From Arthrobacter alkaliphilus (GTDB taxonomy: Bacteria; Actinomycetota; Actinomycetes; Actinomycetales; Micrococcaceae): DNA of 64,000 nt. The DNA is taken from the NCBI RefSeq assembly GCF_021483235.1, contig NZ_JAKEEC010000004.1, positions 124,001 through 188,000 of the forward strand, written 5' to 3'. The notes under the pieces were generated by a model, which had not been told where the DNA came from, did not search any database, and saw only the letters and a program-made list of their open reading frames with translations. Both the position numbers and the translations under genes were made by a program. Shown here one piece after another: positions 1-64,000 of the stretch (position 1 is its first letter; each line of letters opens with the position of its first letter).

Positions 1-503
1 TTCTCGATGCAACCCCGGCCTTTATCGCCGCCGGCGTGATCGCGGTGTTCGTCGTGCAGCTGATCCGCGGAACCGGCCAGGCCCAGCGGCTCGAATCGAC
101 GCTTGGCAGCTGCGTCGGCGTCCTCCTGAGTTGCGTTGGCGCCGGCTGGATTGCGGGGGAGAGGTTCAACGGGATCAAGGAAATGGTGTTGGTTGCCGCC
201 CTCAGCGCCGCTGTGGCCCTCCTCGCCGGCTTGTTGCGCTGGCCAGACCGGGTCGTGGCACCCTTGGGCATCGTGGCCGCCGGGCTGGTTGCGCCGATGG
301 CAGGCCTGGTGTTCTCCAATATCGCGATTATGGCTGCCATCGTGGTGGGCGTCGTCATCGGATCGGTCCTGGTCAGTTTCCGCCGGATGGTGACGCTTCG
401 GCTCGGCCGCCTGAACTTCCCGGCTGTCCTGGGAATGGGCGTAGCCCCCGTCTGGGCGGTTGGAGCCCTGTCTTACTTCATCGACAAACTACTCATCTTC
501 TAG
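1..503 (+). CDS. integral membrane protein, 5' end outside window
   Basis: The frame is open from the first bases of the window (codons start at base 3), so the gene begins upstream. The visible part, about 166 residues, is almost entirely hydrophobic helices separated by short Arg/Lys loops (for example FRRMVTLRLGRL near the end). I count about five membrane segments. I recognise no catalytic motif and cannot name the family. A GTG at 36 could serve as a start but would cut into the first hydrophobic helix, so a start before the window is more likely. It ends 16 bases before a very small membrane-peptide gene, which suggests the two are co-transcribed. Confidence 0.6.
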   Translation, partial: LDATPAFIAAGVIAVFVVQLIRGTGQAQRLESTLGSCVGVLLSCVGAGWIAGERFNGIKEMVLVAALSAAVALLAGLLRWPDRVVAPLGIVAAGLVAPMAGLVFSNIAIMAAIVVGVVIGSVLVSFRRMVTLRLGRLNFPAVLGMGVAPVWAVGALSYFIDKLLIF

Positions 504-519
504 CGGTTAGGATGGCATC

Positions 520-633
520 ATGTCCGTACTTGCATTTGAAATCTTCTTCCTCGTCCTCCTCGGCCTGGCCAGCCTCTCGATGGCCTGGTTCGCTGGTTTT
601 GTCGTCTACCGTCTCTTCAAAGGCCAGAAGTAG
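520..633 (+). CDS. 37-residue single-span membrane peptide
   Basis: This short frame begins at an ATG (520) 16 bases after the preceding stop and encodes 37 residues. About 22 of them are hydrophobic, with aromatic residues in the helix, and it ends in a basic tail (VVYRLFKGQK), the usual pattern of a one-helix membrane peptide with its C-terminus inside the cell. There is no strong ribosome binding site, only GGTTAGGATGG just upstream. It sits between a membrane protein and a nitrobindin-like gene on the same strand. Function is unknown. Composition and position support it being real, but a chance frame cannot be excluded at this size. Confidence 0.5.
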   Translation: MSVLAFEIFFLVLLGLASLSMAWFAGFVVYRLFKGQK

Positions 634-687
634 AACTCCGGCAGCTTCTGTTCCACTTGTGCCCTCCGGTCCACTGAGGTAAATGCT

Positions 688-1287
688 GTGCCCATCGAAA
701 TCCCTACCGACCTGACACCCGAATTGGTACCCCTTTCCTGGCTCATTGGCGAGTGGGAAGGCCGGGGGCGGCTTGGAAGCGGTGACGAAGACTCGGAGCA
801 CTTCATCCAGCACGTCTCCTTCACGCACCACGGCCTGCCCTACCTGGAGTACCGGGCGGAAAGCTGGCTTAGCGACGAGGACGGCACCAAGTTGCGCCCT
901 CTCACCGTGGAAACAGGTTTCTGGGCGCTGGAGCGGAAAATGCTCGACGCCGACGGCGGTCCCGGGCTGATTCCCGCGGAGATGGTCCCGGTCTTGAAAA
1001 CCGCCGACGACGTCGAGGCGCACCGGAACGCCGACGGCGGGTTCGACATCACTGTGACCATCGCCCATCCCGGGGGCATCAGTGAGCTGTACTACGGCCA
1101 AATCAAGGGCCCGCAGATCCAGATGAGCACCGATATGGTGATGCGCGGCGGGCACTCCAAGGAATACACTGCGGCCACACGCATCTTCGGCCTCGTGGAC
1201 GGCAATCTGCTGTGGCGCTGGGATGTGGCCACTCCGGGTAAGTCGCTCGAGGCCCATGCTTCGGCTTTCCTGAACAAGCTCTCCTAG
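688..1287 (+). CDS. nitrobindin-like FABP-family protein (heme-binding beta-barrel)
   Basis: A 199-residue soluble protein of the DUF1794/THAP4-like nitrobindin family, small ten-stranded beta-barrels that in characterised members bind ferric heme and react with nitric oxide or peroxynitrite. The family signature GxWxGxG appears as GEWEGRG near residue 20. The ending SAFLNKLS and the aromatic-rich strands fit the fold, and length is typical for actinobacterial members. Translation most likely starts at GTG 688. No paired regulator is visible. Heme binding is inferred from the family; I did not confirm the distal axial histidine by alignment. Confidence 0.8.
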   Translation: MPIEIPTDLTPELVPLSWLIGEWEGRGRLGSGDEDSEHFIQHVSFTHHGLPYLEYRAESWLSDEDGTKLRPLTVETGFWALERKMLDADGGPGLIPAEMVPVLKTADDVEAHRNADGGFDITVTIAHPGGISELYYGQIKGPQIQMSTDMVMRGGHSKEYTAATRIFGLVDGNLLWRWDVATPGKSLEAHASAFLNKLS

Positions 1288-1374
1288 GAGTGCTTGTCCA
1301 TTAGCTTCACGGTCTCACCGAAGAGGTCTCACTGAACGTCCCGTTTCGCCGTTCGAACCAAAGGGGAGCAGCAA

Positions 1375-2097
1375 GTGAACGAAGCAACAAAGCCTGCCAG
1401 CTATGACGATCTCAAGGCCGTCTTTTTCAACGGGACCCTCAAGCCATCGCCGCAAGTGAGCAACACTGACGGACTGATCGCGATCAGCCGGCGCATCATG
1501 GAAAAGCAGGGCGTCAGCACGCGCGTGATCCGGACGGTGGACCACGATATTGCCGCCGGGGTGTACCCGGACATGCGCGAACACGGCTGGGCCACGGATG
1601 AATGGCCGGAGCTGTATCCGGCAGTGCTTGAGGCCGACATCGTGGTGGTTGCGGGTCCCATCTGGCTTGGCGACAATTCCTCCCAGACCAAGAAGCTCAT
1701 CGAGCGGCTCTACGCCCATTCGGGCCAGCTCAACAGCAAGGGCCAGTGGGCGTACTACCCCAAGGTCGGCGGCTGCCTGATCACGGGCAACGAAGACGGC
1801 ATCAAGCACTGTGCCATGAATGTTTTGTACAGCCTCCAGCACGTCGGCTTCACCATTCCGCCCCAGGCCGACGCCGGCTGGATTGGCCCGGTCGGCCCGG
1901 GGCCGAGCTACCTCGACGAAGGATCCGGCGGACCCGAGAGCGATTTCACCAACAGGAACACCACCTTCATGACCTGGAACCTGCTCCACTGCGCCCGGAT
2001 GCTCAAGGACGCAGGCGGCATTCCTGCGTACGGCAACCTTCCAGACGAATGGAAAGCCGGCACGCGCTTCGATTTTGAAAACCCGGAATACCGCTGA
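1375..2097 (+). CDS. flavodoxin-like / NAD(P)H-dependent FMN reductase family protein
   Basis: A 240-residue protein with a flavodoxin-type fold. The N-terminal strand reads LKAVFFNGTLKPSPQVSNT, matching the phosphate-binding loop of FMN reductases, and ADIVVVAGPIWLGDNSSQTKKLIERL matches the second flavin-contacting loop (xxPIWxGxxxxxxKxxIER). It probably binds FMN and reduces quinones, iron or other acceptors in the cytosol; the substrate cannot be told from sequence. GTG 1375 follows an AGGGGAGCAGCAA ribosome binding region. The next gene on the same strand starts 22 bases after its stop, so they may form one unit. Confidence 0.8.
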   Translation: MNEATKPASYDDLKAVFFNGTLKPSPQVSNTDGLIAISRRIMEKQGVSTRVIRTVDHDIAAGVYPDMREHGWATDEWPELYPAVLEADIVVVAGPIWLGDNSSQTKKLIERLYAHSGQLNSKGQWAYYPKVGGCLITGNEDGIKHCAMNVLYSLQHVGFTIPPQADAGWIGPVGPGPSYLDEGSGGPESDFTNRNTTFMTWNLLHCARMLKDAGGIPAYGNLPDEWKAGTRFDFENPEYR

Positions 2098-2119
2098 GCC
2101 CCGAGGACTTCTACTACAT

Positions 2120-3205
2120 ATGACTTACAAGAGCCCCCTATTGTCGCGCCCAGGAGCTGTAGAAGGCGGCGGCGAGGACTCCGGCGTCGCGGCGCACTAC
2201 GGCCAGCCCTTGCCTGAGCAGCGCGCACTCGCCGCGGGCACCGCCGTCGTCGATCTTTCCTATCGGGGCGTTGTTACGGTCACCGGACCGGATCGCCTGA
2301 GCTGGCTCAATACTCTTTCCTCGCAGCACCTGACCAACCTCCAGCCGGGCGTCTCGAGCGAACTGCTGCTCCTGACCATCCAGGGCCGCATCGAGTTCGA
2401 TGCCCGCGTGGTGGACGACGGCGGGACCACCTGGCTGCTGGTCGAGGCCGCGGAGGCTGCCCCGCTGGCGGAGTGGCTCAACAAAATGCGGTTCATGCTG
2501 CGCGTCGAGGTGGCCGACGTGTCTTCCGATTGGGCCGTCGTCGGCTCGACGAAACCTGTTGACGACTGGTCCGGGCGGCTCGTTTGGGAGGATCCGTGGC
2601 CGCACGTCGGCGTCGGCGGCTATTCGTACAGTGTGGTCGAGGAAGGCTCCCATCCCGGCCTTGACCGTCCTTGGTTCGAATACCTCATTCCCGCCGCCGA
2701 GCTTGAAACGGCCGTCGAGGGTATGGCCCTGGCCGGTTCGTTGGCCGCGGAGGCGCTCCGCATAGCCGCCTGGCGTCCACGGCTCGGCGCGGAGACCGAT
2801 GAGAAGACCATTCCGCATGAGCTCGATCTCCTCCGGACCTCGGTCCACTTGGCCAAGGGCTGCTACAAGGGCCAGGAAACCATCGCCCGCGTCCACAACC
2901 TGGGACACCCGCCGCGGCGGCTCGTTTTCCTGCAATTGGACGGCTCGCAGCACACCCTTCCGGCGCCGGGGAGCGTCATATTTGCCGGGGAACGCAAGGT
3001 GGGTACGCTGACATCTGTGGCCCAGCACTTCGAGATGGGACCGGTAGGCCTGGCCCTGATCAAGCGGTCCGTAGACCCGCACGAAGTGCTGACCGTGCTG
3101 GACGGCGAGGAGCCCTATCCGGCCGCCCAGGAAGTAATCGTTGCGCCCGACGCCGGACAAGTGGTGGGGCGTCAGACCGGATTCCTGAAGGGACCCCATC
3201 GATGA
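2120..3205 (+). CDS. ygfZ: YgfZ/GcvT-like folate-binding protein (Fe-S cluster related)
   Basis: A 361-residue protein of the YgfZ/CAF17 family, which resembles glycine-cleavage T-protein, binds folate and helps repair or assemble some Fe-S enzymes. The family hallmark KGCYxGQE is present as KGCYKGQETIARVHN around residues 250-265. The N-terminal aminomethyltransferase-like domain (LSWLNTLSSQHLTNLQPG) and a C-terminal barrel (VGTLTSVAQHFEMGPVGLALIKR) follow the expected order. I chose ATG 2120 because upstream in-frame codons overlap the previous gene. Its TGA overlaps the ATG of the ankyrin gene by four bases, implying translational coupling. Confidence 0.85.
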   Translation: MTYKSPLLSRPGAVEGGGEDSGVAAHYGQPLPEQRALAAGTAVVDLSYRGVVTVTGPDRLSWLNTLSSQHLTNLQPGVSSELLLLTIQGRIEFDARVVDDGGTTWLLVEAAEAAPLAEWLNKMRFMLRVEVADVSSDWAVVGSTKPVDDWSGRLVWEDPWPHVGVGGYSYSVVEEGSHPGLDRPWFEYLIPAAELETAVEGMALAGSLAAEALRIAAWRPRLGAETDEKTIPHELDLLRTSVHLAKGCYKGQETIARVHNLGHPPRRLVFLQLDGSQHTLPAPGSVIFAGERKVGTLTSVAQHFEMGPVGLALIKRSVDPHEVLTVLDGEEPYPAAQEVIVAPDAGQVVGRQTGFLKGPHR

Positions 3206-3615
3206 GTGAAACGACGGGCGCTGAAGCCCAAGCGACGGGCGCCGACGAGGAGGCCATTGCCTTGGCGCACACCTTGTTTGACGCCGCCAGGGAAGGCAAT
3301 TCGGAGCTCCTGCGAAGCTACCTCAAGGCCGGTGCGCCGGCTGGAATGCGAACTGCCGCGGGCGACTCCCTGCTGATGCTCGCCGCTTACCATGGCCATG
3401 CTGAAACCGTCCAGCTCCTGCTGCACCACGGCGCGGACGCGAACGCAGCCAACGATCGAGGCCAGACGCCGTTGGCGGGAGCCGTCTTCAAGGGCTACGG
3501 CGACGTGGCCCGGGTTCTGATTGACGCCGGAGCAGATCCCGACGCCGGGGCGCCCACAGCGCGCGACGCCGCCCGGATGTTTGGCCGCACGGAGATTCTC
3601 GAACTGCTCGGCTAG
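3202..3615 (+). CDS. ankyrin-repeat protein
   Basis: A 137-residue cytosolic protein built of ankyrin repeats. Visible repeat units include GDSLLMLAAYHGHAETVQLLLHHG (residues about 53-75), NDRGQTPLAGAVFKGYGDVARVLIDAG and a partial C-terminal unit (ARDAARMFGRTEILELL), with a degenerate first repeat (FDAAREGNSELLRSYLKAGA). Such proteins are binding scaffolds; the partner is unknown. Its ATG overlaps the stop of the YgfZ-like gene (ATGA), so the two are probably made together. Whether it interacts with the YgfZ-like protein is inference. Confidence 0.85.
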   Translation: MSETTGAEAQATGADEEAIALAHTLFDAAREGNSELLRSYLKAGAPAGMRTAAGDSLLMLAAYHGHAETVQLLLHHGADANAANDRGQTPLAGAVFKGYGDVARVLIDAGADPDAGAPTARDAARMFGRTEILELLG

Positions 3616-3634
3616 GCTTCCGGGCTCACTCCAT

Positions 3635-3694
3635 TTCGACGGTTCCCCGCGCACTCGACGCCCGCATGCATCTAGTGCGCAGGGAACCGTCGAA
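3635..3694. repeat. 21-bp inverted repeat, long intergenic hairpin
   Basis: Arms at 3635-3655 and 3674-3694 are complementary at 20 of 21 positions (one C/A mismatch) around an 18-base loop. It starts 20 bases after the ankyrin stop and ends well before padR. There is no T-run after either arm, so it is not a textbook terminator, though it would form a very stable RNA hairpin. It may end or protect the upstream transcript. Confidence 0.7.
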
Positions 3695-3704
3695 CCGGGC
3701 AAGG

Positions 3705-3748
3705 TTGCAACCATATATCCCATGTGGAATAGTTGTGGTGGAATAGTT
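3705..3748 (+). promoter_or_regulatory. padR promoter with tandem 11-bp direct repeats
   Basis: TTGCAA (3705-3710) and AATAGT (3728-3733) are 17 bases apart and match sigma-70-type boxes at four of six positions each. Overlapping and following the -10 is a perfect direct repeat, GTGGAATAGTT at 3724-3734 and 3738-3748 (14-base period), directly before the GGAGG ribosome binding site. The placement suits an autorepressor site, but binding by PadR is inference. Confidence 0.4.
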
Positions 3749-3765
3749 CGCACGGAGGTAGCAAT

Positions 3766-4326
3766 ATGGCACGGGCCGCACTGACTCCGTTGGGTGTCGC
3801 CGCACTGGCCCTCCTTGTCGAGGCGCCGATGCATCCGTATGAGATGTACCAGCTCCTGATGGCCCGCCACGAGGACCGCTTGGTCAAAGTCCGGCCCGGT
3901 ACGCTGTACCACGCCGTCGGCCGCTTGGAAGAGGCGGGGTGGGTCGAAGCGACCGGGATTGACCGGGCCGGCAACCGGCCGGAGCGGACCACCTACCGCA
4001 TCACCGAAACCGGCCGGGAAGCGCTGACCGAGCGCCTCCAGGACATGCTCGCCGAACCCGTGAACGAATACCCGGTCTTCCCCCACGCGATCGCCGAGGC
4101 GCACAACCTGCCGTCCGGCGTCGTACTGGAACTCCTGGACCGCCGCGTGGCGAACCTGGAAGGCCAACTGGACGTCTTGGTCCGCGGTGAAGAGGCGGTC
4201 TCCGCGAAAGGTGTCGAACGGAAGTTCTGGATCGACGTCAAGTACCAACAAACCATGCTGCGGTCTGAAATTGATTGGATCCGCGGCTTCCAGGACGATC
4301 TCCGCAGCGGGCAGTTGCCGTGGTAG
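3766..4326 (+). CDS. PadR-family transcriptional regulator
   Basis: A 186-residue regulator with an N-terminal PadR winged helix (LTPLGVAALALLVEAPMHPYEMYQLL, then VRPGTLYHAVGRLEEAGWVE for the recognition helix and wing) and a C-terminal helical dimerisation domain of the Vir_act_alpha_C type (LLDRRVANLEGQLDVLVRG to the end). PadR proteins usually repress a neighbouring gene until a small aromatic or drug-like ligand binds. ATG 3766 follows GGAGG at 3754-3758; frames upstream lack support. The exporter gene starts 48 bases downstream on the same strand, so this looks like a self-regulated regulator-exporter pair. The ligand is unknown. Confidence 0.9.
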   Translation: MARAALTPLGVAALALLVEAPMHPYEMYQLLMARHEDRLVKVRPGTLYHAVGRLEEAGWVEATGIDRAGNRPERTTYRITETGREALTERLQDMLAEPVNEYPVFPHAIAEAHNLPSGVVLELLDRRVANLEGQLDVLVRGEEAVSAKGVERKFWIDVKYQQTMLRSEIDWIRGFQDDLRSGQLPW

Positions 4327-4374
4327 CCGCCCATCCCAAGCGCCAACGTGCAAGAAAGCAGCCAAAGGAAACCC

Positions 4375-5895
4375 ATGGAAAACGTAGCTAAACCGTGGCC
4401 CGCACTGTGGTCCCTCGTGGTCGGGTTCTTCATGATCCTGATCGACACCACCATTGTCTCTGTGGCGAACCCACGGATCATGGAGGGCCTGCATACCGAC
4501 ATCAACGCCGTCATCTGGGTGACGAGCGGTTACCTCCTCGCTTACGCCGTGCCTCTGCTGATCACCGGCAGGCTTGGTGACCGCTTCGGACCGAAGAACC
4601 TCTACCTGATCGGCCTGGTGGTCTTTACACTGGCTTCGCTCTGGTGCGGGCTCTCCGGCGACATCGGCACCCTGATCGCGGCCCGGGTGGTCCAGGGCGT
4701 CGGCGCGGCCATGATGACGCCCCAAACCATGGCCGTCATCACCCGGATCTTCCCGCCGGACCGCCGGGGCGCGGCAATGGGCCTCTGGGGAGCGACGGCC
4801 GGCATGGCCATCCTCGTCGGCCCGATCCTCGGCGGCGTGTTGGTTGACGGCCTCGGCTGGCAGTGGATCTTCTTCGTCAACGTTCCGATCGGCATCGTCG
4901 CGTTCGTCCTGGTGACCCGGCTGGTACCGAAGCTGACCACGCACAGCCACAAGTTCGACGTCGTGGGCGTCCTCCTGTCCGCGGCCGGCATGTTCCTGCT
5001 GGTGTTCGGCATCCAGGAAGGCCAAAGCTACAAGTGGGGCACCGTCACCGGGCCGATCACTGTGTGGGGACTCATCATCGCGGGGCTCGTTGTGCTCGCC
5101 GTGTTCATCTTCTGGCAGTGGCTCCTGGAACGCCGCGGCGGTGAGCCCTTGCTGCCCCTTGGCCTGTTCAAAGACCGCAACTTTTCCTTGGGCAACACCA
5201 CGATCATGGCGGTGGGCTTCACCATAACGGCGTTCCCCCTGCCCACCATTTTCTACTACCAGGTAGTGCGTGGGTTGACCCCCACGCAGTCCGCGTTGCT
5301 CATGATCCCCATGGCCGTGATTTCCGGCGGGCTGGCACCTGTCGTCGGCAAGCTGATCGACCGGATCAACCCGCGCTGGTTCGCCGCCTTCGGGCTCCTC
5401 TGCTTGTCCGGTGCCCTGTTCTGGACCGGGTCCCTCCTGAAGCCGGATACCCCCATCTGGATGTTCCTGCTTCCCAGCGCCCTCCAGGGCGTGGCCAACG
5501 GTTTCATCTGGGGCCCGGTCTCGAACGCGGCCACCCGCAACCTCCCGCCGCGCTCGGCCGGCGCCGGTTCTGGCGTCTTCAACACGACCCGCCAGATCGG
5601 CGCGGTGCTGGGATCGGCCGCGATTGCGGCCCTCATCCAGTCCCGGCTCGCTGCCGAACTGCCCGCGGCGCCGCCAGGTGCTGCGCCGGCCGGCGAAGGC
5701 GGATTCACCGGGAAGTTGCCTGAATTCCTGCATGAGGCTTTCTCGACGGCGATGAGCCAGTCAGTCCTGCTCCCGGCCTTTGCGATTTTGCTGGGCGCCG
5801 CAGCGGCTTTGTTCTACGCGAAGCCCAAAGCCGTCCAGGGCTGGGGTTCCCCGGCCGCGGAGGTACCGGTGGACAGCAGCCAGCGGAGCCAGTAG
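4375..5895 (+). CDS. MFS drug/H+ antiporter, DHA2 (EmrB/QacA) type
   Basis: A 506-residue transporter with about 14 predicted membrane helices, as in the DHA2 branch of the major facilitator superfamily. Visible signatures are IDTTIVSVANPRIM in helix 1, the loop 2-3 motif GRLGDRFGPKNLYL, RVVQGVGAAMMTP in helix 4 and the antiporter motif GATAGMAILVGPILGGVLVD in helix 5. These proteins export hydrophobic or cationic compounds with proton influx. ATG 4375 is preceded by AAAGGA; an upstream GTG (4348) in frame has no comparable site. It lies directly after a PadR regulator, which probably controls it. The substrate cannot be predicted. Confidence 0.9.
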   Translation: MENVAKPWPALWSLVVGFFMILIDTTIVSVANPRIMEGLHTDINAVIWVTSGYLLAYAVPLLITGRLGDRFGPKNLYLIGLVVFTLASLWCGLSGDIGTLIAARVVQGVGAAMMTPQTMAVITRIFPPDRRGAAMGLWGATAGMAILVGPILGGVLVDGLGWQWIFFVNVPIGIVAFVLVTRLVPKLTTHSHKFDVVGVLLSAAGMFLLVFGIQEGQSYKWGTVTGPITVWGLIIAGLVVLAVFIFWQWLLERRGGEPLLPLGLFKDRNFSLGNTTIMAVGFTITAFPLPTIFYYQVVRGLTPTQSALLMIPMAVISGGLAPVVGKLIDRINPRWFAAFGLLCLSGALFWTGSLLKPDTPIWMFLLPSALQGVANGFIWGPVSNAATRNLPPRSAGAGSGVFNTTRQIGAVLGSAAIAALIQSRLAAELPAAPPGAAPAGEGGFTGKLPEFLHEAFSTAMSQSVLLPAFAILLGAAAALFYAKPKAVQGWGSPAAEVPVDSSQRSQ

Positions 5896-5906
5896 CCCGC
5901 GCGAAC

Positions 5907-5953
5907 TGGCAGCAGATGCCCCAAAACCTCGGTTTTGCGGGCATCTGCTGCCA
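5907..5953. terminator. bidirectional hairpin terminator between MFS and GNAT genes
   Basis: An inverted repeat starting TGGCAGCAGATGCCC at 5907 pairs with GGGCATCTGCTGCCA ending at 5953. Inner AAAAC/GTTTT segments extend the stem. It lies between two genes facing each other (stops at 5895 and 5975), the expected place for a shared terminator. Confidence 0.65.
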
Positions 5954-5974
5954 ACTCGCGGCCGGGAGTTGGCG

Positions 5975-6706
5975 TCAGCGGAGTAGGACGGAGGTGTGGA
6001 TGCCGCCGTCGACGAAGCCCAGCTTTCGGGCAAGGGCCATGGAGCCCCGGTTGTCCAGTGCCGTGCGCCATTGCAGCGTCAGGCCTGAAGCGAGTGCCTC
6101 GTGGGCGGCAATCGAGGCAGCCAGGGTTCCGAGTCCTTGGCGGCGCAATTCCGGCGGCACCAGGACGCCCATGTCGGCGAGGATTCCTTGCCATTCCGCA
6201 TAGGCGCCGCAGGCCACCGGCTTGCGGTCCGCTTCATTGCCGTCCATCACAGTGAAATGGTGGTCCATCCTCGAGAGATGGACTTCGTTGACGTCGTCCG
6301 GCGGGCATAGGCCCTCCAATTCGATTGCCTCCGGATGTCCATGCGAGACCGTGACTTCGGCTCCCGGCTGGAAGAGGGGAAGGTCGTCGGCGAACAGCAG
6401 CGCCGACGTTCCGAGTCCGTGCCCGCCGTGTTCACGGCTGATCCGCAGCAGTTCGGAATGCTCACTGAGTTGATCGTCCGAGAGTTCGACGGCGGCGGCC
6501 ACCGCCCATGGGGGAGCCACCAACGCGGAGCGGCCAAAGAGCCTGACGAACGTGATGGACTGGGCGTCTTCGTCTTCCCTTACGAGCCGCTCGCCGTGGC
6601 GTGCGGCAGGTGAGCCGGAGACGAAACTGAACGCTTCGTCGTCGAACCCTAAATGTCGGGCCCAAGCCAGCAGCACAATTTCGGCCGATCCAGCATCAAA
6701 TTCCAT
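5975..6706 (-). CDS. GNAT-family N-acetyltransferase
   Basis: A 243-residue protein with a C-terminal GNAT fold. The acetyl-CoA binding motif A appears as GVLVPPELRRQGLGTLAASIAAHEAL (RRQGLG fits R/Q-x-x-G-x-G), followed by LQWRTALDNRGSMALARKLGFVDGG, the typical motif B with its N/G-rich turn. The N-terminal 130 residues are less conserved and may form a separate recognition domain. The substrate is unknown; relatives acetylate amines, antibiotics or protein N-termini. The gene faces the MFS exporter and is followed upstream by pfkA on the same strand. Confidence 0.8.
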   Translation of the reverse strand: MEFDAGSAEIVLLAWARHLGFDDEAFSFVSGSPAARHGERLVREDEDAQSITFVRLFGRSALVAPPWAVAAAVELSDDQLSEHSELLRISREHGGHGLGTSALLFADDLPLFQPGAEVTVSHGHPEAIELEGLCPPDDVNEVHLSRMDHHFTVMDGNEADRKPVACGAYAEWQGILADMGVLVPPELRRQGLGTLAASIAAHEALASGLTLQWRTALDNRGSMALARKLGFVDGGIHTSVLLR

Positions 6707-6736
6707 GACATTGAGTCTATGCAGTCCTGGAAAAGG

Positions 6737-6776
6737 AAGGAGCAGGCAGGCACCCGGTGGTGCCTGCCTGCTCCTT
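6737..6776 (-). terminator. pfkA terminator
   Basis: A perfect 18-bp stem (arms 6737-6754 and 6759-6776, four-base loop) lies just past the pfkA stop. Read on the minus strand it is followed by CCTTTTCC, giving a short U-rich stretch. It also sits immediately before the ATG of the GNAT gene, separating the two. Confidence 0.75.
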
Positions 6777-6804
6777 TGATGAACCTGTCCTGTGAAGAGC
6801 CCGC

Positions 6805-7830
6805 TCAGCCGAACAGCACAGCGGCTTCGTCGTAGCGGTGCTGCGGGACGGTCTTGAGCTTGCCCAGGGCGGCTTCGAAGCCCACGTGCTCGATGTCCGT
6901 GCCCTTGAGGGCCACCATGGTTCCCCAGCGTCCTTCCACGACCGAATCGATGGCGGCCATTCCCAGGCGGGTGGCCAGCACCCGGTCAAAGGCCGAGGGA
7001 ACGCCGCCGCGCTGGATGTGGCCGAGGATCGTGGCGCGGGTCTCGATGCCGGTGCGGGCTTCGACCTCGGGGGCGAGTTGGTCCGCGATGCCACCTAGGC
7101 GGGGCCGGCCGAAGGTGTCGAGTCCGCGTTCGGAGTGCGGGGCTTCCATGTGCTCGGGAACAAAGCCCTCAGCGACGACAATCAGCGGTGCACGGCCGCG
7201 GTCGTGGGCTTCCTTGACCCACTCGGTGATCTGCTCGATGCTGACCTTCTGCTCCGGGATCAGGATGGCGTGGGCGCCGGCAGCCATGCCCGCGTGCAGG
7301 GCGATCCAGCCGACATGGCGGCCCATGACTTCGGCGATCATGCAGCGGTGGTGGGATTCTCCGGTGGTGCGCAGCCGGTCGATGGCCTCGGTGGCGATCT
7401 GGACCGCGGTGTCGAAACCGAAGGTGTAGTCGGTGGCGTCGAGATCGTTGTCCACGGTCTTGGGGACGCCCACGATCTTCAAACCGGCGTCGGTGAGGCG
7501 CTTCGCGGCGGCCAAGGTGCCTTCGCCGCCGATCGCGATGATGGCGTCGATGCCGAGGCGGTCCATGTGGGCCTTGATGACGTCCGGCCCGCCGCCGTTC
7601 TCGAATGGGTTGGTGCGGGACGTGCCAAGGATGGTTCCACCCTGCTTGGCAATACCGCGGACCATGGTGCGGGGAATGTCGATGACGTCGCCCTCCACGA
7701 CGCCTCGCCAACCGTCCCGGAAACCGACGAATTCCTGGCCGTGGATGGCGATGCCCTTGAGGACGGCGCCGCGGATGACGGCGTTAAGTCCGGGGCAGTC
7801 GCCACCGCTGGTAAGGATTCCAATTTTCAT
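6805..7830 (-). CDS. pfkA: 6-phosphofructokinase, probably ATP-dependent
   Basis: Phosphorylates fructose 6-phosphate to fructose 1,6-bisphosphate in glycolysis. The 341 residues carry the nucleotide loop ILTSGGDCPGLNAVIRG at the N-terminus, GGEGT at 101-105, PKTVDND at 123-129 with the catalytic Asp127, and the substrate loop AEVMGRHVGW. Gly104 is the residue typical of ATP-using enzymes, while Lys124 is typical of pyrophosphate-using and mixed group III enzymes. The combination G104/K124 is usual in actinobacterial ATP-PFKs. A TAGAAT -10 lies 60 bases upstream and a strong hairpin terminator follows, so it is probably a single-gene unit. Confidence 0.95.
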   Translation of the reverse strand: MKIGILTSGGDCPGLNAVIRGAVLKGIAIHGQEFVGFRDGWRGVVEGDVIDIPRTMVRGIAKQGGTILGTSRTNPFENGGGPDVIKAHMDRLGIDAIIAIGGEGTLAAAKRLTDAGLKIVGVPKTVDNDLDATDYTFGFDTAVQIATEAIDRLRTTGESHHRCMIAEVMGRHVGWIALHAGMAAGAHAILIPEQKVSIEQITEWVKEAHDRGRAPLIVVAEGFVPEHMEAPHSERGLDTFGRPRLGGIADQLAPEVEARTGIETRATILGHIQRGGVPSAFDRVLATRLGMAAIDSVVEGRWGTMVALKGTDIEHVGFEAALGKLKTVPQHRYDEAAVLFG

Positions 7831-7889
7831 GAGGGCTCAAATCCTGGCTAGGAGGTACACGTGCAGAGCGCCACGCTGAGCTCACCATG

Positions 7890-7920
7890 ATTCTATGGGG
7901 CAATGTGGGGTAGGACACAA
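7890..7920 (-). promoter_or_regulatory. predicted pfkA promoter
   Basis: On the minus strand TAGAAT (complement of 7890-7895) is a five-of-six match to the -10 box, with a weak TTGTGT (7915-7920) 19 bases upstream. Transcription would start about 50 bases before the pfkA ATG. Confidence 0.35.
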
Positions 7921-7985
7921 ACCGTGACCGTCCCGGTTGAGGCTTTCGAAACAACCGGGAAACAGCCGGAGAAAGCTTGGTTGTG

Positions 7986-8243
7986 CTATTTCCTGCCCTG
8001 CGGACGCCTGGCGAGGTAGGATTCCAGCGCAATGGTGCCGGTTTGGTCGGGAAGCAGCAGCCATGCCACCACGTAGATCAACAGGGCTGGCCCGGGAAGC
8101 AAGCAGAAGAGCAGGTAGCCAATGCGGACGTAGGCCACGTCCACATTCAGTTTGGCGGCAATGCCGCCGCAAACCCCTCCGACCAACCGCTGCGGGCCGC
8201 GCCGCAGGCCGATGCCCCGTACGATGCTGAAGAACTTGTTCAT
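7986..8243 (-). CDS. small PspC-domain membrane protein
   Basis: An 85-residue protein that is little more than one PspC domain: GPQRLVGGVCGGIAAKLNVDVAYVRIGYLLFCLLPGPALLIYVVAWLLLP, with two hydrophobic stretches and a basic tail (ARRPQGRK). PspC-domain proteins act at the inner face of the membrane in envelope-stress sensing. It is the last gene of a three-gene minus-strand operon of PspC/LiaF-like proteins, 45 bases after the preceding stop. Its length is about that of stand-alone PspC proteins, so it is not a fragment. Confidence 0.85.
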   Translation of the reverse strand: MNKFFSIVRGIGLRRGPQRLVGGVCGGIAAKLNVDVAYVRIGYLLFCLLPGPALLIYVVAWLLLPDQTGTIALESYLARRPQGRK

Positions 8244-8288
8244 GGCTAGAGCCTTCCCTGTTGTGGCTGCTTTGTCACGTGCTGCTTG

Positions 8289-8597
8289 CTAGCGGTGCGC
8301 GGAATCGGCGGCGTTGGCCCCGGAACCCGGGCCTGACCCGCCGCCTTTGCGGGAGCGGGCCGACACCAGGCCGCCGACCACGAGCGCCGCGCCGGCCCCG
8401 ATCATGAGCCCGATCAGCACGTAGTTGCCGTTGAGGGCCACGAGGCCCAGCTTGGAAATGATGATCAACGTTGCGAGCGCCAGGACAATCAGCCCGAAGA
8501 CCACGGTGCCTACCCTGGCGCGGGCGGTATTCGCAGCGGTTCCAGGAGCCGGGGCCGGTGCTGGTTCAAATGCCCGCGGGGGTTCGTGCGTGCTCAT
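8289..8597 (-). CDS. small membrane protein in the PspC operon
   Basis: A 102-residue protein with a Pro/Ala-rich N-terminal third (FEPAPAPAPGTAANTARARVG), two membrane helices (VVFGLIVLALATLIIISKLGLVAL and NYVLIGLMIGAGAALVVGGLVSA) and a Gly/Ser-rich basic tail. I recognise no named family. Its ATG lies one base after the stop of the larger PspC protein, so the two are certainly co-translated. By position it is likely an accessory of the envelope-stress module. Confidence 0.75.
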   Translation of the reverse strand: MSTHEPPRAFEPAPAPAPGTAANTARARVGTVVFGLIVLALATLIIISKLGLVALNGNYVLIGLMIGAGAALVVGGLVSARSRKGGGSGPGSGANAADSAHR

Positions 8598-8598
8598 G

Positions 8599-10050
8599 TC
8601 AGTTTCCTTCCTGGACTGTGACGTTGCTGAAGGTGCCGTGGAGTTTGACCACCAGCTTGGCGCCGGGCTTGTCCGCGTTGAAGCTGTCCCGCGTACTGCC
8701 GTTGCTTTGGGCGACAGCGCTCGCGTCCTGTTTGAGGTTCGCGAAAGTCATGTCTGCCTGGACCTCCACCGGCACGGTCGCCGGGATGACGAGTTTGATG
8801 TTGCTGGCGGTTACGTCCATGGGAACCACGACGTCGGAGCCCAGCGGCGCGCGCAGGTTCAAGTTGGTAAGGTCGACTGTTCCGTTCGCGCCGGTGATGT
8901 CGAAGCCGTTCCGTGCATCGTCGATACTCGCGGGATTCCATTGGGCATTCTGGAGACGGAAGCGGTCCGCGTTGGGCGCCACATTGAAGATACCCCCGAT
9001 CACCAGTGTCGCCACGGCCAGGAAGCCGAGCAGTCCCGACGTGCGGCCACGAAGGCCCGCAACAAGGATCCCGAGGCCGAGGACTCCGGCGCCCGTAGCC
9101 CAGACCACCGCGTTGGCGGCGTCCCCCAAGTGAATGACGCTGCCGGCGTCGAGCAGCTTGAGGGTTCCGCCGGCCAGAAGTGCAGCGCCTGCCGAGACCG
9201 CTACGATGGCCGCGCTAGGTCCTTGCCGCCTCGGACGCTCGGGGCGCTCAGGGCGCTCGGGGCGGGCGGGAATGCCGCCCGGTGTGTAGGGGCCTGCGGG
9301 ATTGGCCGGCCCCGCAGGTGGGGGCGGCGGTGCGGGACTGACGGGACCCGCCGTATTGGCGGGCCCCGAAGGCGCGGCCGGGGCGCCGGCTCCGTAGGCA
9401 CCCGTTCCGTAGGGGCCCGCGCTGTAGGCCCCCGCGCTGTAGGCGTATGTGCCCGTGGGCTGCCGGCCGTTACGCGCCCTGCTGCGCTGGACCAGGAAGT
9501 AGACCAGGTAAACGATGCCGCCTACCCAGAACAGCGTCCACAGGATCCCGGGAACGCCATTCCAGCCCCAGCCCCAGAAGCCATGGCCGAGGCTTGGCAA
9601 CCCGATGATGGTGGTGATGACTGCGCCCGTCATGCCTGCGGACCAGCGGCCCGCCCCGGCCTCCTGCGTGTGGATGCGCCCATCGGGTTCCGGCAGGAGG
9701 GCCCAGGCGACGCCGTAGAGCAGGATGCCGATCCCCGCGAAAAGGGTGAGGATGATGAAGATGCCGCGGACGATCAAAGGATCGATGCCGAAGCGGTGCG
9801 CGACGCCGCTGGCCACGCCGCCCATCCACCGGTCCCGGCCACGGATGATGCCCTGGCTGCGGACCCAGTTGAAGAAGTTCTGCGGGGGAGCGGGAGTGGC
9901 ATAGTTCGGCGTCGTACCGCCGTTGCCGCCGGTGTTCGGCGCGACGGGTTCCTCGGGTGAGGCGGTCCCGGCCGGTTGGCTGGATTCTGCGGGTTGTCCG
10001 GGCTCCGCTGCTTGTCCGGAGTCCTCCGGATTCATGCTGTTCGCGTTCAT
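8599..10050 (-). CDS. PspC-domain protein with LiaF-like C-terminal domain
   Basis: A 483-residue membrane protein. A disordered Pro/Ser-rich start (to about residue 60) leads into a PspC domain (GRDRWMGGVASGVAHRFGIDPLIVRG, then a membrane span). More hydrophobic segments follow, then a Tyr/Gly repeat tract (AYSAG, PYGTG, AYGAG), a Pro-rich stretch with tandem ERP triplets, further helices, and a C-terminal beta-rich region (DVVVPMDVTASNIKLVIPATVPVEV) like the LiaF/DUF4097-type cell-wall sensing domains. It is divergent from a PspC-fused histidine kinase 126 bases away, like a LiaF-type inhibitor next to its two-component system. An alternative start is Met6. Confidence 0.8.
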   Translation of the reverse strand: MNANSMNPEDSGQAAEPGQPAESSQPAGTASPEEPVAPNTGGNGGTTPNYATPAPPQNFFNWVRSQGIIRGRDRWMGGVASGVAHRFGIDPLIVRGIFIILTLFAGIGILLYGVAWALLPEPDGRIHTQEAGAGRWSAGMTGAVITTIIGLPSLGHGFWGWGWNGVPGILWTLFWVGGIVYLVYFLVQRSRARNGRQPTGTYAYSAGAYSAGPYGTGAYGAGAPAAPSGPANTAGPVSPAPPPPPAGPANPAGPYTPGGIPARPERPERPERPRRQGPSAAIVAVSAGAALLAGGTLKLLDAGSVIHLGDAANAVVWATGAGVLGLGILVAGLRGRTSGLLGFLAVATLVIGGIFNVAPNADRFRLQNAQWNPASIDDARNGFDITGANGTVDLTNLNLRAPLGSDVVVPMDVTASNIKLVIPATVPVEVQADMTFANLKQDASAVAQSNGSTRDSFNADKPGAKLVVKLHGTFSNVTVQEGN

Positions 10051-10096
10051 GCTTCGATCTTGCCGTCCCGGCAGCGTCGCCCTCTATTGGGGGATA

Positions 10097-10157
10097 CCCT
10101 GAACGTTCCCTGAGTGGCCCCCTGAGATGCCCGGGCTTCCGGCGCCGCAGGCCCTGA
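10097..10157. promoter_or_regulatory. CCCTGA direct repeats in divergent PspC promoter region
   Basis: CCCTGA occurs at 10097, 10108, 10120 and 10152 on the plus strand, all in the 126-base gap between the divergent PspC operon and the histidine kinase gene. The first three are 11 and 12 bases apart, close to one helical turn, the usual layout for a dimeric or oligomeric DNA-binding regulator. Binding by the adjacent NarL-type response regulator is inference. Confidence 0.4.
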
Positions 10158-10176
10158 TACGTGTTTGGATGGATTC

Positions 10177-11514
10177 ATGACAACCGCCATGCAACGTCCG
10201 CCGCTGGTCCGGAGCAGCGACCGGATGATTGCCGGTGTGTGCAGTGGCCTGGCGGACCACCTTGGCTGGCCTGTGAAGTACGTCCGGCTCGGTATGGTCC
10301 TTGCCTCGTTCGCCGGCGGGGCGGGCCTGGCCTTCTACGCGTGGCTGTGGGTCATGGTGCCCACCGCCGACGAAAGCGCCCGCCGCAATAGCCGCCGGCC
10401 GGCGTCGCCCATTGCTCCTTCGGTGAGCATGCCTCCGGAGGTAACAACGCCCGACGGCGGCGAGCGGCCGCTGCCGCTGTCCGCCCCGGCCCCCGCTTTC
10501 GCCTCCTGGTTCAGGACGCGGCCCATCCAGTACGGAAAAGAGATCCTCCTCGGAGCCGGCCTGCTCCTGGTGGCTGCAATCCTCATCGCCCGGCAGATCG
10601 GGGTGGATGTCCCGCTCGGCACGCTGATCCCCGCGGCGGCCATACTCGGTGGAGCGGCGATCGCGTGGATGCAGTTGGACGAGACGCGCCGGGCCGGGCT
10701 GGTGGACAAGACCAAAGCAGACCAGGCCGGTGGGTGGGTCCGCCTCGCCGCGGGCCTGGCCTTGGTGGTTGCCGGGGTGTTGGTCATGGTGTCCGGTTCC
10801 GGCTCGTGGGAGCAGACCTGGCTCGCGCTGTTGGCTTCGATCGCGGTGCTCGGCGGTGTGGCCCTCGTGCTGCTGCCGTGGGGCCTGAAGTTCTGGAAGG
10901 ACCTTGAAAGCGAGCGGGCAGCGCGGGTCCGGGAGACTGAGCGGGCCGAGATCGCCGCGCACCTGCACGATTCAGTGCTGCAGACGCTCGCCTTGATCCA
11001 ACGCCGGGCCGGTTCCGAGCAGGATGTGGTCCGGCTTGCCCGTGCCCAGGAGCGGGAGCTGCGCACCTGGCTGTATCGGGACGCCGCAAAGGATTCAGGG
11101 CTCCTGGCGGAGCGGATTTCCGCTGCGGCAGCCGAAGTGGAGGACGCCCACGGACACGCTGTCGACGTCGTCAGCGTCGGAGACACCGAGATGACGGACA
11201 GGCACGAGGCCCTCGTCCTGGCCGCCCGCGAGGCCATGCACAATGCTGCCCGGCATGGCGGCGGAGCTGTGTCCGTCTACCTCGAGAGCTCGGACACGGG
11301 CAGCGAGGTTTTCGTGAGGGACCGCGGACCCGGCTTTGACCCCGATACGGTCCCTGAAGACCGGCTCGGAGTCAGGGAATCGATCGTCGGACGGATGAAA
11401 CGCCACGGCGGCACTGCGGTCATCAACAGCAGTTCCGAGGGCACGGAGGTGCGACTGAGGCTGCCTGTCGAGAACGTCGATAAAGCGGAGAACCGAAACG
11501 GAGAGGCCAGATGA
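10177..11514 (+). CDS. PspC-fused sensor histidine kinase (HisKA_3 class)
   Basis: A 445-residue sensor kinase. It opens with a PspC domain (SSDRMIAGVCSGLADHLGWPVKYVRLG, then a membrane span), continues with about four more membrane helices, then the dimerisation box AEIAAHLHDSVLQTLALIQRRA with phospho-acceptor His264, and an ATPase domain with N box (AREAMHNAARHGG) and G1 box (DRGPGFDPD). With no large extracellular domain, it resembles intramembrane-sensing kinases such as LiaS. ATG 10177 is preferred to TTG 10165. Its stop overlaps the response-regulator start by four bases. The signal is probably envelope stress relayed through PspC or LiaF-like partners. Confidence 0.9.
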   Translation: MTTAMQRPPLVRSSDRMIAGVCSGLADHLGWPVKYVRLGMVLASFAGGAGLAFYAWLWVMVPTADESARRNSRRPASPIAPSVSMPPEVTTPDGGERPLPLSAPAPAFASWFRTRPIQYGKEILLGAGLLLVAAILIARQIGVDVPLGTLIPAAAILGGAAIAWMQLDETRRAGLVDKTKADQAGGWVRLAAGLALVVAGVLVMVSGSGSWEQTWLALLASIAVLGGVALVLLPWGLKFWKDLESERAARVRETERAEIAAHLHDSVLQTLALIQRRAGSEQDVVRLARAQERELRTWLYRDAAKDSGLLAERISAAAAEVEDAHGHAVDVVSVGDTEMTDRHEALVLAAREAMHNAARHGGGAVSVYLESSDTGSEVFVRDRGPGFDPDTVPEDRLGVRESIVGRMKRHGGTAVINSSSEGTEVRLRLPVENVDKAENRNGEAR

Positions 11515-12185
11515 TGAACGCCCTGTCAGAGCAAGTGGCGCGGAAGGTCCGCGTGGTGATCGTGGACGATCACGCTATTTTCCGGTCCGGGCTCAAGGCC
11601 GACCTCGATTCGAGGATCGACGTCGTGGGCGAAGCCGGAACAGTGGAACAAGCCATTGCCGTGATTGCCGAGGTGCATCCCGAGGTGGTGTTGCTCGACG
11701 TCCATTTGCCCGGCGGCCGTGGCGGTGGCGGCAGGGAGGTGATCAGCGCATCCTCGGCATTCCGCCCAGGCACGAGCTTCCTGGCCTTGAGCGTCTCGGA
11801 CGCCGCGGAAGATGTCGTGGCGGTCATTCGGGCCGGTGCCCGTGGCTATGTCACCAAGACCATTTCCGGCCCCGAGATCTCCGACGCCGTAATTCGCGTG
11901 GCCGACGGCGACGCCGTCTTCTCGCCGAGGCTGGCCGGTTTTGTCCTGGACGCGTTTGGAACCGCGCCGGCCGAGATCGCCGACGACGAGCTCGATCGTC
12001 TGTCCGCGAGGGAACTTGAAGTCATGCGCCTCATTGCCCGGGGGTACAGCTACAAGGAGGTGGCCAAAGAGCTGTTCATTTCCATCAAGACCGTGGAAAC
12101 CCATGTCTCCGCGGTACTCCGCAAGCTGCAGCTCTCCAGCCGCCACGAACTGACCAAGTGGGCCGCCGAGCGCCGCCTCCTCTGA
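11511..12185 (+). CDS. NarL/LuxR-family response regulator
   Basis: A 224-residue DNA-binding regulator and partner of the preceding kinase (ATGA overlap). The receiver domain shows the acidic pair DD at 19-20, phospho-acceptor Asp63 in VVLLDVHLPGG and the Lys of ARGYVTKTISG. The C-terminal LuxR helix-turn-helix is LSARELEVMRLIARGYSYKEVAKELFISIKTVETHVSAVLRKLQ. Two adjacent ATG codons (11511, 11514) are possible starts. Phosphorylated dimers probably bind the divergent promoter carrying CCCTGA repeats, controlling the PspC operon and themselves. Confidence 0.92.
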   Translation: MMNALSEQVARKVRVVIVDDHAIFRSGLKADLDSRIDVVGEAGTVEQAIAVIAEVHPEVVLLDVHLPGGRGGGGREVISASSAFRPGTSFLALSVSDAAEDVVAVIRAGARGYVTKTISGPEISDAVIRVADGDAVFSPRLAGFVLDAFGTAPAEIADDELDRLSARELEVMRLIARGYSYKEVAKELFISIKTVETHVSAVLRKLQLSSRHELTKWAAERRLL

Positions 12186-12994
12186 CCCCCGCTCAGATCT
12201 TCACCTCAATTCCCGAACGCCTGCTCACCTCTGGCGGCCTTAACCGAAACGCCTGCTCACCGCTGGTGGCTCAAGCCCGAACGCCCGCTCACCTGTATCC
12301 CAAGGTAAGCGGGCGTTCGCGGTGTAGGTGACCGGGCGTAGGCGGCGGGGGCGGTTTAGGTGACCGGGCGGTGGCGGCGGGGGCGGTTGATGTGACCTGG
12401 CGTTGGCCGCGCGGCAACCTCCCCGGACGCCCGGTCAGATATTCACCTCAATTGCCGGACGCCTGCTCACCTCTGGCGGCTTAAACCCAAACGCCTGCTC
12501 ACCTGTATCCCAAGGTAAGCGGGCGTTCGCGGTTTATGTGACCGGGCGTTGGCGGCGGGGGCGGTTTATGTGACCGGGCGTCAGCGGCGCGGGCCCTTTA
12601 TCTGACCGGGCGTCGGCGGCGGGGGCGGTTTATGTGACCGGGCGTTGGCGGCGGGGGCGGTTTATGTGACCGGGCGTTGGGGGGAAGGGCGGTTTAGGTG
12701 ACCGGGCGTCGGCCGTGCGGCAACCTCCCCGGACGCCCGGTCAGATATTCGCCTCATTTCCCGTACGCCTGCTCACATCTGGCGGCTTAAACCCGAACGC
12801 CCGCTCACCTGTATCCCAAGGTAAGCGGGCGTTCGCGGTTTAGGTGACCGGGCGTCGGCCGTGCGGCAACCTCCCCGGACGCCCGGTCAGATATTCGCCT
12901 CATTTCCCGAACGCCAGCTCACATCTGGCGGCTTAAACCCGAACGCCCGCTCACCTCTTTCCCAAGGTGAGCGGGCGTTCGTGCGTGTGCAGAG
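12186..12994. repeat. nested repeat block: 32-bp tandem units and palindromic units
   Basis: No gene lies here. A core TGACCGGGCG recurs at exact 32-base steps in three runs: 12329, 12361 and 12393 (third is TGACCTGGCG); 12539, 12571, 12603, 12635, 12667 and 12699; and a single 12845. The runs are separated by a larger unit (from CGGCAACCTCCCCGGACG) at about 12413, 12719 and 12863, with an older divergent copy near 12190. Each larger unit ends in a hairpin GAACGCCCGCTCACCT / AGGTAAGCGGGCGTTC. The final hairpin (12941-12980) is a perfect 16-bp stem that can terminate the aminotransferase transcript. There are no unique spacers, so it is not a CRISPR array. Confidence 0.9.
12941..12980 (-). terminator. 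hairpin downstream of the aminotransferase
   Basis: Arms 12941-12956 and 12965-12980 pair perfectly over 16 bases around an 8-base loop, 15 bases beyond the aminotransferase stop. It has no clear U-run in either direction. It is also the last hairpin of the repeat block. Confidence 0.5.
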
Positions 12995-14224
12995 CTACTT
13001 GGCCTGGCCGAGGAACTCCTGGAGGCGTCGGACCCCTTCGGCGAGGTCGTCGTCGCCCAGGGCGTAGGAGAGGCGCACGAAGCCGGAGGGGCCGAACGCC
13101 TCGCCCGGAACAATCGCCACCTCAACTTCGTCGAGGATCAGCGAGGCGAGCTCAGCGGACGTCGACGGACGGACCGGACCGTCCGACGTCGGGAATTCCT
13201 TGCCCAGCAGCCCGCGGACATCGGCGTAGACGTAGAAGGCGCCGGTCGGCGTCGGGCATTCCACACCCTCGATCGCGTTCAGTCCGGCGACGATCGCCTT
13301 GCGGCGGCGGTCGAAGGCGACCTTCATCTCGTCGACGGCGGTCAGCGGACCGGATACGGCAGCGAGGGCTGCGATCTGCATGATGTTGGAAACGTTCGAC
13401 GTCGCGTGGGACTGGAGGTTGGTGGCGGCCTTGATGACGTCAGCCGGTCCGATCATCCATCCGACGCGCCATCCGGTCATGGCATAGGTTTTGGCGACAC
13501 CGTTGAGGATGACCACCTTGTCGCCGAGTTCCGGGGCGGCAGTGGCAATCGAGGTGAAGGGGACGCCGTCGTAGGTGAGGTGCTCGTAGATTTCGTCAGT
13601 GACAACCCAGAGGCCCTTGGCCGCTGCCCATTTCCCGATCTCGGCAACCTGTTCCGGGCTGTAGACGGCGCCGGTCGGGTTCGACGGCGAGACGAACAGC
13701 AGGATCTTCGTCTTCTCCGTGACGGCTGCTTCAAGTTGCTCAACGTTCACGAGGTAGCCCTGCTCCGGACCCGCGAAAACCTCCACGGGAACGCCGCCGG
13801 CAAGGCGGATGGCTTCCGGGTAGGTGGTCCAGAAAGGCGTGGGGATGATGACCTCATCACCCGGGTCGACGAGCGTGGCGAAGGTGTTGTAGACCGCTTG
13901 CTTGCCGCCGTTCGTCACCAGGACCTGCGAGGCCTCGACCTTGTAGCCCGAGTCGCGGAAGGTCTTGTCCGCGATGGCTTGCTTGAGTTCGGGGAGGCCG
14001 GCGGCGGGGGAGTAGCGGTGGTACTTCGGTTGAGCGGCGGCCTCAACGGCGGCCTTGACGATGTAGTCGGGCGTCGGGAAGTCCGGCTCCCCGGCACCAA
14101 AGCCGATCACGGGGCGACCCGCCGCCTTGAGCGCCTTGGCCTTGGCGTCAACGGCAAGGGTCGCGGACTCGGCAATGGCGGAAATTCGCTGTGAAATGCG
14201 GGCGGCAGGTATTCCGGCAGACAT
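12995..14224 (-). CDS. aspC: pyridoxal-phosphate aminotransferase (aspartate aminotransferase type)
   Basis: A 409-residue class I/II aminotransferase that moves amino groups between aspartate (or a similar amino acid) and 2-oxoglutarate. Seen are the N-terminal substrate loop [29 protein letters not shown] with the cofactor-contacting Asn, [14 protein letters not shown] with the Asp that binds the pyridine nitrogen, and [16 protein letters not shown] containing the Schiff-base lysine (about residue 243). The usual Ser before this lysine is Ala. The C-terminal Arg lies in [15 protein letters not shown]. The exact substrate (Asp versus another amino acid) is uncertain. Confidence 0.9.
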
Positions 14225-14538
14225 TAAAGCACCGTTCTTCGCGGGCAGCTCATGAGCTGGATGGTGGGATTCGACGGAATCTACTTTATGCTGTTCTGCG
14301 GAGCTATCGGAACGTCGCGAAAGTGACAGAGGCTGGACAAGCGAGGCTGATCACACGGGCGGGAAGGCCTGGACGCTTCGGAAATGGCCCGGTTCGACTA
14401 TCGCGGCGTTGTTGCGTAGACTGGTTCACCGGTGTTGAAAAACATCACAATGGTTCGCGCCCCAGATTGGCTCGGAATCCCGTGTTCTTGGGTTCCTTGG
14501 CATGTTTGGAGCGTGGGCAAAACATGGATTCGATCCAT
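14225..14538. other. intergenic region between aminotransferase and tRNA-Trp
   Basis: No gene is visible. A perfect 14-bp palindrome CAGCTCATGAGCTG (14246-14259) lies in the aminotransferase leader. TAGACT at 14417-14422 could be a plus-strand -10 for the tRNA-Trp/secE unit, but its -35 is poor. The rest shows nothing I can name. Confidence 0.5.
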
Positions 14539-14611
14539 AGGGTAGTGGCGCAATTGGTAGCGCAGCGGTCTCCAAAACCGCAGGTTGCAGGTTCGAGTCC
14601 TGTCTGCCCTG
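14539..14611 (+). tRNA. trpT: tRNA-Trp (CCA anticodon)
   Basis: A 73-base cloverleaf. The acceptor AGGGTAG pairs with CTGCCCT (one G-U), the D arm contains GGCGCAATTGGTAGCGC, the anticodon stem GCGGT/ACCGC frames CCA, and the T arm has GGTTCGAGTCC. The discriminator is G and the 3' CCA is not encoded. It lies 81 bases before secE, the position a tRNA-Trp occupies in many actinobacteria, and is probably on the same transcript. Confidence 0.97.
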
Positions 14612-14655
14612 CGCAGGCTGTTCCGGGGTTTCCCCGGAGCAAGCGCAGCAACCAT

Positions 14656-14671
14656 GACTCTGATCAGAGTC
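14656..14671. repeat. 16-bp perfect palindrome before secE
   Basis: GACTCTGATCAGAGTC is self-complementary over all 16 bases and ends 21 bases before the secE ATG. It could be an operator or an RNA processing hairpin between tRNA-Trp and secE. No loop bases are present, so a DNA site is at least as likely. Confidence 0.5.
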
Positions 14672-14692
14672 GGGTCAACGACGTTTGCATAG

Positions 14693-14974
14693 ATGAGTGA
14701 GGATCAGGTGACCGAAACAGCTGCGAGCAGCTCGAAGGGCCGCCCTGCCAAGAAGTCCGATTCCGGCATCTTCGCTCGAATTGCGCTTTTTGTCCGCCAG
14801 GTAATTGGTGAGCTCAAGAAGGTAGTTGCCCCCACCCGCAAGGAACTGGTCAACTACACAGTCGTGGTGCTGGTGTTCGTGGCCATCATGATGTTGGTTG
14901 TCACCATCCTGGACCTGGCTTTCGGTATCGGAATCAAATGGGTTTTCGGTGCTACCGGCACCACGAACCACTAA
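14693..14974 (+). CDS. secE: SecE, preprotein translocase subunit
   Basis: A 93-residue subunit of the SecYEG channel. After a polar Ser/Lys-rich start it has the conserved amphipathic helix FVRQVIGELKKVVAPTRKELVNYT and one membrane span (VVVLVFVAIMMLVVTILDLAFGIGIKWVF), the short one-span form common in Gram-positive bacteria. The start ATG 14693 has little Shine-Dalgarno. It precedes nusG, the standard order. Confidence 0.95.
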   Translation: MSEDQVTETAASSSKGRPAKKSDSGIFARIALFVRQVIGELKKVVAPTRKELVNYTVVVLVFVAIMMLVVTILDLAFGIGIKWVFGATGTTNH

Positions 14975-14983
14975 GCGGATCGC

Positions 14984-15038
14984 TCCGCAAACCGCGTGGA
15001 ATCCCCGGAAGATCGGGAGATTTCAGTGGGTTTGCGGA
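14984..15038 (+). other. structured secE-nusG spacer
   Basis: TCCGCAAACC (14984-14993) and GGTTTGCGGA (15029-15038) are perfectly complementary, and partly complementary bases between them could extend the stem. It would place a hairpin in the mRNA just before nusG. It lacks a U-run, so it looks like a stability or processing element rather than a terminator. Confidence 0.4.
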
Positions 15039-15088
15039 ATTGAGCCATTTAAATAGGCATGTTAGGCAATGAGGAAGCAGGAGACCAA

Positions 15089-15886
15089 GTGTCTGAGCAG
15101 GAGCTCGAGGTAACTGAGACTGAGCTGGATGGGCCCGCTGAAAGCACGGCCCACGCCACGGCTGACGCCGTGGAAGGATCCGAGGTCGATTCTGCTGCGC
15201 CCGAAACTGCCGACGTCGACGACGCCGACCAGGACGGGTCCGACGACGCCGACGCCCTGGCCGCCGCTGCGGCTGCAGCTCCCGCCGACCCCGCTGAGGA
15301 GTTCAAGGCCAAGCTTCGCCGCCAAGAGGGTGACTGGTACGTCATCCACTCCTACGCCGGTTACGAAAACCGCGTCAAGGCCAACCTTGAGACACGCATC
15401 CAGACCCTGGACATGGAAGATTACATCTTCGAGATCCAGGTGCCCATGGAGGAAGTCGTCGAGATCAAGAACGCCCAGCGCAAGATCATCAACCGCGTGC
15501 GCATTCCCGGTTATGTCCTCGTCCGCATGGACCTGACCGACGCCTCCTGGGGCGCCGTACGCCACACTCCCGGCGTCACCGGGTTCGTTGGCAACGCGCA
15601 CAACCCGGTCCCGCTTCGCCTCGACGAGGTCTTCTCAATGTTGGCTCCGGTCTTCGAGGAGCAGCAGGCCGAAAAGGGCAAGCCGGTCAACAAGCAGCAC
15701 CAGGCGCCCGTCGACATCGACTTCGAGGTCGGAGAGTCCGTCATCGTCAAGGAAGGCCCGTTCGAGACCCTTCCCGCCACGATCTCCGAGATCAAGATGG
15801 ATTCCCAGACCCTTGTGGTGCTGGTGTCGATCTTCGAACGCGAAACCCCGGTTACGCTCGCATTCAACCAGGTCACCAAGATCTAG
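15089..15886 (+). CDS. nusG: NusG, transcription elongation/termination factor
   Basis: Binds RNA polymerase and couples it to Rho or ribosomes. I place the start at GTG 15089, behind CAGGAG, giving 265 residues; an in-frame ATG at 15059 would add ten. The first 80 residues are an acidic, Ala-rich extension ([22 protein letters not shown]), as in other high-GC actinobacteria. The NGN domain follows ([54 protein letters not shown]), then a KOW domain ([25 protein letters not shown]). It leads into the rplK-rplA genes. Confidence 0.95.
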
Positions 15887-16015
15887 TTGATCCAAGAATT
15901 TCGCCCCGCAGTTGCCCGCTTAGCAACTACGGAGCGGCCGGTCGCCTTGCCATGGCGGCCACAAACCTGAGGCACGCTCCTGTGTCCTAGGAAGTTATTG
16001 AGAGAAGGACCTACA

Positions 16016-16447
16016 TTGGCTCCCAAGAAGAAGGTCACCGGCCTCATCAAGCTGCAGATCCAGGCAGGTGCCGCCAACCCGGCCCCGCCGATCGGTCCTG
16101 CGCTTGGCCAGCACGGTGTCAACATCATGGAATTCTGCAAGGCGTACAACGCCGCAACGGAAGCCCAGCGCGGAAACGTTATCCCGGTTGAAATCACGGT
16201 CTACGAAGACCGCTCCTTCACCTTCATCACCAAGACCCCGCCGGCTGCAGAGCTCATCAAGAAGGCTGCAGGCGTTGCAAAGGGTTCGGCCACGCCGCAC
16301 ACCGTCAAGGTTGCCAAGCTGACCCAGGCACAGGTGAACGAGATCGCCACCACCAAGATGGAAGACCTCAACGCCACCAGCCTTGAGGGCGCTGCCAAGA
16401 TCATCGCTGGCACCGCACGCTCCATGGGTATCACCGTCGAGGGCTAA
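16016..16447 (+). CDS. rplK: 50S ribosomal protein L11
   Basis: Binds the GTPase centre of 23S rRNA with L10/L12 and is the target region of thiostrepton. The 143 residues match the family length when the start is TTG 16016, behind AGAGAAGGA; the upstream TTG (15998) would place the ribosome binding site inside the gene. The Pro-rich N-terminal switch ([24 protein letters not shown]) and C-terminal rRNA-binding [11 protein letters not shown] are present. Use of TTG in such a highly expressed gene is notable. Confidence 0.97.
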
Positions 16448-16492
16448 AACCCTCACCCGCCGGGAAACCGGCACCATTGAAATATTGAAAAT

Positions 16493-16531
16493 GTTGGAAA
16501 CCCGGCACGGATAACCAACCGGATTTCCAAC
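16493..16531 (+). promoter_or_regulatory. rplK-rplA intercistronic hairpin
   Basis: GTTGGAAA plus CCCGG (16493-16505) can pair with CCGGATTTCCAAC (16519-16531). It sits in the 142-base gap between rplK and rplA. L1 is known to regulate its own operon by binding mRNA that mimics its 23S site, so this is a candidate, but I cannot match it to a known L1 site. Confidence 0.3.
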
Positions 16532-16589
16532 TTGTGGCAGGGCCCAAGCGCGGTCCGCAGACCACAACTGCACAAGGAGAATAAGCAGC

Positions 16590-17297
16590 ATGGCAAAGCG
16601 CAGCAAAGCATATGAGGCAGCCGCAGCCAAGATCGAGGCGGACAAGTTCTACGCCCCGTTCGAGGCCATCAAGCTCGCCAAGGACACCAACCCGTCCAAG
16701 TTCGACGCCACCGTTGAGGTAGCTTTCCGTTTGGGCGTTGACCCGCGTAAGGCCGACCAGATGGTCCGTGGCACTGTCAACCTGCCGCACGGCACGGGTA
16801 AGACTGCCCGCGTCCTCGTTTTCGCGACGGGCGACAAGGCCGAAGCAGCAATCGCTGCGGGCGCCGACTTCGTTGGTTCCGATGACCTGATCGAAAAGAT
16901 CGCCGGCGGCTGGACCGACTTCGACGCCGCAGTGGCAACCCCTGACCTCATGGGCAAGGTTGGCCGCCTCGGTAAGGTCCTCGGTCCGCGTAATCTCATG
17001 CCGAACCCGAAGACCGGTACCGTGACCCCCGATGTCACCAAGGCTGTCAACGACATCAAGGGTGGCAAGATCGACTTCCGCGTCGACAAGCACTCGAACC
17101 TGCACTTCATCATCGGCAAGGTTTCCTTCGACGCCGTCAAGCTGGCTGAGAACTACGCAGCCGCCCTGGAAGAAGTCCTCCGTTTGAAGCCGTCCGCTTC
17201 GAAGGGCCGCTACATCCAGAAGGCCACCGTTGCCACCACGTTCGGTCCGGGCATCACCGTCGACCCGAACGTCACCAAGGTTCTCACCGAGGCGTAA
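16590..17297 (+). CDS. rplA: 50S ribosomal protein L1
   Basis: A 235-residue protein of the L1 stalk, which guides deacylated tRNA out of the E site. It shows the family signature near residues 120-145 ([21 protein letters not shown]) and the N-terminal [30 protein letters not shown] precedes the ATG. It is followed by a strong terminator, so nusG-rplK-rplA does not continue into rplJ. Confidence 0.97.
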
Positions 17298-17317
17298 GCA
17301 CCGGGAGCATCAACTCT

Positions 17318-17353
17318 AAAAGGACCGTCCGGCATTCGCCGGGCGGTCCTTTT
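17318..17353 (+). terminator. rplA terminator
   Basis: AAAAGGACCGTCCGGC (17318-17333) pairs with GCCGGGCGGTCCTTTT (17338-17353) around a four-base loop. It ends in TTTT, 21 bases after the rplA stop, and separates the L11/L1 operon from the acetyltransferase genes. Confidence 0.85.
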
Positions 17354-17408
17354 GCCGTATGCGAACCGGTACCTATCGCGTCTGGCGACCGCTGATTAGG
17401 CTGAGGGC

Positions 17409-18470
17409 ATGACAGGCCAGGTTCCGGATTTCAGCATCCACGAGCTCCATCTGCCGGAGTCCCTGGATGGTCCGGACGGCAAGGTTTTCCGTGAGCTCTC
17501 ATCGGTTATGGACTCCATGGTGCTGGAAACCTGGGGCAACCTGGCGCGCGCGTCCTCGGCGCAGGCCCGGCTCGCCGGGTGGCGGGATACCCCGTACGTG
17601 GTATCAACGAACTTCTTCGCCCGGGTTGGCGGGAACATTGTTGGCCACGCTTCCTGCCAGGTTCCGCTCAAGGACAATGTCCATACCGCGTGGCTTCAGG
17701 TAGAGGTGCTGGAGCGGTACCGCGGGCGCGGGATCGGAAGCGCGTTGCTCGGCACCGTCGAAGACGTCGCGAGGGCCCAGGGGAGGCGCGTCCTGCAGGC
17801 GCGCACCGAACACCCCACAGGCGCCCCACCCGCGGGAGTCCCGGAAGACGGGCCGGGAGCAGCGTTCTGCCTCAAGAACGGCTACACCCTCGAACAGGCC
17901 ACCAGATTCAGCACGCTGGACATGGACCACAACGCGGAATGGGCGAGGCTTGAGCAGGCGGCGCATACCAAGGCCGACGCGGATTACCGGGTCCTTGCCT
18001 GGACGGACCGTTGCCCTCCCCAATACGTGGATAATATGGCCGTGCTGATGGGCCGGATGAGCACGGACACCCCGGCTGGAGGCCTTGAGATCGAGGCTGA
18101 GGACTGGGACGCTGCCCGCGTCAGGCAGCTCGAAGACACCGCGCTTGCCGAAGGCCAGACTGCCCTTGTGGCTGCTGCACAGGACCGCCGGACGGGGGCG
18201 CTCGTCGCGTACACCGTGGTCTACCTTGATCCCGCGAAGCCTGGAATTGCCGAGCAGGACGACACCTTGGTGGCTAAGCCGCATCGGGGCCATGGGTTGG
18301 GAATGCTCGTGAAACTGGCAAATCTGCGCAGGCTGCAGGCCGAATATCCAGCTGTCGGGCTCGTCATGACTTCTAACGCCGAGGAAAACGAACATATGCT
18401 GTCCATCAACGTACAGCTCGGCTTCAAACCGGCGGGATATGACGGCGAATGGCAAAAGAGGATCATATGA
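17409..18470 (+). CDS. tandem two-domain GNAT acetyltransferase A
   Basis: A 353-residue protein with two GNAT folds in tandem, the arrangement of mycothiol synthase and related actinobacterial enzymes. Motif A in the first domain is LERYRGRGIGSALLGTVEDVA and in the second AKPHRGHGLGMLVKLANLRRL. EENEHMLSINVQLGFKP near the end is the second domain's motif B. Its four-base overlap (ATGA) with the next gene, a paralogue, implies coupled translation. It follows the rplA terminator with little space for a promoter. It is not likely to be MshD itself, and the substrate is unknown. Confidence 0.8.
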   Translation: MTGQVPDFSIHELHLPESLDGPDGKVFRELSSVMDSMVLETWGNLARASSAQARLAGWRDTPYVVSTNFFARVGGNIVGHASCQVPLKDNVHTAWLQVEVLERYRGRGIGSALLGTVEDVARAQGRRVLQARTEHPTGAPPAGVPEDGPGAAFCLKNGYTLEQATRFSTLDMDHNAEWARLEQAAHTKADADYRVLAWTDRCPPQYVDNMAVLMGRMSTDTPAGGLEIEAEDWDAARVRQLEDTALAEGQTALVAAAQDRRTGALVAYTVVYLDPAKPGIAEQDDTLVAKPHRGHGLGMLVKLANLRRLQAEYPAVGLVMTSNAEENEHMLSINVQLGFKPAGYDGEWQKRII

Positions 18471-19600
18471 CGAGCACGGTGGAGATCGGCCAACTTTGGA
18501 TCCCTGATTCCCTCGGCGATGACGACGCAAAGGATTTTCTGGCCGCCGTCGAAGTCAGCCGGCGGGTCCGGATGCAGATCTGGGGCACCGACGATCTCGC
18601 CTACACACCGCTGGAAAAACTGCTCGAACTCAGCGATCCATACGAACGCCAGGTTATTCTCGTGGCCCGCGTCGACGGCCGCATTGTCGGTACCGTGGAC
18701 ATAGCGCTGCCCCTCGCCGACAACATGGACCTCGCCGAGTTCACCCTGGACATCCTCCCTGAATTCCAGCGACGGGGCGTTGGCCGGCAACTCCTGGAAG
18801 CTGCCGAGCAGTTTGCCCGAAGCGAGGGCCGCACGATGATCATGGTTGACACCAACCATCCTGCCGAGTCACTCCGCGGCGGTGCCGAAGGGCAGCTCGT
18901 GCCTGGCAGCGGCCTGGGCTTTGTTCCGCTGTCCAGCCGCGAGGTCGATTTTGCCCGGCGTTCCGGCTACACCCTGCAGCACATCGAACAGTTCAGTTCC
19001 TGCGCGCTGCCGCTGGATTCAAAGCTCGTAGCCGAACTCGAGGCCGAAGCGGAAGCTGCGAACGCAGGCCGCTACCAGGTTCACCACTGGACGGACCACT
19101 GCCCCCAGCAGTGGCTGGAAGCTGTGGCCGCCTTGGAGAACGCAGCGGGGGAGGTGGTCTCCGAAGGGCAGGAGGCAGCGGAAGCCGCTCAGCCGCAATT
19201 AGTGTTCGACGCCGGGGTGTTGCGCCAGGCGGAGGACGCCGCCGTCGCGCAGGGACGCCGAACGGTGGTCACCGCCGTCGAGCACATCGCCAGCGGGCGG
19301 ATCGTCGGACTCACCACGATCGGGGTCCTGGCGCAACGCCAGGACGTCGTCTTCCAAGACGACACGATCGTGCTGCAGGAGCACCGCGGGAACAAGCTCG
19401 GGCTCCTCATCAAGGTCGCCAACATGCAGCGACTCAGCGAACAGTTCCCCGACGCCCGCGTGATCTACTCCTGGAATGCTCCGGAGAACCGGTACTTGTT
19501 GACGGTGAACAAGCAATTGGGATTCACGACGGCCGGTGTCACGGGGCTCTGGCAGAAGGAACTGCCGAACATGGGGCGGAGGGTCACGTCCTCCGAGTAG
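18467..19600 (+). CDS. tandem two-domain GNAT acetyltransferase B
   Basis: A 377-residue paralogue of the preceding gene with the same two-domain plan: PEFQRRGVGRQLLEAAEQFA in the first domain and QEHRGNKLGLLIKVANMQRL in the second, then APENRYLLTVNKQLGFTTAG. The second domain has Lys where Gly is usual in the RxxGxG loop (RGNKLG), which may weaken cofactor binding there. The ATG overlaps the stop of copy A. The pair looks like an old gene duplication and may work as a heterodimer or on related substrates, but this is inference. Confidence 0.8.
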   Translation: MTSTVEIGQLWIPDSLGDDDAKDFLAAVEVSRRVRMQIWGTDDLAYTPLEKLLELSDPYERQVILVARVDGRIVGTVDIALPLADNMDLAEFTLDILPEFQRRGVGRQLLEAAEQFARSEGRTMIMVDTNHPAESLRGGAEGQLVPGSGLGFVPLSSREVDFARRSGYTLQHIEQFSSCALPLDSKLVAELEAEAEAANAGRYQVHHWTDHCPQQWLEAVAALENAAGEVVSEGQEAAEAAQPQLVFDAGVLRQAEDAAVAQGRRTVVTAVEHIASGRIVGLTTIGVLAQRQDVVFQDDTIVLQEHRGNKLGLLIKVANMQRLSEQFPDARVIYSWNAPENRYLLTVNKQLGFTTAGVTGLWQKELPNMGRRVTSSE

Positions 19601-19609
19601 CGGCACGAT

Positions 19610-19639
19610 TTGGTGATGCACTTGCCCGTCCCGTAAGCT
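19610..19639 (+). promoter_or_regulatory. predicted rplJ-rplL promoter
   Basis: TTGGTG (19610-19615) and TAAGCT (19634-19639) lie 18 bases apart, each a four-of-six match. Transcription would begin about 250 bases before rplJ, leaving room for the regulatory leader. Confidence 0.4.
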
Positions 19640-19654
19640 TGAACTACCAAAGAC

Positions 19655-19845
19655 CGTCGGTTGATGGGAATCCACTCCTCCGGGCACAGCTCAACTCTGC
19701 AGCTGCGTGCGGAAGAACCAAGTGGTTTCCTAGACGAAGGACCCTGACAAAGGGCGGCCGGCGCAGGTGAACGAAGCAAGTCTCCATGATCATTTGAATC
19801 GTGTTGAGCCAAGCCCCGTGCATCTGCGCGGGGCGTTTTTAGTTG
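19655..19845 (+). promoter_or_regulatory. L10-type leader of rplJ-rplL
   Basis: The long untranslated stretch before rplJ contains several complementary segments followed by an intrinsic terminator that must be bypassed. This is the layout of the L10 leader, where the L10-L12 complex binds the RNA and reduces its own synthesis. The identification rests on position, length and the terminator. I could not fold the region or match the Rfam model here. Confidence 0.55.
19814..19841 (+). terminator. attenuator terminator in rplJ leader
   Basis: GCCCCGTGC and GCGCGGGGC form a nine-pair stem with one G-U and the loop ATCT, followed by GTTTTT. It stands 60 bases before the rplJ ATG in a leader, so it is probably an attenuator rather than the end of the acetyltransferase transcript. 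Confidence 0.7.
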
Positions 19846-19900
19846 CAGCTCTTTTGAGCGGGGACCCGGAAAACCGGCTTTATTCCCCGGAAGGAGGGTT

Positions 19901-20506
19901 ATGGCAACGCCTAGCAAGGTCTCCGCAGTAGCTGAGATCACCAACGATTTCAAGGAATCGAACGCCGCTGTCCTGACCGAATACCGCGGGCTCTCTGTTG
20001 CACAGCTCAAGCAGCTGCGTGTTTCTCTCGGCCTGGACACCAAGTTCGCGGTCGTCAAGAACACCCTGACCGCCATTGCAGCCAAGGAAGCTGGTGTCGA
20101 AGCATTCGACGGTCAGCTTGCCGGCCCCACTGCAATCGCATTCATCAAGGGTGACGCGGTTGCTGCCGCCAAGAGCCTGACGGACTTTGCCAAGGTCAAC
20201 AAGCAGCTGGTCATCAAGACCGGTTACTTCGAGGGCAAGGCACTGAACGCAGAAGAGGTTGCCGCACTGGCAGCCCTCGAGTCCCGTGAGCTGCAGCTCG
20301 CCAAGGTTGCAGGCGTCCTCAAGGCACCTGCTGCCGCCGCTGCACGCATCATTGACGCTCTGCGCCTCAAGCTTGAAGAAGAGGGCGGCGCTGTAGCACC
20401 GGCCGCTGAAGAAGCACCGGCTGCCGAAGAGGCTCCCGCCGAGGCTGCTGCAGAAGAGGCTGCCGCTCCGGCTGAAGCCGCTGAAGCAGCAACCGAAGAG
20501 AACTAA
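19901..20506 (+). CDS. rplJ: 50S ribosomal protein L10
   Basis: Anchors L7/L12 dimers to the ribosomal stalk. Of 201 residues, about 165 match the family: AEITNDFKESNAAVLTEYRGLSVAQLKQLR, GPTAIAF and the long C-terminal L12-binding helix. The last 35 residues are an acidic Ala/Glu tail (repeats of EEAPAAEEA). GGAAGGAGGGTT before the ATG is a strong ribosome binding site. It is followed by rplL. Confidence 0.97.
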   Translation: MATPSKVSAVAEITNDFKESNAAVLTEYRGLSVAQLKQLRVSLGLDTKFAVVKNTLTAIAAKEAGVEAFDGQLAGPTAIAFIKGDAVAAAKSLTDFAKVNKQLVIKTGYFEGKALNAEEVAALAALESRELQLAKVAGVLKAPAAAAARIIDALRLKLEEEGGAVAPAAEEAPAAEEAPAEAAAEEAAAPAEAAEAATEEN

Positions 20507-20581
20507 GTTCTCCCCATTCAAACTGCGGTGCAGTAACGGATAACGTCCGTGGCGGCACCACCTAAAGGAAGGACGCCAATC

Positions 20582-20959
20582 ATGGCGAAGCTCAGCAACG
20601 AAGAGCTCATTGAAGCTTTCAAGGAACTGACCATCATCGAACTCTCTGAGTTCGTCAAGCTCTTCGAAGAGACCTTCGAAGTTACCGCTGCTGCTGTTGC
20701 AGTCGCCGGCCCTGCCGGTGGCGCTGCCGCTGAAGAAGCCGAAGAGAAGACCGAATTCGACGTCGTTCTCGAAGCTGCCGGTGACAAGAAGATCGCAGTG
20801 ATCAAGGAAGTTCGCGCCATCACCTCCCTCGGCCTCAAGGAAGCCAAGGACCTGGTTGACGGTGCACCGAAGGCTGTTCTCGAAGGCGCCACCAAGGAAG
20901 CCGCTGAGAAGGCCAAGGAGCAGCTCGAGGCTGCCGGCGCCACGGTTACTGTCAAGTAA
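20582..20959 (+). CDS. rplL: 50S ribosomal protein L7/L12
   Basis: The stalk protein that recruits translation GTPases, present in several copies per ribosome. At 125 residues it has the N-terminal dimerisation domain ([27 protein letters not shown]), an Ala/Gly hinge and the C-terminal factor-binding domain ([40 protein letters not shown]). ATG 20582 follows AAAGGAAGGA. A terminator follows. Confidence 0.98.
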
Positions 20960-20974
20960 CTCGCTTTTTCGGCT

Positions 20975-21012
20975 AGGAAGCCCCGTCCGGATTCGTCCGG
21001 GCGGGGCTTCCT
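20975..21012 (+). terminator. rplL terminator
   Basis: AGGAAGCCCCGTCCGGA (20975-20991) pairs with TCCGGGCGGGGCTTCCT (20996-21012), four-base loop, followed by TGCGTTTT. It lies directly after rplL. Confidence 0.85.
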
Positions 21013-21024
21013 TGCGTTTTAACG

Positions 21025-21092
21025 AAGCAACGCGGGTCACTTACGGCCCATGAGGTGCTTCCGGATGGGCCGTAAGTGACCCCGCGTTGCTT
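21025..21092. repeat. long inverted repeat between rplL and the deacylase gene
   Basis: A 27-base arm (21025-21051) and a 28-base arm (21065-21092) are complementary except for one extra C, with a 13-base loop. It ends inside the stop codon of the minus-strand deacylase gene. It follows a separate, classical rplL terminator, so termination of rplL does not need it. Confidence 0.8.
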
Positions 21093-21558
21093 AGAGGGGG
21101 TCGCTGATGTCGGCCACCATCGCACCCAGGGCTGCAGTGAGGGCGTCGGCGTTCACGAAGGCGCTGAATCCGTGCTCGCCTGCGCCCATGGAGATCCTGC
21201 GTCCGGCGATGCTGGCATCCGCATAGACAGGCCACGGCTTCGAACTTCCCAGCGGGGTGATGGTGCCGCGCTCATAGCCGGTGGCTTCGAAGGCGACGTC
21301 GGCGGAAGGCATGGACAGCTTGTTGACGCCGAGGAGGGCGCGCAGCTTGGGCCAGGAGATCTGCCGGTCACCCGGGACCAACGCGAACAGGAACGTGCCG
21401 TCCCGGTGCTTGACCACAAGGGACTTGACGATGTCCGCCGGCGTGATCCCCATGTTGCGGGCCGCTTCCTCAAGGCTGCTTGCGGCCGCCCGCTCCACGA
21501 GCTGGACGTCGAGTCCGCGTGCGGCCGCGTCAGCCAGGAACCGCTCAGTGCCCCGCAT
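21091..21558 (-). CDS. ybaK: YbaK/EbsC-type aminoacyl-tRNA deacylase
   Basis: A 155-residue protein of the YbaK/ProX editing family, which removes mischarged amino acids (often Cys from tRNA-Pro) from tRNA in trans. Seen are MGITPADIVKSLVVKHRDGTFLFALVPGDRQISWPKLRALLG with the family lysine, the Gly-rich YERGTITPLGSSKPWPVYAD and a C-terminal AGEHGFSAFVNADALTAALGA. Specificity cannot be told apart from related editing proteins by eye. The gene faces rplL. Confidence 0.85.
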   Translation of the reverse strand: MRGTERFLADAAARGLDVQLVERAAASSLEEAARNMGITPADIVKSLVVKHRDGTFLFALVPGDRQISWPKLRALLGVNKLSMPSADVAFEATGYERGTITPLGSSKPWPVYADASIAGRRISMGAGEHGFSAFVNADALTAALGAMVADISDPL

Positions 21559-21627
21559 TCATGCTCCCTTTCCGTTCATACCGCCCAACCCGCCGAATGC
21601 CGCCCCAACCGCCGAACCGCCGAGGCC

Positions 21628-22839
21628 CTAGTCGCGGTAGAGCAGCAGTGCTTCACCCTGGCCTCCGCCACCACAGAGCGCGACCGCCGCTTTGCCCCTG
21701 CCGCGGCGCTTCAGCTCATGGGCAGCGTGCAGGGCAAGCCGGGCCCCCGAAGCACCGATCGGGTGTCCGAGCGCGATTGCTCCGCCGTGGACATTGCACT
21801 TCTCCAAGGGATAATCCAGGTCCTTCAACGATTGCACTGCAACCGAACCGAAGGCTTCGTTGATCTCGATGAAGTCCAGATCGGCCGTGGTCCACCCCGC
21901 GCGGTCCAAGGCGTTCCGTATCGCGTTCGAAGGCTGGGAATGCAGGCTGTTGTCGGGCCCCGCCACCTGTCCCGGCTTGCCGACGACGGCAAGGTAGTCA
22001 AGGCCGTTCGCCTCGGCGAAGGCACGGCTTGTGAGCACGAGTGCGGAAGCGCCGTCGGACAGGGGAGAGGAGTTGCCTGCGGTGATGGTTCCGTCGGTGG
22101 CGAAAGCGCTCTTGAGCGGGGCCAAGGTTTCGAGCGTGGTCTGGGGCCGGACCCCTTCGTCGCTCGTCAGCACCAGGGGTTCTCCCTTGCGCTGCTTGAC
22201 GCTGATGGGTGCGATCTCGCCGTCGAACACGCCTTGCTCGGCGGCGGCGGCCGCACGCTGGTGCGACGCGGCGGCCACTTCGTCCTGGGACTTGCGGTCG
22301 ATGCCGAGCGAGAGGTTCTTTATTTCGGTGGACAGGCCCATTGACTGGCCATCGAAGGCATCGGTGAGGCCGTCGTGGGCGGCTACGTCGAGGGCCTGGA
22401 TGGCACCGTAGCTCCACCCTTGCCGTGAACCGGGCAGCAGGTGGGGAGCCCGGCTCATCGATTCCTGGCCGCCGGCGACGACGACGGCGGCGTCGCCGCT
22501 GCGGATCATCCGGGCGGCATCGATCACGGCAGTCAGGCCGGAGAGACAGACCTTGTTGATGGTGACCGCCGGGATATTCCAGCCGATGCCGGCGGCGATG
22601 GCGCTTTGGCGGGCCGGGTTCTGGCCGGCGCCTGCTTGCAGCACCTGTCCCATAATCACTGCGTCCACTTTGTCGGCGGTGATCCCGCTCGCCGCAATCG
22701 CGCCTGAAATGGCGTGGGCGCCGAGTTCGACGGCGGTGAGCCCGGCCAGTTGCCCGTTCAACCGTCCCTGTGGGGTGCGGCTGGCGGAAAGGATGACAAC
22801 GTCGTTGTTGTTGTCCGTCGTGTATGAGGGGGTGCTCAT
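21628..22839 (-). CDS. acetyl-CoA C-acetyltransferase (thiolase)
   Basis: A 403-residue thiolase joining or cleaving acetyl-CoA units in fatty-acid or acetoacetyl-CoA metabolism. The nucleophile Cys98 lies in INKVCLSGLTAV, the catalytic His in GGAIALGHPIGASGARL, and the second cysteine in VALCGGGGQGEALLL, all in family order. IEINEAFGSVAVQ carries the conserved NEAF. ATG 22839 (peptide MSTPSYTTDN) follows GGAAGAGAG; earlier codons in the same frame are unlikely. It is divergent from rpoB. Confidence 0.92.
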   Translation of the reverse strand: MSTPSYTTDNNNDVVILSASRTPQGRLNGQLAGLTAVELGAHAISGAIAASGITADKVDAVIMGQVLQAGAGQNPARQSAIAAGIGWNIPAVTINKVCLSGLTAVIDAARMIRSGDAAVVVAGGQESMSRAPHLLPGSRQGWSYGAIQALDVAAHDGLTDAFDGQSMGLSTEIKNLSLGIDRKSQDEVAAASHQRAAAAAEQGVFDGEIAPISVKQRKGEPLVLTSDEGVRPQTTLETLAPLKSAFATDGTITAGNSSPLSDGASALVLTSRAFAEANGLDYLAVVGKPGQVAGPDNSLHSQPSNAIRNALDRAGWTTADLDFIEINEAFGSVAVQSLKDLDYPLEKCNVHGGAIALGHPIGASGARLALHAAHELKRRGRGKAAVALCGGGGQGEALLLYRD

Positions 22840-23063
22840 TTTCTCTCTTCCGATCAAGGGTGGTGAGCCTAGGCTACCGTGGGGTAGATCACCTCTCCAT
22901 TCAACAATGGGCCCGGGATCAACATTCCACCTGCGCCGGCAAAGGCCGGGGCGCATCGGTGCCCGCAGCAACCGTGCTTGCATTCAGGCGGGATGTGGGG
23001 TAGACAGGTGGGTTGATTTGCCGTATTGTGGATATTTGCGTCTTCCCTGTTAACCTTCAGCCT

Positions 23064-23074
23064 TCATATAGCGG
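23064..23074 (+). promoter_or_regulatory. distal rpoB promoter element (TCATATAGCGG)
   Basis: The 11-mer TCATATAGCGG contains a TATAGC -10; its -35 is poor (TTCCCT, 18 bases upstream). The same 11-mer recurs 85 bases downstream and again before rpoA. It lies in a 407-base gap before rpoB that holds no gene. Confidence 0.4.
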
Positions 23075-23128
23075 TGGGCTTTACCTCTCAGCTGCGCCAT
23101 CGACGTGCCATTTAGAACGGTACGGCCT

Positions 23129-23159
23129 TTGCCAGCGGGGGTCCCGGGTCATATAGCGG
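23129..23159 (+). promoter_or_regulatory. proximal rpoB promoter
   Basis: TTGCCA (23129-23134, five of six) and TATAGC (23152-23157, four of six) are 17 bases apart, within TCATATAGCGG at 23149-23159. Transcription would start about 85 bases before the rpoB start. Apart from this and the distal element I see nothing in the gap back to the thiolase gene. Confidence 0.55.
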
Positions 23160-23246
23160 AACCGGAAAGGTACCTTGCGGATTCGATCTGCGGGGTGCAA
23201 GCGGGGGAGATCTGAAAACGCCTGAAGGTCTGTGGAAGGATCCCTC

Positions 23247-26200
23247 TTGGTCGCCTCGAGCACCTCAAATGAAAACAATGCAGGAACCGCTATCAATGCC
23301 AGCAGCACCGACGGTGCAACTCGCCGGCTCTCATTCGCAAAGATTCACGAACCGCTGGACGTTCCGAATCTGCTCGCACTGCAGACAGACAGCTTTGACT
23401 GGCTGGTCGGAAACGAACGCTGGCAGGCGCGTGTAGCGAAGGCTGTCGAGGAAGGCGACCTGAGCGTCGCCACCACCTCCGGACTCGCCGACATCTTCGA
23501 AGAGATCTCCCCCATCGAGGACTTCCAGGGCACCATGTCCCTGAGCTTCTCCGAGCCGGAGTTCGCTGATCCGAAGTACACCATGGCCGAATGCAAAGAC
23601 CGTGACGCCACCTACTCGGCACCGCTGTATGTCAAGGCCGAGTTCATGAACAACAACACGGGTGAAATCAAGCAGCAGACCGTGTTCATGGGCGACTTCC
23701 CCCTCATGACCGAGAAGGGAACGTTCGTCGTCAACGGCACCGAGCGTGTCGTCGTCTCGCAGCTGGTCCGTTCGCCGGGCGCCTACTTTGAGCGCACCGC
23801 CGACAAGACCAGCGACAAGGACATCTTCACCGCGAAGATCATCCCGTCCCGCGGTGCCTGGTTCGAGCTCGAAATCGACAAGCGCGACCAGGTCGGCGTC
23901 CGCCTCGACCGCAAGCGCAAGCAGTCGGTCACCGTTCTGCTGAAGGCCCTTGGCTGGACCGAAGGCCAGATCCTGGAAGAGTTCGGCCAGTACGACTCCA
24001 TGCGTGCGACGCTGGAGAAGGATGCCACCGAAACCCAGGAAGACGCCCTCCTGGACATCTACCGCAAGCTGCGCCCGGGCGAGCCGCCCACCGTCGAGGC
24101 TGCCCAGTCCCTGCTGGACAACCTGTACTTCAACGCCAAGCGCTACGATCTGGCCAAGGTCGGCCGTTACAAGATCAACCGCAAGCTCGGCATCGACCGC
24201 TCCCTTGGCGACAAGGAAGCTTCGGTCCTGCACGTTGAAGACATCGTCGCCATGATCAAGTTCCTCGTCGCGCTGCACGCCGGCGAGAAGACCATCATGG
24301 GCAAGCGCGACGGCGAGGACCACGAGCTCCGCGTCGAGATCGATGACATCGACCACTTCGGCAACCGCCGCATCCGCGCGGTCGGCGAACTGATCGAAAA
24401 CCAGGTCCGCACCGGCCTGTCCCGCATGGAGCGCGTCGTTCGCGAACGCATGACCACGCAGGACGTCGAAGCGATCACGCCGCAGACCCTGATCAACATC
24501 CGCCCTGTTGTGGCAGCGATCAAGGAGTTCTTCGGAACGTCCCAGCTGTCCCAGTTCATGGACCAGAACAACCCGCTGTCTGGCCTGACCCACAAGCGCC
24601 GCTTGTCGGCTCTTGGCCCGGGTGGTCTGTCCCGTGACCGCGCAGGCATGGAAGTCCGTGACGTGCACCCGTCCCACTACGGACGTATGTGCCCCATCGA
24701 AACCCCTGAAGGTCCGAACATCGGCCTCATCGGTTCGTTGGCTTCCTACGGCCGCATCAACCCGTTCGGTTTCATCGAGACTCCGTACCGCCTCGTCAAG
24801 GACGGCATCGTTTCGGACGAGGTCCAGTACCTGACCGCCGACGACGAAGCCGAAGTCCTGATCGCACAGGCCAACGCTCCGCTCGACGAGAACAAGCGGT
24901 TCGCCGAAGAGACCGTCCTGGTCCGTGCCCGTGGTGGTGGAGGCGAGCCCGTCCTGGTTCCGGCCGAAGACGTCCAGTTCATGGATGTTTCCCCGCGCCA
25001 GATGGTGTCCGTGGCTACGGCCCTGATTCCGTTCCTCGAGCATGACGACGCAAACCGTGCACTCATGGGTGCCAACATGCAGCGCCAGGCCGTGCCGCTG
25101 GTCCGTTCCGAGGCTCCGTTCGTGGGCACCGGCATGGAGCGCGCTGCCGCCGTCGACGCCGGTGACGTTGTCATCGCGAAGAAGGCCGGCGTGGTCAACG
25201 AAGTTTCCGCGGATCTCGTCACCATGCTCAACGACGACGGCACGGAAACCAGCTACCGGATCAACAAGTTCGCCCGTTCCAACCAGGGCAACTGCTACAA
25301 CCACCGTGTCCTGGTCAACGAAGGCCAGCGCCTCGAAGTCGGCGGCATCATCGCTGACGGCCCGGCAACGGACCAGGGTGAACTGGCCCTCGGCAAGAAC
25401 CTCCTCGTGGCATTCATGTCCTGGGAAGGCCACAACTTCGAGGACGCCATCATCCTGTCGCAGCGCATTGTCGCTGAGGACGTTCTTTCCTCCATCCACA
25501 TCGAGGAGCACGAGATCGATGCCCGCGACACCAAGCTTGGTGCCGAGGAAATCACCCGTGACATCCCCAACGTGTCCGAGGAAGTCCTTGCCGGCCTGGA
25601 CGAGCGCGGCATCATCCACATCGGTGCCGAGGTTGAAGCCGGCGACATCCTGGTCGGAAAGGTCACCCCGAAGGGTGAAACCGAACTGACTCCGGAAGAG
25701 CGCCTCCTCCGTGCCATCTTCGGCGAGAAGTCCCGCGAAGTGCGTGACACCTCCCTGAAGGTTCCGCACGGTGAGTCCGGCACGGTTATCGGCGTGCGCG
25801 TCTTCGACCGCGACAACGACGACGAGCTGCCCCCGGGCGTCAACCAGCTGGTCCGCGTCTACGTTGCTGCCAAGCGCAAGATCACCGACGGCGACAAGCT
25901 CGCCGGCCGCCACGGTAACAAGGGCGTCATCTCGAAGATCCTGCCTGTTGAAGACATGCCGTTCCTCGCAGACGGTACGCCGGTGGACATCGTCCTGAAC
26001 CCCTTGGGTGTTCCGGGCCGCATGAACGTCGGCCAGGTGCTTGAAACGCACCTCGGCTGGGTAGCGAAGACCGGTTGGAAGATCGAAGGCGAGCCGGAGT
26101 GGGTCAAGAACCTCCCGAACCTGCCTCGTGAAACCGGCCAGACCACCGTTGCCACCCCGGTGTTCGACGGTGCACGCGAAGAGGAAATCACAGGTCTGCT

Positions 26201-26765
26201 GGATTCCACCAACGTGACCCGCGACGGCGACCGCCTGATCGACTCCTCCGGAAAGACCCGTCTGTTCGACGGCCGTTCCGGCGAGCCGTTCCCGGACCCG
26301 ATCTCCGTGGGCTACATGTACATCCTGAAGCTCCACCACTTGGTGGACGACAAGATCCACGCACGCTCCACCGGCCCGTACTCCATGATCACGCAGCAGC
26401 CGCTGGGTGGTAAGGCTCAGTTCGGTGGCCAGCGCTTCGGTGAAATGGAAGTGTGGGCGCTCGAAGCATACGGCGCCGCCTACACCCTCCAGGAACTGCT
26501 GACGATCAAGTCGGACGACATCCACGGCCGCGTGAAGGTCTACGAAGCCATCGTCAAGGGCGAGAACATCCCCGAGCCTGGCGTTCCGGAATCCTTCAAG
26601 GTCTTGATCAAGGAAATGCAGTCGCTGTGCCTGAACGTGGAAGTTCTTTCCACGGACGGTACAACGATCGAAATGCGTGACTCTGATGACGCAGTCTTTA
26701 CGGCTGCGGAAGAACTGGGCATCGATCTGTCTCGCGCAGAGCCCAGCTCCGTAGAAGAGGTCTAA
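23247..26765 (+). CDS. rpoB: RNA polymerase beta subunit
   Basis: A 1172-residue catalytic subunit. The rifampicin pocket lies at about residues 428-460 ([20 protein letters not shown] then [11 protein letters not shown]) and carries the wild-type Asp, His and Ser at the three classical resistance positions. Other blocks: [20 protein letters not shown], the [18 protein letters not shown] region, and [14 protein letters not shown] with active-site lysines. I start it at TTG 23247, six bases after GGAAGGA; GTG 23232 precedes that site. It is followed by rpoC after 104 bases. Confidence 0.98.
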
Positions 26766-26869
26766 ACAGCCGCCCTTGGCTGGCGGCGCGATCCGCCAGC
26801 CAAGGCAGCTGCCTCTTTCCGTAAACACAAGACTTCAGAATTTAGAGAACAAGAGAGAACAGGGACCAT

Positions 26870-30769
<3,900 letters not shown>

Positions 30770-30786
30770 CGAGTCCGTAACTCAAA

Positions 30787-30823
30787 GGAAGGACCCCGCA
30801 CTCGGTGAGTGCGGGGTCCTTCC
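30787..30823 (+). terminator. rpoC terminator
   Basis: A perfect 17-bp stem (30787-30803 with 30807-30823) closes a GGT triloop, 18 bases after rpoC. The U-run is weak (CGTTGCG), but the stem is very strong. Confidence 0.75.
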
Positions 30824-30913
30824 CGTTGCGGGGCGCCCTTGCCCGCGTGCCCGTGAAGGTGCCCGACGACGGCGGCCGGCACCCGCCGTCGTGGTTCTGC
30901 CCTCTACACCCGA

Positions 30914-30943
30914 TTAAGGCCTCAGATCAAGCCATGCTAGAAT
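30914..30943 (+). promoter_or_regulatory. rpsL operon promoter, extended -10
   Basis: TAGAAT (30938-30943, five of six) is preceded by TGC, making an extended -10. A weak TTAAGG lies 18 bases upstream. The resulting leader before rpsL is about 230 bases. Confidence 0.5.
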
Positions 30944-31182
30944 TTTGGTAATTGTTCTGTGTGGCAGTGGATGAAGGCCGCCGCAGCATCATTTTGGTTT
31001 TGTTCTCATGATGTTTGGGTGGAGCCTGTTTCCGGGTTGCGGGCAACGTGCGCAACGAATGCCGCACTTTTGCACGCCCACGGTCTTCGGGCCAGGGTCG
31101 CATGGACAACGCCAAAGCTCTCACGCAAACACAGGCCAATGCCTGGGCGCGGAGCAGAGATCAACCAACGGAGAACACGAAA
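30944..31182 (+). other. long rpsL 5' leader
   Basis: The 239 bases between the predicted promoter and rpsL contain no convincing gene. I see no clear attenuator. Open frames here lack ribosome binding sites. It may carry S7 or other feedback control, but nothing in it points to a known element. Confidence 0.4.
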
Positions 31183-31557
31183 GTGCCTACGATTAACCAG
31201 CTGGTCCGCAAGGGCCGCACGCCGAAGGTCTCCAAGACCAAGGCTCCCGCGCTTAAGGGCAGCCCGATGCGCCGCGGTGTTTGCACCCGCGTTTACACGA
31301 CCACCCCGAAGAAGCCGAACTCGGCTCTCCGTAAGGTTGCTCGTGTCCGCCTCAACGGTGGCGTTGAAGTTACCGCCTACATCCCCGGTGTTGGCCACAA
31401 CCTCCAGGAGCACTCCATCGTGCTGGTCCGTGGTGGTCGTGTGAAGGACCTTCCGGGTGTCCGTTACAAGATCGTCCGTGGTGCCCTCGATACCCAGGGT
31501 GTCAAGAACCGCAAGCAGGCCCGCAGCCGCTACGGCGCAAAGATGGAGAAGAAGTAA
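31183..31557 (+). CDS. rpsL: 30S ribosomal protein S12
   Basis: A 124-residue decoding-centre protein. [11 protein letters not shown] at the start and [18 protein letters not shown] hold the wild-type Lys of streptomycin-sensitive strains (position 43 in E. coli numbering), as does [12 protein letters not shown] (position 88). GTG 31183 gives the family length; longer upstream readings have no homologous sequence. One base separates it from rpsG. Confidence 0.98.
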
Positions 31558-31558
31558 T

Positions 31559-32029
31559 ATGCCTCGCAAGGGTCCGGCCCCGAAGCGGCCGCTCGTTTCC
31601 GATCCCGTTTACGGTTCCCCGTTGGTCACCCAGCTGATCAACAAGGTTCTGATTGACGGCAAGAAGTCCACCGCAGAGCGCATCGTTTACGGCGCACTTG
31701 AAGGTGCACGCGCCAAGTCCGGCGGCGACCCCGTCGCCGCCCTCAAGAAGGCCATGGACAACGTCAAGCCTTCCCTCGAGGTCCGCTCCCGCCGTGTCGG
31801 TGGCGCAACCTACCAGGTTCCCGTTGAGGTCAAGCCGGGCCGTTCCACCGCCCTGGCCCTCCGCTGGCTGGTCGGCTACTCCAAGGCCCGCCGCGAGAAG
31901 ACGATGACCGAGCGCCTCCAGAACGAAATCCTGGATGCGTCCAACGGTCTCGGTGCCGCTGTGAAGCGTCGCGAAGACACCCACAAGATGGCCGAGTCGA
32001 ACAAGGCCTTCGCACACTACCGCTGGTAA
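31559..32029 (+). CDS. rpsG: 30S ribosomal protein S7
   Basis: A 156-residue primary binder of the 16S 3' domain, lining the E site. It begins [19 protein letters not shown] and contains [19 protein letters not shown], the family signature. ATG 31559 lies one base after the rpsL stop, indicating coupling. In E. coli S7 is the feedback repressor of the str operon; whether it does so here is unknown. Confidence 0.98.
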
Positions 32030-32098
32030 AACTTCCCGTTCGCCGCCGGCTCCGACGAGCTGGCGGCGAACGTGTAGTCCATCCGAAAGGGAGACCCC

Positions 32099-34213
32099 GT
32101 GGCACAGGACGTGCTTACCGACCTTAACAAGGTCCGCAACATCGGCATCATGGCCCACATCGATGCCGGCAAGACCACCACCACCGAGCGCATCCTGTTC
32201 TACACAGGTGTGAACCACAAGATCGGCGAAACGCACGACGGTGCTTCGACGACTGACTGGATGGAACAGGAAAAGGAACGCGGCATCACCATCACGTCTG
32301 CCGCCGTGACTTGCTTCTGGGACAAGAACCAGATCAACATCATCGACACCCCGGGCCACGTGGACTTCACGGTCGAGGTTGAGCGCTCCCTGCGCGTCCT
32401 CGACGGCGCCGTTGCTGTCTTCGATGGCAAGGAAGGCGTCGAGCCGCAGTCCGAGACTGTGTGGCGCCAGGCCGACAAGTACAACGTGCCGCGTATTTGC
32501 TTCGTCAACAAGATGGACAAGCTCGGTGCCGACTTCTACTTCACCGTAGACACGATCATCAGCCGCCTCGGTGCCAAGCCGCTGGTCCTCCAGCTGCCCA
32601 TCGGTTCCGAGAACGACTTCGTCGGCGTCGTGGACCTCCTCCAGATGCGCGCCCTGGTTTGGCCGGGCGATGCCAAGGGTGACGTCACCATGGGTGCCAA
32701 GTACGAGGTCCAGGAGATCCCCGCCGATCTCCAGGCCAAGGCTGAGGAATACCGCGCGCAGCTCGTTGAGACTGTCGCCGAGTCTTCCGAAGAGCTCATG
32801 GAGAAGTACCTTGAGGGTGAAGAACTCACCCTCGAGGAGCTCAAGGCCGGCATCCGCAAGATGACCATCAACTCCGAGCTCTACCCGGTTCTCTGTGGTT
32901 CTGCCTTCAAGAACCGCGGCGTACAGCCGATGCTCGATGCTGTTGTCGACTTCCTGCCGAACCCCCTCGACGTCCCGCCCATGGTCGGCCACGACCCGCG
33001 CGACGAGTCCAAGGAACTGACCCGCAAGCCTTCTGCCGAAGAGCCGTTCTCGGCCCTGGCGTTCAAGATCGCTGCGCACCCGTTCTTCGGCCAGCTCACC
33101 TTCATCCGCGTGTACTCCGGTCACGTGGAAGCAGGCGCCCAGGTGGTCAACTCCACCAAGGGCAAGAAGGAGCGCATCGGCAAGCTGTTCCAGATGCACG
33201 CCAACAAGGAAATGCCTGTTGAAGGCGCTACCGCCGGCCACATCTACGCAGCTATCGGCCTCAAGGACACCACCACGGGTGACACCCTGTGCGACGCGTC
33301 CGAGCAGATCGTCCTGGAATCCATGAGCTTCCCGGAGCCCGTGATCTCGGTCGCGATCGAGCCGAACACCAAGGGTGACCAGGAGAAGCTCTCCACGGCT
33401 ATCCAGAAGCTCTCCGCTGAGGACCCGACCTTCCAGGTCTCCCTCAACGAAGACACCGGCCAGACCATCATCGCCGGCATGGGCGAGCTCCACCTGGACA
33501 TCCTGGTGGACCGCATGCGCCGCGAATTCAAGGTCGAGGCAAACGTCGGCAAGCCGCAGGTTGCGTACCGCGAAACCATCAAGCGCGCTGTAGAGCGTCA
33601 CGACTACACGCACAAGAAGCAGACCGGTGGTTCGGGCCAGTTCGCAAAGGTCCAGATCGCCATCGAGCCGATGGACACCACCGACGGCGAGCTCTACGCA
33701 TTCGAGAACAAGGTCACCGGTGGCCGCGTGCCCCGCGAGTACATCCCGTCCGTCGACGCGGGCATCCAGGATGCACTCACCGACGGCGTTCTGGCCGGTT
33801 ACCCGGTTGTCGGCATCAAGGCCACCCTGATTGACGGCGCGTACCACGACGTCGACTCTTCGGAAATGGCCTTCAAGATCGCCGGGCGCATGGCATTCAA
33901 GGAAGCTGCGCGCAAGGCGAACCCGGTCCTGCTCGAACCGATGATGGAAGTTGAGGTCCGCACCCCTGAGGAATACATGGGTGACGTTATTGGTGACCTG
34001 AACTCCCGCCGTGGCCAGATGCAGTCCATGGAAGATGCTGCCGGCGTCAAGGTGATCCGTGCGCACGTTCCGCTGTCCGGAATGTTCGGCTACATCGGTG
34101 ACCTGCGTTCGAAGACCCAGGGCCGTGCTGTGTACTCCATGACGTTCAACAGCTACGCCGAGGTCCCGAAGGCAGTTGCCGACGAGATCATCCAGAAGAC
34201 CCGCGGCGAGTAA
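32099..34213 (+). CDS. fusA: elongation factor G
   Basis: A 704-residue translocation GTPase. The P-loop is [15 protein letters not shown], with switch 2 [16 protein letters not shown] and NKMDKLG for guanine specificity. Domains II-V follow in order, ending with [22 protein letters not shown] 32099 follows GAAAGGGAGA. It lies 69 bases behind rpsG and probably shares its transcript. Only one copy is seen in this window. Confidence 0.98.
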
Positions 34214-34349
34214 TCACCGACGGAAAATCCAGGATGCTGGCCCGTTCCGGGAAAGCATTCAGTGCAGGCGCCGGGCTGTAGCCCCGGCCGCGGTCCGGCT
34301 CCTGCGCGAACAGACTCCAGGTACTAGCATTGGTTCCTGAATCTGCAAT

Positions 34350-34379
34350 TTCACCAAAACCAAAGCCCCCAAGTAGACT
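34350..34379 (+). promoter_or_regulatory. predicted tuf promoter
   Basis: TTCACC (34350-34355) and TAGACT (34374-34379) lie 18 bases apart in the 235-base fusA-tuf gap, each a four-of-six match. A second TAGCAT (34325-34330) could be another -10. An own promoter would let EF-Tu exceed EF-G levels. Confidence 0.45.
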
Positions 34380-34448
34380 TGCTGGAGTTTCTGCCGCGAA
34401 AAGCGCGGCCGAGGAGCAACTCACTTGAAATCGTTCTAGGAGGAACCT

Positions 34449-35639
34449 GTGGCAAAGGCAAAGTTCGAGCGGACTAAGCCGCACGTCAACATCGGCACCA
34501 TCGGTCACGTTGACCACGGTAAGACGACGCTGACTGCCGCCATTTCCAAGGTGCTGTACGACAAGTACCCCACTCTCAACGAGAAGCGTGACTTCGCGTC
34601 GATCGACTCTGCTCCGGAAGAGCGTCAGCGCGGTATTACCATCAACATCTCGCACGTTGAGTACCAGACCGAAAAGCGCCACTACGCACACGTGGACGCT
34701 CCGGGTCACGCTGACTACATCAAGAACATGATCACCGGTGCTGCCCAGATGGACGGCGCAATCCTCGTGGTTGCCGCTACCGACGGTCCGATGGCCCAGA
34801 CCCGCGAGCACGTCCTGCTCGCCCGCCAGGTTGGTGTTCCCTACCTGCTGGTCGCGTTGAACAAGGCTGACATGGTTGAGGACGAGGAACTCCTCGACCT
34901 CGTCGAAATGGAAGTTCGTGAGCTCCTGAGCTCGCAGGGCTTCGACGGCGACGACGCTCCGGTCATCCGCGTTTCCGGCCTGAAGGCCCTCGAAGGCGAC
35001 GCTGAGTGGGTCAAGTCCATCGAAGACCTCATGGAAGCTGTCGACAACTCGGTTCCGGACCCCGTTCGTGACCGCGACAAGCCGTTCCTGATGCCGATCG
35101 AAGACGTCTTCACGATCACCGGTCGTGGCACCGTCGTTACGGGCCGCGCCGAGCGTGGTACCCTCGCGATCAACTCCGAAGTTGAAATCGTTGGTATCCG
35201 TCCGGTCCAGAAGACCACCGTTACCGGTATCGAGATGTTCCACAAGCAGCTCGACGAAGCATGGGCCGGCGAGAACTGTGGCCTCCTGCTCCGCGGTCTG
35301 AAGCGCGACGACGTCGAGCGTGGCCAGGTTGTCGTCAAGCCGGGTTCCATCACCCCGCACACCGACTTCGAGGCCAACGTCTACATCCTTTCCAAGGACG
35401 AAGGCGGACGCCACAACCCGTTCTACTCGAACTACCGCCCGCAGTTCTACTTCCGTACCACGGACGTAACCGGCGTTATCACCCTGCCGGAAGGCACGGA
35501 AATGGTTATGCCTGGCGACAACACTGAGATGACCGTTGAGCTCATCCAGCCGATCGCAATGGAAGAGGGCCTCGGCTTCGCAATCCGTGAAGGTGGCCGC
35601 ACCGTTGGTTCGGGACGTGTCACCAAGATCCTCAAGTAG
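34449..35639 (+). CDS. tuf: elongation factor Tu
   Basis: A 396-residue GTPase delivering aminoacyl-tRNA. Seen are [14 protein letters not shown] (P-loop), [33 protein letters not shown] (switch 2) and [10 protein letters not shown]. The C-terminal barrels end in [17 protein letters not shown] 34449 follows AGGAGGAAC, a near-perfect ribosome binding site. Domain II/III kirromycin-contact residues look ordinary. Confidence 0.98.
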
Positions 35640-35696
35640 TTCCTACTTGTAGATCGGTGGAGGACCGGACGCCGGGCGTCCGGTAGCAAACCAAAA

Positions 35697-35730
35697 AAGA
35701 GCCCCGTCACCTTATGGTGGCGGGGTTCTT
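35697..35730 (+). terminator. tuf terminator
   Basis: AAGAGCCCCGTCACC pairs with GGTGGCGGGGTTCTT with two G-U pairs, followed by CTTTG. An additional small GC hairpin (35664-35684) precedes it. It lies between tuf and the facing glycosidase gene and may serve both; the A-run before it would be a U-run on the minus strand. Confidence 0.8.
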
Positions 35731-35742
35731 CTTTGCCGTCGT

Positions 35743-37185
35743 CTAAGTATCGACGGCATGATTCCGGCGTGCCTTGCTCAAGGACTGGTACCAGTAGTAC
35801 GAGTCCTTCGGCGTTCTCTCGAGGGTCTCGAAATCCACGTGCACCAGGCCGAACCGCTGCGAATAGCCGGCGGCCCATTCGAAGTTGTCCAGCAGCGTCC
35901 AGACGTAGTAGCCCAGGAGTTCGACGTCGTCCGCGATCCCGCCGGGGGCGGTGGCGCTCAAGGCCTGTTCAAGGTGCGAAGCCAGGTAGTTGATGCGGTC
36001 GGTGTCGTGAACCGGGCCCTGGGTGTGGTCCGGCTCCGGAAAGCTTGCGCCGCTCTCAGTGATGAAGAGCGGAGGCAGCGCCGCGCCGTAGCGGTCTTTC
36101 AACTCCCGCAGCAGGATCCCGAGGTGTTCCGGAGCTACAGGCCAACCGAATCCCGTGGTTTCGTATTCGGGGAAGGCTGCAAGGTGGAACGGCAGCTTGG
36201 CCATCATGTCCGGGGTGTTCCAGTGCGCGGTTCCGTCGCCGCGTCCCGAGGCCACCTTGATGGGGTAATAGTAATTCAACCCGTAGAAATCCAACGGCTG
36301 GTGGATCGTCTTGAGGTCTTCGTCGGGGACCTTGCTCAAGGCCCGGAACCAAGGCTTCACCTGCAGTGGCGGCTTCGGATACCTCCCCAGCAGGATGGGA
36401 TCGGCATACACCCTGTTGAAGATGAGGTCGAAGGCCTTCGCCATGAGCCCGTCGGCCAACCGTTTGCTTGCGGGCCGGACCGGGGAATGGACATTGGCGA
36501 CGCCGACAGCGCCGGCCACGCCCGCGGCGCGCAGCGCTTGGACGGCCAGGCCGTGGCCCAGCAACTGGTGGTGGGCAGCCGGCAGCGCGTCGAATAGCAG
36601 CCGCCTGCCGGGAGCGTGGACGCCGAGCGCATAACCCTGCAACGCGACCGAGACGGGTTCGTTGAGGGTGACCCATTGGGCCACGCGGTCACCGAGGCGG
36701 TGCGCCGCCGCAGCGGCGTACTCGGCAAACCGTTCCGCCGTCGCCCTGTTCAGCCAGCCGCCGTCGTGCTCCAACTGCAGGGGAGTATCCCAATGGAACA
36801 GGGTCACCATGGGGGAGACCCCGGCCTTGAGGAGTTTGTCGATCAGGCGGTCGTAGAAGTCCAGGCCCGGTTGGTTGATGGGTCCCTTGCCTCCGGGCTG
36901 GATCCGCGGCCAGGAGAGGGAGAACCGGTAGGAATCAACACCCAGGTCCTGCATGAGGGCGATGTCCTCGTCCGTACGGTTGTAGTGGTCGCAGGCGACT
37001 GCGGGGGAGTGCCCGTCAACGATCGTCCCGGGCTTCTCGGCAAATGCGTCCCAGCTCGACGGTCCGCGTCCGTCCGCCGTGAGTGAGCCCTCGATCTGGA
37101 AGGCCGCCGCAGCGACTCCCAAGGTGAAGTGCCGGCGGATCCGGCTTGCAAGATCCTCCACCGTGGCAGTATCTTGGACGGTCAT
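35743..37185 (-). CDS. glycoside hydrolase family 1 beta-glucosidase
   Basis: A 480-residue cytosolic beta-glycosidase that releases glucose or galactose from short beta-linked sugars. Family marks are FTLGVAAAAFQIEGS at the start, QWVTLNEPVSVAL with the acid/base Glu (about residue 175), GLNYYYPIKV, and LFITESGASFPEPD with the nucleophile Glu (about residue 376). GH1 enzymes usually have TENG at the latter; here it is TESG. EWAAGYSQRFGLVHVDFETLERTPKDSYYWY ends the fold. No transporter or LacI-type gene is adjacent. It lies between tuf and the S10 operon. Confidence 0.92.
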   Translation of the reverse strand: MTVQDTATVEDLASRIRRHFTLGVAAAAFQIEGSLTADGRGPSSWDAFAEKPGTIVDGHSPAVACDHYNRTDEDIALMQDLGVDSYRFSLSWPRIQPGGKGPINQPGLDFYDRLIDKLLKAGVSPMVTLFHWDTPLQLEHDGGWLNRATAERFAEYAAAAAHRLGDRVAQWVTLNEPVSVALQGYALGVHAPGRRLLFDALPAAHHQLLGHGLAVQALRAAGVAGAVGVANVHSPVRPASKRLADGLMAKAFDLIFNRVYADPILLGRYPKPPLQVKPWFRALSKVPDEDLKTIHQPLDFYGLNYYYPIKVASGRGDGTAHWNTPDMMAKLPFHLAAFPEYETTGFGWPVAPEHLGILLRELKDRYGAALPPLFITESGASFPEPDHTQGPVHDTDRINYLASHLEQALSATAPGGIADDVELLGYYVWTLLDNFEWAAGYSQRFGLVHVDFETLERTPKDSYYWYQSLSKARRNHAVDT

Positions 37186-37574
37186 GCCCCAATCATCCCG
37201 ACGGCTGGAGCCGATGGCAATGGTCCGTTGAGGCCCGATTGGCTTCTGCCGGGGAATTCCGGCATACTAGATGAGTTGTTCAAGCGCTTCTTCGCGTCCC
37301 GATCCGGATAATGCCGGGTGTCAGGGTCCAAGCTGAAGCCCAAACATAACCCAGATCCCCAAAGGAACACGGTCGCGTCCGCTCAGAAGTTGCGACACGC
37401 CCGACCGCGGGGGTCGGTTACGCCGGCAGGTTGAGGAACCCGGATCTTTCCGGATTCAGCTTGTGCGGCGGGTGGTAGTACTGCTTCAAATGCTTCGGCA
37501 GCCACATACAACACGTAAGTGAACAGGGCAGCCTTTATCCGAGGGCAGCAAGGACTGAAAGAGAGTCAGGCGAC
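37186..37574 (+). other. rpsJ upstream region and leader
   Basis: No gene is visible in these 389 bases. TTGGCT (37239-37244) and CATACT (37263-37268), 18 bases apart, form a possible S10 operon promoter, leaving a leader of about 300 bases. A small hairpin CCGACC/GGTCGG sits near 37400. In E. coli L4 controls the S10 operon through the leader; I see no homologue of that structure. Confidence 0.4.
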
Positions 37575-37883
37575 ATGGCGGGACAAAAAATCCGCATCCG
37601 GCTGAAGTCATATGACCACGAGGTCATTGATGTTTCAGCGCGGAAGATCGTTGAGACGGTCACGCGCGCAGGCGCAACGGTAGTGGGCCCCGTGCCGCTG
37701 CCGACGGAGAAGAACGTGTACTGCGTTATCCGCTCTCCCCACAAGTACAAGGACAGCCGCGAGCACTTTGAAATGCGTACTCACAAGCGTCTGATCGACA
37801 TCATCGACCCCACGCCCAAGGCTGTTGACTCGCTCATGCGTCTCGACCTGCCGGCCGACGTGAACATCGAAATCAAGCTGTAG
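37575..37883 (+). CDS. rpsJ: 30S ribosomal protein S10
   Basis: First gene of the S10 operon. The 102 residues contain [14 protein letters not shown] at the start and the signature [35 protein letters not shown]10 also acts as NusE in antitermination with NusB. AAAGAGAG precedes the ATG. The gap to rplC is 18 bases. Confidence 0.98.
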
Positions 37884-37901
37884 GGAGGTGCTGAGAAAAC
37901 T

Positions 37902-38552
37902 ATGACCGCAACCCGTAACGTAAAGGGCCTGCTGGGCACGAAGCTCGGCATGACCCAGGTCTGGGACGAGAACAACAAGCTCATCCCGGTAACTGTCGTC
38001 CAGGCTGACTCCAACGTCATCACCCAGCTGCGCAACGCAGAGACTGATGGCTATGTCGCCGTTCAGATCGGCTACGGCCAGATCGATCCCCGCAAGGTCA
38101 CCAAGCCGCTGGCTGGTCACTTTGAAAAGGCTGGCGTAACTCCTCGCCGCCACGTCGTCGAACTGCGCACTGCAGACGCCGCATCTTACGAACTGGGCCA
38201 GGAGCTTTCTGTTGAGCTCTTCGAAGCCGGCCAGAAGATCGACGTCGTCGGTACCAGCAAGGGCAAGGGCTTCGCCGGTGTTATGAAGCGTCACGGCTTC
38301 TCCGGTGTTGGAGCCTCCCACGGTGCGCACAAGAACCACCGCAAGCCCGGTTCCATCGGTGGCGCATCCACCCCGAGCCGCGTCTTCAAGGGTCTGAAAA
38401 TGGCCGGTCGCATGGGCGCAGTACGTCACACCACGCTGAACCTCACCGTTCACGCCGTCGACGCCGAGAAGTCGCTGCTCCTTATCAAGGGTGCCGTCCC
38501 CGGCGCCCGCGGCCAGGTCGTCCTCGTACGCACCGCCGTGAAGGGAGCCTAG
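37902..38552 (+). CDS. rplC: 50S ribosomal protein L3
   Basis: A 216-residue early-assembly protein reaching the peptidyl-transferase centre. Seen are [17 protein letters not shown] and the loop [35 protein letters not shown], whose Gln/His methylation or binding residues contact 23S rRNA. GGGAGGTG precedes its ATG by the usual distance. Four bases separate it from rplD. Confidence 0.98.
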
Positions 38553-38556
38553 TTAG

Positions 38557-39174
38557 ATGACTAGCACTGTCAAGGTAGACCTGCCTGCAGAGATCTTCGA
38601 CGTCCAGACCAACGTGCCGCTGCTGCACCAGGTCGTCGTCGCACAGCTCGCTGCTGCTCGCCAGGGTACCCACAAGACCAAGACCCGCGCCGAAGTTTCC
38701 GGTGCAGGCCGCAAGCCGTTCAAGCAGAAGGGCACCGGCCGCGCCCGTCAGGGTTCCATCCGTGCTCCGCACATGACCGGTGGTGGCATCGTCCACGGCC
38801 CGACGCCGCGTGACTACAGCCAGCGGACCCCCAAGAAGATGAAGGCTGCCGCACTGCGTGGCGCCCTGTCCGACCGCGCCCGTAACGGCCGCATCCACGT
38901 CGTTTCCGAACTGGTCGCCGGCACCAAGCCGTCCTCCAAGGAAGCACTGGCCGCGTTGCGTGCAGTCTCCGATCGCCGGAACCTGCTCGTTGTCATCGAG
39001 CGCGCCAACGATGTTGCCGCACTGTCCGTGCGCAACCTCGCAGAGGTTCACGTTCTGTACGCAGACCAGCTGAACACCTACGACGTGTTGGTTTCCGACG
39101 ACGTTGTCTTCACCAAGGCTGCGTTCGAGGCTTTCATCGCTGATAAGGCAAAGAACGAGGAGGATGCCAAGTGA
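38557..39174 (+). CDS. rplD: 50S ribosomal protein L4
   Basis: A 205-residue protein of the exit tunnel. Its long rRNA-binding loop reads [43 protein letters not shown], the wild-type macrolide-sensitive form. In enterobacteria L4 represses the S10 operon. The GTG of rplW overlaps its stop by four bases. Confidence 0.98.
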
Positions 39175-39476
39175 GTGCAGCCACCATCAAAGACCCGCGC
39201 GACGTCATCATTGCACCCGTCGTCTCGGAAAAGAGCTACGGCCTGATCGACGAGGGCAAGTACACCTTCCTGGTGGACCCTCGCTCGAACAAGACCGAGA
39301 TCAAGCTGGCCGTGGAGAAGATTTTCTCCGTCAAGGTCGAATCGATCAACACCATCAACCGTGCCGGTAAGCGCAAGCGGACCAAATTCGGCTGGGGACA
39401 GCGCAAGAGCACCAAGCGTGCGATTGTCACCCTCAAAGAAGGCACAATCGACATCTTCGGCGGTCCGCTCGCGTAG
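39171..39476 (+). CDS. rplW: 50S ribosomal protein L23
   Basis: A 101-residue protein at the tunnel exit that docks trigger factor and SRP. It contains [38 protein letters not shown], the core of the family, and the basic [19 protein letters not shown] loop. GTG 39171 overlaps the rplD stop, so translation is coupled. Confidence 0.97.
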
Positions 39477-39505
39477 CGGAGACCACTTTAACGAGGAAAT
39501 GAATT

Positions 39506-40345
39506 ATGGGAATCCGTAAATACAAGCCGACTACCCCGGGCCGTCGTGGCTCGAGCGTAGCCGACTTCTCCGAAATCACGCGATCGACTCCGGAAAAGTC
39601 GTTGCTGCGTCCGCTGCACAAGACCGGCGGCCGTAACAACACCGGTAAGATCACTACCCGTCACAAGGGTGGTGGCCACAAGCGCCAGTACCGTCTGATC
39701 GACTTCCGTCGCCACGACAAGGACGGCGTCAACGCCCGCGTTGCCGAAATCGAGTACGATCCGAACCGCACGGCTCGCATCGCCCTCCTGCACTACGTTG
39801 ATGGCACCAAGCGTTACATCATCGCCCCGAACAAGCTGTCCCAGGGTGACTTCGTCGAGGCTGGTCCCGACGCTGACATCAAGCCGGGCAACAACCTGCC
39901 GCTGCGCAACATCCCGGTCGGTACCGTTATCCACGCAGTCGAACTGCGTCCGGGTGGCGGCGCCAAGATGGCCCGTTCCGCAGGTGCTTCGGTACAGCTC
40001 GTCGCCAAGGAAGGCCGTTTCGCCCAGCTGCGTCTGCCCTCCGGTGAAATCCGCAACGTTGACGTGCGCTGCCGCGCAACCGTCGGCGAGGTCGGCAACG
40101 CCGAGCAGTCCAACATCAACTGGGGCAAGGCCGGCCGCATGCGCTGGAAGGGCGTCCGCCCGACCGTGCGTGGTGTCGCCATGAACCCGGTCGACCACCC
40201 GCACGGTGGTGGTGAAGGCAAGACTTCCGGTGGACGTCACCCGGTCAACCCGAACGGCAAGCCCGAGGGCCGTACCCGCCGCCCCAACAAAGAGAGCGAC
40301 AAGCTTATTGTTCGTCGCCGTCGTACTGGCAAGAACAAGCGATAG
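39506..40345 (+). CDS. rplB: 50S ribosomal protein L2
   Basis: A 279-residue protein needed for subunit joining and peptidyl transfer. Seen are [29 protein letters not shown] and the C-terminal [28 protein letters not shown], which carries the conserved His (E. coli His229 region). GAGGAAATG lies upstream. Rather standard in every respect. Confidence 0.98.
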
Positions 40346-40357
40346 GAGCCTGGACAC

Positions 40358-40639
40358 ATGCCACGCAGCCTGAAAAAAGGTCCTTTCGTTGACCAGCACC
40401 TCTTTGTGAAGGTCGCCAGGGAAAACGAAAAGGGCACCAAGAACGTCATCAAGACCTGGTCCCGCCGTTCGATGATCATCCCCGACATGCTGGGTCACAC
40501 GATCGCCGTACACGACGGACGCAAGCACATCCCGGTGTTTGTCACTGAGTCGATGGTCGGGCACAAGCTCGGCGAATTCGCTCCCACGCGGACATTCCGC
40601 GGCCATGTCAAGGACGACCGCAAGGGCAAGCGCCGCTAA
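40358..40639 (+). CDS. rpsS: 30S ribosomal protein S19
   Basis: A 93-residue head protein that contacts L5/L31 across the subunit interface. [18 protein letters not shown] opens it, and [32 protein letters not shown] is the family signature. AGGAGCC precedes the ATG at 12 bases after rplB. Confidence 0.98.
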
Positions 40640-40677
40640 GGCGCTGGTTCTTCGGCTAAGACGAGAGAAGGAAAGCA

Positions 40678-41043
40678 ATGGAAGCCAAGGCTATTGCGCG
40701 TCACATCCGCGTAACGCCTATGAAGGCCCGGCGCGTCGTCAACCTTGTTCGTGGTAAGCAAGCGAATGAGGCTCTGGCAATTCTGAAGTTCGCCGAGCAG
40801 GCAGCTTCGGAGCCGGTATTCAAGGTAGTTCAGTCGGCAATGGCAAACGCACGGGTCCTCGCGGACCGCGACGGCGTTGCCTTTGACGACGGAGACCTCT
40901 ACATCAGCGAAGCGTTTGTTGATGAAGGCCCGACCATGAAGCGGTTCCAGCCGCGTGCACAGGGTCGCGCATTTCAGATCAAGAAGCGCACGAGCCACAT
41001 CACCGTGGTAGTCGCTACCCCGGAGAAAGAGGAGGCTCGCTAA
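40678..41043 (+). CDS. rplV: 50S ribosomal protein L22
   Basis: A 121-residue tunnel protein. Seen are [30 protein letters not shown] and the hairpin loop [28 protein letters not shown], wild-type for macrolides. GAGAAGGAAAGC precedes the ATG. The next gene starts on the base after its stop. Confidence 0.98.
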
Positions 41044-41880
41044 GTGGGACAGAAAGTAAACCCGCACGGGTTCCGACTCGGCATCACCACCGATCACGTA
41101 TCGCACTGGTTTGCTGACAGCACCAAGGCCGGGCAGCGGTACAAGGACTTCGTTCGCGAAGACATCCGCATCCGCCAGCTCATGTCCACGGGCATGGAGC
41201 GCGCCGGCATCGCCAAGGTCGAAATCGAGCGCACCCGTGACCGTGTCCGCGTGGACATCCACACGGCTCGCCCGGGTATCGTCATCGGCCGCCGCGGCGC
41301 AGAGGCAGACCGCATTCGCGGCGAGCTCGAAAAGCTCACCGGCAAGCAGGTCCAGCTGAACATTCTCGAGGTCAAGAACCCCGAGATGGAAGCACAGCTT
41401 GTTGCCCAGGGCGTTGCTGAGCAGCTGACTTCCCGCGTGGCTTTCCGCCGTGCGATGAAGAAGGCAATGCAGTCCGCACAGCGTGCGGGTGCCAAGGGTA
41501 TCCGTATTGCCTGCTCCGGCCGACTGGGTGGCGCAGAAATGTCCCGCTCGGAGTTCTACCGCGAAGGCCGTGTGCCCCTGCACACCCTGCGTGCGAACAT
41601 CGACTACGGCTTCTACGAGGCCAAGACCACCTTCGGCCGCATCGGCGTGAAGGTCTGGATCTACAAGGGCGACGTCACCGCCAAGGAACTGGCTCAGCAG
41701 GCAGCTGCTGCTCCGTCCCGCGGCCGCGGCCCCAGCGACCGCCCGGGCCGCCCGGGTGGCGCCGACCGTGGTGACCGCCGTCGTCGTACCGACCGTCCGG
41801 CAGCTGACGCAGCACCCGTTGCTGCAGAGGCTCCGGCAGCTGAAGCTGCTGCTCCCGCAGCAGAAGGAGGACAGGCTTAA
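41044..41880 (+). CDS. rpsC: 30S ribosomal protein S3 with long C-terminal extension
   Basis: A 278-residue mRNA-entry protein with helicase role. The KH domain ([36 protein letters not shown]) and C-terminal domain ([33 protein letters not shown]) are complete by about residue 215. The remainder is an Arg/Gly/Pro then Ala/Pro tail ([14 protein letters not shown]... AAEAPAAEA), longer than in E. coli. GTG 41044 directly follows the rplV TAA. Confidence 0.97.
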
Positions 41881-42297
41881 ATGCTTATCCCACGTCGAGT
41901 CAAGCACCGTAAGCAGCACCACCCGGGTCGTTCCGGCGCTGCAACGGGCGGCACCAAGGTCACCTTCGGTGAGTACGGCATCCAGGCTCTGAGCCCGGCC
42001 TACGTCACGAACCGTCAGATCGAGTCTGCCCGTATCGCGATGACCCGCCACATCAAGCGTGGCGGCAAGGTCTGGATCAACATTTACCCGGACCGTCCGC
42101 TGACGAAGAAGCCGGCCGAAACCCGTATGGGTTCCGGTAAGGGTTCTCCGGAATGGTGGGTCGCAAACGTCAAGCCGGGCCGCGTTCTCTTCGAACTCGC
42201 CGGTGTCAATGAAGAGGTAGCTCGCGAGGCACTGCGCCTGGCAATCCACAAGCTGCCGTTGAAGGCACGCATTGTGCGTCGCGAAGGTGGTGAATAG
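41881..42297 (+). CDS. rplP: 50S ribosomal protein L16
   Basis: A 138-residue protein beside the A-site t[22 protein letters not shown] opens it and [27 protein letters not shown] is the signature. It starts on the base after the rpsC stop, behind the AAGGAGG contained in the rpsC tail. Confidence 0.98.
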
Positions 42298-42299
42298 AA

Positions 42300-42623
42300 A
42301 TGGCAGTAGGGTCGAAGGATCTCGCACCCGCACAGCTGGACGGTTTCGACAACGAGCGTCTCGTTGAAGAACTCCGCAAGTCCAAGGAAGAGCTGTTCAA
42401 CCTGCGTTTCCAGTCCGCCACCGGACAGCTGGAGAACCACGGTCGTCTGCGCGCGGTAAAGAAGGACATCGCACGCATCTACACCGTTCTCCGTGAGCGC
42501 GAACTGGGCATTCGTGCCGAGGTTGCCGCACCGGTTGTGGAAGCCAAGGAAGAAAAGAAGTCCAAGAAGGCAGCAGCCAAGGCTGAGAAGGCCGAAGCCG
42601 AGGCTGGAGAGGACGCCAAGTGA
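42300..42623 (+). CDS. rpmC: 50S ribosomal protein L29, extended
   Basis: L29 sits next to L23 at the tunnel exit. The core ([52 protein letters not shown]) is normal, but the protein has 107 residues against about 65 in most bacteria, owing to a Lys/Glu/Ala tail ([20 protein letters not shown]). Its stop overlaps the rpsQ start by four bases. Confidence 0.96.
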
Positions 42624-42919
42624 GCGAACAGAAGGAAACTGTGACGGAAACAGCAGCCAGCGCTGGACAGCGCGGTTACCGTAAGACGCGTCGCGGCTAC
42701 GTTGTCTCGGACAAGATGGAAAAGACCATCGTTGTCCAGGTTGAAGACCGCGTGAAGCACGCTCTGTACGGCAAGGTTATTCGCCGCACTTCGAAGGTCA
42801 AGGCTCACGACGAACAGAACACTGCCGGCATCGGCGACCTCGTTCTGATCGCCGAGACCCGTCCGCTGTCCGCCACCAAGAACTGGCGGCTCGTGGAGAT
42901 CCTCGAGAAGGCTAAGTAA
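42620..42919 (+). CDS. rpsQ: 30S ribosomal protein S17
   Basis: A 99-residue OB-fold protein. [42 protein letters not shown] is the family core, preceded by 20 extra polar residues. It starts at GTG 42620 inside the rpmC end and is the last S10-operon gene before a terminator. Confidence 0.97.
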
Positions 42920-42959
42920 TCCCGCGCCGGGCTTTGTCCGGCAGCGATATGGATTGGCT

Positions 42960-42996
42960 GGAAGGCCCGTATTCCGTAAGGGATGCGGGCCTTTCC
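42960..42996 (+). terminator. S10 operon terminator
   Basis: GGAAGGCCCGTATTCC (42960-42975) pairs with GGATGCGGGCCTTTCC (42981-42996), a five-base loop apart. It stands 40 bases after rpsQ and splits the S10 operon from the spc operon, which has its own promoter next. Confidence 0.7.
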
Positions 42997-43007
42997 GCAT
43001 TTCGGTC

Positions 43008-43030
43008 CCTAGCATAAAACGTGCTAGGAT
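43008..43030 (+). promoter_or_regulatory. spc operon promoter with overlapping inverted repeat
   Basis: TGC TAGGAT (43022-43030) is an extended -10 about 240 bases before rplN. Its bases also form the right arm of CCTAGCA / TGCTAGG (43008-43014 and 43022-43028, seven-base gap), a possible operator. The remaining leader to rplN (43031-43268) holds no recognisable gene. Confidence 0.45.
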
Positions 43031-43268
43031 ATTGAGTTTGTATGGCGCCAGTTGTGCGTCGACAACCAACCTCGTAAACAATCGTGCCGCGGCATACTGC
43101 CCCGAGCAGTTATTTCCGCAAGGGAAGCTGATGCTGGCGGCACGGGAGTTTAGGCCTGCACTGGCAAAATCCAGGCAGGTCAAGAGACACCCCGATCAAC
43201 CGTTCCGCAAGGCTCATTCCGTATGCACCATTTCGGTCTGAGAACCGGCGCGACGCAAGGAGTAAAAA

Positions 43269-43637
43269 TTGATTCAGCAGGAGTCGCGACTGAAGGTCGC
43301 CGACAACACGGGTGCTAAGGAAATCCTTACCATTCGCGTTCTCGGTGGATCCGGCCGTCGCTACGCAGGCATTGGCGACGTCATCGTCGCAACCGTCAAG
43401 GACGCTATCCCGGGCGGCAACGTAAAGAAGGGTGACGTCGTCAAGGCTGTCATCGTTCGTACCAAGAAGGAACGCCGCCGTGCGGATGGTTCCTACATCA
43501 AGTTTGACGAGAACGCAGCTGTGATTCTGAAGAACGACGGCGACCCCCGCGGTACCCGTATCTTCGGCCCGGTTGGTCGTGAACTCCGTGACAAGAAGTT
43601 CATGAAGATCGTCTCCCTGGCCCCGGAGGTGCTTTAG
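43269..43637 (+). CDS. rplN: 50S ribosomal protein L14
   Basis: A 122-residue subunit-interface protein; first gene of the spc operon. [36 protein letters not shown] begins it. The start is TTG 43269 behind AAGGAG; no ATG or GTG gives the correct N-terminus. Three bases separate it from rplX. Confidence 0.97.
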
Positions 43638-43640
43638 TCC

Positions 43641-44000
43641 ATGGCTAAGATCAAGAAGGGTGACCTCGTTCAGGTCATCACCGGAGCCAAGCAGGAGCGC
43701 GGCGGCGACCGCGGCAAGCAGGGTAAGGTTTTGCGCGTTTACCCGGAGGCCAACCGCGTTCTGGTAGAAGGCATCAACCGAGTCACCAAGCACACCAAGG
43801 TCGGTCAGTCGCAGCGCGGCACCAAGACCGGTGGCATCGAGGTCGTCGAGGCCCCGATCCACGTCTCCAACGTTGCTCTTGTTGACCCCTCGACCAAGAA
43901 GCCGACCCGCGTTGGTTTCCGTCTCGAGACCGTTGAGAAGGACGGCGTCTCCAAGACCGTCCGTATCCGCGTGTCCAAGGCATCCGGGAAGGACATCTAA
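43641..44000 (+). CDS. rplX: 50S ribosomal protein L24
   Basis: A 119-residue assembly-initiator protein. [48 protein letters not shown] contains the KOW motif. Its stop and the rplE ATG share one base (TAATG). Confidence 0.97.
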
Positions 44001-44587
44001 TGAGCGAGACACTGTCTGAGACCGCCGCAGTGAGCAAGATCGTTCCGCGTCTGAAGACGAAGTACGCCGATTCCATCAAGCAGACCCTGGTTGAGGAATT
44101 CAAGTACGAGAACGTGAACCAGGTTCCCCGCCTGGTGAAGGTTGTTGTGAACATGGGTGTTGGAGATGCCGCCAAGGACTCCAAGCTGATCGACGGCGCT
44201 GTCCGCGATCTCACCCTGATCACCGGCCAGAAGCCGCAGGTAACCAAGGCCCGCAAGTCGATCGCCCAGTTCAAGCTGCGCGAAGGCATGCCCATCGGTG
44301 CACACGCAACTCTGCGTGGGGACCGTATGTGGGAATTCGTGGACCGCCTCGTGACCCTCGCCCTGCCCCGTATCCGCGACTTCCGCGGCCTCAACGGCAA
44401 GCAGTTCGACGGCAACGGCAACTACACCTTCGGTCTGACCGAGCAGGTTATGTTCCACGAAATCGACCAGGACTCCATCGACCGCGTTCGCGGTATGGAC
44501 ATCACGGTTGTCACCACTGCCAAGACCGATGACGAAGGCCGTGCGCTGCTCAAGGCACTTGGCTTCCCGTTCAAATCCGAAGACTAA
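44000..44587 (+). CDS. rplE: 50S ribosomal protein L5
   Basis: A 195-residue 5S rRNA-binding protein. [38 protein letters not shown] and [35 protein letters not shown] are the family blocks. The N-terminus has about ten extra residues. In many bacteria rpsN (S14) follows; here it is absent and rpsH is next after 77 bases. Confidence 0.98.
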
Positions 44588-44664
44588 TAACTACGTAGTA
44601 GGTCCGGCCGCGGCTGTTTTTTAGCCAACGCGGAAACCATTACGAGGAAGGGCAAGAGCCCACA

Positions 44665-45063
44665 ATGACTATGACAGATCCTGTCGCAGACATGCTTACG
44701 CGTCTGCGCAACGCCAACTCGGCTTACCACGACACCGTGAGCATGCCGTACAGCAAGCTCAAGGCACGCGTTGCCGACATCCTGAAGGCAGAGGGTTACA
44801 TCGCTGGCTGGAAGGAAGAGGAAGCCGAAGTCGGCAAGAAGCTGACCATCGACCTCAAGTTCGGTCCGAACCGCGAGCGTTCGATCGCTGGTGTCCGCCG
44901 CATTTCCAAGCCCGGTCTCCGTGTTTACGCGAAGTCCACCAACCTGCCTCACGTGCTGGGTGGCCTGGGTATCGCAATCCTGTCCACCTCTTCCGGCCTC
45001 CTGACTGACAAGCAGGCCGGCAAGAAGGGCGTGGGCGGCGAAGTCCTCGCGTACGTCTGGTAA
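44665..45063 (+). CDS. rpsH: 30S ribosomal protein S8
   Basis: A 132-residue 16S-binding protein. [43 protein letters not shown] opens it and [26 protein letters not shown] closes it. S8 represses the spc operon in E. coli. ATG 44665 follows GAGGAAGGGCAAGAG. Confidence 0.98.
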
Positions 45064-45081
45064 CGGGAAAGGAAGAGAATA

Positions 45082-45618
45082 ATGTCACGTATTGGACGTC
45101 TCCCCATCACCGTTCCCGCCGGCGTCGAAGTCAAGGTTGATGGCTCCGTCATCAACGTCAAGGGCACCAAGGGCGAGCTGAGCCACACTGTAGCCAGCCC
45201 GATCGAGGTCACCCTGGACGAAAACACCTTGACCGTCACCCGCCCGAACGACGAGCGCGCTTCGCGTTCCCTGCACGGCCTGACCCGCACCTTGATCGCC
45301 AACATGATCGAGGGCGTCACCAAGGGTTACGAAAAGAAGCTTGAAATCGTTGGTACCGGTTACCGCGTTCAGGCCAAGGGTGCTGACCTTGAGTTCGCTC
45401 TCGGCTTCAGCCACCCGGTCAATGTCTCCGCTCCGGAAGGCATCACCTTCACGGTGGAGGGGCCGACCAAGCTCTCCGTCGCTGGTATCTCCAAGCAGCA
45501 GGTCGGCGAGGTTGCTGCCAACATTCGCAAGCTGCGCAAGCCTGACCCCTACAAGGGCAAGGGCGTCCGTTACGCCGGCGAAGTTATCCGCCGCAAGGTC
45601 GGAAAGGCTGGTAAGTAA
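45082..45618 (+). CDS. rplF: 50S ribosomal protein L6
   Basis: A 178-residue protein near the sarcin-ricin loop, made of two similar domains. [16 protein letters not shown] starts it; the C-terminal [25 protein letters not shown] is the signature. GGAAAGGAAGAG lies upstream. Eighteen bases after rpsH. Confidence 0.98.
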
Positions 45619-45621
45619 ACC

Positions 45622-46005
45622 ATGGCCATCGCAATTAACAAGAAGCGGTCGAACAAGAGCAAGTCTGCTTCGCGCAGCCGTCGCCAGCTTCGTATCCGCA
45701 AGCGCATCACCGGCACGGCTGTTCGTCCTCGTCTGGTCGTCAACCGTTCCGCACGCCACATCTTCGTCCAGGTTGTCGATGACAGCAAGGGTGTAACCGT
45801 GGCCTACGCTTCCACCCTGGAAGCCGACCTTCGGGCATTCGACGGCGACAAGACTGCCAAGGCCAAGCGCGTCGGCGAGCTCGTTGCCGAGCGTGCCAAG
45901 GCTGCAGGCATCGAAGCCGTTGTCTTCGACCGCGGTGGTAACAAGTACCACGGCCGGATCGCCGCCGTCGCTGACGGCGCACGTGAAGGTGGGCTGGCAC
46001 TGTGA
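45622..46005 (+). CDS. rplR: 50S ribosomal protein L18
   Basis: A 127-residue partner of 5S rRNA and L5. [35 protein letters not shown] and [32 protein letters not shown] are present. The rpsE GTG overlaps its stop by four bases. Confidence 0.98.
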
Positions 46006-46721
46006 CCGAAGTAAATAAGGAAAAGGACGCTGTGTCTGCTGAACAGAATGTGACTGAAGCTGCAGCTGCTGAGGCAACTGAGACTGCTGCTGCCACCGAT
46101 GACCGCCGCGGCGGCCGTCGTGGCGAGCGTGGTGACCGTGGCCAGGGCCGCGGCGACCGTGGTGGCCGTGGTGGCCGCGACGGCGGTCGCGAGGCCGAGA
46201 AGAGCCAGTTCGTAGAGCGCGTTGTAACCATCAACCGCGTTGCCAAGGTCGTCAAGGGTGGTCGTCGCTTTAGCTTCACCGCTCTCGTCGTCGTCGGTGA
46301 CGGCAACGGCATGGTCGGCGTTGGCTACGGCAAGGCGAAGGAAGTTCCGGCGGCTATCGCAAAGGGCGTTGAAGAGGCCAAGAAGTCCTTCTTCCGCGTT
46401 CCCCGCGTTGGCAACACCATCCCGCACCGCGTGCAGGGTGAGGCCGCAGCAGGCGTTGTCATGCTGCGTCCGGCTTCCCCGGGTACCGGTGTTATCGCCG
46501 GTGGTCCGGTCCGCGCGGTACTGGAGTGCGTCGGTATCCACGACGTTCTCTCCAAGTCGCTCGGTTCCTCCAACGCCATCAACATCGTTCACGCGACTGT
46601 TGAGGCCTTGAAGGGACTGGAAGAGCCCGCTTCGGTGGCAGCCCGCCGTGGCCTGCCGCTGGACGAGGTTGCTCCCGTTGCCTTGGTGCGCTCACTCCAG
46701 AACCAGAAGGCAGGTGTTTAG
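46002..46721 (+). CDS. rpsE: 30S ribosomal protein S5 with Arg/Gly N-terminal extension
   Basis: S5 helps decoding fidelity and mRNA unwinding. The conserved part begins at [50 protein letters not shown]. Ahead of it are about 65 residues of acidic then Arg/Gly-rich sequence (repeats of GDRGGRGG type), missing in E. coli. GTG 46002 overlaps the rplR stop; GTG 46032, behind AAGGA, is an alternative start ten codons on. Confidence 0.95.
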
Positions 46722-46723
46722 TC

Positions 46724-46930
46724 ATGGCTAAGAACCTGACTCCCTCCGACGCCCAGTTGGAGATCACCCAGATCAAGGGCGTCATCGGCGCCAAGCAGAA
46801 CCAGCGTGAGACCCTGCGGTCCCTCGGCCTCAAGCGCATCGGACACACTGTTGTCCGTACCGCTGACGCCGTCACCGTCGGAATGCTCAACACGGTTCCG
46901 CACCTCGTGAATGTTGAGGAGGCGAAGTAA
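46724..46930 (+). CDS. rpmD: 50S ribosomal protein L30
   Basis: A 68-residue protein. [34 protein letters not shown] is the family core. Two bases after rpsE. Its stop shares one base with the rplO start. Confidence 0.97.
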
Positions 46931-47424
46931 TGGCTGAGAACAAGACTGCCGAAAAGGCACAGAACGAGGCTGCTGACAAGCAGAACGCTCTGAAGGTTCA
47001 CCACCTGCGTCCCGCCCCCGGTGCCAAGACTGCCAAGACCCGTGTTGGTCGTGGTGAAGGCTCCAAGGGTAAGACCGCAGGCCGTGGTACCAAGGGTACG
47101 AAGGCCCGCTACCAGGTCAAGGCTGGCTTTGCCGGCGGCCAGCTGCCGCTGCACATGCGCCTGCCGAAGCTTCGCGGCTTCAAGAACCCGTTCCGGGTTG
47201 AGTTCCAGGTTGTAAACCTGGACAAGCTCAACGAGCTGTTCCCGGAAGGTGGCGCTGTCACCGTCGAGTCCCTGGTCGAGAAGGGTGCCGTTCGCAAGAA
47301 CCAGCCCGTCAAGGTGCTGGGCACCGGCGACATCACCGTCAAGGTTGACGTCACCGCCCACGCTTTCTCCTCCAGCGCGGCTGAAAAGATCGCAGCAGCA
47401 GGCGGAACCACCACTGCCCTCTAA
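46930..47424 (+). CDS. rplO: 50S ribosomal protein L15
   Basis: A 164-residue late-assembly protein, last in the spc operon before a terminator. [66 protein letters not shown] is the conserved N-terminal part. The first 20 residues are an acidic extension. Confidence 0.97.
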
Positions 47425-47452
47425 GGGCTCTGGGGGCGATCGCCCGCTGTGA

Positions 47453-47499
47453 AAAGACTCCCGGAGCGGAGGGTTTCGGCCCCCGCTCCGGGAGTCTTT
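47453..47499 (+). terminator. spc operon terminator
   Basis: AAAGACTCCCGGAGCGG (47453-47469) pairs perfectly with CCGCTCCGGGAGTCTTT (47483-47499). It separates rplO from secY, often one operon elsewhere. Confidence 0.8.
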
Positions 47500-47521
47500 C
47501 CATATTGCTCACACGCCTCGA

Positions 47522-47552
47522 TTGTTCGCATGGCGCATCAAACCGTTAGACT
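47522..47552 (+). promoter_or_regulatory. predicted secY promoter
   Basis: TTGTTC (47522-47527) with TTAGAC/TAGACT at 47546-47552, 18-19 bases apart. It follows the spc terminator and precedes secY by about 60 bases. Confidence 0.45.
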
Positions 47553-47612
47553 CGGGTGTTGGGTTTCATTGACCCCTTTCGACACCCTTGGACTTTTAAC
47601 TCAGGAGGACGC

Positions 47613-48923
47613 TTGCTAAGCGCATTCGGCCGGGCATTTCGGACGCCTGATCTGCGACGCAAGTTGTTGTTCACGCTGGGAATCATCACAATCTTCCGCT
47701 TGGGAGCTTTTATCCCCTCGCCTGGTGTGAGCTACCAAAATGTTCAGCAATGTTTGTCAAGCAATCAGGACCAGGGCAGCCTCTACCAGCTCGTCAACCT
47801 GTTCAGCGGTGGTGCACTGCTGCAGGTTTCGATCTTTGCCTTGGGGATCATGCCGTACATCACGGCCAGCATCATCGTGCAGTTGCTCCGCGTGGTCATT
47901 CCGCGGTTCCAGCAGCTGTATGACGAAGGCGCCTCGGGCCAGTCGAAGCTGACGCAATACACGCGTTACCTGACCATCGCTCTGGGCTTGCTGAACGCCA
48001 CCACCTTGGTGTCCCTGGCACGGTCCGGGCAGCTGCTGCCGAACTGCCAGCTGCCGATCATTCCCGACACGAGCATCATCGCCACGATCCTCGTGGTTAT
48101 CACCTTGACGGCCGGCACGGGCCTCATCATGTGGATGGGCGAACTGGTTACCGAGAAGGGCGTGGGCAACGGTATGTCCCTGCTCATCTTCACCTCCATC
48201 GCTGCAGGCTTCCCGACCTCGCTTGGTGCCATCTGGAACTCCAAGGGGCCGGGCACCTTCTTCACGGTCTTGGCGATCGGCCTCGTCACCGTTGCCCTCG
48301 TGGTCTTCGTGGAGCAGTCCCAGCGGCGGATTCCGGTCCAGTACGCCAAGCGTATGATCGGCCGGCGCACCGTGGGGGGCACCAGCACCTACATCCCCAT
48401 CAAGGTGAACATGGCCGGCGTCGTGCCCGTCATCTTTGCCTCCTCGATGCTTTACCTGCCAGGCCTGGTTGCCCAGTTCAACCAGCCGAAGGCCGGAGAG
48501 TCCATCGCCCCGTGGGTTGAGTGGATCAACAACAACCTCACCAAGGGCGACCACCCCATCTACATGACGCTGTACTTCGTCATGATTGTGTTCTTCACCT
48601 ACTTCTACGTCGCGATCACCTTCAACCCTGAAGAGGTCTCGGACAACATGAAGAAGTACGGCGGGTTCATTCCGGGCATCCGGGCGGGTAAACCGACCGC
48701 GGACTACCTGCAGTACGTGCTTTCCAGGATCACCCTCCCCGGCGCCTTCTACTTGGGCTTCGTGGCGTTGATTCCGTTGGTCGCACTCGTCCTGATCAAC
48801 GCCAACCAGAACTTCCCGTTTGGTGGCACGTCAATTCTGATCATGGTGGGTGTGGGCCTGGAGACCGTCAAGCAGATTGATGCGCAGCTACAACAACGTC
48901 ACTACGAAGGGCTTTTGCGATGA
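47613..48923 (+). CDS. secY: SecY, preprotein translocase channel
   Basis: The ten-span pore subunit of the Sec translocase. Starting at TTG 47613, four bases after AGGAGG, gives 436 residues, the usual length. The start LSAFGRAFRTPDLRRKLLFTLGIITIFRLGAFIPSPGV and helix 2 NLFSGGALLQVSIFALGIMPYITASIIVQLL are the family signatures. The adk ATG overlaps its stop (ATGA). Confidence 0.97.
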   Translation: MLSAFGRAFRTPDLRRKLLFTLGIITIFRLGAFIPSPGVSYQNVQQCLSSNQDQGSLYQLVNLFSGGALLQVSIFALGIMPYITASIIVQLLRVVIPRFQQLYDEGASGQSKLTQYTRYLTIALGLLNATTLVSLARSGQLLPNCQLPIIPDTSIIATILVVITLTAGTGLIMWMGELVTEKGVGNGMSLLIFTSIAAGFPTSLGAIWNSKGPGTFFTVLAIGLVTVALVVFVEQSQRRIPVQYAKRMIGRRTVGGTSTYIPIKVNMAGVVPVIFASSMLYLPGLVAQFNQPKAGESIAPWVEWINNNLTKGDHPIYMTLYFVMIVFFTYFYVAITFNPEEVSDNMKKYGGFIPGIRAGKPTADYLQYVLSRITLPGAFYLGFVALIPLVALVLINANQNFPFGGTSILIMVGVGLETVKQIDAQLQQRHYEGLLR

Positions 48924-49498
48924 CGAGAATGCTGATCATTGGACCCCCGGGTTCGGGCAAGGGAACCCAGGCTGAGCGGATTTCCGAGCGCTTGGGCGTA
49001 GTCGCCATTTCCACCGGCGACATCTTCCGTGCAAACGTCAAGGGCGAAACCCCGCTGGGTATCGAAGCCAAGAAATACATGGACAACGGCGACTTCGTTC
49101 CGGACAGCGTCACCAACAAGATGGTCCGCGACCGCCTGAGCGAGAGCGACGTCGAGAACGGCTTCCTGCTCGACGGGTACCCGCGCACCACCGCCCAGGT
49201 GGAATACCTGGACCAGATCCTCGCGGAACGGGAAGAGAAGCTCGACGTCGTGCTTCAGCTGACCGCCGACGACGAGGAACTGGTGAAGCGTTTGCTGGGC
49301 CGTGCCAAGGAGACCGGGCGCTCGGATGACAACGAAGCTGTCATCCGCCACCGCCTGGACCTCTACCACGAGCAGACCGAGGCCGTCGTCGCCAAGTATG
49401 CAGAACGCGGCATCCTGACCCAAGTCGATGGCATTGGCGGCATCGACGAGGTTACGGACCGTGTGCTGCTGGCCATCGAGGCGGCCAAGGCAGTCTAG
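48920..49498 (+). CDS. adk: adenylate kinase
   Basis: Converts AMP and ATP to two ADP. The P-loop is GPPGSGKGTQAERIS (residues 7-16 core), with DGYPRTTAQVEYLD for AMP binding. At 192 residues it is the short form: the LID is small (LLGRAKETGRSDDNEAVIRHR) without zinc cysteines, as in other actinobacteria. It is translationally coupled to secY. Confidence 0.97.
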   Translation: MTRMLIIGPPGSGKGTQAERISERLGVVAISTGDIFRANVKGETPLGIEAKKYMDNGDFVPDSVTNKMVRDRLSESDVENGFLLDGYPRTTAQVEYLDQILAEREEKLDVVLQLTADDEELVKRLLGRAKETGRSDDNEAVIRHRLDLYHEQTEAVVAKYAERGILTQVDGIGGIDEVTDRVLLAIEAAKAV

Positions 49499-49516
49499 TT
49501 GCCGCACCACCGTTGA

Positions 49517-49568
49517 AAAGGGTGTGTCCCGCGCCGGAGCTGAAGCTTCCACGCGGGGCACGCCCTTT
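49517..49568 (+). terminator. hairpin after adk
   Basis: AAAGGGTGTGTCCCGCG (49517-49533) can pair with CGCGGGGCACGCCCTTT (49552-49568), with two G-U pairs and an 18-base loop, followed by CCGTT. It probably ends secY-adk, leaving map with its own promoter, which I could not identify. Confidence 0.55.
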
Positions 49569-49715
49569 CCGTTCCCCTTCCGCAGGACCCAGACCTCGGG
49601 AAACCAGGGCGTCCGCGGCTCCGGTTTCGGGCAGGGCCGCTGATGCGGGAAAATAGGAGACCAGAGGTGGCTGCTTCCGCGGCCAGCCACAAGCAGCACA
49701 CCACAAGAGGAGACC

Positions 49716-50543
49716 ATGGCGTTCGGCCAGCCCCGCATCGAATACAAGACCAATGAGCAAATGCGCAAGATGCACGAGGCCGGATTGGTCCTCAGCAGAG
49801 CGCTCGACGCGGCCGTTGAAGCTGCGAAACCAGGCGTGACCACGCGCGAGATCGACGCCGTGTTTGCCGCGGTCCTCATCGACGCTGGTGCAAAGTCGAA
49901 CTTCCTCGGGTACCACGGCTTCCCGGCCACCATCTGCACGTCGGTCAACGAGGAAGTGGTCCACGGCATCCCCGGTGACCGTGTCCTCCAGGACGGGGAC
50001 ATTATTTCCATCGATGGCGGGGCGATCGTTGACGGTTGGCACTCCGACTCGGCGCGCACTGTGATAGTCGGTACAGCGGATCCTGAAGACCAGCGGCTCT
50101 CGGATGTCACCCAGGCCGCCATGTGGCGTGGAATTGCCGCTTTGGCGAAGGGCAAGTTTGTCGGCGATATCGGCAATGCCGTGGACGACTACGTCTCCTC
50201 GGTGCCAGGAAAGCCTCTCGGCATCCTTGAAGACTACGTTGGGCATGGCATCGGTTCCGAGATGCACATGGCGCCAGATGTGTTGAACTACCGCACCACG
50301 CACCGCGGCCCGAAGATCCGGCCGGGACTGTGCCTAGCGATCGAGCCCATGCTCGTCCGCGGCAGCATTGAAACCGCAACACTCGACGACGACTGGACTG
50401 TGGTGACCACCGACGGCAAGCGTTCGTGCCAGTGGGAGCACTCGGTCGCCGTCCACGAAAAGGGCATCTGGGTGCTGTCCGCGCCCGACGGCGGTGCAGA
50501 GCAGCTGGTGCCGCTCGGCGTCGTACCTGTTCCGATTCCCTGA
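49716..50543 (+). CDS. map: type I methionine aminopeptidase
   Basis: Removes the N-terminal Met of new proteins. The five metal ligands are in order: GDIISIDGGAIVDGWHSDSARTVIVG (two Asp), GHGIGSEMHMAP (His), CLAIEPMLVRG (Glu) and CQWEHSVAVHEKG (Glu). HGFPATICTSVNEEVVHGIP carries the substrate His. The 275 residues lack the zinc-finger/SH3 linker of some actinobacterial copies. AAGAGGAGA precedes the ATG. Confidence 0.97.
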   Translation: MAFGQPRIEYKTNEQMRKMHEAGLVLSRALDAAVEAAKPGVTTREIDAVFAAVLIDAGAKSNFLGYHGFPATICTSVNEEVVHGIPGDRVLQDGDIISIDGGAIVDGWHSDSARTVIVGTADPEDQRLSDVTQAAMWRGIAALAKGKFVGDIGNAVDDYVSSVPGKPLGILEDYVGHGIGSEMHMAPDVLNYRTTHRGPKIRPGLCLAIEPMLVRGSIETATLDDDWTVVTTDGKRSCQWEHSVAVHEKGIWVLSAPDGGAEQLVPLGVVPVPIP

Positions 50544-50558
50544 CCTTTCTTCGACACA

Positions 50559-50602
50559 AAAAATCCCTGGCGACACCGGAATTCCGGAGTCGCCAGGGAT
50601 TT
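50559..50602. terminator. bidirectional terminator between map and the sugar-binding gene
   Basis: Two 22-base arms (50559-50580, 50581-50602) are complementary except for one position, with A-runs before and T-runs after, so it can act on both strands. Confidence 0.85.
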
Positions 50603-50620
50603 TACGTGTCGGAGGTGATC

Positions 50621-51967
50621 CTAGCTCTTGAGCTTGGGCTTCACGTCCTTGGTGTAGATGCCATCGAGCGTTGCCTTGAGGTCCGTCATAGTGGCCTTCA
50701 CGTCGCCCTGCTGGGTGAGGATCTTGGCAGCGGACTTGGCCATCTCCTGGTCGGCGCCGGGCAGGAATACGCGGGCGTTGTCCTGCACCCTGGTCACTTT
50801 GAGCTGGTCCATGGCGGTTTTGATCTGCGGGGTCTTGGCAAGGACTGCGGTCATGTCCGCGGAGACGCGCGACGGCATGTAGCCGGTCGCAGCGGAGAAT
50901 GCAGCGGTGTTCTCCGGCTCGGTCATGAACTTCAGGAAGGTGGCAGCGGCGAGCTGGACTTCCTTGCTGACGCCGCTGGGAATCCCGAGTCCCGCGCCGC
51001 CGGTGGGGCAGACGTTGGTCTCGGCCTTCGGGCCGCCCGGCAGGAAGCCGACGCCCACGTTGAACTTGGCGGACTTCAGTACGCCCAGGAGGTCGCCGGT
51101 GGAGGAGATCGTGGTGGACGCGATGCCCGCGGAGAAGTCGTCAGCAGCGTTCTTGGAGGAGACGCCGGCCCACTTGTCCTTGTAGATGGAGTCCTGGGCC
51201 CACTGCAGGGCAGTGACGGACTCGGTGGAGTCGCAGTTGAGGTTCCAGCCGTTGGACCAGCTGCCGCCCCAGCCCCACAGCATGTTCTGCAGGGTCCAGC
51301 CGGCATATCCGGCCAGGGCCGGGTACATGTATGCGTACTTCGCGCCGGAGCTGGCCTGGAGCTTGGGGGCCCACTCGGCGAACTCCTGCCACGTCTTGGG
51401 AGCGCGGTCCGGCAGGCCGGCGGCCTTGAAGTGGTCCTTGTTGTAGTAGAAGAGCGGGGTGGAGCGGCCGTACGGGAGTGCCCACTGCTTGTTGGCGTAC
51501 TGGTAGTCCGCTACGAGGGACTTCTGGAAGTCGTCGATCTTGATGTCCAGCTGCTTGACGAGACCGTCCAGCGGGATGATGTTGCCGTTGGTGTAGTAGC
51601 GGAACCACCAGACGTCGGAGAGCACCACGAGGCCGGGCAGGGCAGACTTCGCAGCCTGCGACGTCTGGAACTTCTGGGCGATTTCCTCGTAGTTGGCGCC
51701 TGCCGTCACGAGGTTCACCTTGATGTCCGGGAACTTCGCCTGGAACTTTTCGATGATGGATTGCTCGACGGCCTGCGACTGGCCGGGGTGGCTGGTCCAG
51801 AAGTCGAACGAGCCGGCAGGCTTGACTCCCGAGAAGTCGATGTCCGCCGGGGCGCTGCTCGCTGCGCTGCCGCCGGTCGACGGACCGCCGCATGCTGCCA
51901 GGGCGGCGGCGCCGATTCCGAGTCCGGCGAGCCCCAGGAAGTTTCTACGATCAAGGTTCATTGTCAT
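50621..51967 (-). CDS. Tat-exported lipoprotein, sugar ABC transporter binding protein
   Basis: A 448-residue extracytoplasmic binding protein of the carbohydrate CUT1 family. The N-terminus MTMNLDRRNFLGLAGLG has twin arginines (residues 7-8) and a lipobox LAAC with Cys26, so it is probably exported folded by Tat and lipid-anchored. FDFWTSHPGQSQAVEQSIIEKFQAKFPDIKVNLV and ALPYGRSTPLFYYNKDHFKAAGLPDRAPKTWQEFAEWAPKL are standard in the family. ATG 51967 follows GAGAGGACC. It precedes two permease genes' 3' ends in the minus-strand order permease-permease-binding protein. The sugar is unknown. Confidence 0.92.
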   Translation of the reverse strand: MTMNLDRRNFLGLAGLGIGAAALAACGGPSTGGSAASSAPADIDFSGVKPAGSFDFWTSHPGQSQAVEQSIIEKFQAKFPDIKVNLVTAGANYEEIAQKFQTSQAAKSALPGLVVLSDVWWFRYYTNGNIIPLDGLVKQLDIKIDDFQKSLVADYQYANKQWALPYGRSTPLFYYNKDHFKAAGLPDRAPKTWQEFAEWAPKLQASSGAKYAYMYPALAGYAGWTLQNMLWGWGGSWSNGWNLNCDSTESVTALQWAQDSIYKDKWAGVSSKNAADDFSAGIASTTISSTGDLLGVLKSAKFNVGVGFLPGGPKAETNVCPTGGAGLGIPSGVSKEVQLAAATFLKFMTEPENTAAFSAATGYMPSRVSADMTAVLAKTPQIKTAMDQLKVTRVQDNARVFLPGADQEMAKSAAKILTQQGDVKATMTDLKATLDGIYTKDVKPKLKS

Positions 51968-52026
51968 GTTTGGTCCTCTCGAGGATGGGAAAAGCGGTGA
52001 TGGGGTGGAGTGAAAACGGGGTGTTG

Positions 52027-52965
52027 CTAGCCGGTGACGCTGCCCTGGGTGAGGCCGGCAACGATGTAGCGTTGCAACGCGGCGAAGACCAGGAGGATGG
52101 GGAGGATCACGAGGACGGCTCCGGCCATCAGGATGCCCCAGCCCGCGCCGTTGCCCTCGGAGTTTTGAAGGAGGGTCAGGCCAACCGGGAGGGTCATCGT
52201 TTCCGGCCGGTCCGTGATGATCAGGGGCCAGATGTAGTCGTTCCATTCGCTGACCACGGTGACGAGGGCAACCGTGGCGATCGAGGGCAGCGACACAGGG
52301 ACAACGACCTGCCACAGCCTGCGCCAATGGCCCGCGCCGTCGATTTCCGCGGCTTCGAGGATGGATCCGGGAAGGGTCTTGAAATGCTGGCGGAGGAGGA
52401 AGGTTCCGAAGGCCGTGCCGAGTCCCGGAAGAATGATTCCCCACAGGGTGTTCTTCCCGCCAATTCCCGCGATCAGGATGTAGTTGGGGAGGATCGAGAC
52501 CTGCGGCGGCACCATCAGGGCCACGAGGATCACGACGAAGATGACGTTCTTGAACGGGAAACGGACGAAAACCAGGGCGTACGCAGTCAGGATCGCCAGG
52601 ATCACCTTGACGGTTGAGCCGACCGTCGTGACGATCAGGCTGTTGAGGAAGAACCGCGCGAACGGCACTGTGGTCATGGCCGCCTGGTAGTTCTCCAGGT
52701 TCAAGCTCTGCGGGAGGATCTTGAGATCCGTGGTGACGATCTCGCCGGGCTGCTTGAACGAGCTCAGCAGCATCCACAACAGTGGCAGGACCACGACGAG
52801 GGTGGCCACGATCAGCGGGATGTAGCCTCCGGCCACTGTCTGGACGAGATTTGCGCGGGAGAAAGGCTTGTCGCGCCGCACCGGGAGCTCAGGGCCGCCG
52901 TCGGCGGCTTTCACGCTGCCGGCGCCGCTCGCGGGGTTGGGGCTGACGGGGGACAGCGTGCTCAT
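52027..52965 (-). CDS. sugar ABC transporter permease (MalG type)
   Basis: A 312-residue inner-membrane permease with about six spans. The EAA loop that docks the ATPase is EAAEIDGAGHWRRLWQVVVPVSLPSIATVALV. A polar N-terminal tail of about 40 residues is longer than usual. It overlaps the upstream permease by four bases and is followed by the binding-protein gene 59 bases later. Confidence 0.93.
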   Translation of the reverse strand: MSTLSPVSPNPASGAGSVKAADGGPELPVRRDKPFSRANLVQTVAGGYIPLIVATLVVVLPLLWMLLSSFKQPGEIVTTDLKILPQSLNLENYQAAMTTVPFARFFLNSLIVTTVGSTVKVILAILTAYALVFVRFPFKNVIFVVILVALMVPPQVSILPNYILIAGIGGKNTLWGIILPGLGTAFGTFLLRQHFKTLPGSILEAAEIDGAGHWRRLWQVVVPVSLPSIATVALVTVVSEWNDYIWPLIITDRPETMTLPVGLTLLQNSEGNGAGWGILMAGAVLVILPILLVFAALQRYIVAGLTQGSVTG

Positions 52966-53912
52966 GAGTAGTGCACCTTCCGTTCGACGAACCGCAACTG
53001 GAGCACGGTAATGATGAGCAGGATGGCGAAAAGCACCACCGAGATAGTGGCGGAGTAGCCGGCTCGGTTGTAAGCGCCGAAGGCCTGCAGGTAGGCCTCA
53101 TAGATCAGGGTGTTGGTGCCGTTGCCCAGCGGCGTCATGATCCGGATCAGGTCGAAGGCCTGGAGCGAGCTGATCATCGTGGTGATGAGCAGGAAGAACG
53201 TGGTGGGCGAAAGCAAGGGAACGGACATGCTCATGAAGCGGCGGAAGCCGTTGGCGCCATCCAGGGAAGCTGCCTCCATGACGTCCTTCGGGAGGCCCTG
53301 CAGCCCGGCGAGGTAGACGACCGCGCAGTAGCCCAGGTTCTTCCAGATATAGACGATGATGACCATCACGAGGGCGAGCTGTGGATCGTTGATCCACTGG
53401 GGGCTCTGCTGGCCGATGCCCCGGAGCAGCCAGGACAGCACGCCGTACCCGGGGTCGAAAATGAACAGCCAGACGAGGCCCACGCCCACGCCGCTGAGGA
53501 CGTAGGGGGCGAAGACGGCGGAACGCGCGAAGGTGGTGCCCCGGACCTTCGCGTTCAACGCGAGGGCCACCAAGAGGCCCAGAACCATGGACCCGCCCAC
53601 AGTGACCACGGTGAAGATGAGGGTGGTGCCGAGTACATGCGGCGCGTCGGAGCTTGTGAAGAAGCTGACGTAGTTGTCGAGGCCCACAACCGTGGCCGAG
53701 GCGGAGCCCAAGGTCCAGTCGAGGGTCGAGTAGTACATGTTATTGATGAGGGGCAGATAGGTGAACACGGCGATCAGCGCGAGGTTCGGCAAGGCCAGCG
53801 CCAGGAATACGAAGAAGTCGCGGCGGGTACGGCCGGACCAGCGTCCCCGGCGCTGGGCGGACGGGACAGTCTTCGCGGGGGCCGCAGGGCTGCCAGTCAG
53901 TTGTCTTGTCAT
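52962..53912 (-). CDS. sugar ABC transporter permease (MalF type)
   Basis: A 316-residue permease with about six spans, first gene of the minus-strand operon. The EAA loop reads EAASLDGANGFRRFMSMSVPLLSPTTFFLLITTM. N-terminal RRDFFVFLALALPNLALIAVFTYLPLINNMYYS is typical of the MalF/LacF group. No nucleotide-binding protein lies nearby; actinobacteria often share one MsiK-type ATPase among such importers. Confidence 0.93.
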   Translation of the reverse strand: MTRQLTGSPAAPAKTVPSAQRRGRWSGRTRRDFFVFLALALPNLALIAVFTYLPLINNMYYSTLDWTLGSASATVVGLDNYVSFFTSSDAPHVLGTTLIFTVVTVGGSMVLGLLVALALNAKVRGTTFARSAVFAPYVLSGVGVGLVWLFIFDPGYGVLSWLLRGIGQQSPQWINDPQLALVMVIIVYIWKNLGYCAVVYLAGLQGLPKDVMEAASLDGANGFRRFMSMSVPLLSPTTFFLLITTMISSLQAFDLIRIMTPLGNGTNTLIYEAYLQAFGAYNRAGYSATISVVLFAILLIITVLQLRFVERKVHYS

Positions 53913-54210
53913 GGGAGGTCTCTAACGGTTCGCAGATATCGGGGCGCGCCCGGCTCGGACCGATAGGCCAAGGGGCGGCTTCTTTTAGCTCACCACACGC
54001 GAACTCTTGTCAAGTCAAAAAAGGGCCCGTTCGCGGGATTGTTGGACGAGCCTTTTGCGCCCGTTCACTCGATGTTTCGTGTCGGGTGGTTCCGTGTTCA
54101 CATTCGAGGCGCGACTATCGTTTTGTGTTCGGCGGGAGGCCGGTGTGCTGTTTAGGCGGCCCCCTTGGGGCCAGCAACTCCCGGCCGGACGGGTGGAGCA
54201 CAATAGGCAC
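53913..54210. other. divergent intergenic region, sugar ABC operon / peptidase
   Basis: No gene seen. On the minus strand a perfect TTGACA (54008-54013) lies upstream of the permeases but has no good -10 at 17-18 bases (best CTAAA near 53986). No LacI-type palindrome is evident. The plus side has no clear promoter for the peptidase gene. Confidence 0.35.
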
Positions 54211-55161
54211 ATGACTTCGAAGATCACTGATGTGCCAGGGGTTCGGGTGGGACACGTCCAGCGGACCGGCGAGGGCTGGTTGAGCGGAGTAACCGTTGTC
54301 CTTCCGCCACCGGGAACGGTCGGTTCAGTGGACGTACGCGGCGGCGGCCCGGGCACGCATGAGACAGATGCGCTCGACCCCACCACCCTGGTGCCCACGG
54401 TCGACGCGGTGGTGCTGACCGGCGGCAGCGCCTTCGGTTTGGTGACGGCCCACGGCGCCCAACGCTGGTGCGAAGAACAAGGACGCGGTTTCGCAGTGCC
54501 GGGGGGAGTGGTGCCGATCGTTCCGGCCGCTGCCATTTTCGACTTGGGTCGCGGCGGTGACTTCGCCGCCCGTCCCGACGAGGCCATGGGATACGAAGCG
54601 GCCGGGGCGGCTGCGGCTTCGAGCGAGCACGCCGCCGTCGGGCGCGGAAACGTGGGCGCCGGGACCGGTGCGTTGATCGGCCGCGGCGCGTTCAAAGGGG
54701 GAGTGGGCACCGCGTCGATCACCCTCGACAACGGCGTGGTGGTGGGCGCGCTCGCTGTGGTCAACGCGCTCGGGATGCCTCTTGGCTCACCGTCCCGGCG
54801 GCCGGACTCCGGCACCTCCGAACCGGCGGGGCCTCCCATGCTGAACACCACCCTCGCCGTCGTCGCCACCAACGCGGTCCTCAACCCCGCCGAATGCAAA
54901 CGCACCGCAAGTGCCGCGCACGCCGGCCTCGCCCGGGCGCTAAGTCCTTCCCATACCCTCGCCGACGGCGACACGGTGTTCGCGCTGGCGACCGGCGCCG
55001 TCGGGCTCGACCGCAGTTCGGAACAAGCGCGGCAGGTTTCGCTCATCACCTTGCAAAGCGCGGCGGCCGACGCCGTCCGCCTGGCTGTCCTCGACGGCGT
55101 AGCGGCCGCGGAATCCATCACGACGCCGGCAGGTACCTTTCCTGCCTACGTCGCGGTTTAG
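54211..55161 (+). CDS. P1-family (DmpA/NylC-type) autoprocessing peptidase/amidase
   Basis: A 316-residue N-terminal-nucleophile hydrolase of peptidase family S58 (DmpA, NylC). DVPGVRVGHVQRTGEG and TGGSAFGLVTAHGAQRW are typical of the first subunit. PPMLNTTLAVVATNAVLNPAE has the Asn-Thr junction at which NylC cuts itself, leaving Thr as nucleophile; DmpA-like members have Gly-Ser. SPSHTLADGDTVFALATGAVGL follows in the second subunit. ATG 54211 is chosen; upstream in-frame sequence is not family-like. The substrate could be peptides, beta-peptides or amides. It stands between the ABC operon and infA. Confidence 0.85.
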   Translation: MTSKITDVPGVRVGHVQRTGEGWLSGVTVVLPPPGTVGSVDVRGGGPGTHETDALDPTTLVPTVDAVVLTGGSAFGLVTAHGAQRWCEEQGRGFAVPGGVVPIVPAAAIFDLGRGGDFAARPDEAMGYEAAGAAAASSEHAAVGRGNVGAGTGALIGRGAFKGGVGTASITLDNGVVVGALAVVNALGMPLGSPSRRPDSGTSEPAGPPMLNTTLAVVATNAVLNPAECKRTASAAHAGLARALSPSHTLADGDTVFALATGAVGLDRSSEQARQVSLITLQSAAADAVRLAVLDGVAAAESITTPAGTFPAYVAV

Positions 55162-55195
55162 CGGTATCCCCGGGGCTTCGCCGGCACCGGGAAGG

Positions 55196-55225
55196 ATGAC
55201 ACCGTGCAGTTGTCTGCGCTAGCAT
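55196..55225 (+). promoter_or_regulatory. predicted infA operon promoter
   Basis: ATGACA (55196-55201, five of six) and TAGCAT (55220-55225, four of six) are 18 bases apart, giving a leader of about 185 bases before infA. No terminator for the peptidase gene is evident, so read-through is possible. Confidence 0.45.
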
Positions 55226-55416
55226 GGGCGGATTTAACTTTCGAGCCGACTTGGCGTAGAGTTGTCTGTTGGTTGTCTGCACAGCCACGCCCATTTAACA
55301 GGTCGCGAGTCCTGCTTCGTGGAGTGGCAGGAGCTGGACTGTCAAACAAACAAAAACGTCCGCAGGATTTCCGGTGCCTATCGGAGGGCTGCGGCAAACA
55401 ACAGTTAGCGGAGGAT

Positions 55417-55638
55417 ATGGCCAAGAAGGACGGGGTCATTGAGATCGAGGGCGTTGTGACTGAGGCGCTGCCCAACGCGATGTTTCGTGTTGAGCTCACC
55501 AACAAGCACATCGTTCTTGCACACATCTCGGGGAAGATGCGCCAGCACTACATCAGGATTCTCCCTGAGGACCGCGTAGTGGTGGAGCTGAGCCCTTACG
55601 ACCTCACACGTGGTCGGATCGTCTACCGCTACAAGTAA
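55417..55638 (+). CDS. infA: translation initiation factor IF-1
   Basis: A 73-residue OB-fold protein that fills the A site during initiation. [53 protein letters not shown] is nearly invariant. ATG 55417 follows GCGGAGGA. Eighty-one bases precede rpmJ. Confidence 0.98.
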
Positions 55639-55719
55639 TTGCTGGGCGGCAGCCCTGGGGAAACTACATCCCAAGTAGTGCCGCCTCAGCCGACCAACTG
55701 CAACACGCAAAGGAACGCC

Positions 55720-55833
55720 ATGAAGGTCAAGCCGAGCGTCAAGCAGATCTGCGACAAGTGCAAAGTGATCCGCCGTAATGGCCGGGTCATGGTGATCTGC
55801 GAGAACCCGCGCCACAAGCAGCGCCAGGGCTAA
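55720..55833 (+). CDS. rpmJ: 50S ribosomal protein L36 (zinc-ribbon form)
   Basis: A 37-residue protein with the zinc ligands C-x2-C, C and H in [29 protein letters not shown], the zinc-binding (C+) form. ATG 55720 follows AAAGGA. Under zinc limitation such proteins can be replaced by zinc-free copies elsewhere. Confidence 0.98.
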
Positions 55834-56024
55834 TTCCCCGCAAGGGAACTAGCGCCCGCAAGGGCAAACCTGGGCTGTGCCCACGCAAGTAAATAAAAGG
55901 CAGCACAAGCTGAACTGGGACGTATGGAGCCCGGACAGCTAACCCCCGGTCGGAGGCTGGGGCCGCACTGAAAGTGCGGGTGTACTGCCTACGACCTCCG
56001 GTTTATTCAAGGAGTACCGCCACT

Positions 56025-56402
56025 ATGGCTCGTCTCGCTGGCGTAGACATTCCCCGCGAAAAGCGGTTGGAAATTGCGCTTACTTACATCTACGGCGTGG
56101 GCAAGACCCGTGCACACGAAACCCTGGCTGCCACCGGCATCAGCGCTGACGTTCGCGTCAAGGACCTGACTGACGCCGAGCTGGTCCAGCTGCGTGACTA
56201 CATTGAAGGCAACTACAAGGTTGAGGGTGACCTTCGCCGCGAAGTAGCAGCAGATATCCGCCGCAAGGTTGAAATCGGCAGCTACGAAGGCCTGCGCCAC
56301 CGCAAGGGCCTGCCCGTACGCGGTCAGCGTACGAAGACCAACGCTCGTACCCGCAAGGGCCCGAAGCGCACCGTCGCCGGCAAGAAGAAGGCCGGCCGCT
56401 AG
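56025..56402 (+). CDS. rpsM: 30S ribosomal protein S13
   Basis: A 125-residue head protein contacting tRNAs. [38 protein letters not shown] opens it and [32 protein letters not shown] is the signature. CAAGGAG lies upstream. A CCGCACT/AGTGCGG hairpin (55963-55979) sits in the leader. Confidence 0.98.
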
Positions 56403-56446
56403 AAATAGCGGTTGTCTTCCCCCGATAACTTTCTGTAGGAGAAATA

Positions 56447-56848
56447 ATGCCCCCGAAGACTCGTGGCGCGGTTCGCAAGCCGCGTAAGAAGGACAAGAAG
56501 AATATCGCGCTTGGACAAGCGCACATCAAGAGCACCTTTAACAACACCATCGTGTCCATCACGGACCCGAGCGGTGCTGTCATCTCCTGGGCTTCCGCCG
56601 GTGAGGTTGGCTTCAAGGGCTCCCGTAAGTCCACCCCGTTCGCCGCCCAGATGGCTGCCGAGGCCGCTGCAAAGCGCGCCCAGGAGCACGGTCTGCGCAA
56701 GGTTGACGTGTTCGTCAAGGGACCGGGATCCGGACGCGAGACCGCAATCCGTTCGCTGCAGGCCGCTGGCCTCGAGGTCGGCTCCATCCAGGACGTCACC
56801 CCCAGCGCCCACAACGGTTGCCGCCCGCCGAAGCGCCGCCGCGTCTAA
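56447..56848 (+). CDS. rpsK: 30S ribosomal protein S11
   Basis: A 133-residue platform protein. [50 protein letters not shown] and [18 protein letters not shown] mark it. GTAGGAGAAATA precedes the ATG. The S4 gene (rpsD) that follows in many bacteria is absent here. Confidence 0.98.
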
Positions 56849-56861
56849 TTGGATTTTGGCC

Positions 56862-56917
56862 TTGCCGGCCGGGTCCGCACGGAGCAGCCTGCCTGTTCCG
56901 CGGTGCCCGGCCGGCAA
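56862..56917 (+). terminator. GC-rich hairpin between rpsK and rpoA
   Basis: TTGCCGGCCGGG (56862-56873) pairs with CCCGGCCGGCAA (56906-56917), with a further partial stem inside. There is no U-run, so it may attenuate or stabilise rather than terminate. The rpoA promoter element follows. Confidence 0.45.
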
Positions 56918-56934
56918 AGCCGGAACCAAGCCGA

Positions 56935-56965
56935 TTTCCACCACCTGTGTTGCGTCATATAGCGG
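56935..56965 (+). promoter_or_regulatory. rpoA promoter (TCATATAGCGG element)
   Basis: TTTCCA (56935-56940) and TATAGC (56958-56963) lie 17 bases apart. The -10 is embedded in TCATATAGCGG (56955-56965), identical to the two elements before rpoB. Confidence 0.5.
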
Positions 56966-56988
56966 ATGCTCGCCGAAAGGAAACCTAA

Positions 56989-57999
56989 GTGCTTATTGCA
57001 CAGCGCCCCACTCTGTCTGAAGAAGTAGTCTCCGAGAACCGCTCGCGTTTCATCATTGAACCGCTGGAACCGGGCTTCGGTTACACCCTCGGAAACTCCC
57101 TCCGCCGTACCCTGCTCTCCTCCATCCCCGGTGCTGCTGTAACCAGCATCCGGATCGATGGCGTGCTGCACGAGTTCACCACGGTTCCGGGTGTCAAGGA
57201 AGATGTCACTGAGATCATCCTGAACATCAAGAACCTCTCCGTGTCCTCCGAGCACGATGAGCCGGTTGTTGCATACCTGCGCAAGCAGGGCCCCGGAGTC
57301 GTCACGGCCGCGGACATCGCCCCGCCGGCCGGCGTCGAATTCCACAACCCGGATCTGCACATTGCCACGCTGAACTCGAAGGGCAAGTTCGAACTCGAAC
57401 TGACCATCGAACGCGGCCGCGGCTACGTTTCGGCAGCTCAGAACAAGTCCGGCGACTCCGAGATCGGCCGTATCCCGGTCGACTCGATCTACTCGCCGGT
57501 CTTGAAGGTTACCTTCCGCGTGGAAGCTACCCGTGTTGAGCAGCGCACCGACTTCGACAAGCTCATTGTCGACGTCGAGACCAAGCCGGCTATCGCCCCG
57601 CGCGACGCCGTTGCTTCGGCAGGCACCACCCTGGTGGAACTGTTCGGTCTTGCACGTGAGCTGAACACCGCAGCTGAAGGTATCGAGATTGGCCCGTCGC
57701 CGACCGACGCTGCCCTGGCAGCCGACATGGCACTGCCGATCGAGGATCTGGACCTCACCGTCCGTTCCTACAACTGCCTCAAGCGTGAGGGCATCCACAC
57801 CGTGGGTGAACTCGTTGCCCGCTCCGAGGCTGACCTGATGGACATCCGTAACTTCGGTGCCAAGTCCATCGACGAGGTCAAGGCAAAGCTGGTTGAACTG
57901 GGTCTGTCCCTCAAGGATTCCCCTCCCGGTTTCGATCTTGCAGCCCGCGCCGCAGCCATCGAAGAGGACGACGCCGCGTTCAGCGACGACGAGCTCTAA
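56989..57999 (+). CDS. rpoA: RNA polymerase alpha subunit
   Basis: A 336-residue assembly platform. The N-terminal domain has [39 protein letters not shown]; the C-terminal domain ([49 protein letters not shown]) binds UP elements and activators. An acidic tail ends it. GTG 56989 follows GAAAGGAAACC. Confidence 0.98.
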
Positions 58000-58065
58000 C
58001 AAGCAGATCTTGGCCACTGAGTCCACGTTCGGACCCGGACGGCCTTCATTACAGGAGAAATTACT

Positions 58066-58647
58066 ATGCCTACCCCCACTAAGGGTCCGCGCCTCGGAGG
58101 CGGTCCGGCTCACGAGCGTTTGATGCTCGCGAACCTGGCAGCATCGCTGTTCGAGCACAAGCGCATCACCACCACGGTCACCAAGGCCAAGCGCCTGAAG
58201 CCGTACGCCGAGCGCCTCGTGACCTTCGCCAAGCGCGGCGACCTGTCCTCCCGCCGTCGCGTGCTCGGCCTGATCAGCGACAAGGGCATCGTCCACGAGC
58301 TGTTCACCGACATCGCCGGCGCCGTCGCCAACCGCGATGGTGGCTACACCCGCATCACCAAGATCGGCAACCGCAAGGGCGACAACGCTCCCATGGCTGT
58401 CATCGAGCTGGTTCTTGAGCCGGTTTCCCCGAAGCAGGCTGTAGTTGCCGAGGCAACTGCTGCTGCCAAGAAGGACGCTGAGAAGGCTGCTCCGGCTGCC
58501 GAAGAAGCCGCTCCGGTTGCTGATGAAGAGGTCGTCGAGACCGAAGCTGTGGCTGAAGCCCCTGAGGCTGAGGCCGTTGAAGCCGACGCTCCCGAAGCCG
58601 AAGCTGCTGAAACCGAAGAGGCTCCGGCCGCTGAGGAAAAGAAGTAA
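58066..58647 (+). CDS. rplQ: 50S ribosomal protein L17 with acidic tail
   Basis: A tunnel-exit protein. The first 125 residues ([50 protein letters not shown]) are the whole family fold. The last 68 are a Glu/Ala/Val tail (repeats like [14 protein letters not shown]), giving 193 residues against about 127 in E. coli. ACAGGAGAAA precedes the ATG. Confidence 0.97.
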
Positions 58648-58666
58648 TTCACTGAATTCTTCACAG

Positions 58667-58680
58667 TAGACTTAAGTCTA
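58667..58680. promoter_or_regulatory. 14-bp palindrome containing a possible truA -10
   Basis: TAGACTTAAGTCTA is fully self-complementary. Its first six bases, TAGACT (58667-58672), match a -10; transcription would then start at about the ATG at 58680, making a leaderless message. A -35 is not evident. Confidence 0.35.
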
Positions 58681-59570
58681 TGAACGAACGAAAACCCGCT
58701 GCCCCCGTTTTGGGGGGCGGCGGGTTTTTGCGTGTCAGGCTGGATCTTTCGTACGACGGCGGTCCGTTCAACGGATGGGCGCTGCAGCCCGGTCTGCGCA
58801 CGGTGCAGGGATCGTTGGAAGAAGGATTGGCGCTGATTGTGCGGCGCCCTGTGCGGGTCACGGTAGCGGGGCGGACCGACGCCGGTGTCCATGCCCGTGG
58901 TCAAGTGGCGCACATCGACTTGTCCGAGGCAGAGTGGACCGGGCTCACGAGGGGCCACGAGATCGACCCCGCCGCCGCGTTGCTGCGGAGGCTTCGCGGA
59001 GCCCTGAGCCGGGTCCTGCGGGATGAGGCCGGCGCTATCGAAGTGCACGACGCCGGTTTGGCCCCTGAGGGATTTGACGCTCGCTTCTCAGCGTTGTGGC
59101 GCCGCTACAGCTACCGGATTGCCGACGGCCAGGAACGCTGGGACCCGGTCCTGCGCGGGGTGACCTTGTGGCACAAGGCCGCGCTGGACGAACGGGCGAT
59201 GAATTCCGGGTCGGCGGCATTGTTGGGGCTCCAGGACTTCCGGGCATACTGCAAGCCCCGTGAAGGCGCCACCACGATTCGCGAGCTGCAGCGGCTGGAG
59301 TTCGTGCGCGGCAGCGACGGCGTACTGGTCGCCAACGTCCAAGCCGATGCGTTTTGCCACAACATGGTGCGTGCACTCGTTGGGTCCGCATTGCGGGTGG
59401 GGGAGGGCTTGGAGAGGCCGGAGTGGCTGCATGAACGTTTGCTCGCCGGGGTACGCGACGCGAAGTCGGTGCTGGCTGCGCCGCACCCCTTGATCCTTGA
59501 GGAAGTGGCCTATCCCTCTGACGCGGAGCTGTTCGCGCGGGCCGAGCTGACCCGGGCGCGCCGGGAGTAG
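58680..59570 (+). CDS. truA: tRNA pseudouridine(38-40) synthase
   Basis: Modifies uridines 38-40 in tRNA anticodon arms. The catalytic Asp is in AGRTDAGVHARGQVAH, with LRVRLDLSYDGGPFNGW at the start of the fold and QADAFCHNMVRALVGSAL near the C-terminus. The start is ambiguous: ATG 58680 gives 296 residues, whereas TTG 58728, just before RVRLDLSYDGG, matches the usual family start. The codons between them coincide with a terminator hairpin. It follows rplQ by 32 bases, a common pairing. Confidence 0.92.
   Translation: MNERKPAAPVLGGGGFLRVRLDLSYDGGPFNGWALQPGLRTVQGSLEEGLALIVRRPVRVTVAGRTDAGVHARGQVAHIDLSEAEWTGLTRGHEIDPAAALLRRLRGALSRVLRDEAGAIEVHDAGLAPEGFDARFSALWRRYSYRIADGQERWDPVLRGVTLWHKAALDERAMNSGSAALLGLQDFRAYCKPREGATTIRELQRLEFVRGSDGVLVANVQADAFCHNMVRALVGSALRVGEGLERPEWLHERLLAGVRDAKSVLAAPHPLILEEVAYPSDAELFARAELTRARRE
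58691..58729 (+). terminator. rplQ terminator overlapping truA start
   Basis: AAAACCCGCTGCCCCC pairs with the GGGGGGCGGCGGGTTTT segment, followed by TTG. It is a strong intrinsic terminator shape, yet it lies inside the first codons of truA if ATG 58680 is used. Confidence 0.75.
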
Positions 59571-59593
59571 TTGGGGCAGGTGCGCCGCGAGCA

Positions 59594-59626
59594 GGTCCTC
59601 CTCGACTCTGGGCATCGAGGAGGACC
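59594..59626. terminator. truA / tadC convergent terminator
   Basis: GGTCCTCCTCGA (59594-59605) pairs perfectly with TCGAGGAGGACC (59615-59626), followed by GGTCTTT. It lies between genes that face each other. Confidence 0.7.
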
Positions 59627-59666
59627 GGTCTTTGGGGTCTAACGGACGCTTTCTGCGTCAGGCCCG

Positions 59667-60575
59667 CTAGAACGCTCCGACGAAATTCTTCATGACGTTG
59701 ATGACAGCCGGACCGATGATCACGATGAAGAGCGCTGGCAAGATGCAGAACATGAGCGGGAACAGAACTTTGATAGGCAACTTCATGGCCTTTTCTTCGG
59801 CCCTTTGGCGCCGCTTGATCCGCATCTGCTTTGCCTGCGTCCGGAGCACGTTCGCGATTGCAATCCCGTACGTGTCCGCCTGGACTACAGCCCGGACGAA
59901 GCTCCGAAGGTCCGGGACCGATGCCCTTTCAGCCATCGCCAGGTAGGCTTCCTTTCGGCTTCGGCCCACCTGCATGTCCTGGAGCGTTCGGGCTAGTTCT
60001 GTAGCCAGCGGCCCGTTTCCGTTTTGGGCTGCCCTCGCCATCGCAGATTCGAATCCGAGGCCCGCTTCGACGGAAATGAGCATCTGGTCAAGCGTATTGG
60101 GTAGTTCCAACGCGATCGCCTCCTGCCTTTTCGCCCCGCGGCCATGGATGAGAATGTCGGGAACGAAGTAGCTCAACGCCACCAGGAAAATGGTGAAAAG
60201 CACGGCGCCGGTGCTTGGCGTTCTGGAAACCCAGAGGAAGCCCAAGATGCTCACAACCAAAGCGATCGCCGGCTTGGCTATCAGGAGGCGCTCCAAAGGC
60301 ATGCCGGCCGGCCTGCCGGCCCTTGCAAGGAGCTTGTCAAGCCAACCGGCATAACCGGCCGGCGTCAGGCGAAGCCCCAGAGCGACCCGTTTTGCCTCCG
60401 ATGTGGAGCCAACCACAACGCCCCCGGTCGAGGCGACAGGGCCAGCATTTCCGCTGCGCCTAAGGTTGCTGCGAACTGCCGCCATCCCGCTTCGGTCAAC
60501 CGAAATAAACGACCACACGATGTATGTGCAAGGCAGGACAACAAGCCCCACCATCAACCAGACCAGGGTAGTCAC
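59667..60575 (-). CDS. tadC: TadC-type type II secretion F-domain protein
   Basis: A 302-residue inner-membrane platform protein of the tad (Flp pilus) secretion system. It has an N-terminal span, the T2SSF core (LPNTLDQMLISVEAGLGFESAMARAAQNGNGPLATELARTLQDMQVGRSRKEAYLAMAERA) and two C-terminal spans ending VINVMKNFVGAF. It partners TadB. Nine bases separate it from tadB. No pilin gene follows before truA. Confidence 0.9.
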   Translation of the reverse strand: MTTLVWLMVGLVVLPCTYIVWSFISVDRSGMAAVRSNLRRSGNAGPVASTGGVVVGSTSEAKRVALGLRLTPAGYAGWLDKLLARAGRPAGMPLERLLIAKPAIALVVSILGFLWVSRTPSTGAVLFTIFLVALSYFVPDILIHGRGAKRQEAIALELPNTLDQMLISVEAGLGFESAMARAAQNGNGPLATELARTLQDMQVGRSRKEAYLAMAERASVPDLRSFVRAVVQADTYGIAIANVLRTQAKQMRIKRRQRAEEKAMKLPIKVLFPLMFCILPALFIVIIGPAVINVMKNFVGAF

Positions 60576-60584
60576 GATGCCCTC

Positions 60585-61528
60585 CTAGAACTTGATCTTG
60601 ACGACACGGCTGAGCCAGAAACTGCCCGCAACCAGAAGCACGACGCCCGCGACCACCATCAGCCAACCCAACGGGCTGGTGTAAAGCGTGCCGACATAAT
60701 TGGGGCTGGCCACGGTCAGGTAAAGGAACATACCGATGGGGAGGGCGACCAGGATGTAGGCAGAAAGTTTGCCTTCGGCGCTGAGCGACTGCACCTGGCC
60801 CTTGATCTGGGCCCTTTCCCGCACCGTTTCTCCGACGTGGTCCAATACTTCGGCTAGATCACCGCCGACTTCCCGATGGATTTCAATTGCCTGGGCGGTC
60901 CAATCGAAGTCCTCGCTGCGCAATCTGCGCGCGGCGTCGAGCATCGAGTCCTTCAAATCGCGCCCCAAGGCGGACTCGTTGACGAGCCTGGCGAATTCTT
61001 CCGAGGTAGGTGCTTCAGCCTCTTTTGCTACTGCGTCAACGGCCCGCAGCAGGCTGTGGCCCGCCCTGAGGCCACCTGAGAGCATCAACAGGGTATCGCC
61101 AAGCTGTTCCTCGAATTTCCGCCGCCGTCGGCTGGTTTTGAATTTCAAGAAGAGCACCGCGAGGAAGGGGGTTATCAACAGCCCCAGAATTCCAAGGAAC
61201 AAACCTGACAAAACGAAACCGACGCCGCCGACTGTAACAGCGGTGCAGGCAACCAGCAGGATGAAATCGGATTGCCGCATTTTCAACCCCGCTTGTTCAA
61301 GCGAGTCCCGGTTGCCGAATTTGGCGTTCCGACTGACGTTGTGATCAAGGAAGGTTGTCGCCCGCCCGGAGGCGCGGGCAAGAAGCGAGGGTTGCTGCGG
61401 CGCGCCGGGCCGGCGTCGGGCCAGTGAGATCTGGTTCCGTGCCGATCCGATAGTAGTGAAGTACAGCGTGGCCAAGGCTACGAGCCAGAACCCGAGGCCA
61501 ATCGCGAAAAAGGCAGGTTCAGCGCCGG

Positions 61529-61532
<4 letters not shown>
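60585..61532 (-). CDS. tadB: TadB-type type II secretion F-domain protein
   Basis: A 315-residue platform protein paralogous to TadC. The core is FEEQLGDTLLMLSGGLRAGHSLLRAVDAVAKEAEAPTSEEFARLVNESALGRDLKDSMLDAARRL, followed by spans near the C-terminus. Its ATG overlaps the tadA stop by four bases. Confidence 0.92.
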
Positions 61533-62976
<1,444 letters not shown>

Positions 62977-62980
<4 letters not shown>

Positions 62981-64000
62981 TGGACTACTACCCTTCTGTG
63001 AAGTTTCTTATGTGGCCGTTCTTCCCAAGACGGCTTGAACCGGTTGACCAGTTCGGACAGTCCCTTGGCGGCGGAATCCCTGGATCCGTCCTGCAACAAG
63101 GGCACTCCCTTGTTGGTTGAAAATGGGACTGCCGTGGAGCGGCGAAGGACGACGTCGACGGGCGAACCGATCGTGGACTCTATGTCCTGAAGGGTGAGGC
63201 CGCTGCGGCGGTCCGCGAAGTTCAGGACGATATGGCGCCTCTCCGGGAGAAGGCCCACCTCATTGAGAACGCTGAGTCCCGTCCGGAGCCCGCGGATGCT
63301 CGGAATATCCATCCCGCAGACCCACACGACATCCGTGGCAACCTCCAAAGTTGCGAGCACATGCTCACCGAGACCAGGGGCGGTGTCTACAACAACAAAC
63401 TGAAACTCATTTGCCAGCTGTTTAATGAGGTGTCCCACTTGGTCACCTGATATCTGGTCAGCGTCCGCTGGATTGAGCGGCGCACAGAGTGCGTAAAGGC
63501 CGGCCTTATGCATCGTCAGATAGGACTTGAGCACCATGCTGTCCTGAACGGCAGCGCCATCCACAGCGTCCGTAAGAGTTCGCTCAGGATCAAGGTTGAG
63601 ACCCGAAGCAACATCTCCAAATTGGAGATCCAAGTCCAGAACGACGACGCTCATCGGTGCCACCTTGGCCAAGCCGACCGCAAGGTTGGTGGTGACAGTC
63701 GTCTTGCCAACGCCCCCTTTAGGAGACATGACCGCGATGACGCGACCGCCGGTGGGCTGACTTTCAACTGAGCTTCCGAGGCCACGGCGCCTCCCGGCGG
63801 CGGCTAGGCTAGCGCGTTCCAGCATGGTCCGGATTTCCTCGGCGTCCGCGCTGGGTGAGAGTAGATCGCGGACCCCGGCGCGCATTGCGGGCAGGGCTAT
63901 TTCGGACCGGCTTTCCGTGACAACAACGACGCTGATTTCCGGAAACTGAAGGTCGAAAAGACTGGCAAGCCGGATTGAATCCTCCAGCGGGAGGCCAGGA
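62977..64000 (-). CDS. cpaE: CpaE/TadZ-like ParA ATPase, 5' end outside window
   Basis: A pilus-localisation ATPase of the ParA/MinD family. The frame stays open to the window edge, so the gene starts beyond it. The first visible part resembles the receiver-like domain of CpaE (ISVVVVTESRSEIALPAMRAGVRDLL). The deviant Walker A is VMSPKGGVGKTTVTTNLAVGLA, then VVLDLDLQFGDVASGLNL and VVVDTAPGLGEHVLATLEVATDVVWV. An internal ATG at 63885 is not the likely start because coding resemblance continues before it. Confidence 0.9.

Follow-up and report, generated by a model that had tools for sequence, protein, structure and literature searches.

The intergenic block at positions 12186-12994 of the analysed stretch of Arthrobacter alkaliphilus DNA (64,000 nucleotides, hereafter the window) is an array of one short word repeated on both strands in a 32-bp register, and is one of many such arrays found at gene ends in Arthrobacter-group soil bacteria. 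We consider it probable that the block, which contains no gene, belongs to a dispersed REP-like system, for which the proposed partner is a nuclease of the PD-(D/E)XK type and not a RAYT. The same word brackets relatives of this little-studied nuclease, an arrangement suggesting that the repeats spread by themselves, with a nuclease taking the place of the transposase.

Architecture of the array

A scan allowing one mismatch located 26 words of the GTGA-NNNN-GCGT type, with variants, in the block: 12 on the minus strand and 14 on the plus strand. The features are as follows.

12186-12994, both strands: entire array of 26 words in a 32-bp register, minus and plus runs alternating
11511-12185, plus strand: LuxR-type response regulator gene (name from sequence), its stop codon abutting the array
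12995-14224, minus strand: aspartate aminotransferase gene (name from sequence), its stop codon abutting the array
12217-12292, minus strand: run of three words at 12217, 12249 and 12281 (word scan)
12278-12319: first head-to-head word pair or hairpin, arms 12278-12294 and 12303-12319, 94% complementary
12305-12403, plus strand: words at 12305, 12328, 12360 and 12392 (word scan)
12427-12502, minus strand: run of three words at 12427, 12459 and 12491 (word scan)
About 12488-12529: second head-to-head word pair or hairpin, words at 12491 and 12515 (read from the sequence)
12515-12709, plus strand: words at 12515 and, in exact 32-bp steps, six at 12538-12698 (word scan, Tandem Repeats Finder)
12733-12808, minus strand: run of three words at 12733, 12765 and 12797 (word scan)
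12786-12843: third head-to-head word pair or hairpin, arms 12786-12810 and 12819-12843 (inverted-repeat listing)
12821-12855, plus strand: words at 12821 and 12844 (word scan)
12879-12954, minus strand: run of three words at 12879, 12911 and 12943 (word scan)
12940-12981: fourth head-to-head word pair, with 17-bp arms that match perfectly and an 8-nt loop (inverted-repeat listing)

The array fills the whole intergenic space, from the stop codon of the regulator gene (12185) to that of the opposite-strand aminotransferase gene (12995), in agreement with an earlier, sequence-only reading of the window that had placed the block between convergent genes. That reading had also recognized variants of one word on either strand, as the scan bears out, and had described TGACCGGGCG as recurring at exact 32-base steps in runs of three, six and one; these copies lie on the plus strand at 12328, 12360 and 12392 (the third degenerate), at 12538-12698 and at 12844. 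Of the two spacings that it gave for a larger unit, 306 is correct, but 144 has to be replaced by 146; the two differ by 160, that is, by five 32-base steps, as it had proposed. Tandem Repeats Finder returned period 32 at 12212-12294, 12319-12411 and 12529-12713, and period 146 at 12689-12981. Eight nucleotides separate the arms of the inverted pairs at 12278-12319, 12786-12843 and 12940-12981 (among the 25 pairs listed out of 35). The minus runs of the block are an example of older word variants surviving at single loci.

A search of the block against Rfam gave four weak matches, all below the gathering scores. T-tract intrinsic terminators were sought in 11900-13300 and none was found (mean of 1.2 in shuffled sequences); the hairpins are terminator-like only by their place and stem.

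A dispersed family with a constant word and pitch

The sequence-only reading had proposed that the block might be a repeat family or, should its unit occur nowhere else, a local, inert duplication. Searches of the full genome and of relatives found the unit elsewhere, so that the first term was correct and even understated: the unit is spread across the genome and the genus. Blastn of the block against its own 4.12-Mb genome produced 61 matches (the block itself and its parts included), and the exact pair TGACCGGGCG-N22-TGACCGGGCG is found 156 times in this genome, against zero for the reversed pattern; the block is therefore beyond chance. Word pairs across the same genome number 146 (reversed control, 0), and the largest arrays hold 30 or more words. 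Array junctions could be placed at 35 positions, 6 of them at contig ends, which fits arrays breaking assemblies. Contigs C17, C28, C35, C36, C42 and C43 start or finish in or near word arrays, and array lengths in the draft assembly may therefore be underestimated. Blastn searches of plasmid and phage collections (E 0.01) found no copies of the block.

The consensus, AnGTGAnnGnGCGTY (113 units from 20 genomes), is not self-complementary and has no GTAG head. Its GTGA and GCGT letters were imposed by the search pattern and their conservation is no proof; outside these fixed letters, an A two bases 5' of GTGA reaches 0.96 and a G within the core 0.94 in the 113 units. Spacer positions carry about 0.1-0.9 bit in the same sample. 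The word is constant while the 20-nt spacers differ between arrays, being alike inside any one array, where words occur on both strands; the block had been said to have no spacers, which is true in the CRISPR sense but not literally. Many spacers resemble a hairpin of the form GGGnAAAACCC, which was rejected as a conserved RNA fold given no clear covariation (z maximum 2.6, minimum -3.0).

The pitch is exactly 32 for 253 of 286 same-orientation neighbours in the A. alkaliphilus genome (38 sources) and for 236 of 267 in 80 loci of 17 other genomes, the remaining values being mostly 31, 33 or multiples of 32. Pitches of 21, 42 and 53, which also keep the helix phase, are not among the common ones, so that the pitch acts as a ruler. 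Head-to-head distances cluster near 14-17, 25 and 35-37, but in a test for helical phasing over distinct values the vector length is only 0.40 at 10.5 and equal at 11.

Distribution among relatives and word dialects

Relatives were sampled at one genome per species. The bipartite pattern GTGANNNNGCGT-N20-GTGANNNNGCGT was detected in 83 of 395 genomes of the family, the reversed control giving one match in total. These comprise 65 of 77 genomes of the window's genus, 16 of 23 of a second genus (g38) and one genome in each of two other genera. Among 396 genomes of the phylum, only two, both of the window's genus, contain the pattern (control, one match). A stricter hairpin pattern is present in 34 of 206 genus genomes (reversed control, 0), and the exact CCGG-type pair in two of the 206, namely A. 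alkaliphilus and G045.

Genomes tend to have a main 4-base core of their own, CCGG in A. alkaliphilus and GAGA or TGGG elsewhere, such that the species can be said to use different dialects of one word. Five genomes contain 117, 52, 93, 85 and 64 copies of GTGAGAGAGCGT, another (G070) 19 and ten others 0-4; of GTGATGGGGCGT, two genomes have 60 and 37 copies and fourteen others 0-4 (reversed control, 0-2). Of 31 stretches containing the exact pair GTGACCGGGCG-N21-GTGACCGGGCG, nine are single matches from other organisms, Streptomyces, Micromonospora and others (L057, L060, L064, L066, L068, L069, L080, L081 and L083), which may be chance or coding repeats.

An ortholog of the aspartate aminotransferase gene next to the block was recovered from 205 of the 206 genomes of the genus. 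The corresponding junction was taken for 90 genomes; in 85 of them our script located the two stop codons, with the left boundary misplaced in four of these. Hairpins with arms ending AACGC...GCGTT or close variants are common at this orthologous junction. Many species have additional words there, in the local dialect and in 32-bp register, and at least four (L103, L105, L108 and L110) have the plain hairpin only. The junction measures 111 bp in ten species, 79, 143 or 175 bp in some of their kin, and 76, 78, 113, 116, 124 or 147 bp in others. This mixture indicates that 32-bp steps are frequent but that other changes occur too. Growth of the block by such steps, as previously proposed, is plausible in the light of the former lengths, against which the latter have to be set.

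Position and orientation at gene ends

With gene calls made by a simple, uncurated codon-usage script (which missed the nuclease gene described below), the distance of array edges, over A. alkaliphilus and other loci together, has a median of 17.5 bp for stop codons (n = 160) and of 125 bp for start codons (n = 70; p = 7e-13), and in 43 of 48 tandem gene pairs the array is nearer the stop. Convergent junctions make up 38 of 80 junctions with arrays against 13 of 122 array-free ones at the same loci of other genomes (p = 6e-9); for the A. alkaliphilus genome the corresponding figures are 13 of 29 and 19 of 148 (p = 2e-4). Divergent junctions also hold arrays (7 of 80 and 4 of 29). Arrays of two runs always have the minus run on the left and the plus run on the right (56 and 15 cases; the reverse was never seen), and compound arrays also occur. 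The GCGT side of the word points toward the gene at 122 of 132 array edges located within 100 bp of a stop codon, and at 23 of 31 located within 100 bp of a start codon, the latter because of the outward geometry of the arrays. Single-orientation arrays provide a fairer test: in 21 of 23, the GCGT side is turned toward the near stop. The stop codon can itself be part of the word, as TGACGC or TAACGC. When only arrays are counted, 3 of 135 overlap a predicted ORF.

Such a distribution is what would be expected from a host 3'-end element, the words of which would bind a putative host protein, or the arrays of which would serve as bidirectional terminators against read-through, with the nuclease gene as a passenger that has a preference for these junctions. 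The short distance to stop codons, the stopward GCGT side (single-orientation arrays included), the enrichment at convergent junctions, the central hairpin and the words that share a stop codon all agree with it. We nevertheless judge it unlikely: arrays are present at divergent junctions too, the GCGT side also faces genes near their starts, so that orientation partly reflects array geometry, and the block has no T-tract terminator. This explanation would moreover leave unaccounted for the different, two-sided words that distant homologs of the nuclease possess (see below).

A nuclease gene between the minus and plus runs

In five loci from five genomes, homologous open frames occupy a gap of about 1 kb between the minus and plus runs. 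A tblastn search over all loci collected to that point retrieved this gene from nine genomes, and among three places in G046 picked by a 1.03-1.08-kb gap, one proved to be a tenth copy (L289) and two were ordinary genes. The gene was found in 10 of the 19 genomes whose array loci were read, a figure that covers part of each genome's arrays, and the ten close copies come from loci selected for holding arrays. All ten have minus words upstream and plus words downstream, mostly in the local dialect; the bracketing words of L262 have drifted, and L273 is clipped by the locus end. The copy of A. alkaliphilus lies at L024:5772-6728 (G000:C23, about 206,271-207,227). Three chromosomal sites are occupied: seven genomes have the gene at the first, two at the second and G082 at the third. 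The GC3 of the gene is 0.63-0.78, against 0.79-0.86 for its L024 neighbours, and its dN/dS of 0.09-0.16 in five of the six pairs compared (the other pair was saturated) shows that it is under purifying selection.

At the G082 site, the convergent genes that flank the nuclease gene have orthologs in Arthrobacter sp. StoSoilB13 that lie 84 bp apart, with neither the gene nor the words between them; StoSoilB13 being a distant relative, insertion and loss are indistinguishable at this site. L217 was considered as another empty site and rejected, since it has no more than the downstream neighbour in common with the third site. Other genes found between minus and plus words were ordinary genes of the chromosome and a single IS3-like transposase frame; these were read as neighbours with arrays of their own. 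The transposase frame (L242:917-2507, G067) is located inside a split array and has a 33-bp self-complementary match (97%) near one end; it may simply be an IS of the usual kind that inserted into the array.

The encoded protein is about 320 aa long, with an AbiEi-type N-terminal part followed by a C-terminal DUF559/Vsr-like nuclease domain. All three close copies scanned pass the Pfam DUF559 cut-off (22.0-26.4 bits versus 20.6). Residues 13-140 match PADLOC AbiEi models (E 5e-11), and this N-terminal part is probably DNA-binding. The best PDB profile matches are both weak: 3r3p, annotated 'Mobile intron protein' (E 0.14), which we take to be a Vsr-like mobile-intron nuclease of the homing family, and 3hrl (E 0.21). 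E207, D239 and Q250-Y-D252 are invariant in nine aligned sequences; one conserved active-site position is a Q (IQYDG), and the predicted nuclease activity is therefore not certain. An AlphaFold model of the protein was unusable (pLDDT 48.6).

If the AbiEi-like part were a repressor, the words could be operators through which it controls its own gene, and the dispersed words a regulon or decoys, with the nuclease not acting as a spreader. The nature of the N-terminus and the words that lie upstream of the gene would suit such a role. Words are however found downstream of the gene as well, the dispersed arrays sit at 3' ends and not at promoters, and arrays may comprise 30 or more words; we regard this scenario as improbable.

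Distant homologs have words of their own

Distant homologs of the nuclease were chosen by protein similarity alone; eight come from records of the plasmid collection and one from a phage record, and the best place in each record was read. As a measure of bracketing, the 300 bp upstream of each gene were compared with the 300 bp downstream, and 185 genes served as controls. Flank scores were 24.5-72.5 in eight of the nine homologs; the ninth, from Nonomuraea (L320), scored 14.5 with an estimated gene start. The controls had a mean of 10.3 (sd 1.8, maximum 26.5, second 14.5), only one of the 185 reaching at least 24.5. A Tsukamurella DUF559 gene met by chance scored 34.5. The shared flanks consist of inverted pairs or tandem words, which are different for each gene. 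The ten close copies gave uneven scores: three exceed all controls, four are matched by 1-2 of the 185, and the weakest (L208, L251 and L262) by 12, 14 and 37. Short words with diverged spacers align poorly, which explains this unevenness; bracketing of the close copies rests on the words read in register. The top control score belongs to a LysR-like gene of StoSoilB13 (L313:45335-46024), perhaps a small transposon.

Proteins with at least 64% identity to the A. alkaliphilus copy share one word family, whereas those with about 29-36% identity are associated with unrelated words. Two such words, GTCGCANTTAAGCGCGTTT and GAGATGGCATTTAATGACAATCC, each adjoin their own DUF559-type paralog in a single genome, that of StoSoilB13 (L307, L309 and L310-L313). 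In 200 kb of it, GTCGCANTTAAGCGCGTTT has eight matches forming four inverted pairs at distance 29 (shuffled mean 0.67) and GAGATGGCATTTAATGACAATCC four matches forming two pairs at distance 32 (shuffled, 0); neither was found in 100 kb of a second StoSoilB13 record. The ERGS1:01 word showed no dispersal in a 150-kb sample (one chance-like match). The words of three Tsukamurella genes are absent elsewhere in 200 kb, and that of a fourth has 28 matches (shuffled mean 10.9, maximum 23). Among the seven distant homologs scanned for domains, L319 and L322 pass the DUF559 cut-off, L307, L308 and L309 fall below it, and L321 and L323 gave no nuclease match.

In L323 (Tsukamurella tyrosinosolvens plasmid 23 record), a long G-rich tandem word array (TGGGGGA...TCGGCG) flanks an AbiEi-type gene at 1321-2235. 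Some of the 'plasmid' records of Tsukamurella tyrosinosolvens NCTC13231 and Nonomuraea gerenzanensis resemble chromosomes or parts of chromosomes, as judged from an 11.85-Mb 'plasmid I' and from genes for ribosomal proteins, purine metabolism and cell division.

A plain satellite, in which slippage and unequal exchange amplify gene-end hairpins without any dedicated protein, would account for spacers that are alike within arrays, for changes in copy number and for the junctions that differ by 32. It would not be expected to keep word and pitch while spacers diverge between arrays, to produce dialects that hold genome-wide or to have one gene family nested in its arrays, and appears slightly less probable still than the operator scenario.

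Comparison with known systems

REPs are short, dispersed extragenic repeats, often organized in inverted pairs or clusters, and located mostly downstream of genes, between unidirectional or convergent genes; in REP/RAYT systems, the enzyme gene is flanked by inverted repeat copies (PMC2817692, PMC3733652). Their placement at gene ends has been ascribed to tolerance, and GTAG REPs are described as having a partner transposase while CGTC repeats lack a dedicated one (PMC3733652). The main text of the latter source contains neither 'actinobacter' nor 'Arthrobacter'. The Arthrobacter repeats resemble REPs, BIMEs and REPINs in being dispersed, extragenic, arranged in inverted pairs, downstream of genes and in bracketing an enzyme gene. 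They differ from GTAG-REP/RAYT in that the word is non-palindromic, lacks the GTAG head and has a 32-bp pitch, and in that the partner is DUF559/Vsr-like: the A. alkaliphilus genome has no match to the Y1 transposase (Y1_Tnp, PF01797), for which 5 of 14 control genomes were positive. Since two defining features were tested and are absent, the array family is not a member of GTAG-REP/RAYT, even though its organization remains REP/RAYT-like.

CRISPR arrays, with their unrelated spacers, differ from ours, where spacers are alike within an array and words lie on both strands. MITEs and BOX-type repeats are modular, with tandem central units and an inverted arrangement; neither target duplications nor DDE-transposase ends were noticed here in an unsystematic look, and the array edges abut stop codons. 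The protein resembles Vsr/DUF559 and mobile-intron nucleases (3r3p) through its C-terminal DUF559 match and weak profile match, but no intron or intein was seen with the Arthrobacter gene. It is also similar to the AbiEi antitoxin (AbiE type IV toxin-antitoxin) over residues 13-140, from which it differs by the nuclease-like domain that follows. A Caulobacter DUF559 protein has been called Vsr-like and tied to the DNA damage response (PMC12907096). In the open-licence papers searched, we found no description of such arrays or of repeat-bracketed DUF559 genes, and no link between DUF559 and dispersed repeats.

Like the DNA-uptake words (DUS) of Neisseria, the Arthrobacter words have species dialects and inverted pairs, which in Neisseria are tied to terminators (PMC3630211), but words favoured by transformation are a very improbable explanation given that our arrays seldom overlap predicted ORFs while DUS are commonly intragenic, and that 32-bp arrays and a bracketing nuclease do not figure in the description of DUS (PMC3630211).

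Proposed mechanism and implications

Overall, what the sequence-only reading had observed is confirmed and its interpretation partly supported; the species dialects, the fixed gene-end geometry and the array-bracketed nuclease gene had escaped it. Its 'protein-binding array' is compatible with our data and likely, albeit putative, and nothing speaks specifically for its 'chromosome-organising element'.

The REP-like system that we favour could operate as follows. Its unit is the non-palindromic word A-N-GTGA-NNNN-GCGT-Y, set in outward minus and plus runs, many of which join in a hairpin resembling a terminator. The nuclease protein would bind the words, and because 32 bp correspond to about three turns, these would be presented on about the same helix face. 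Nicking or cutting by the protein at an array might then be repaired from the sister or from another array, so that copy number would shift in 32-bp steps and arrays would be converted to the current word variant, leaving one main dialect per genome. Repair might also occasionally move the nuclease gene to another convergent junction. Arrays may survive at gene ends because they do the least harm there, or because the head-to-head pair can act as a terminator, and both may hold.

More tentatively, and at somewhat less than even chances, the arrays may belong to a wider, selfish actinobacterial system in which AbiEi-DUF559 nucleases, each with a cognate word, would spread inverted words and arrays across the genome of the host by targeted cutting and repair without any transposase, and in which shifts of specificity would convert arrays and thereby create the dialects. 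If true, this would constitute a second, unrelated route of bacterial repeat spread beside the REP transposases. It would give a testable function to proteins so far named just 'DUF559' or 'AbiEi domain-containing', and would make it possible to trace the concerted evolution of a repeat across some two hundred sequenced species at a single orthologous junction.
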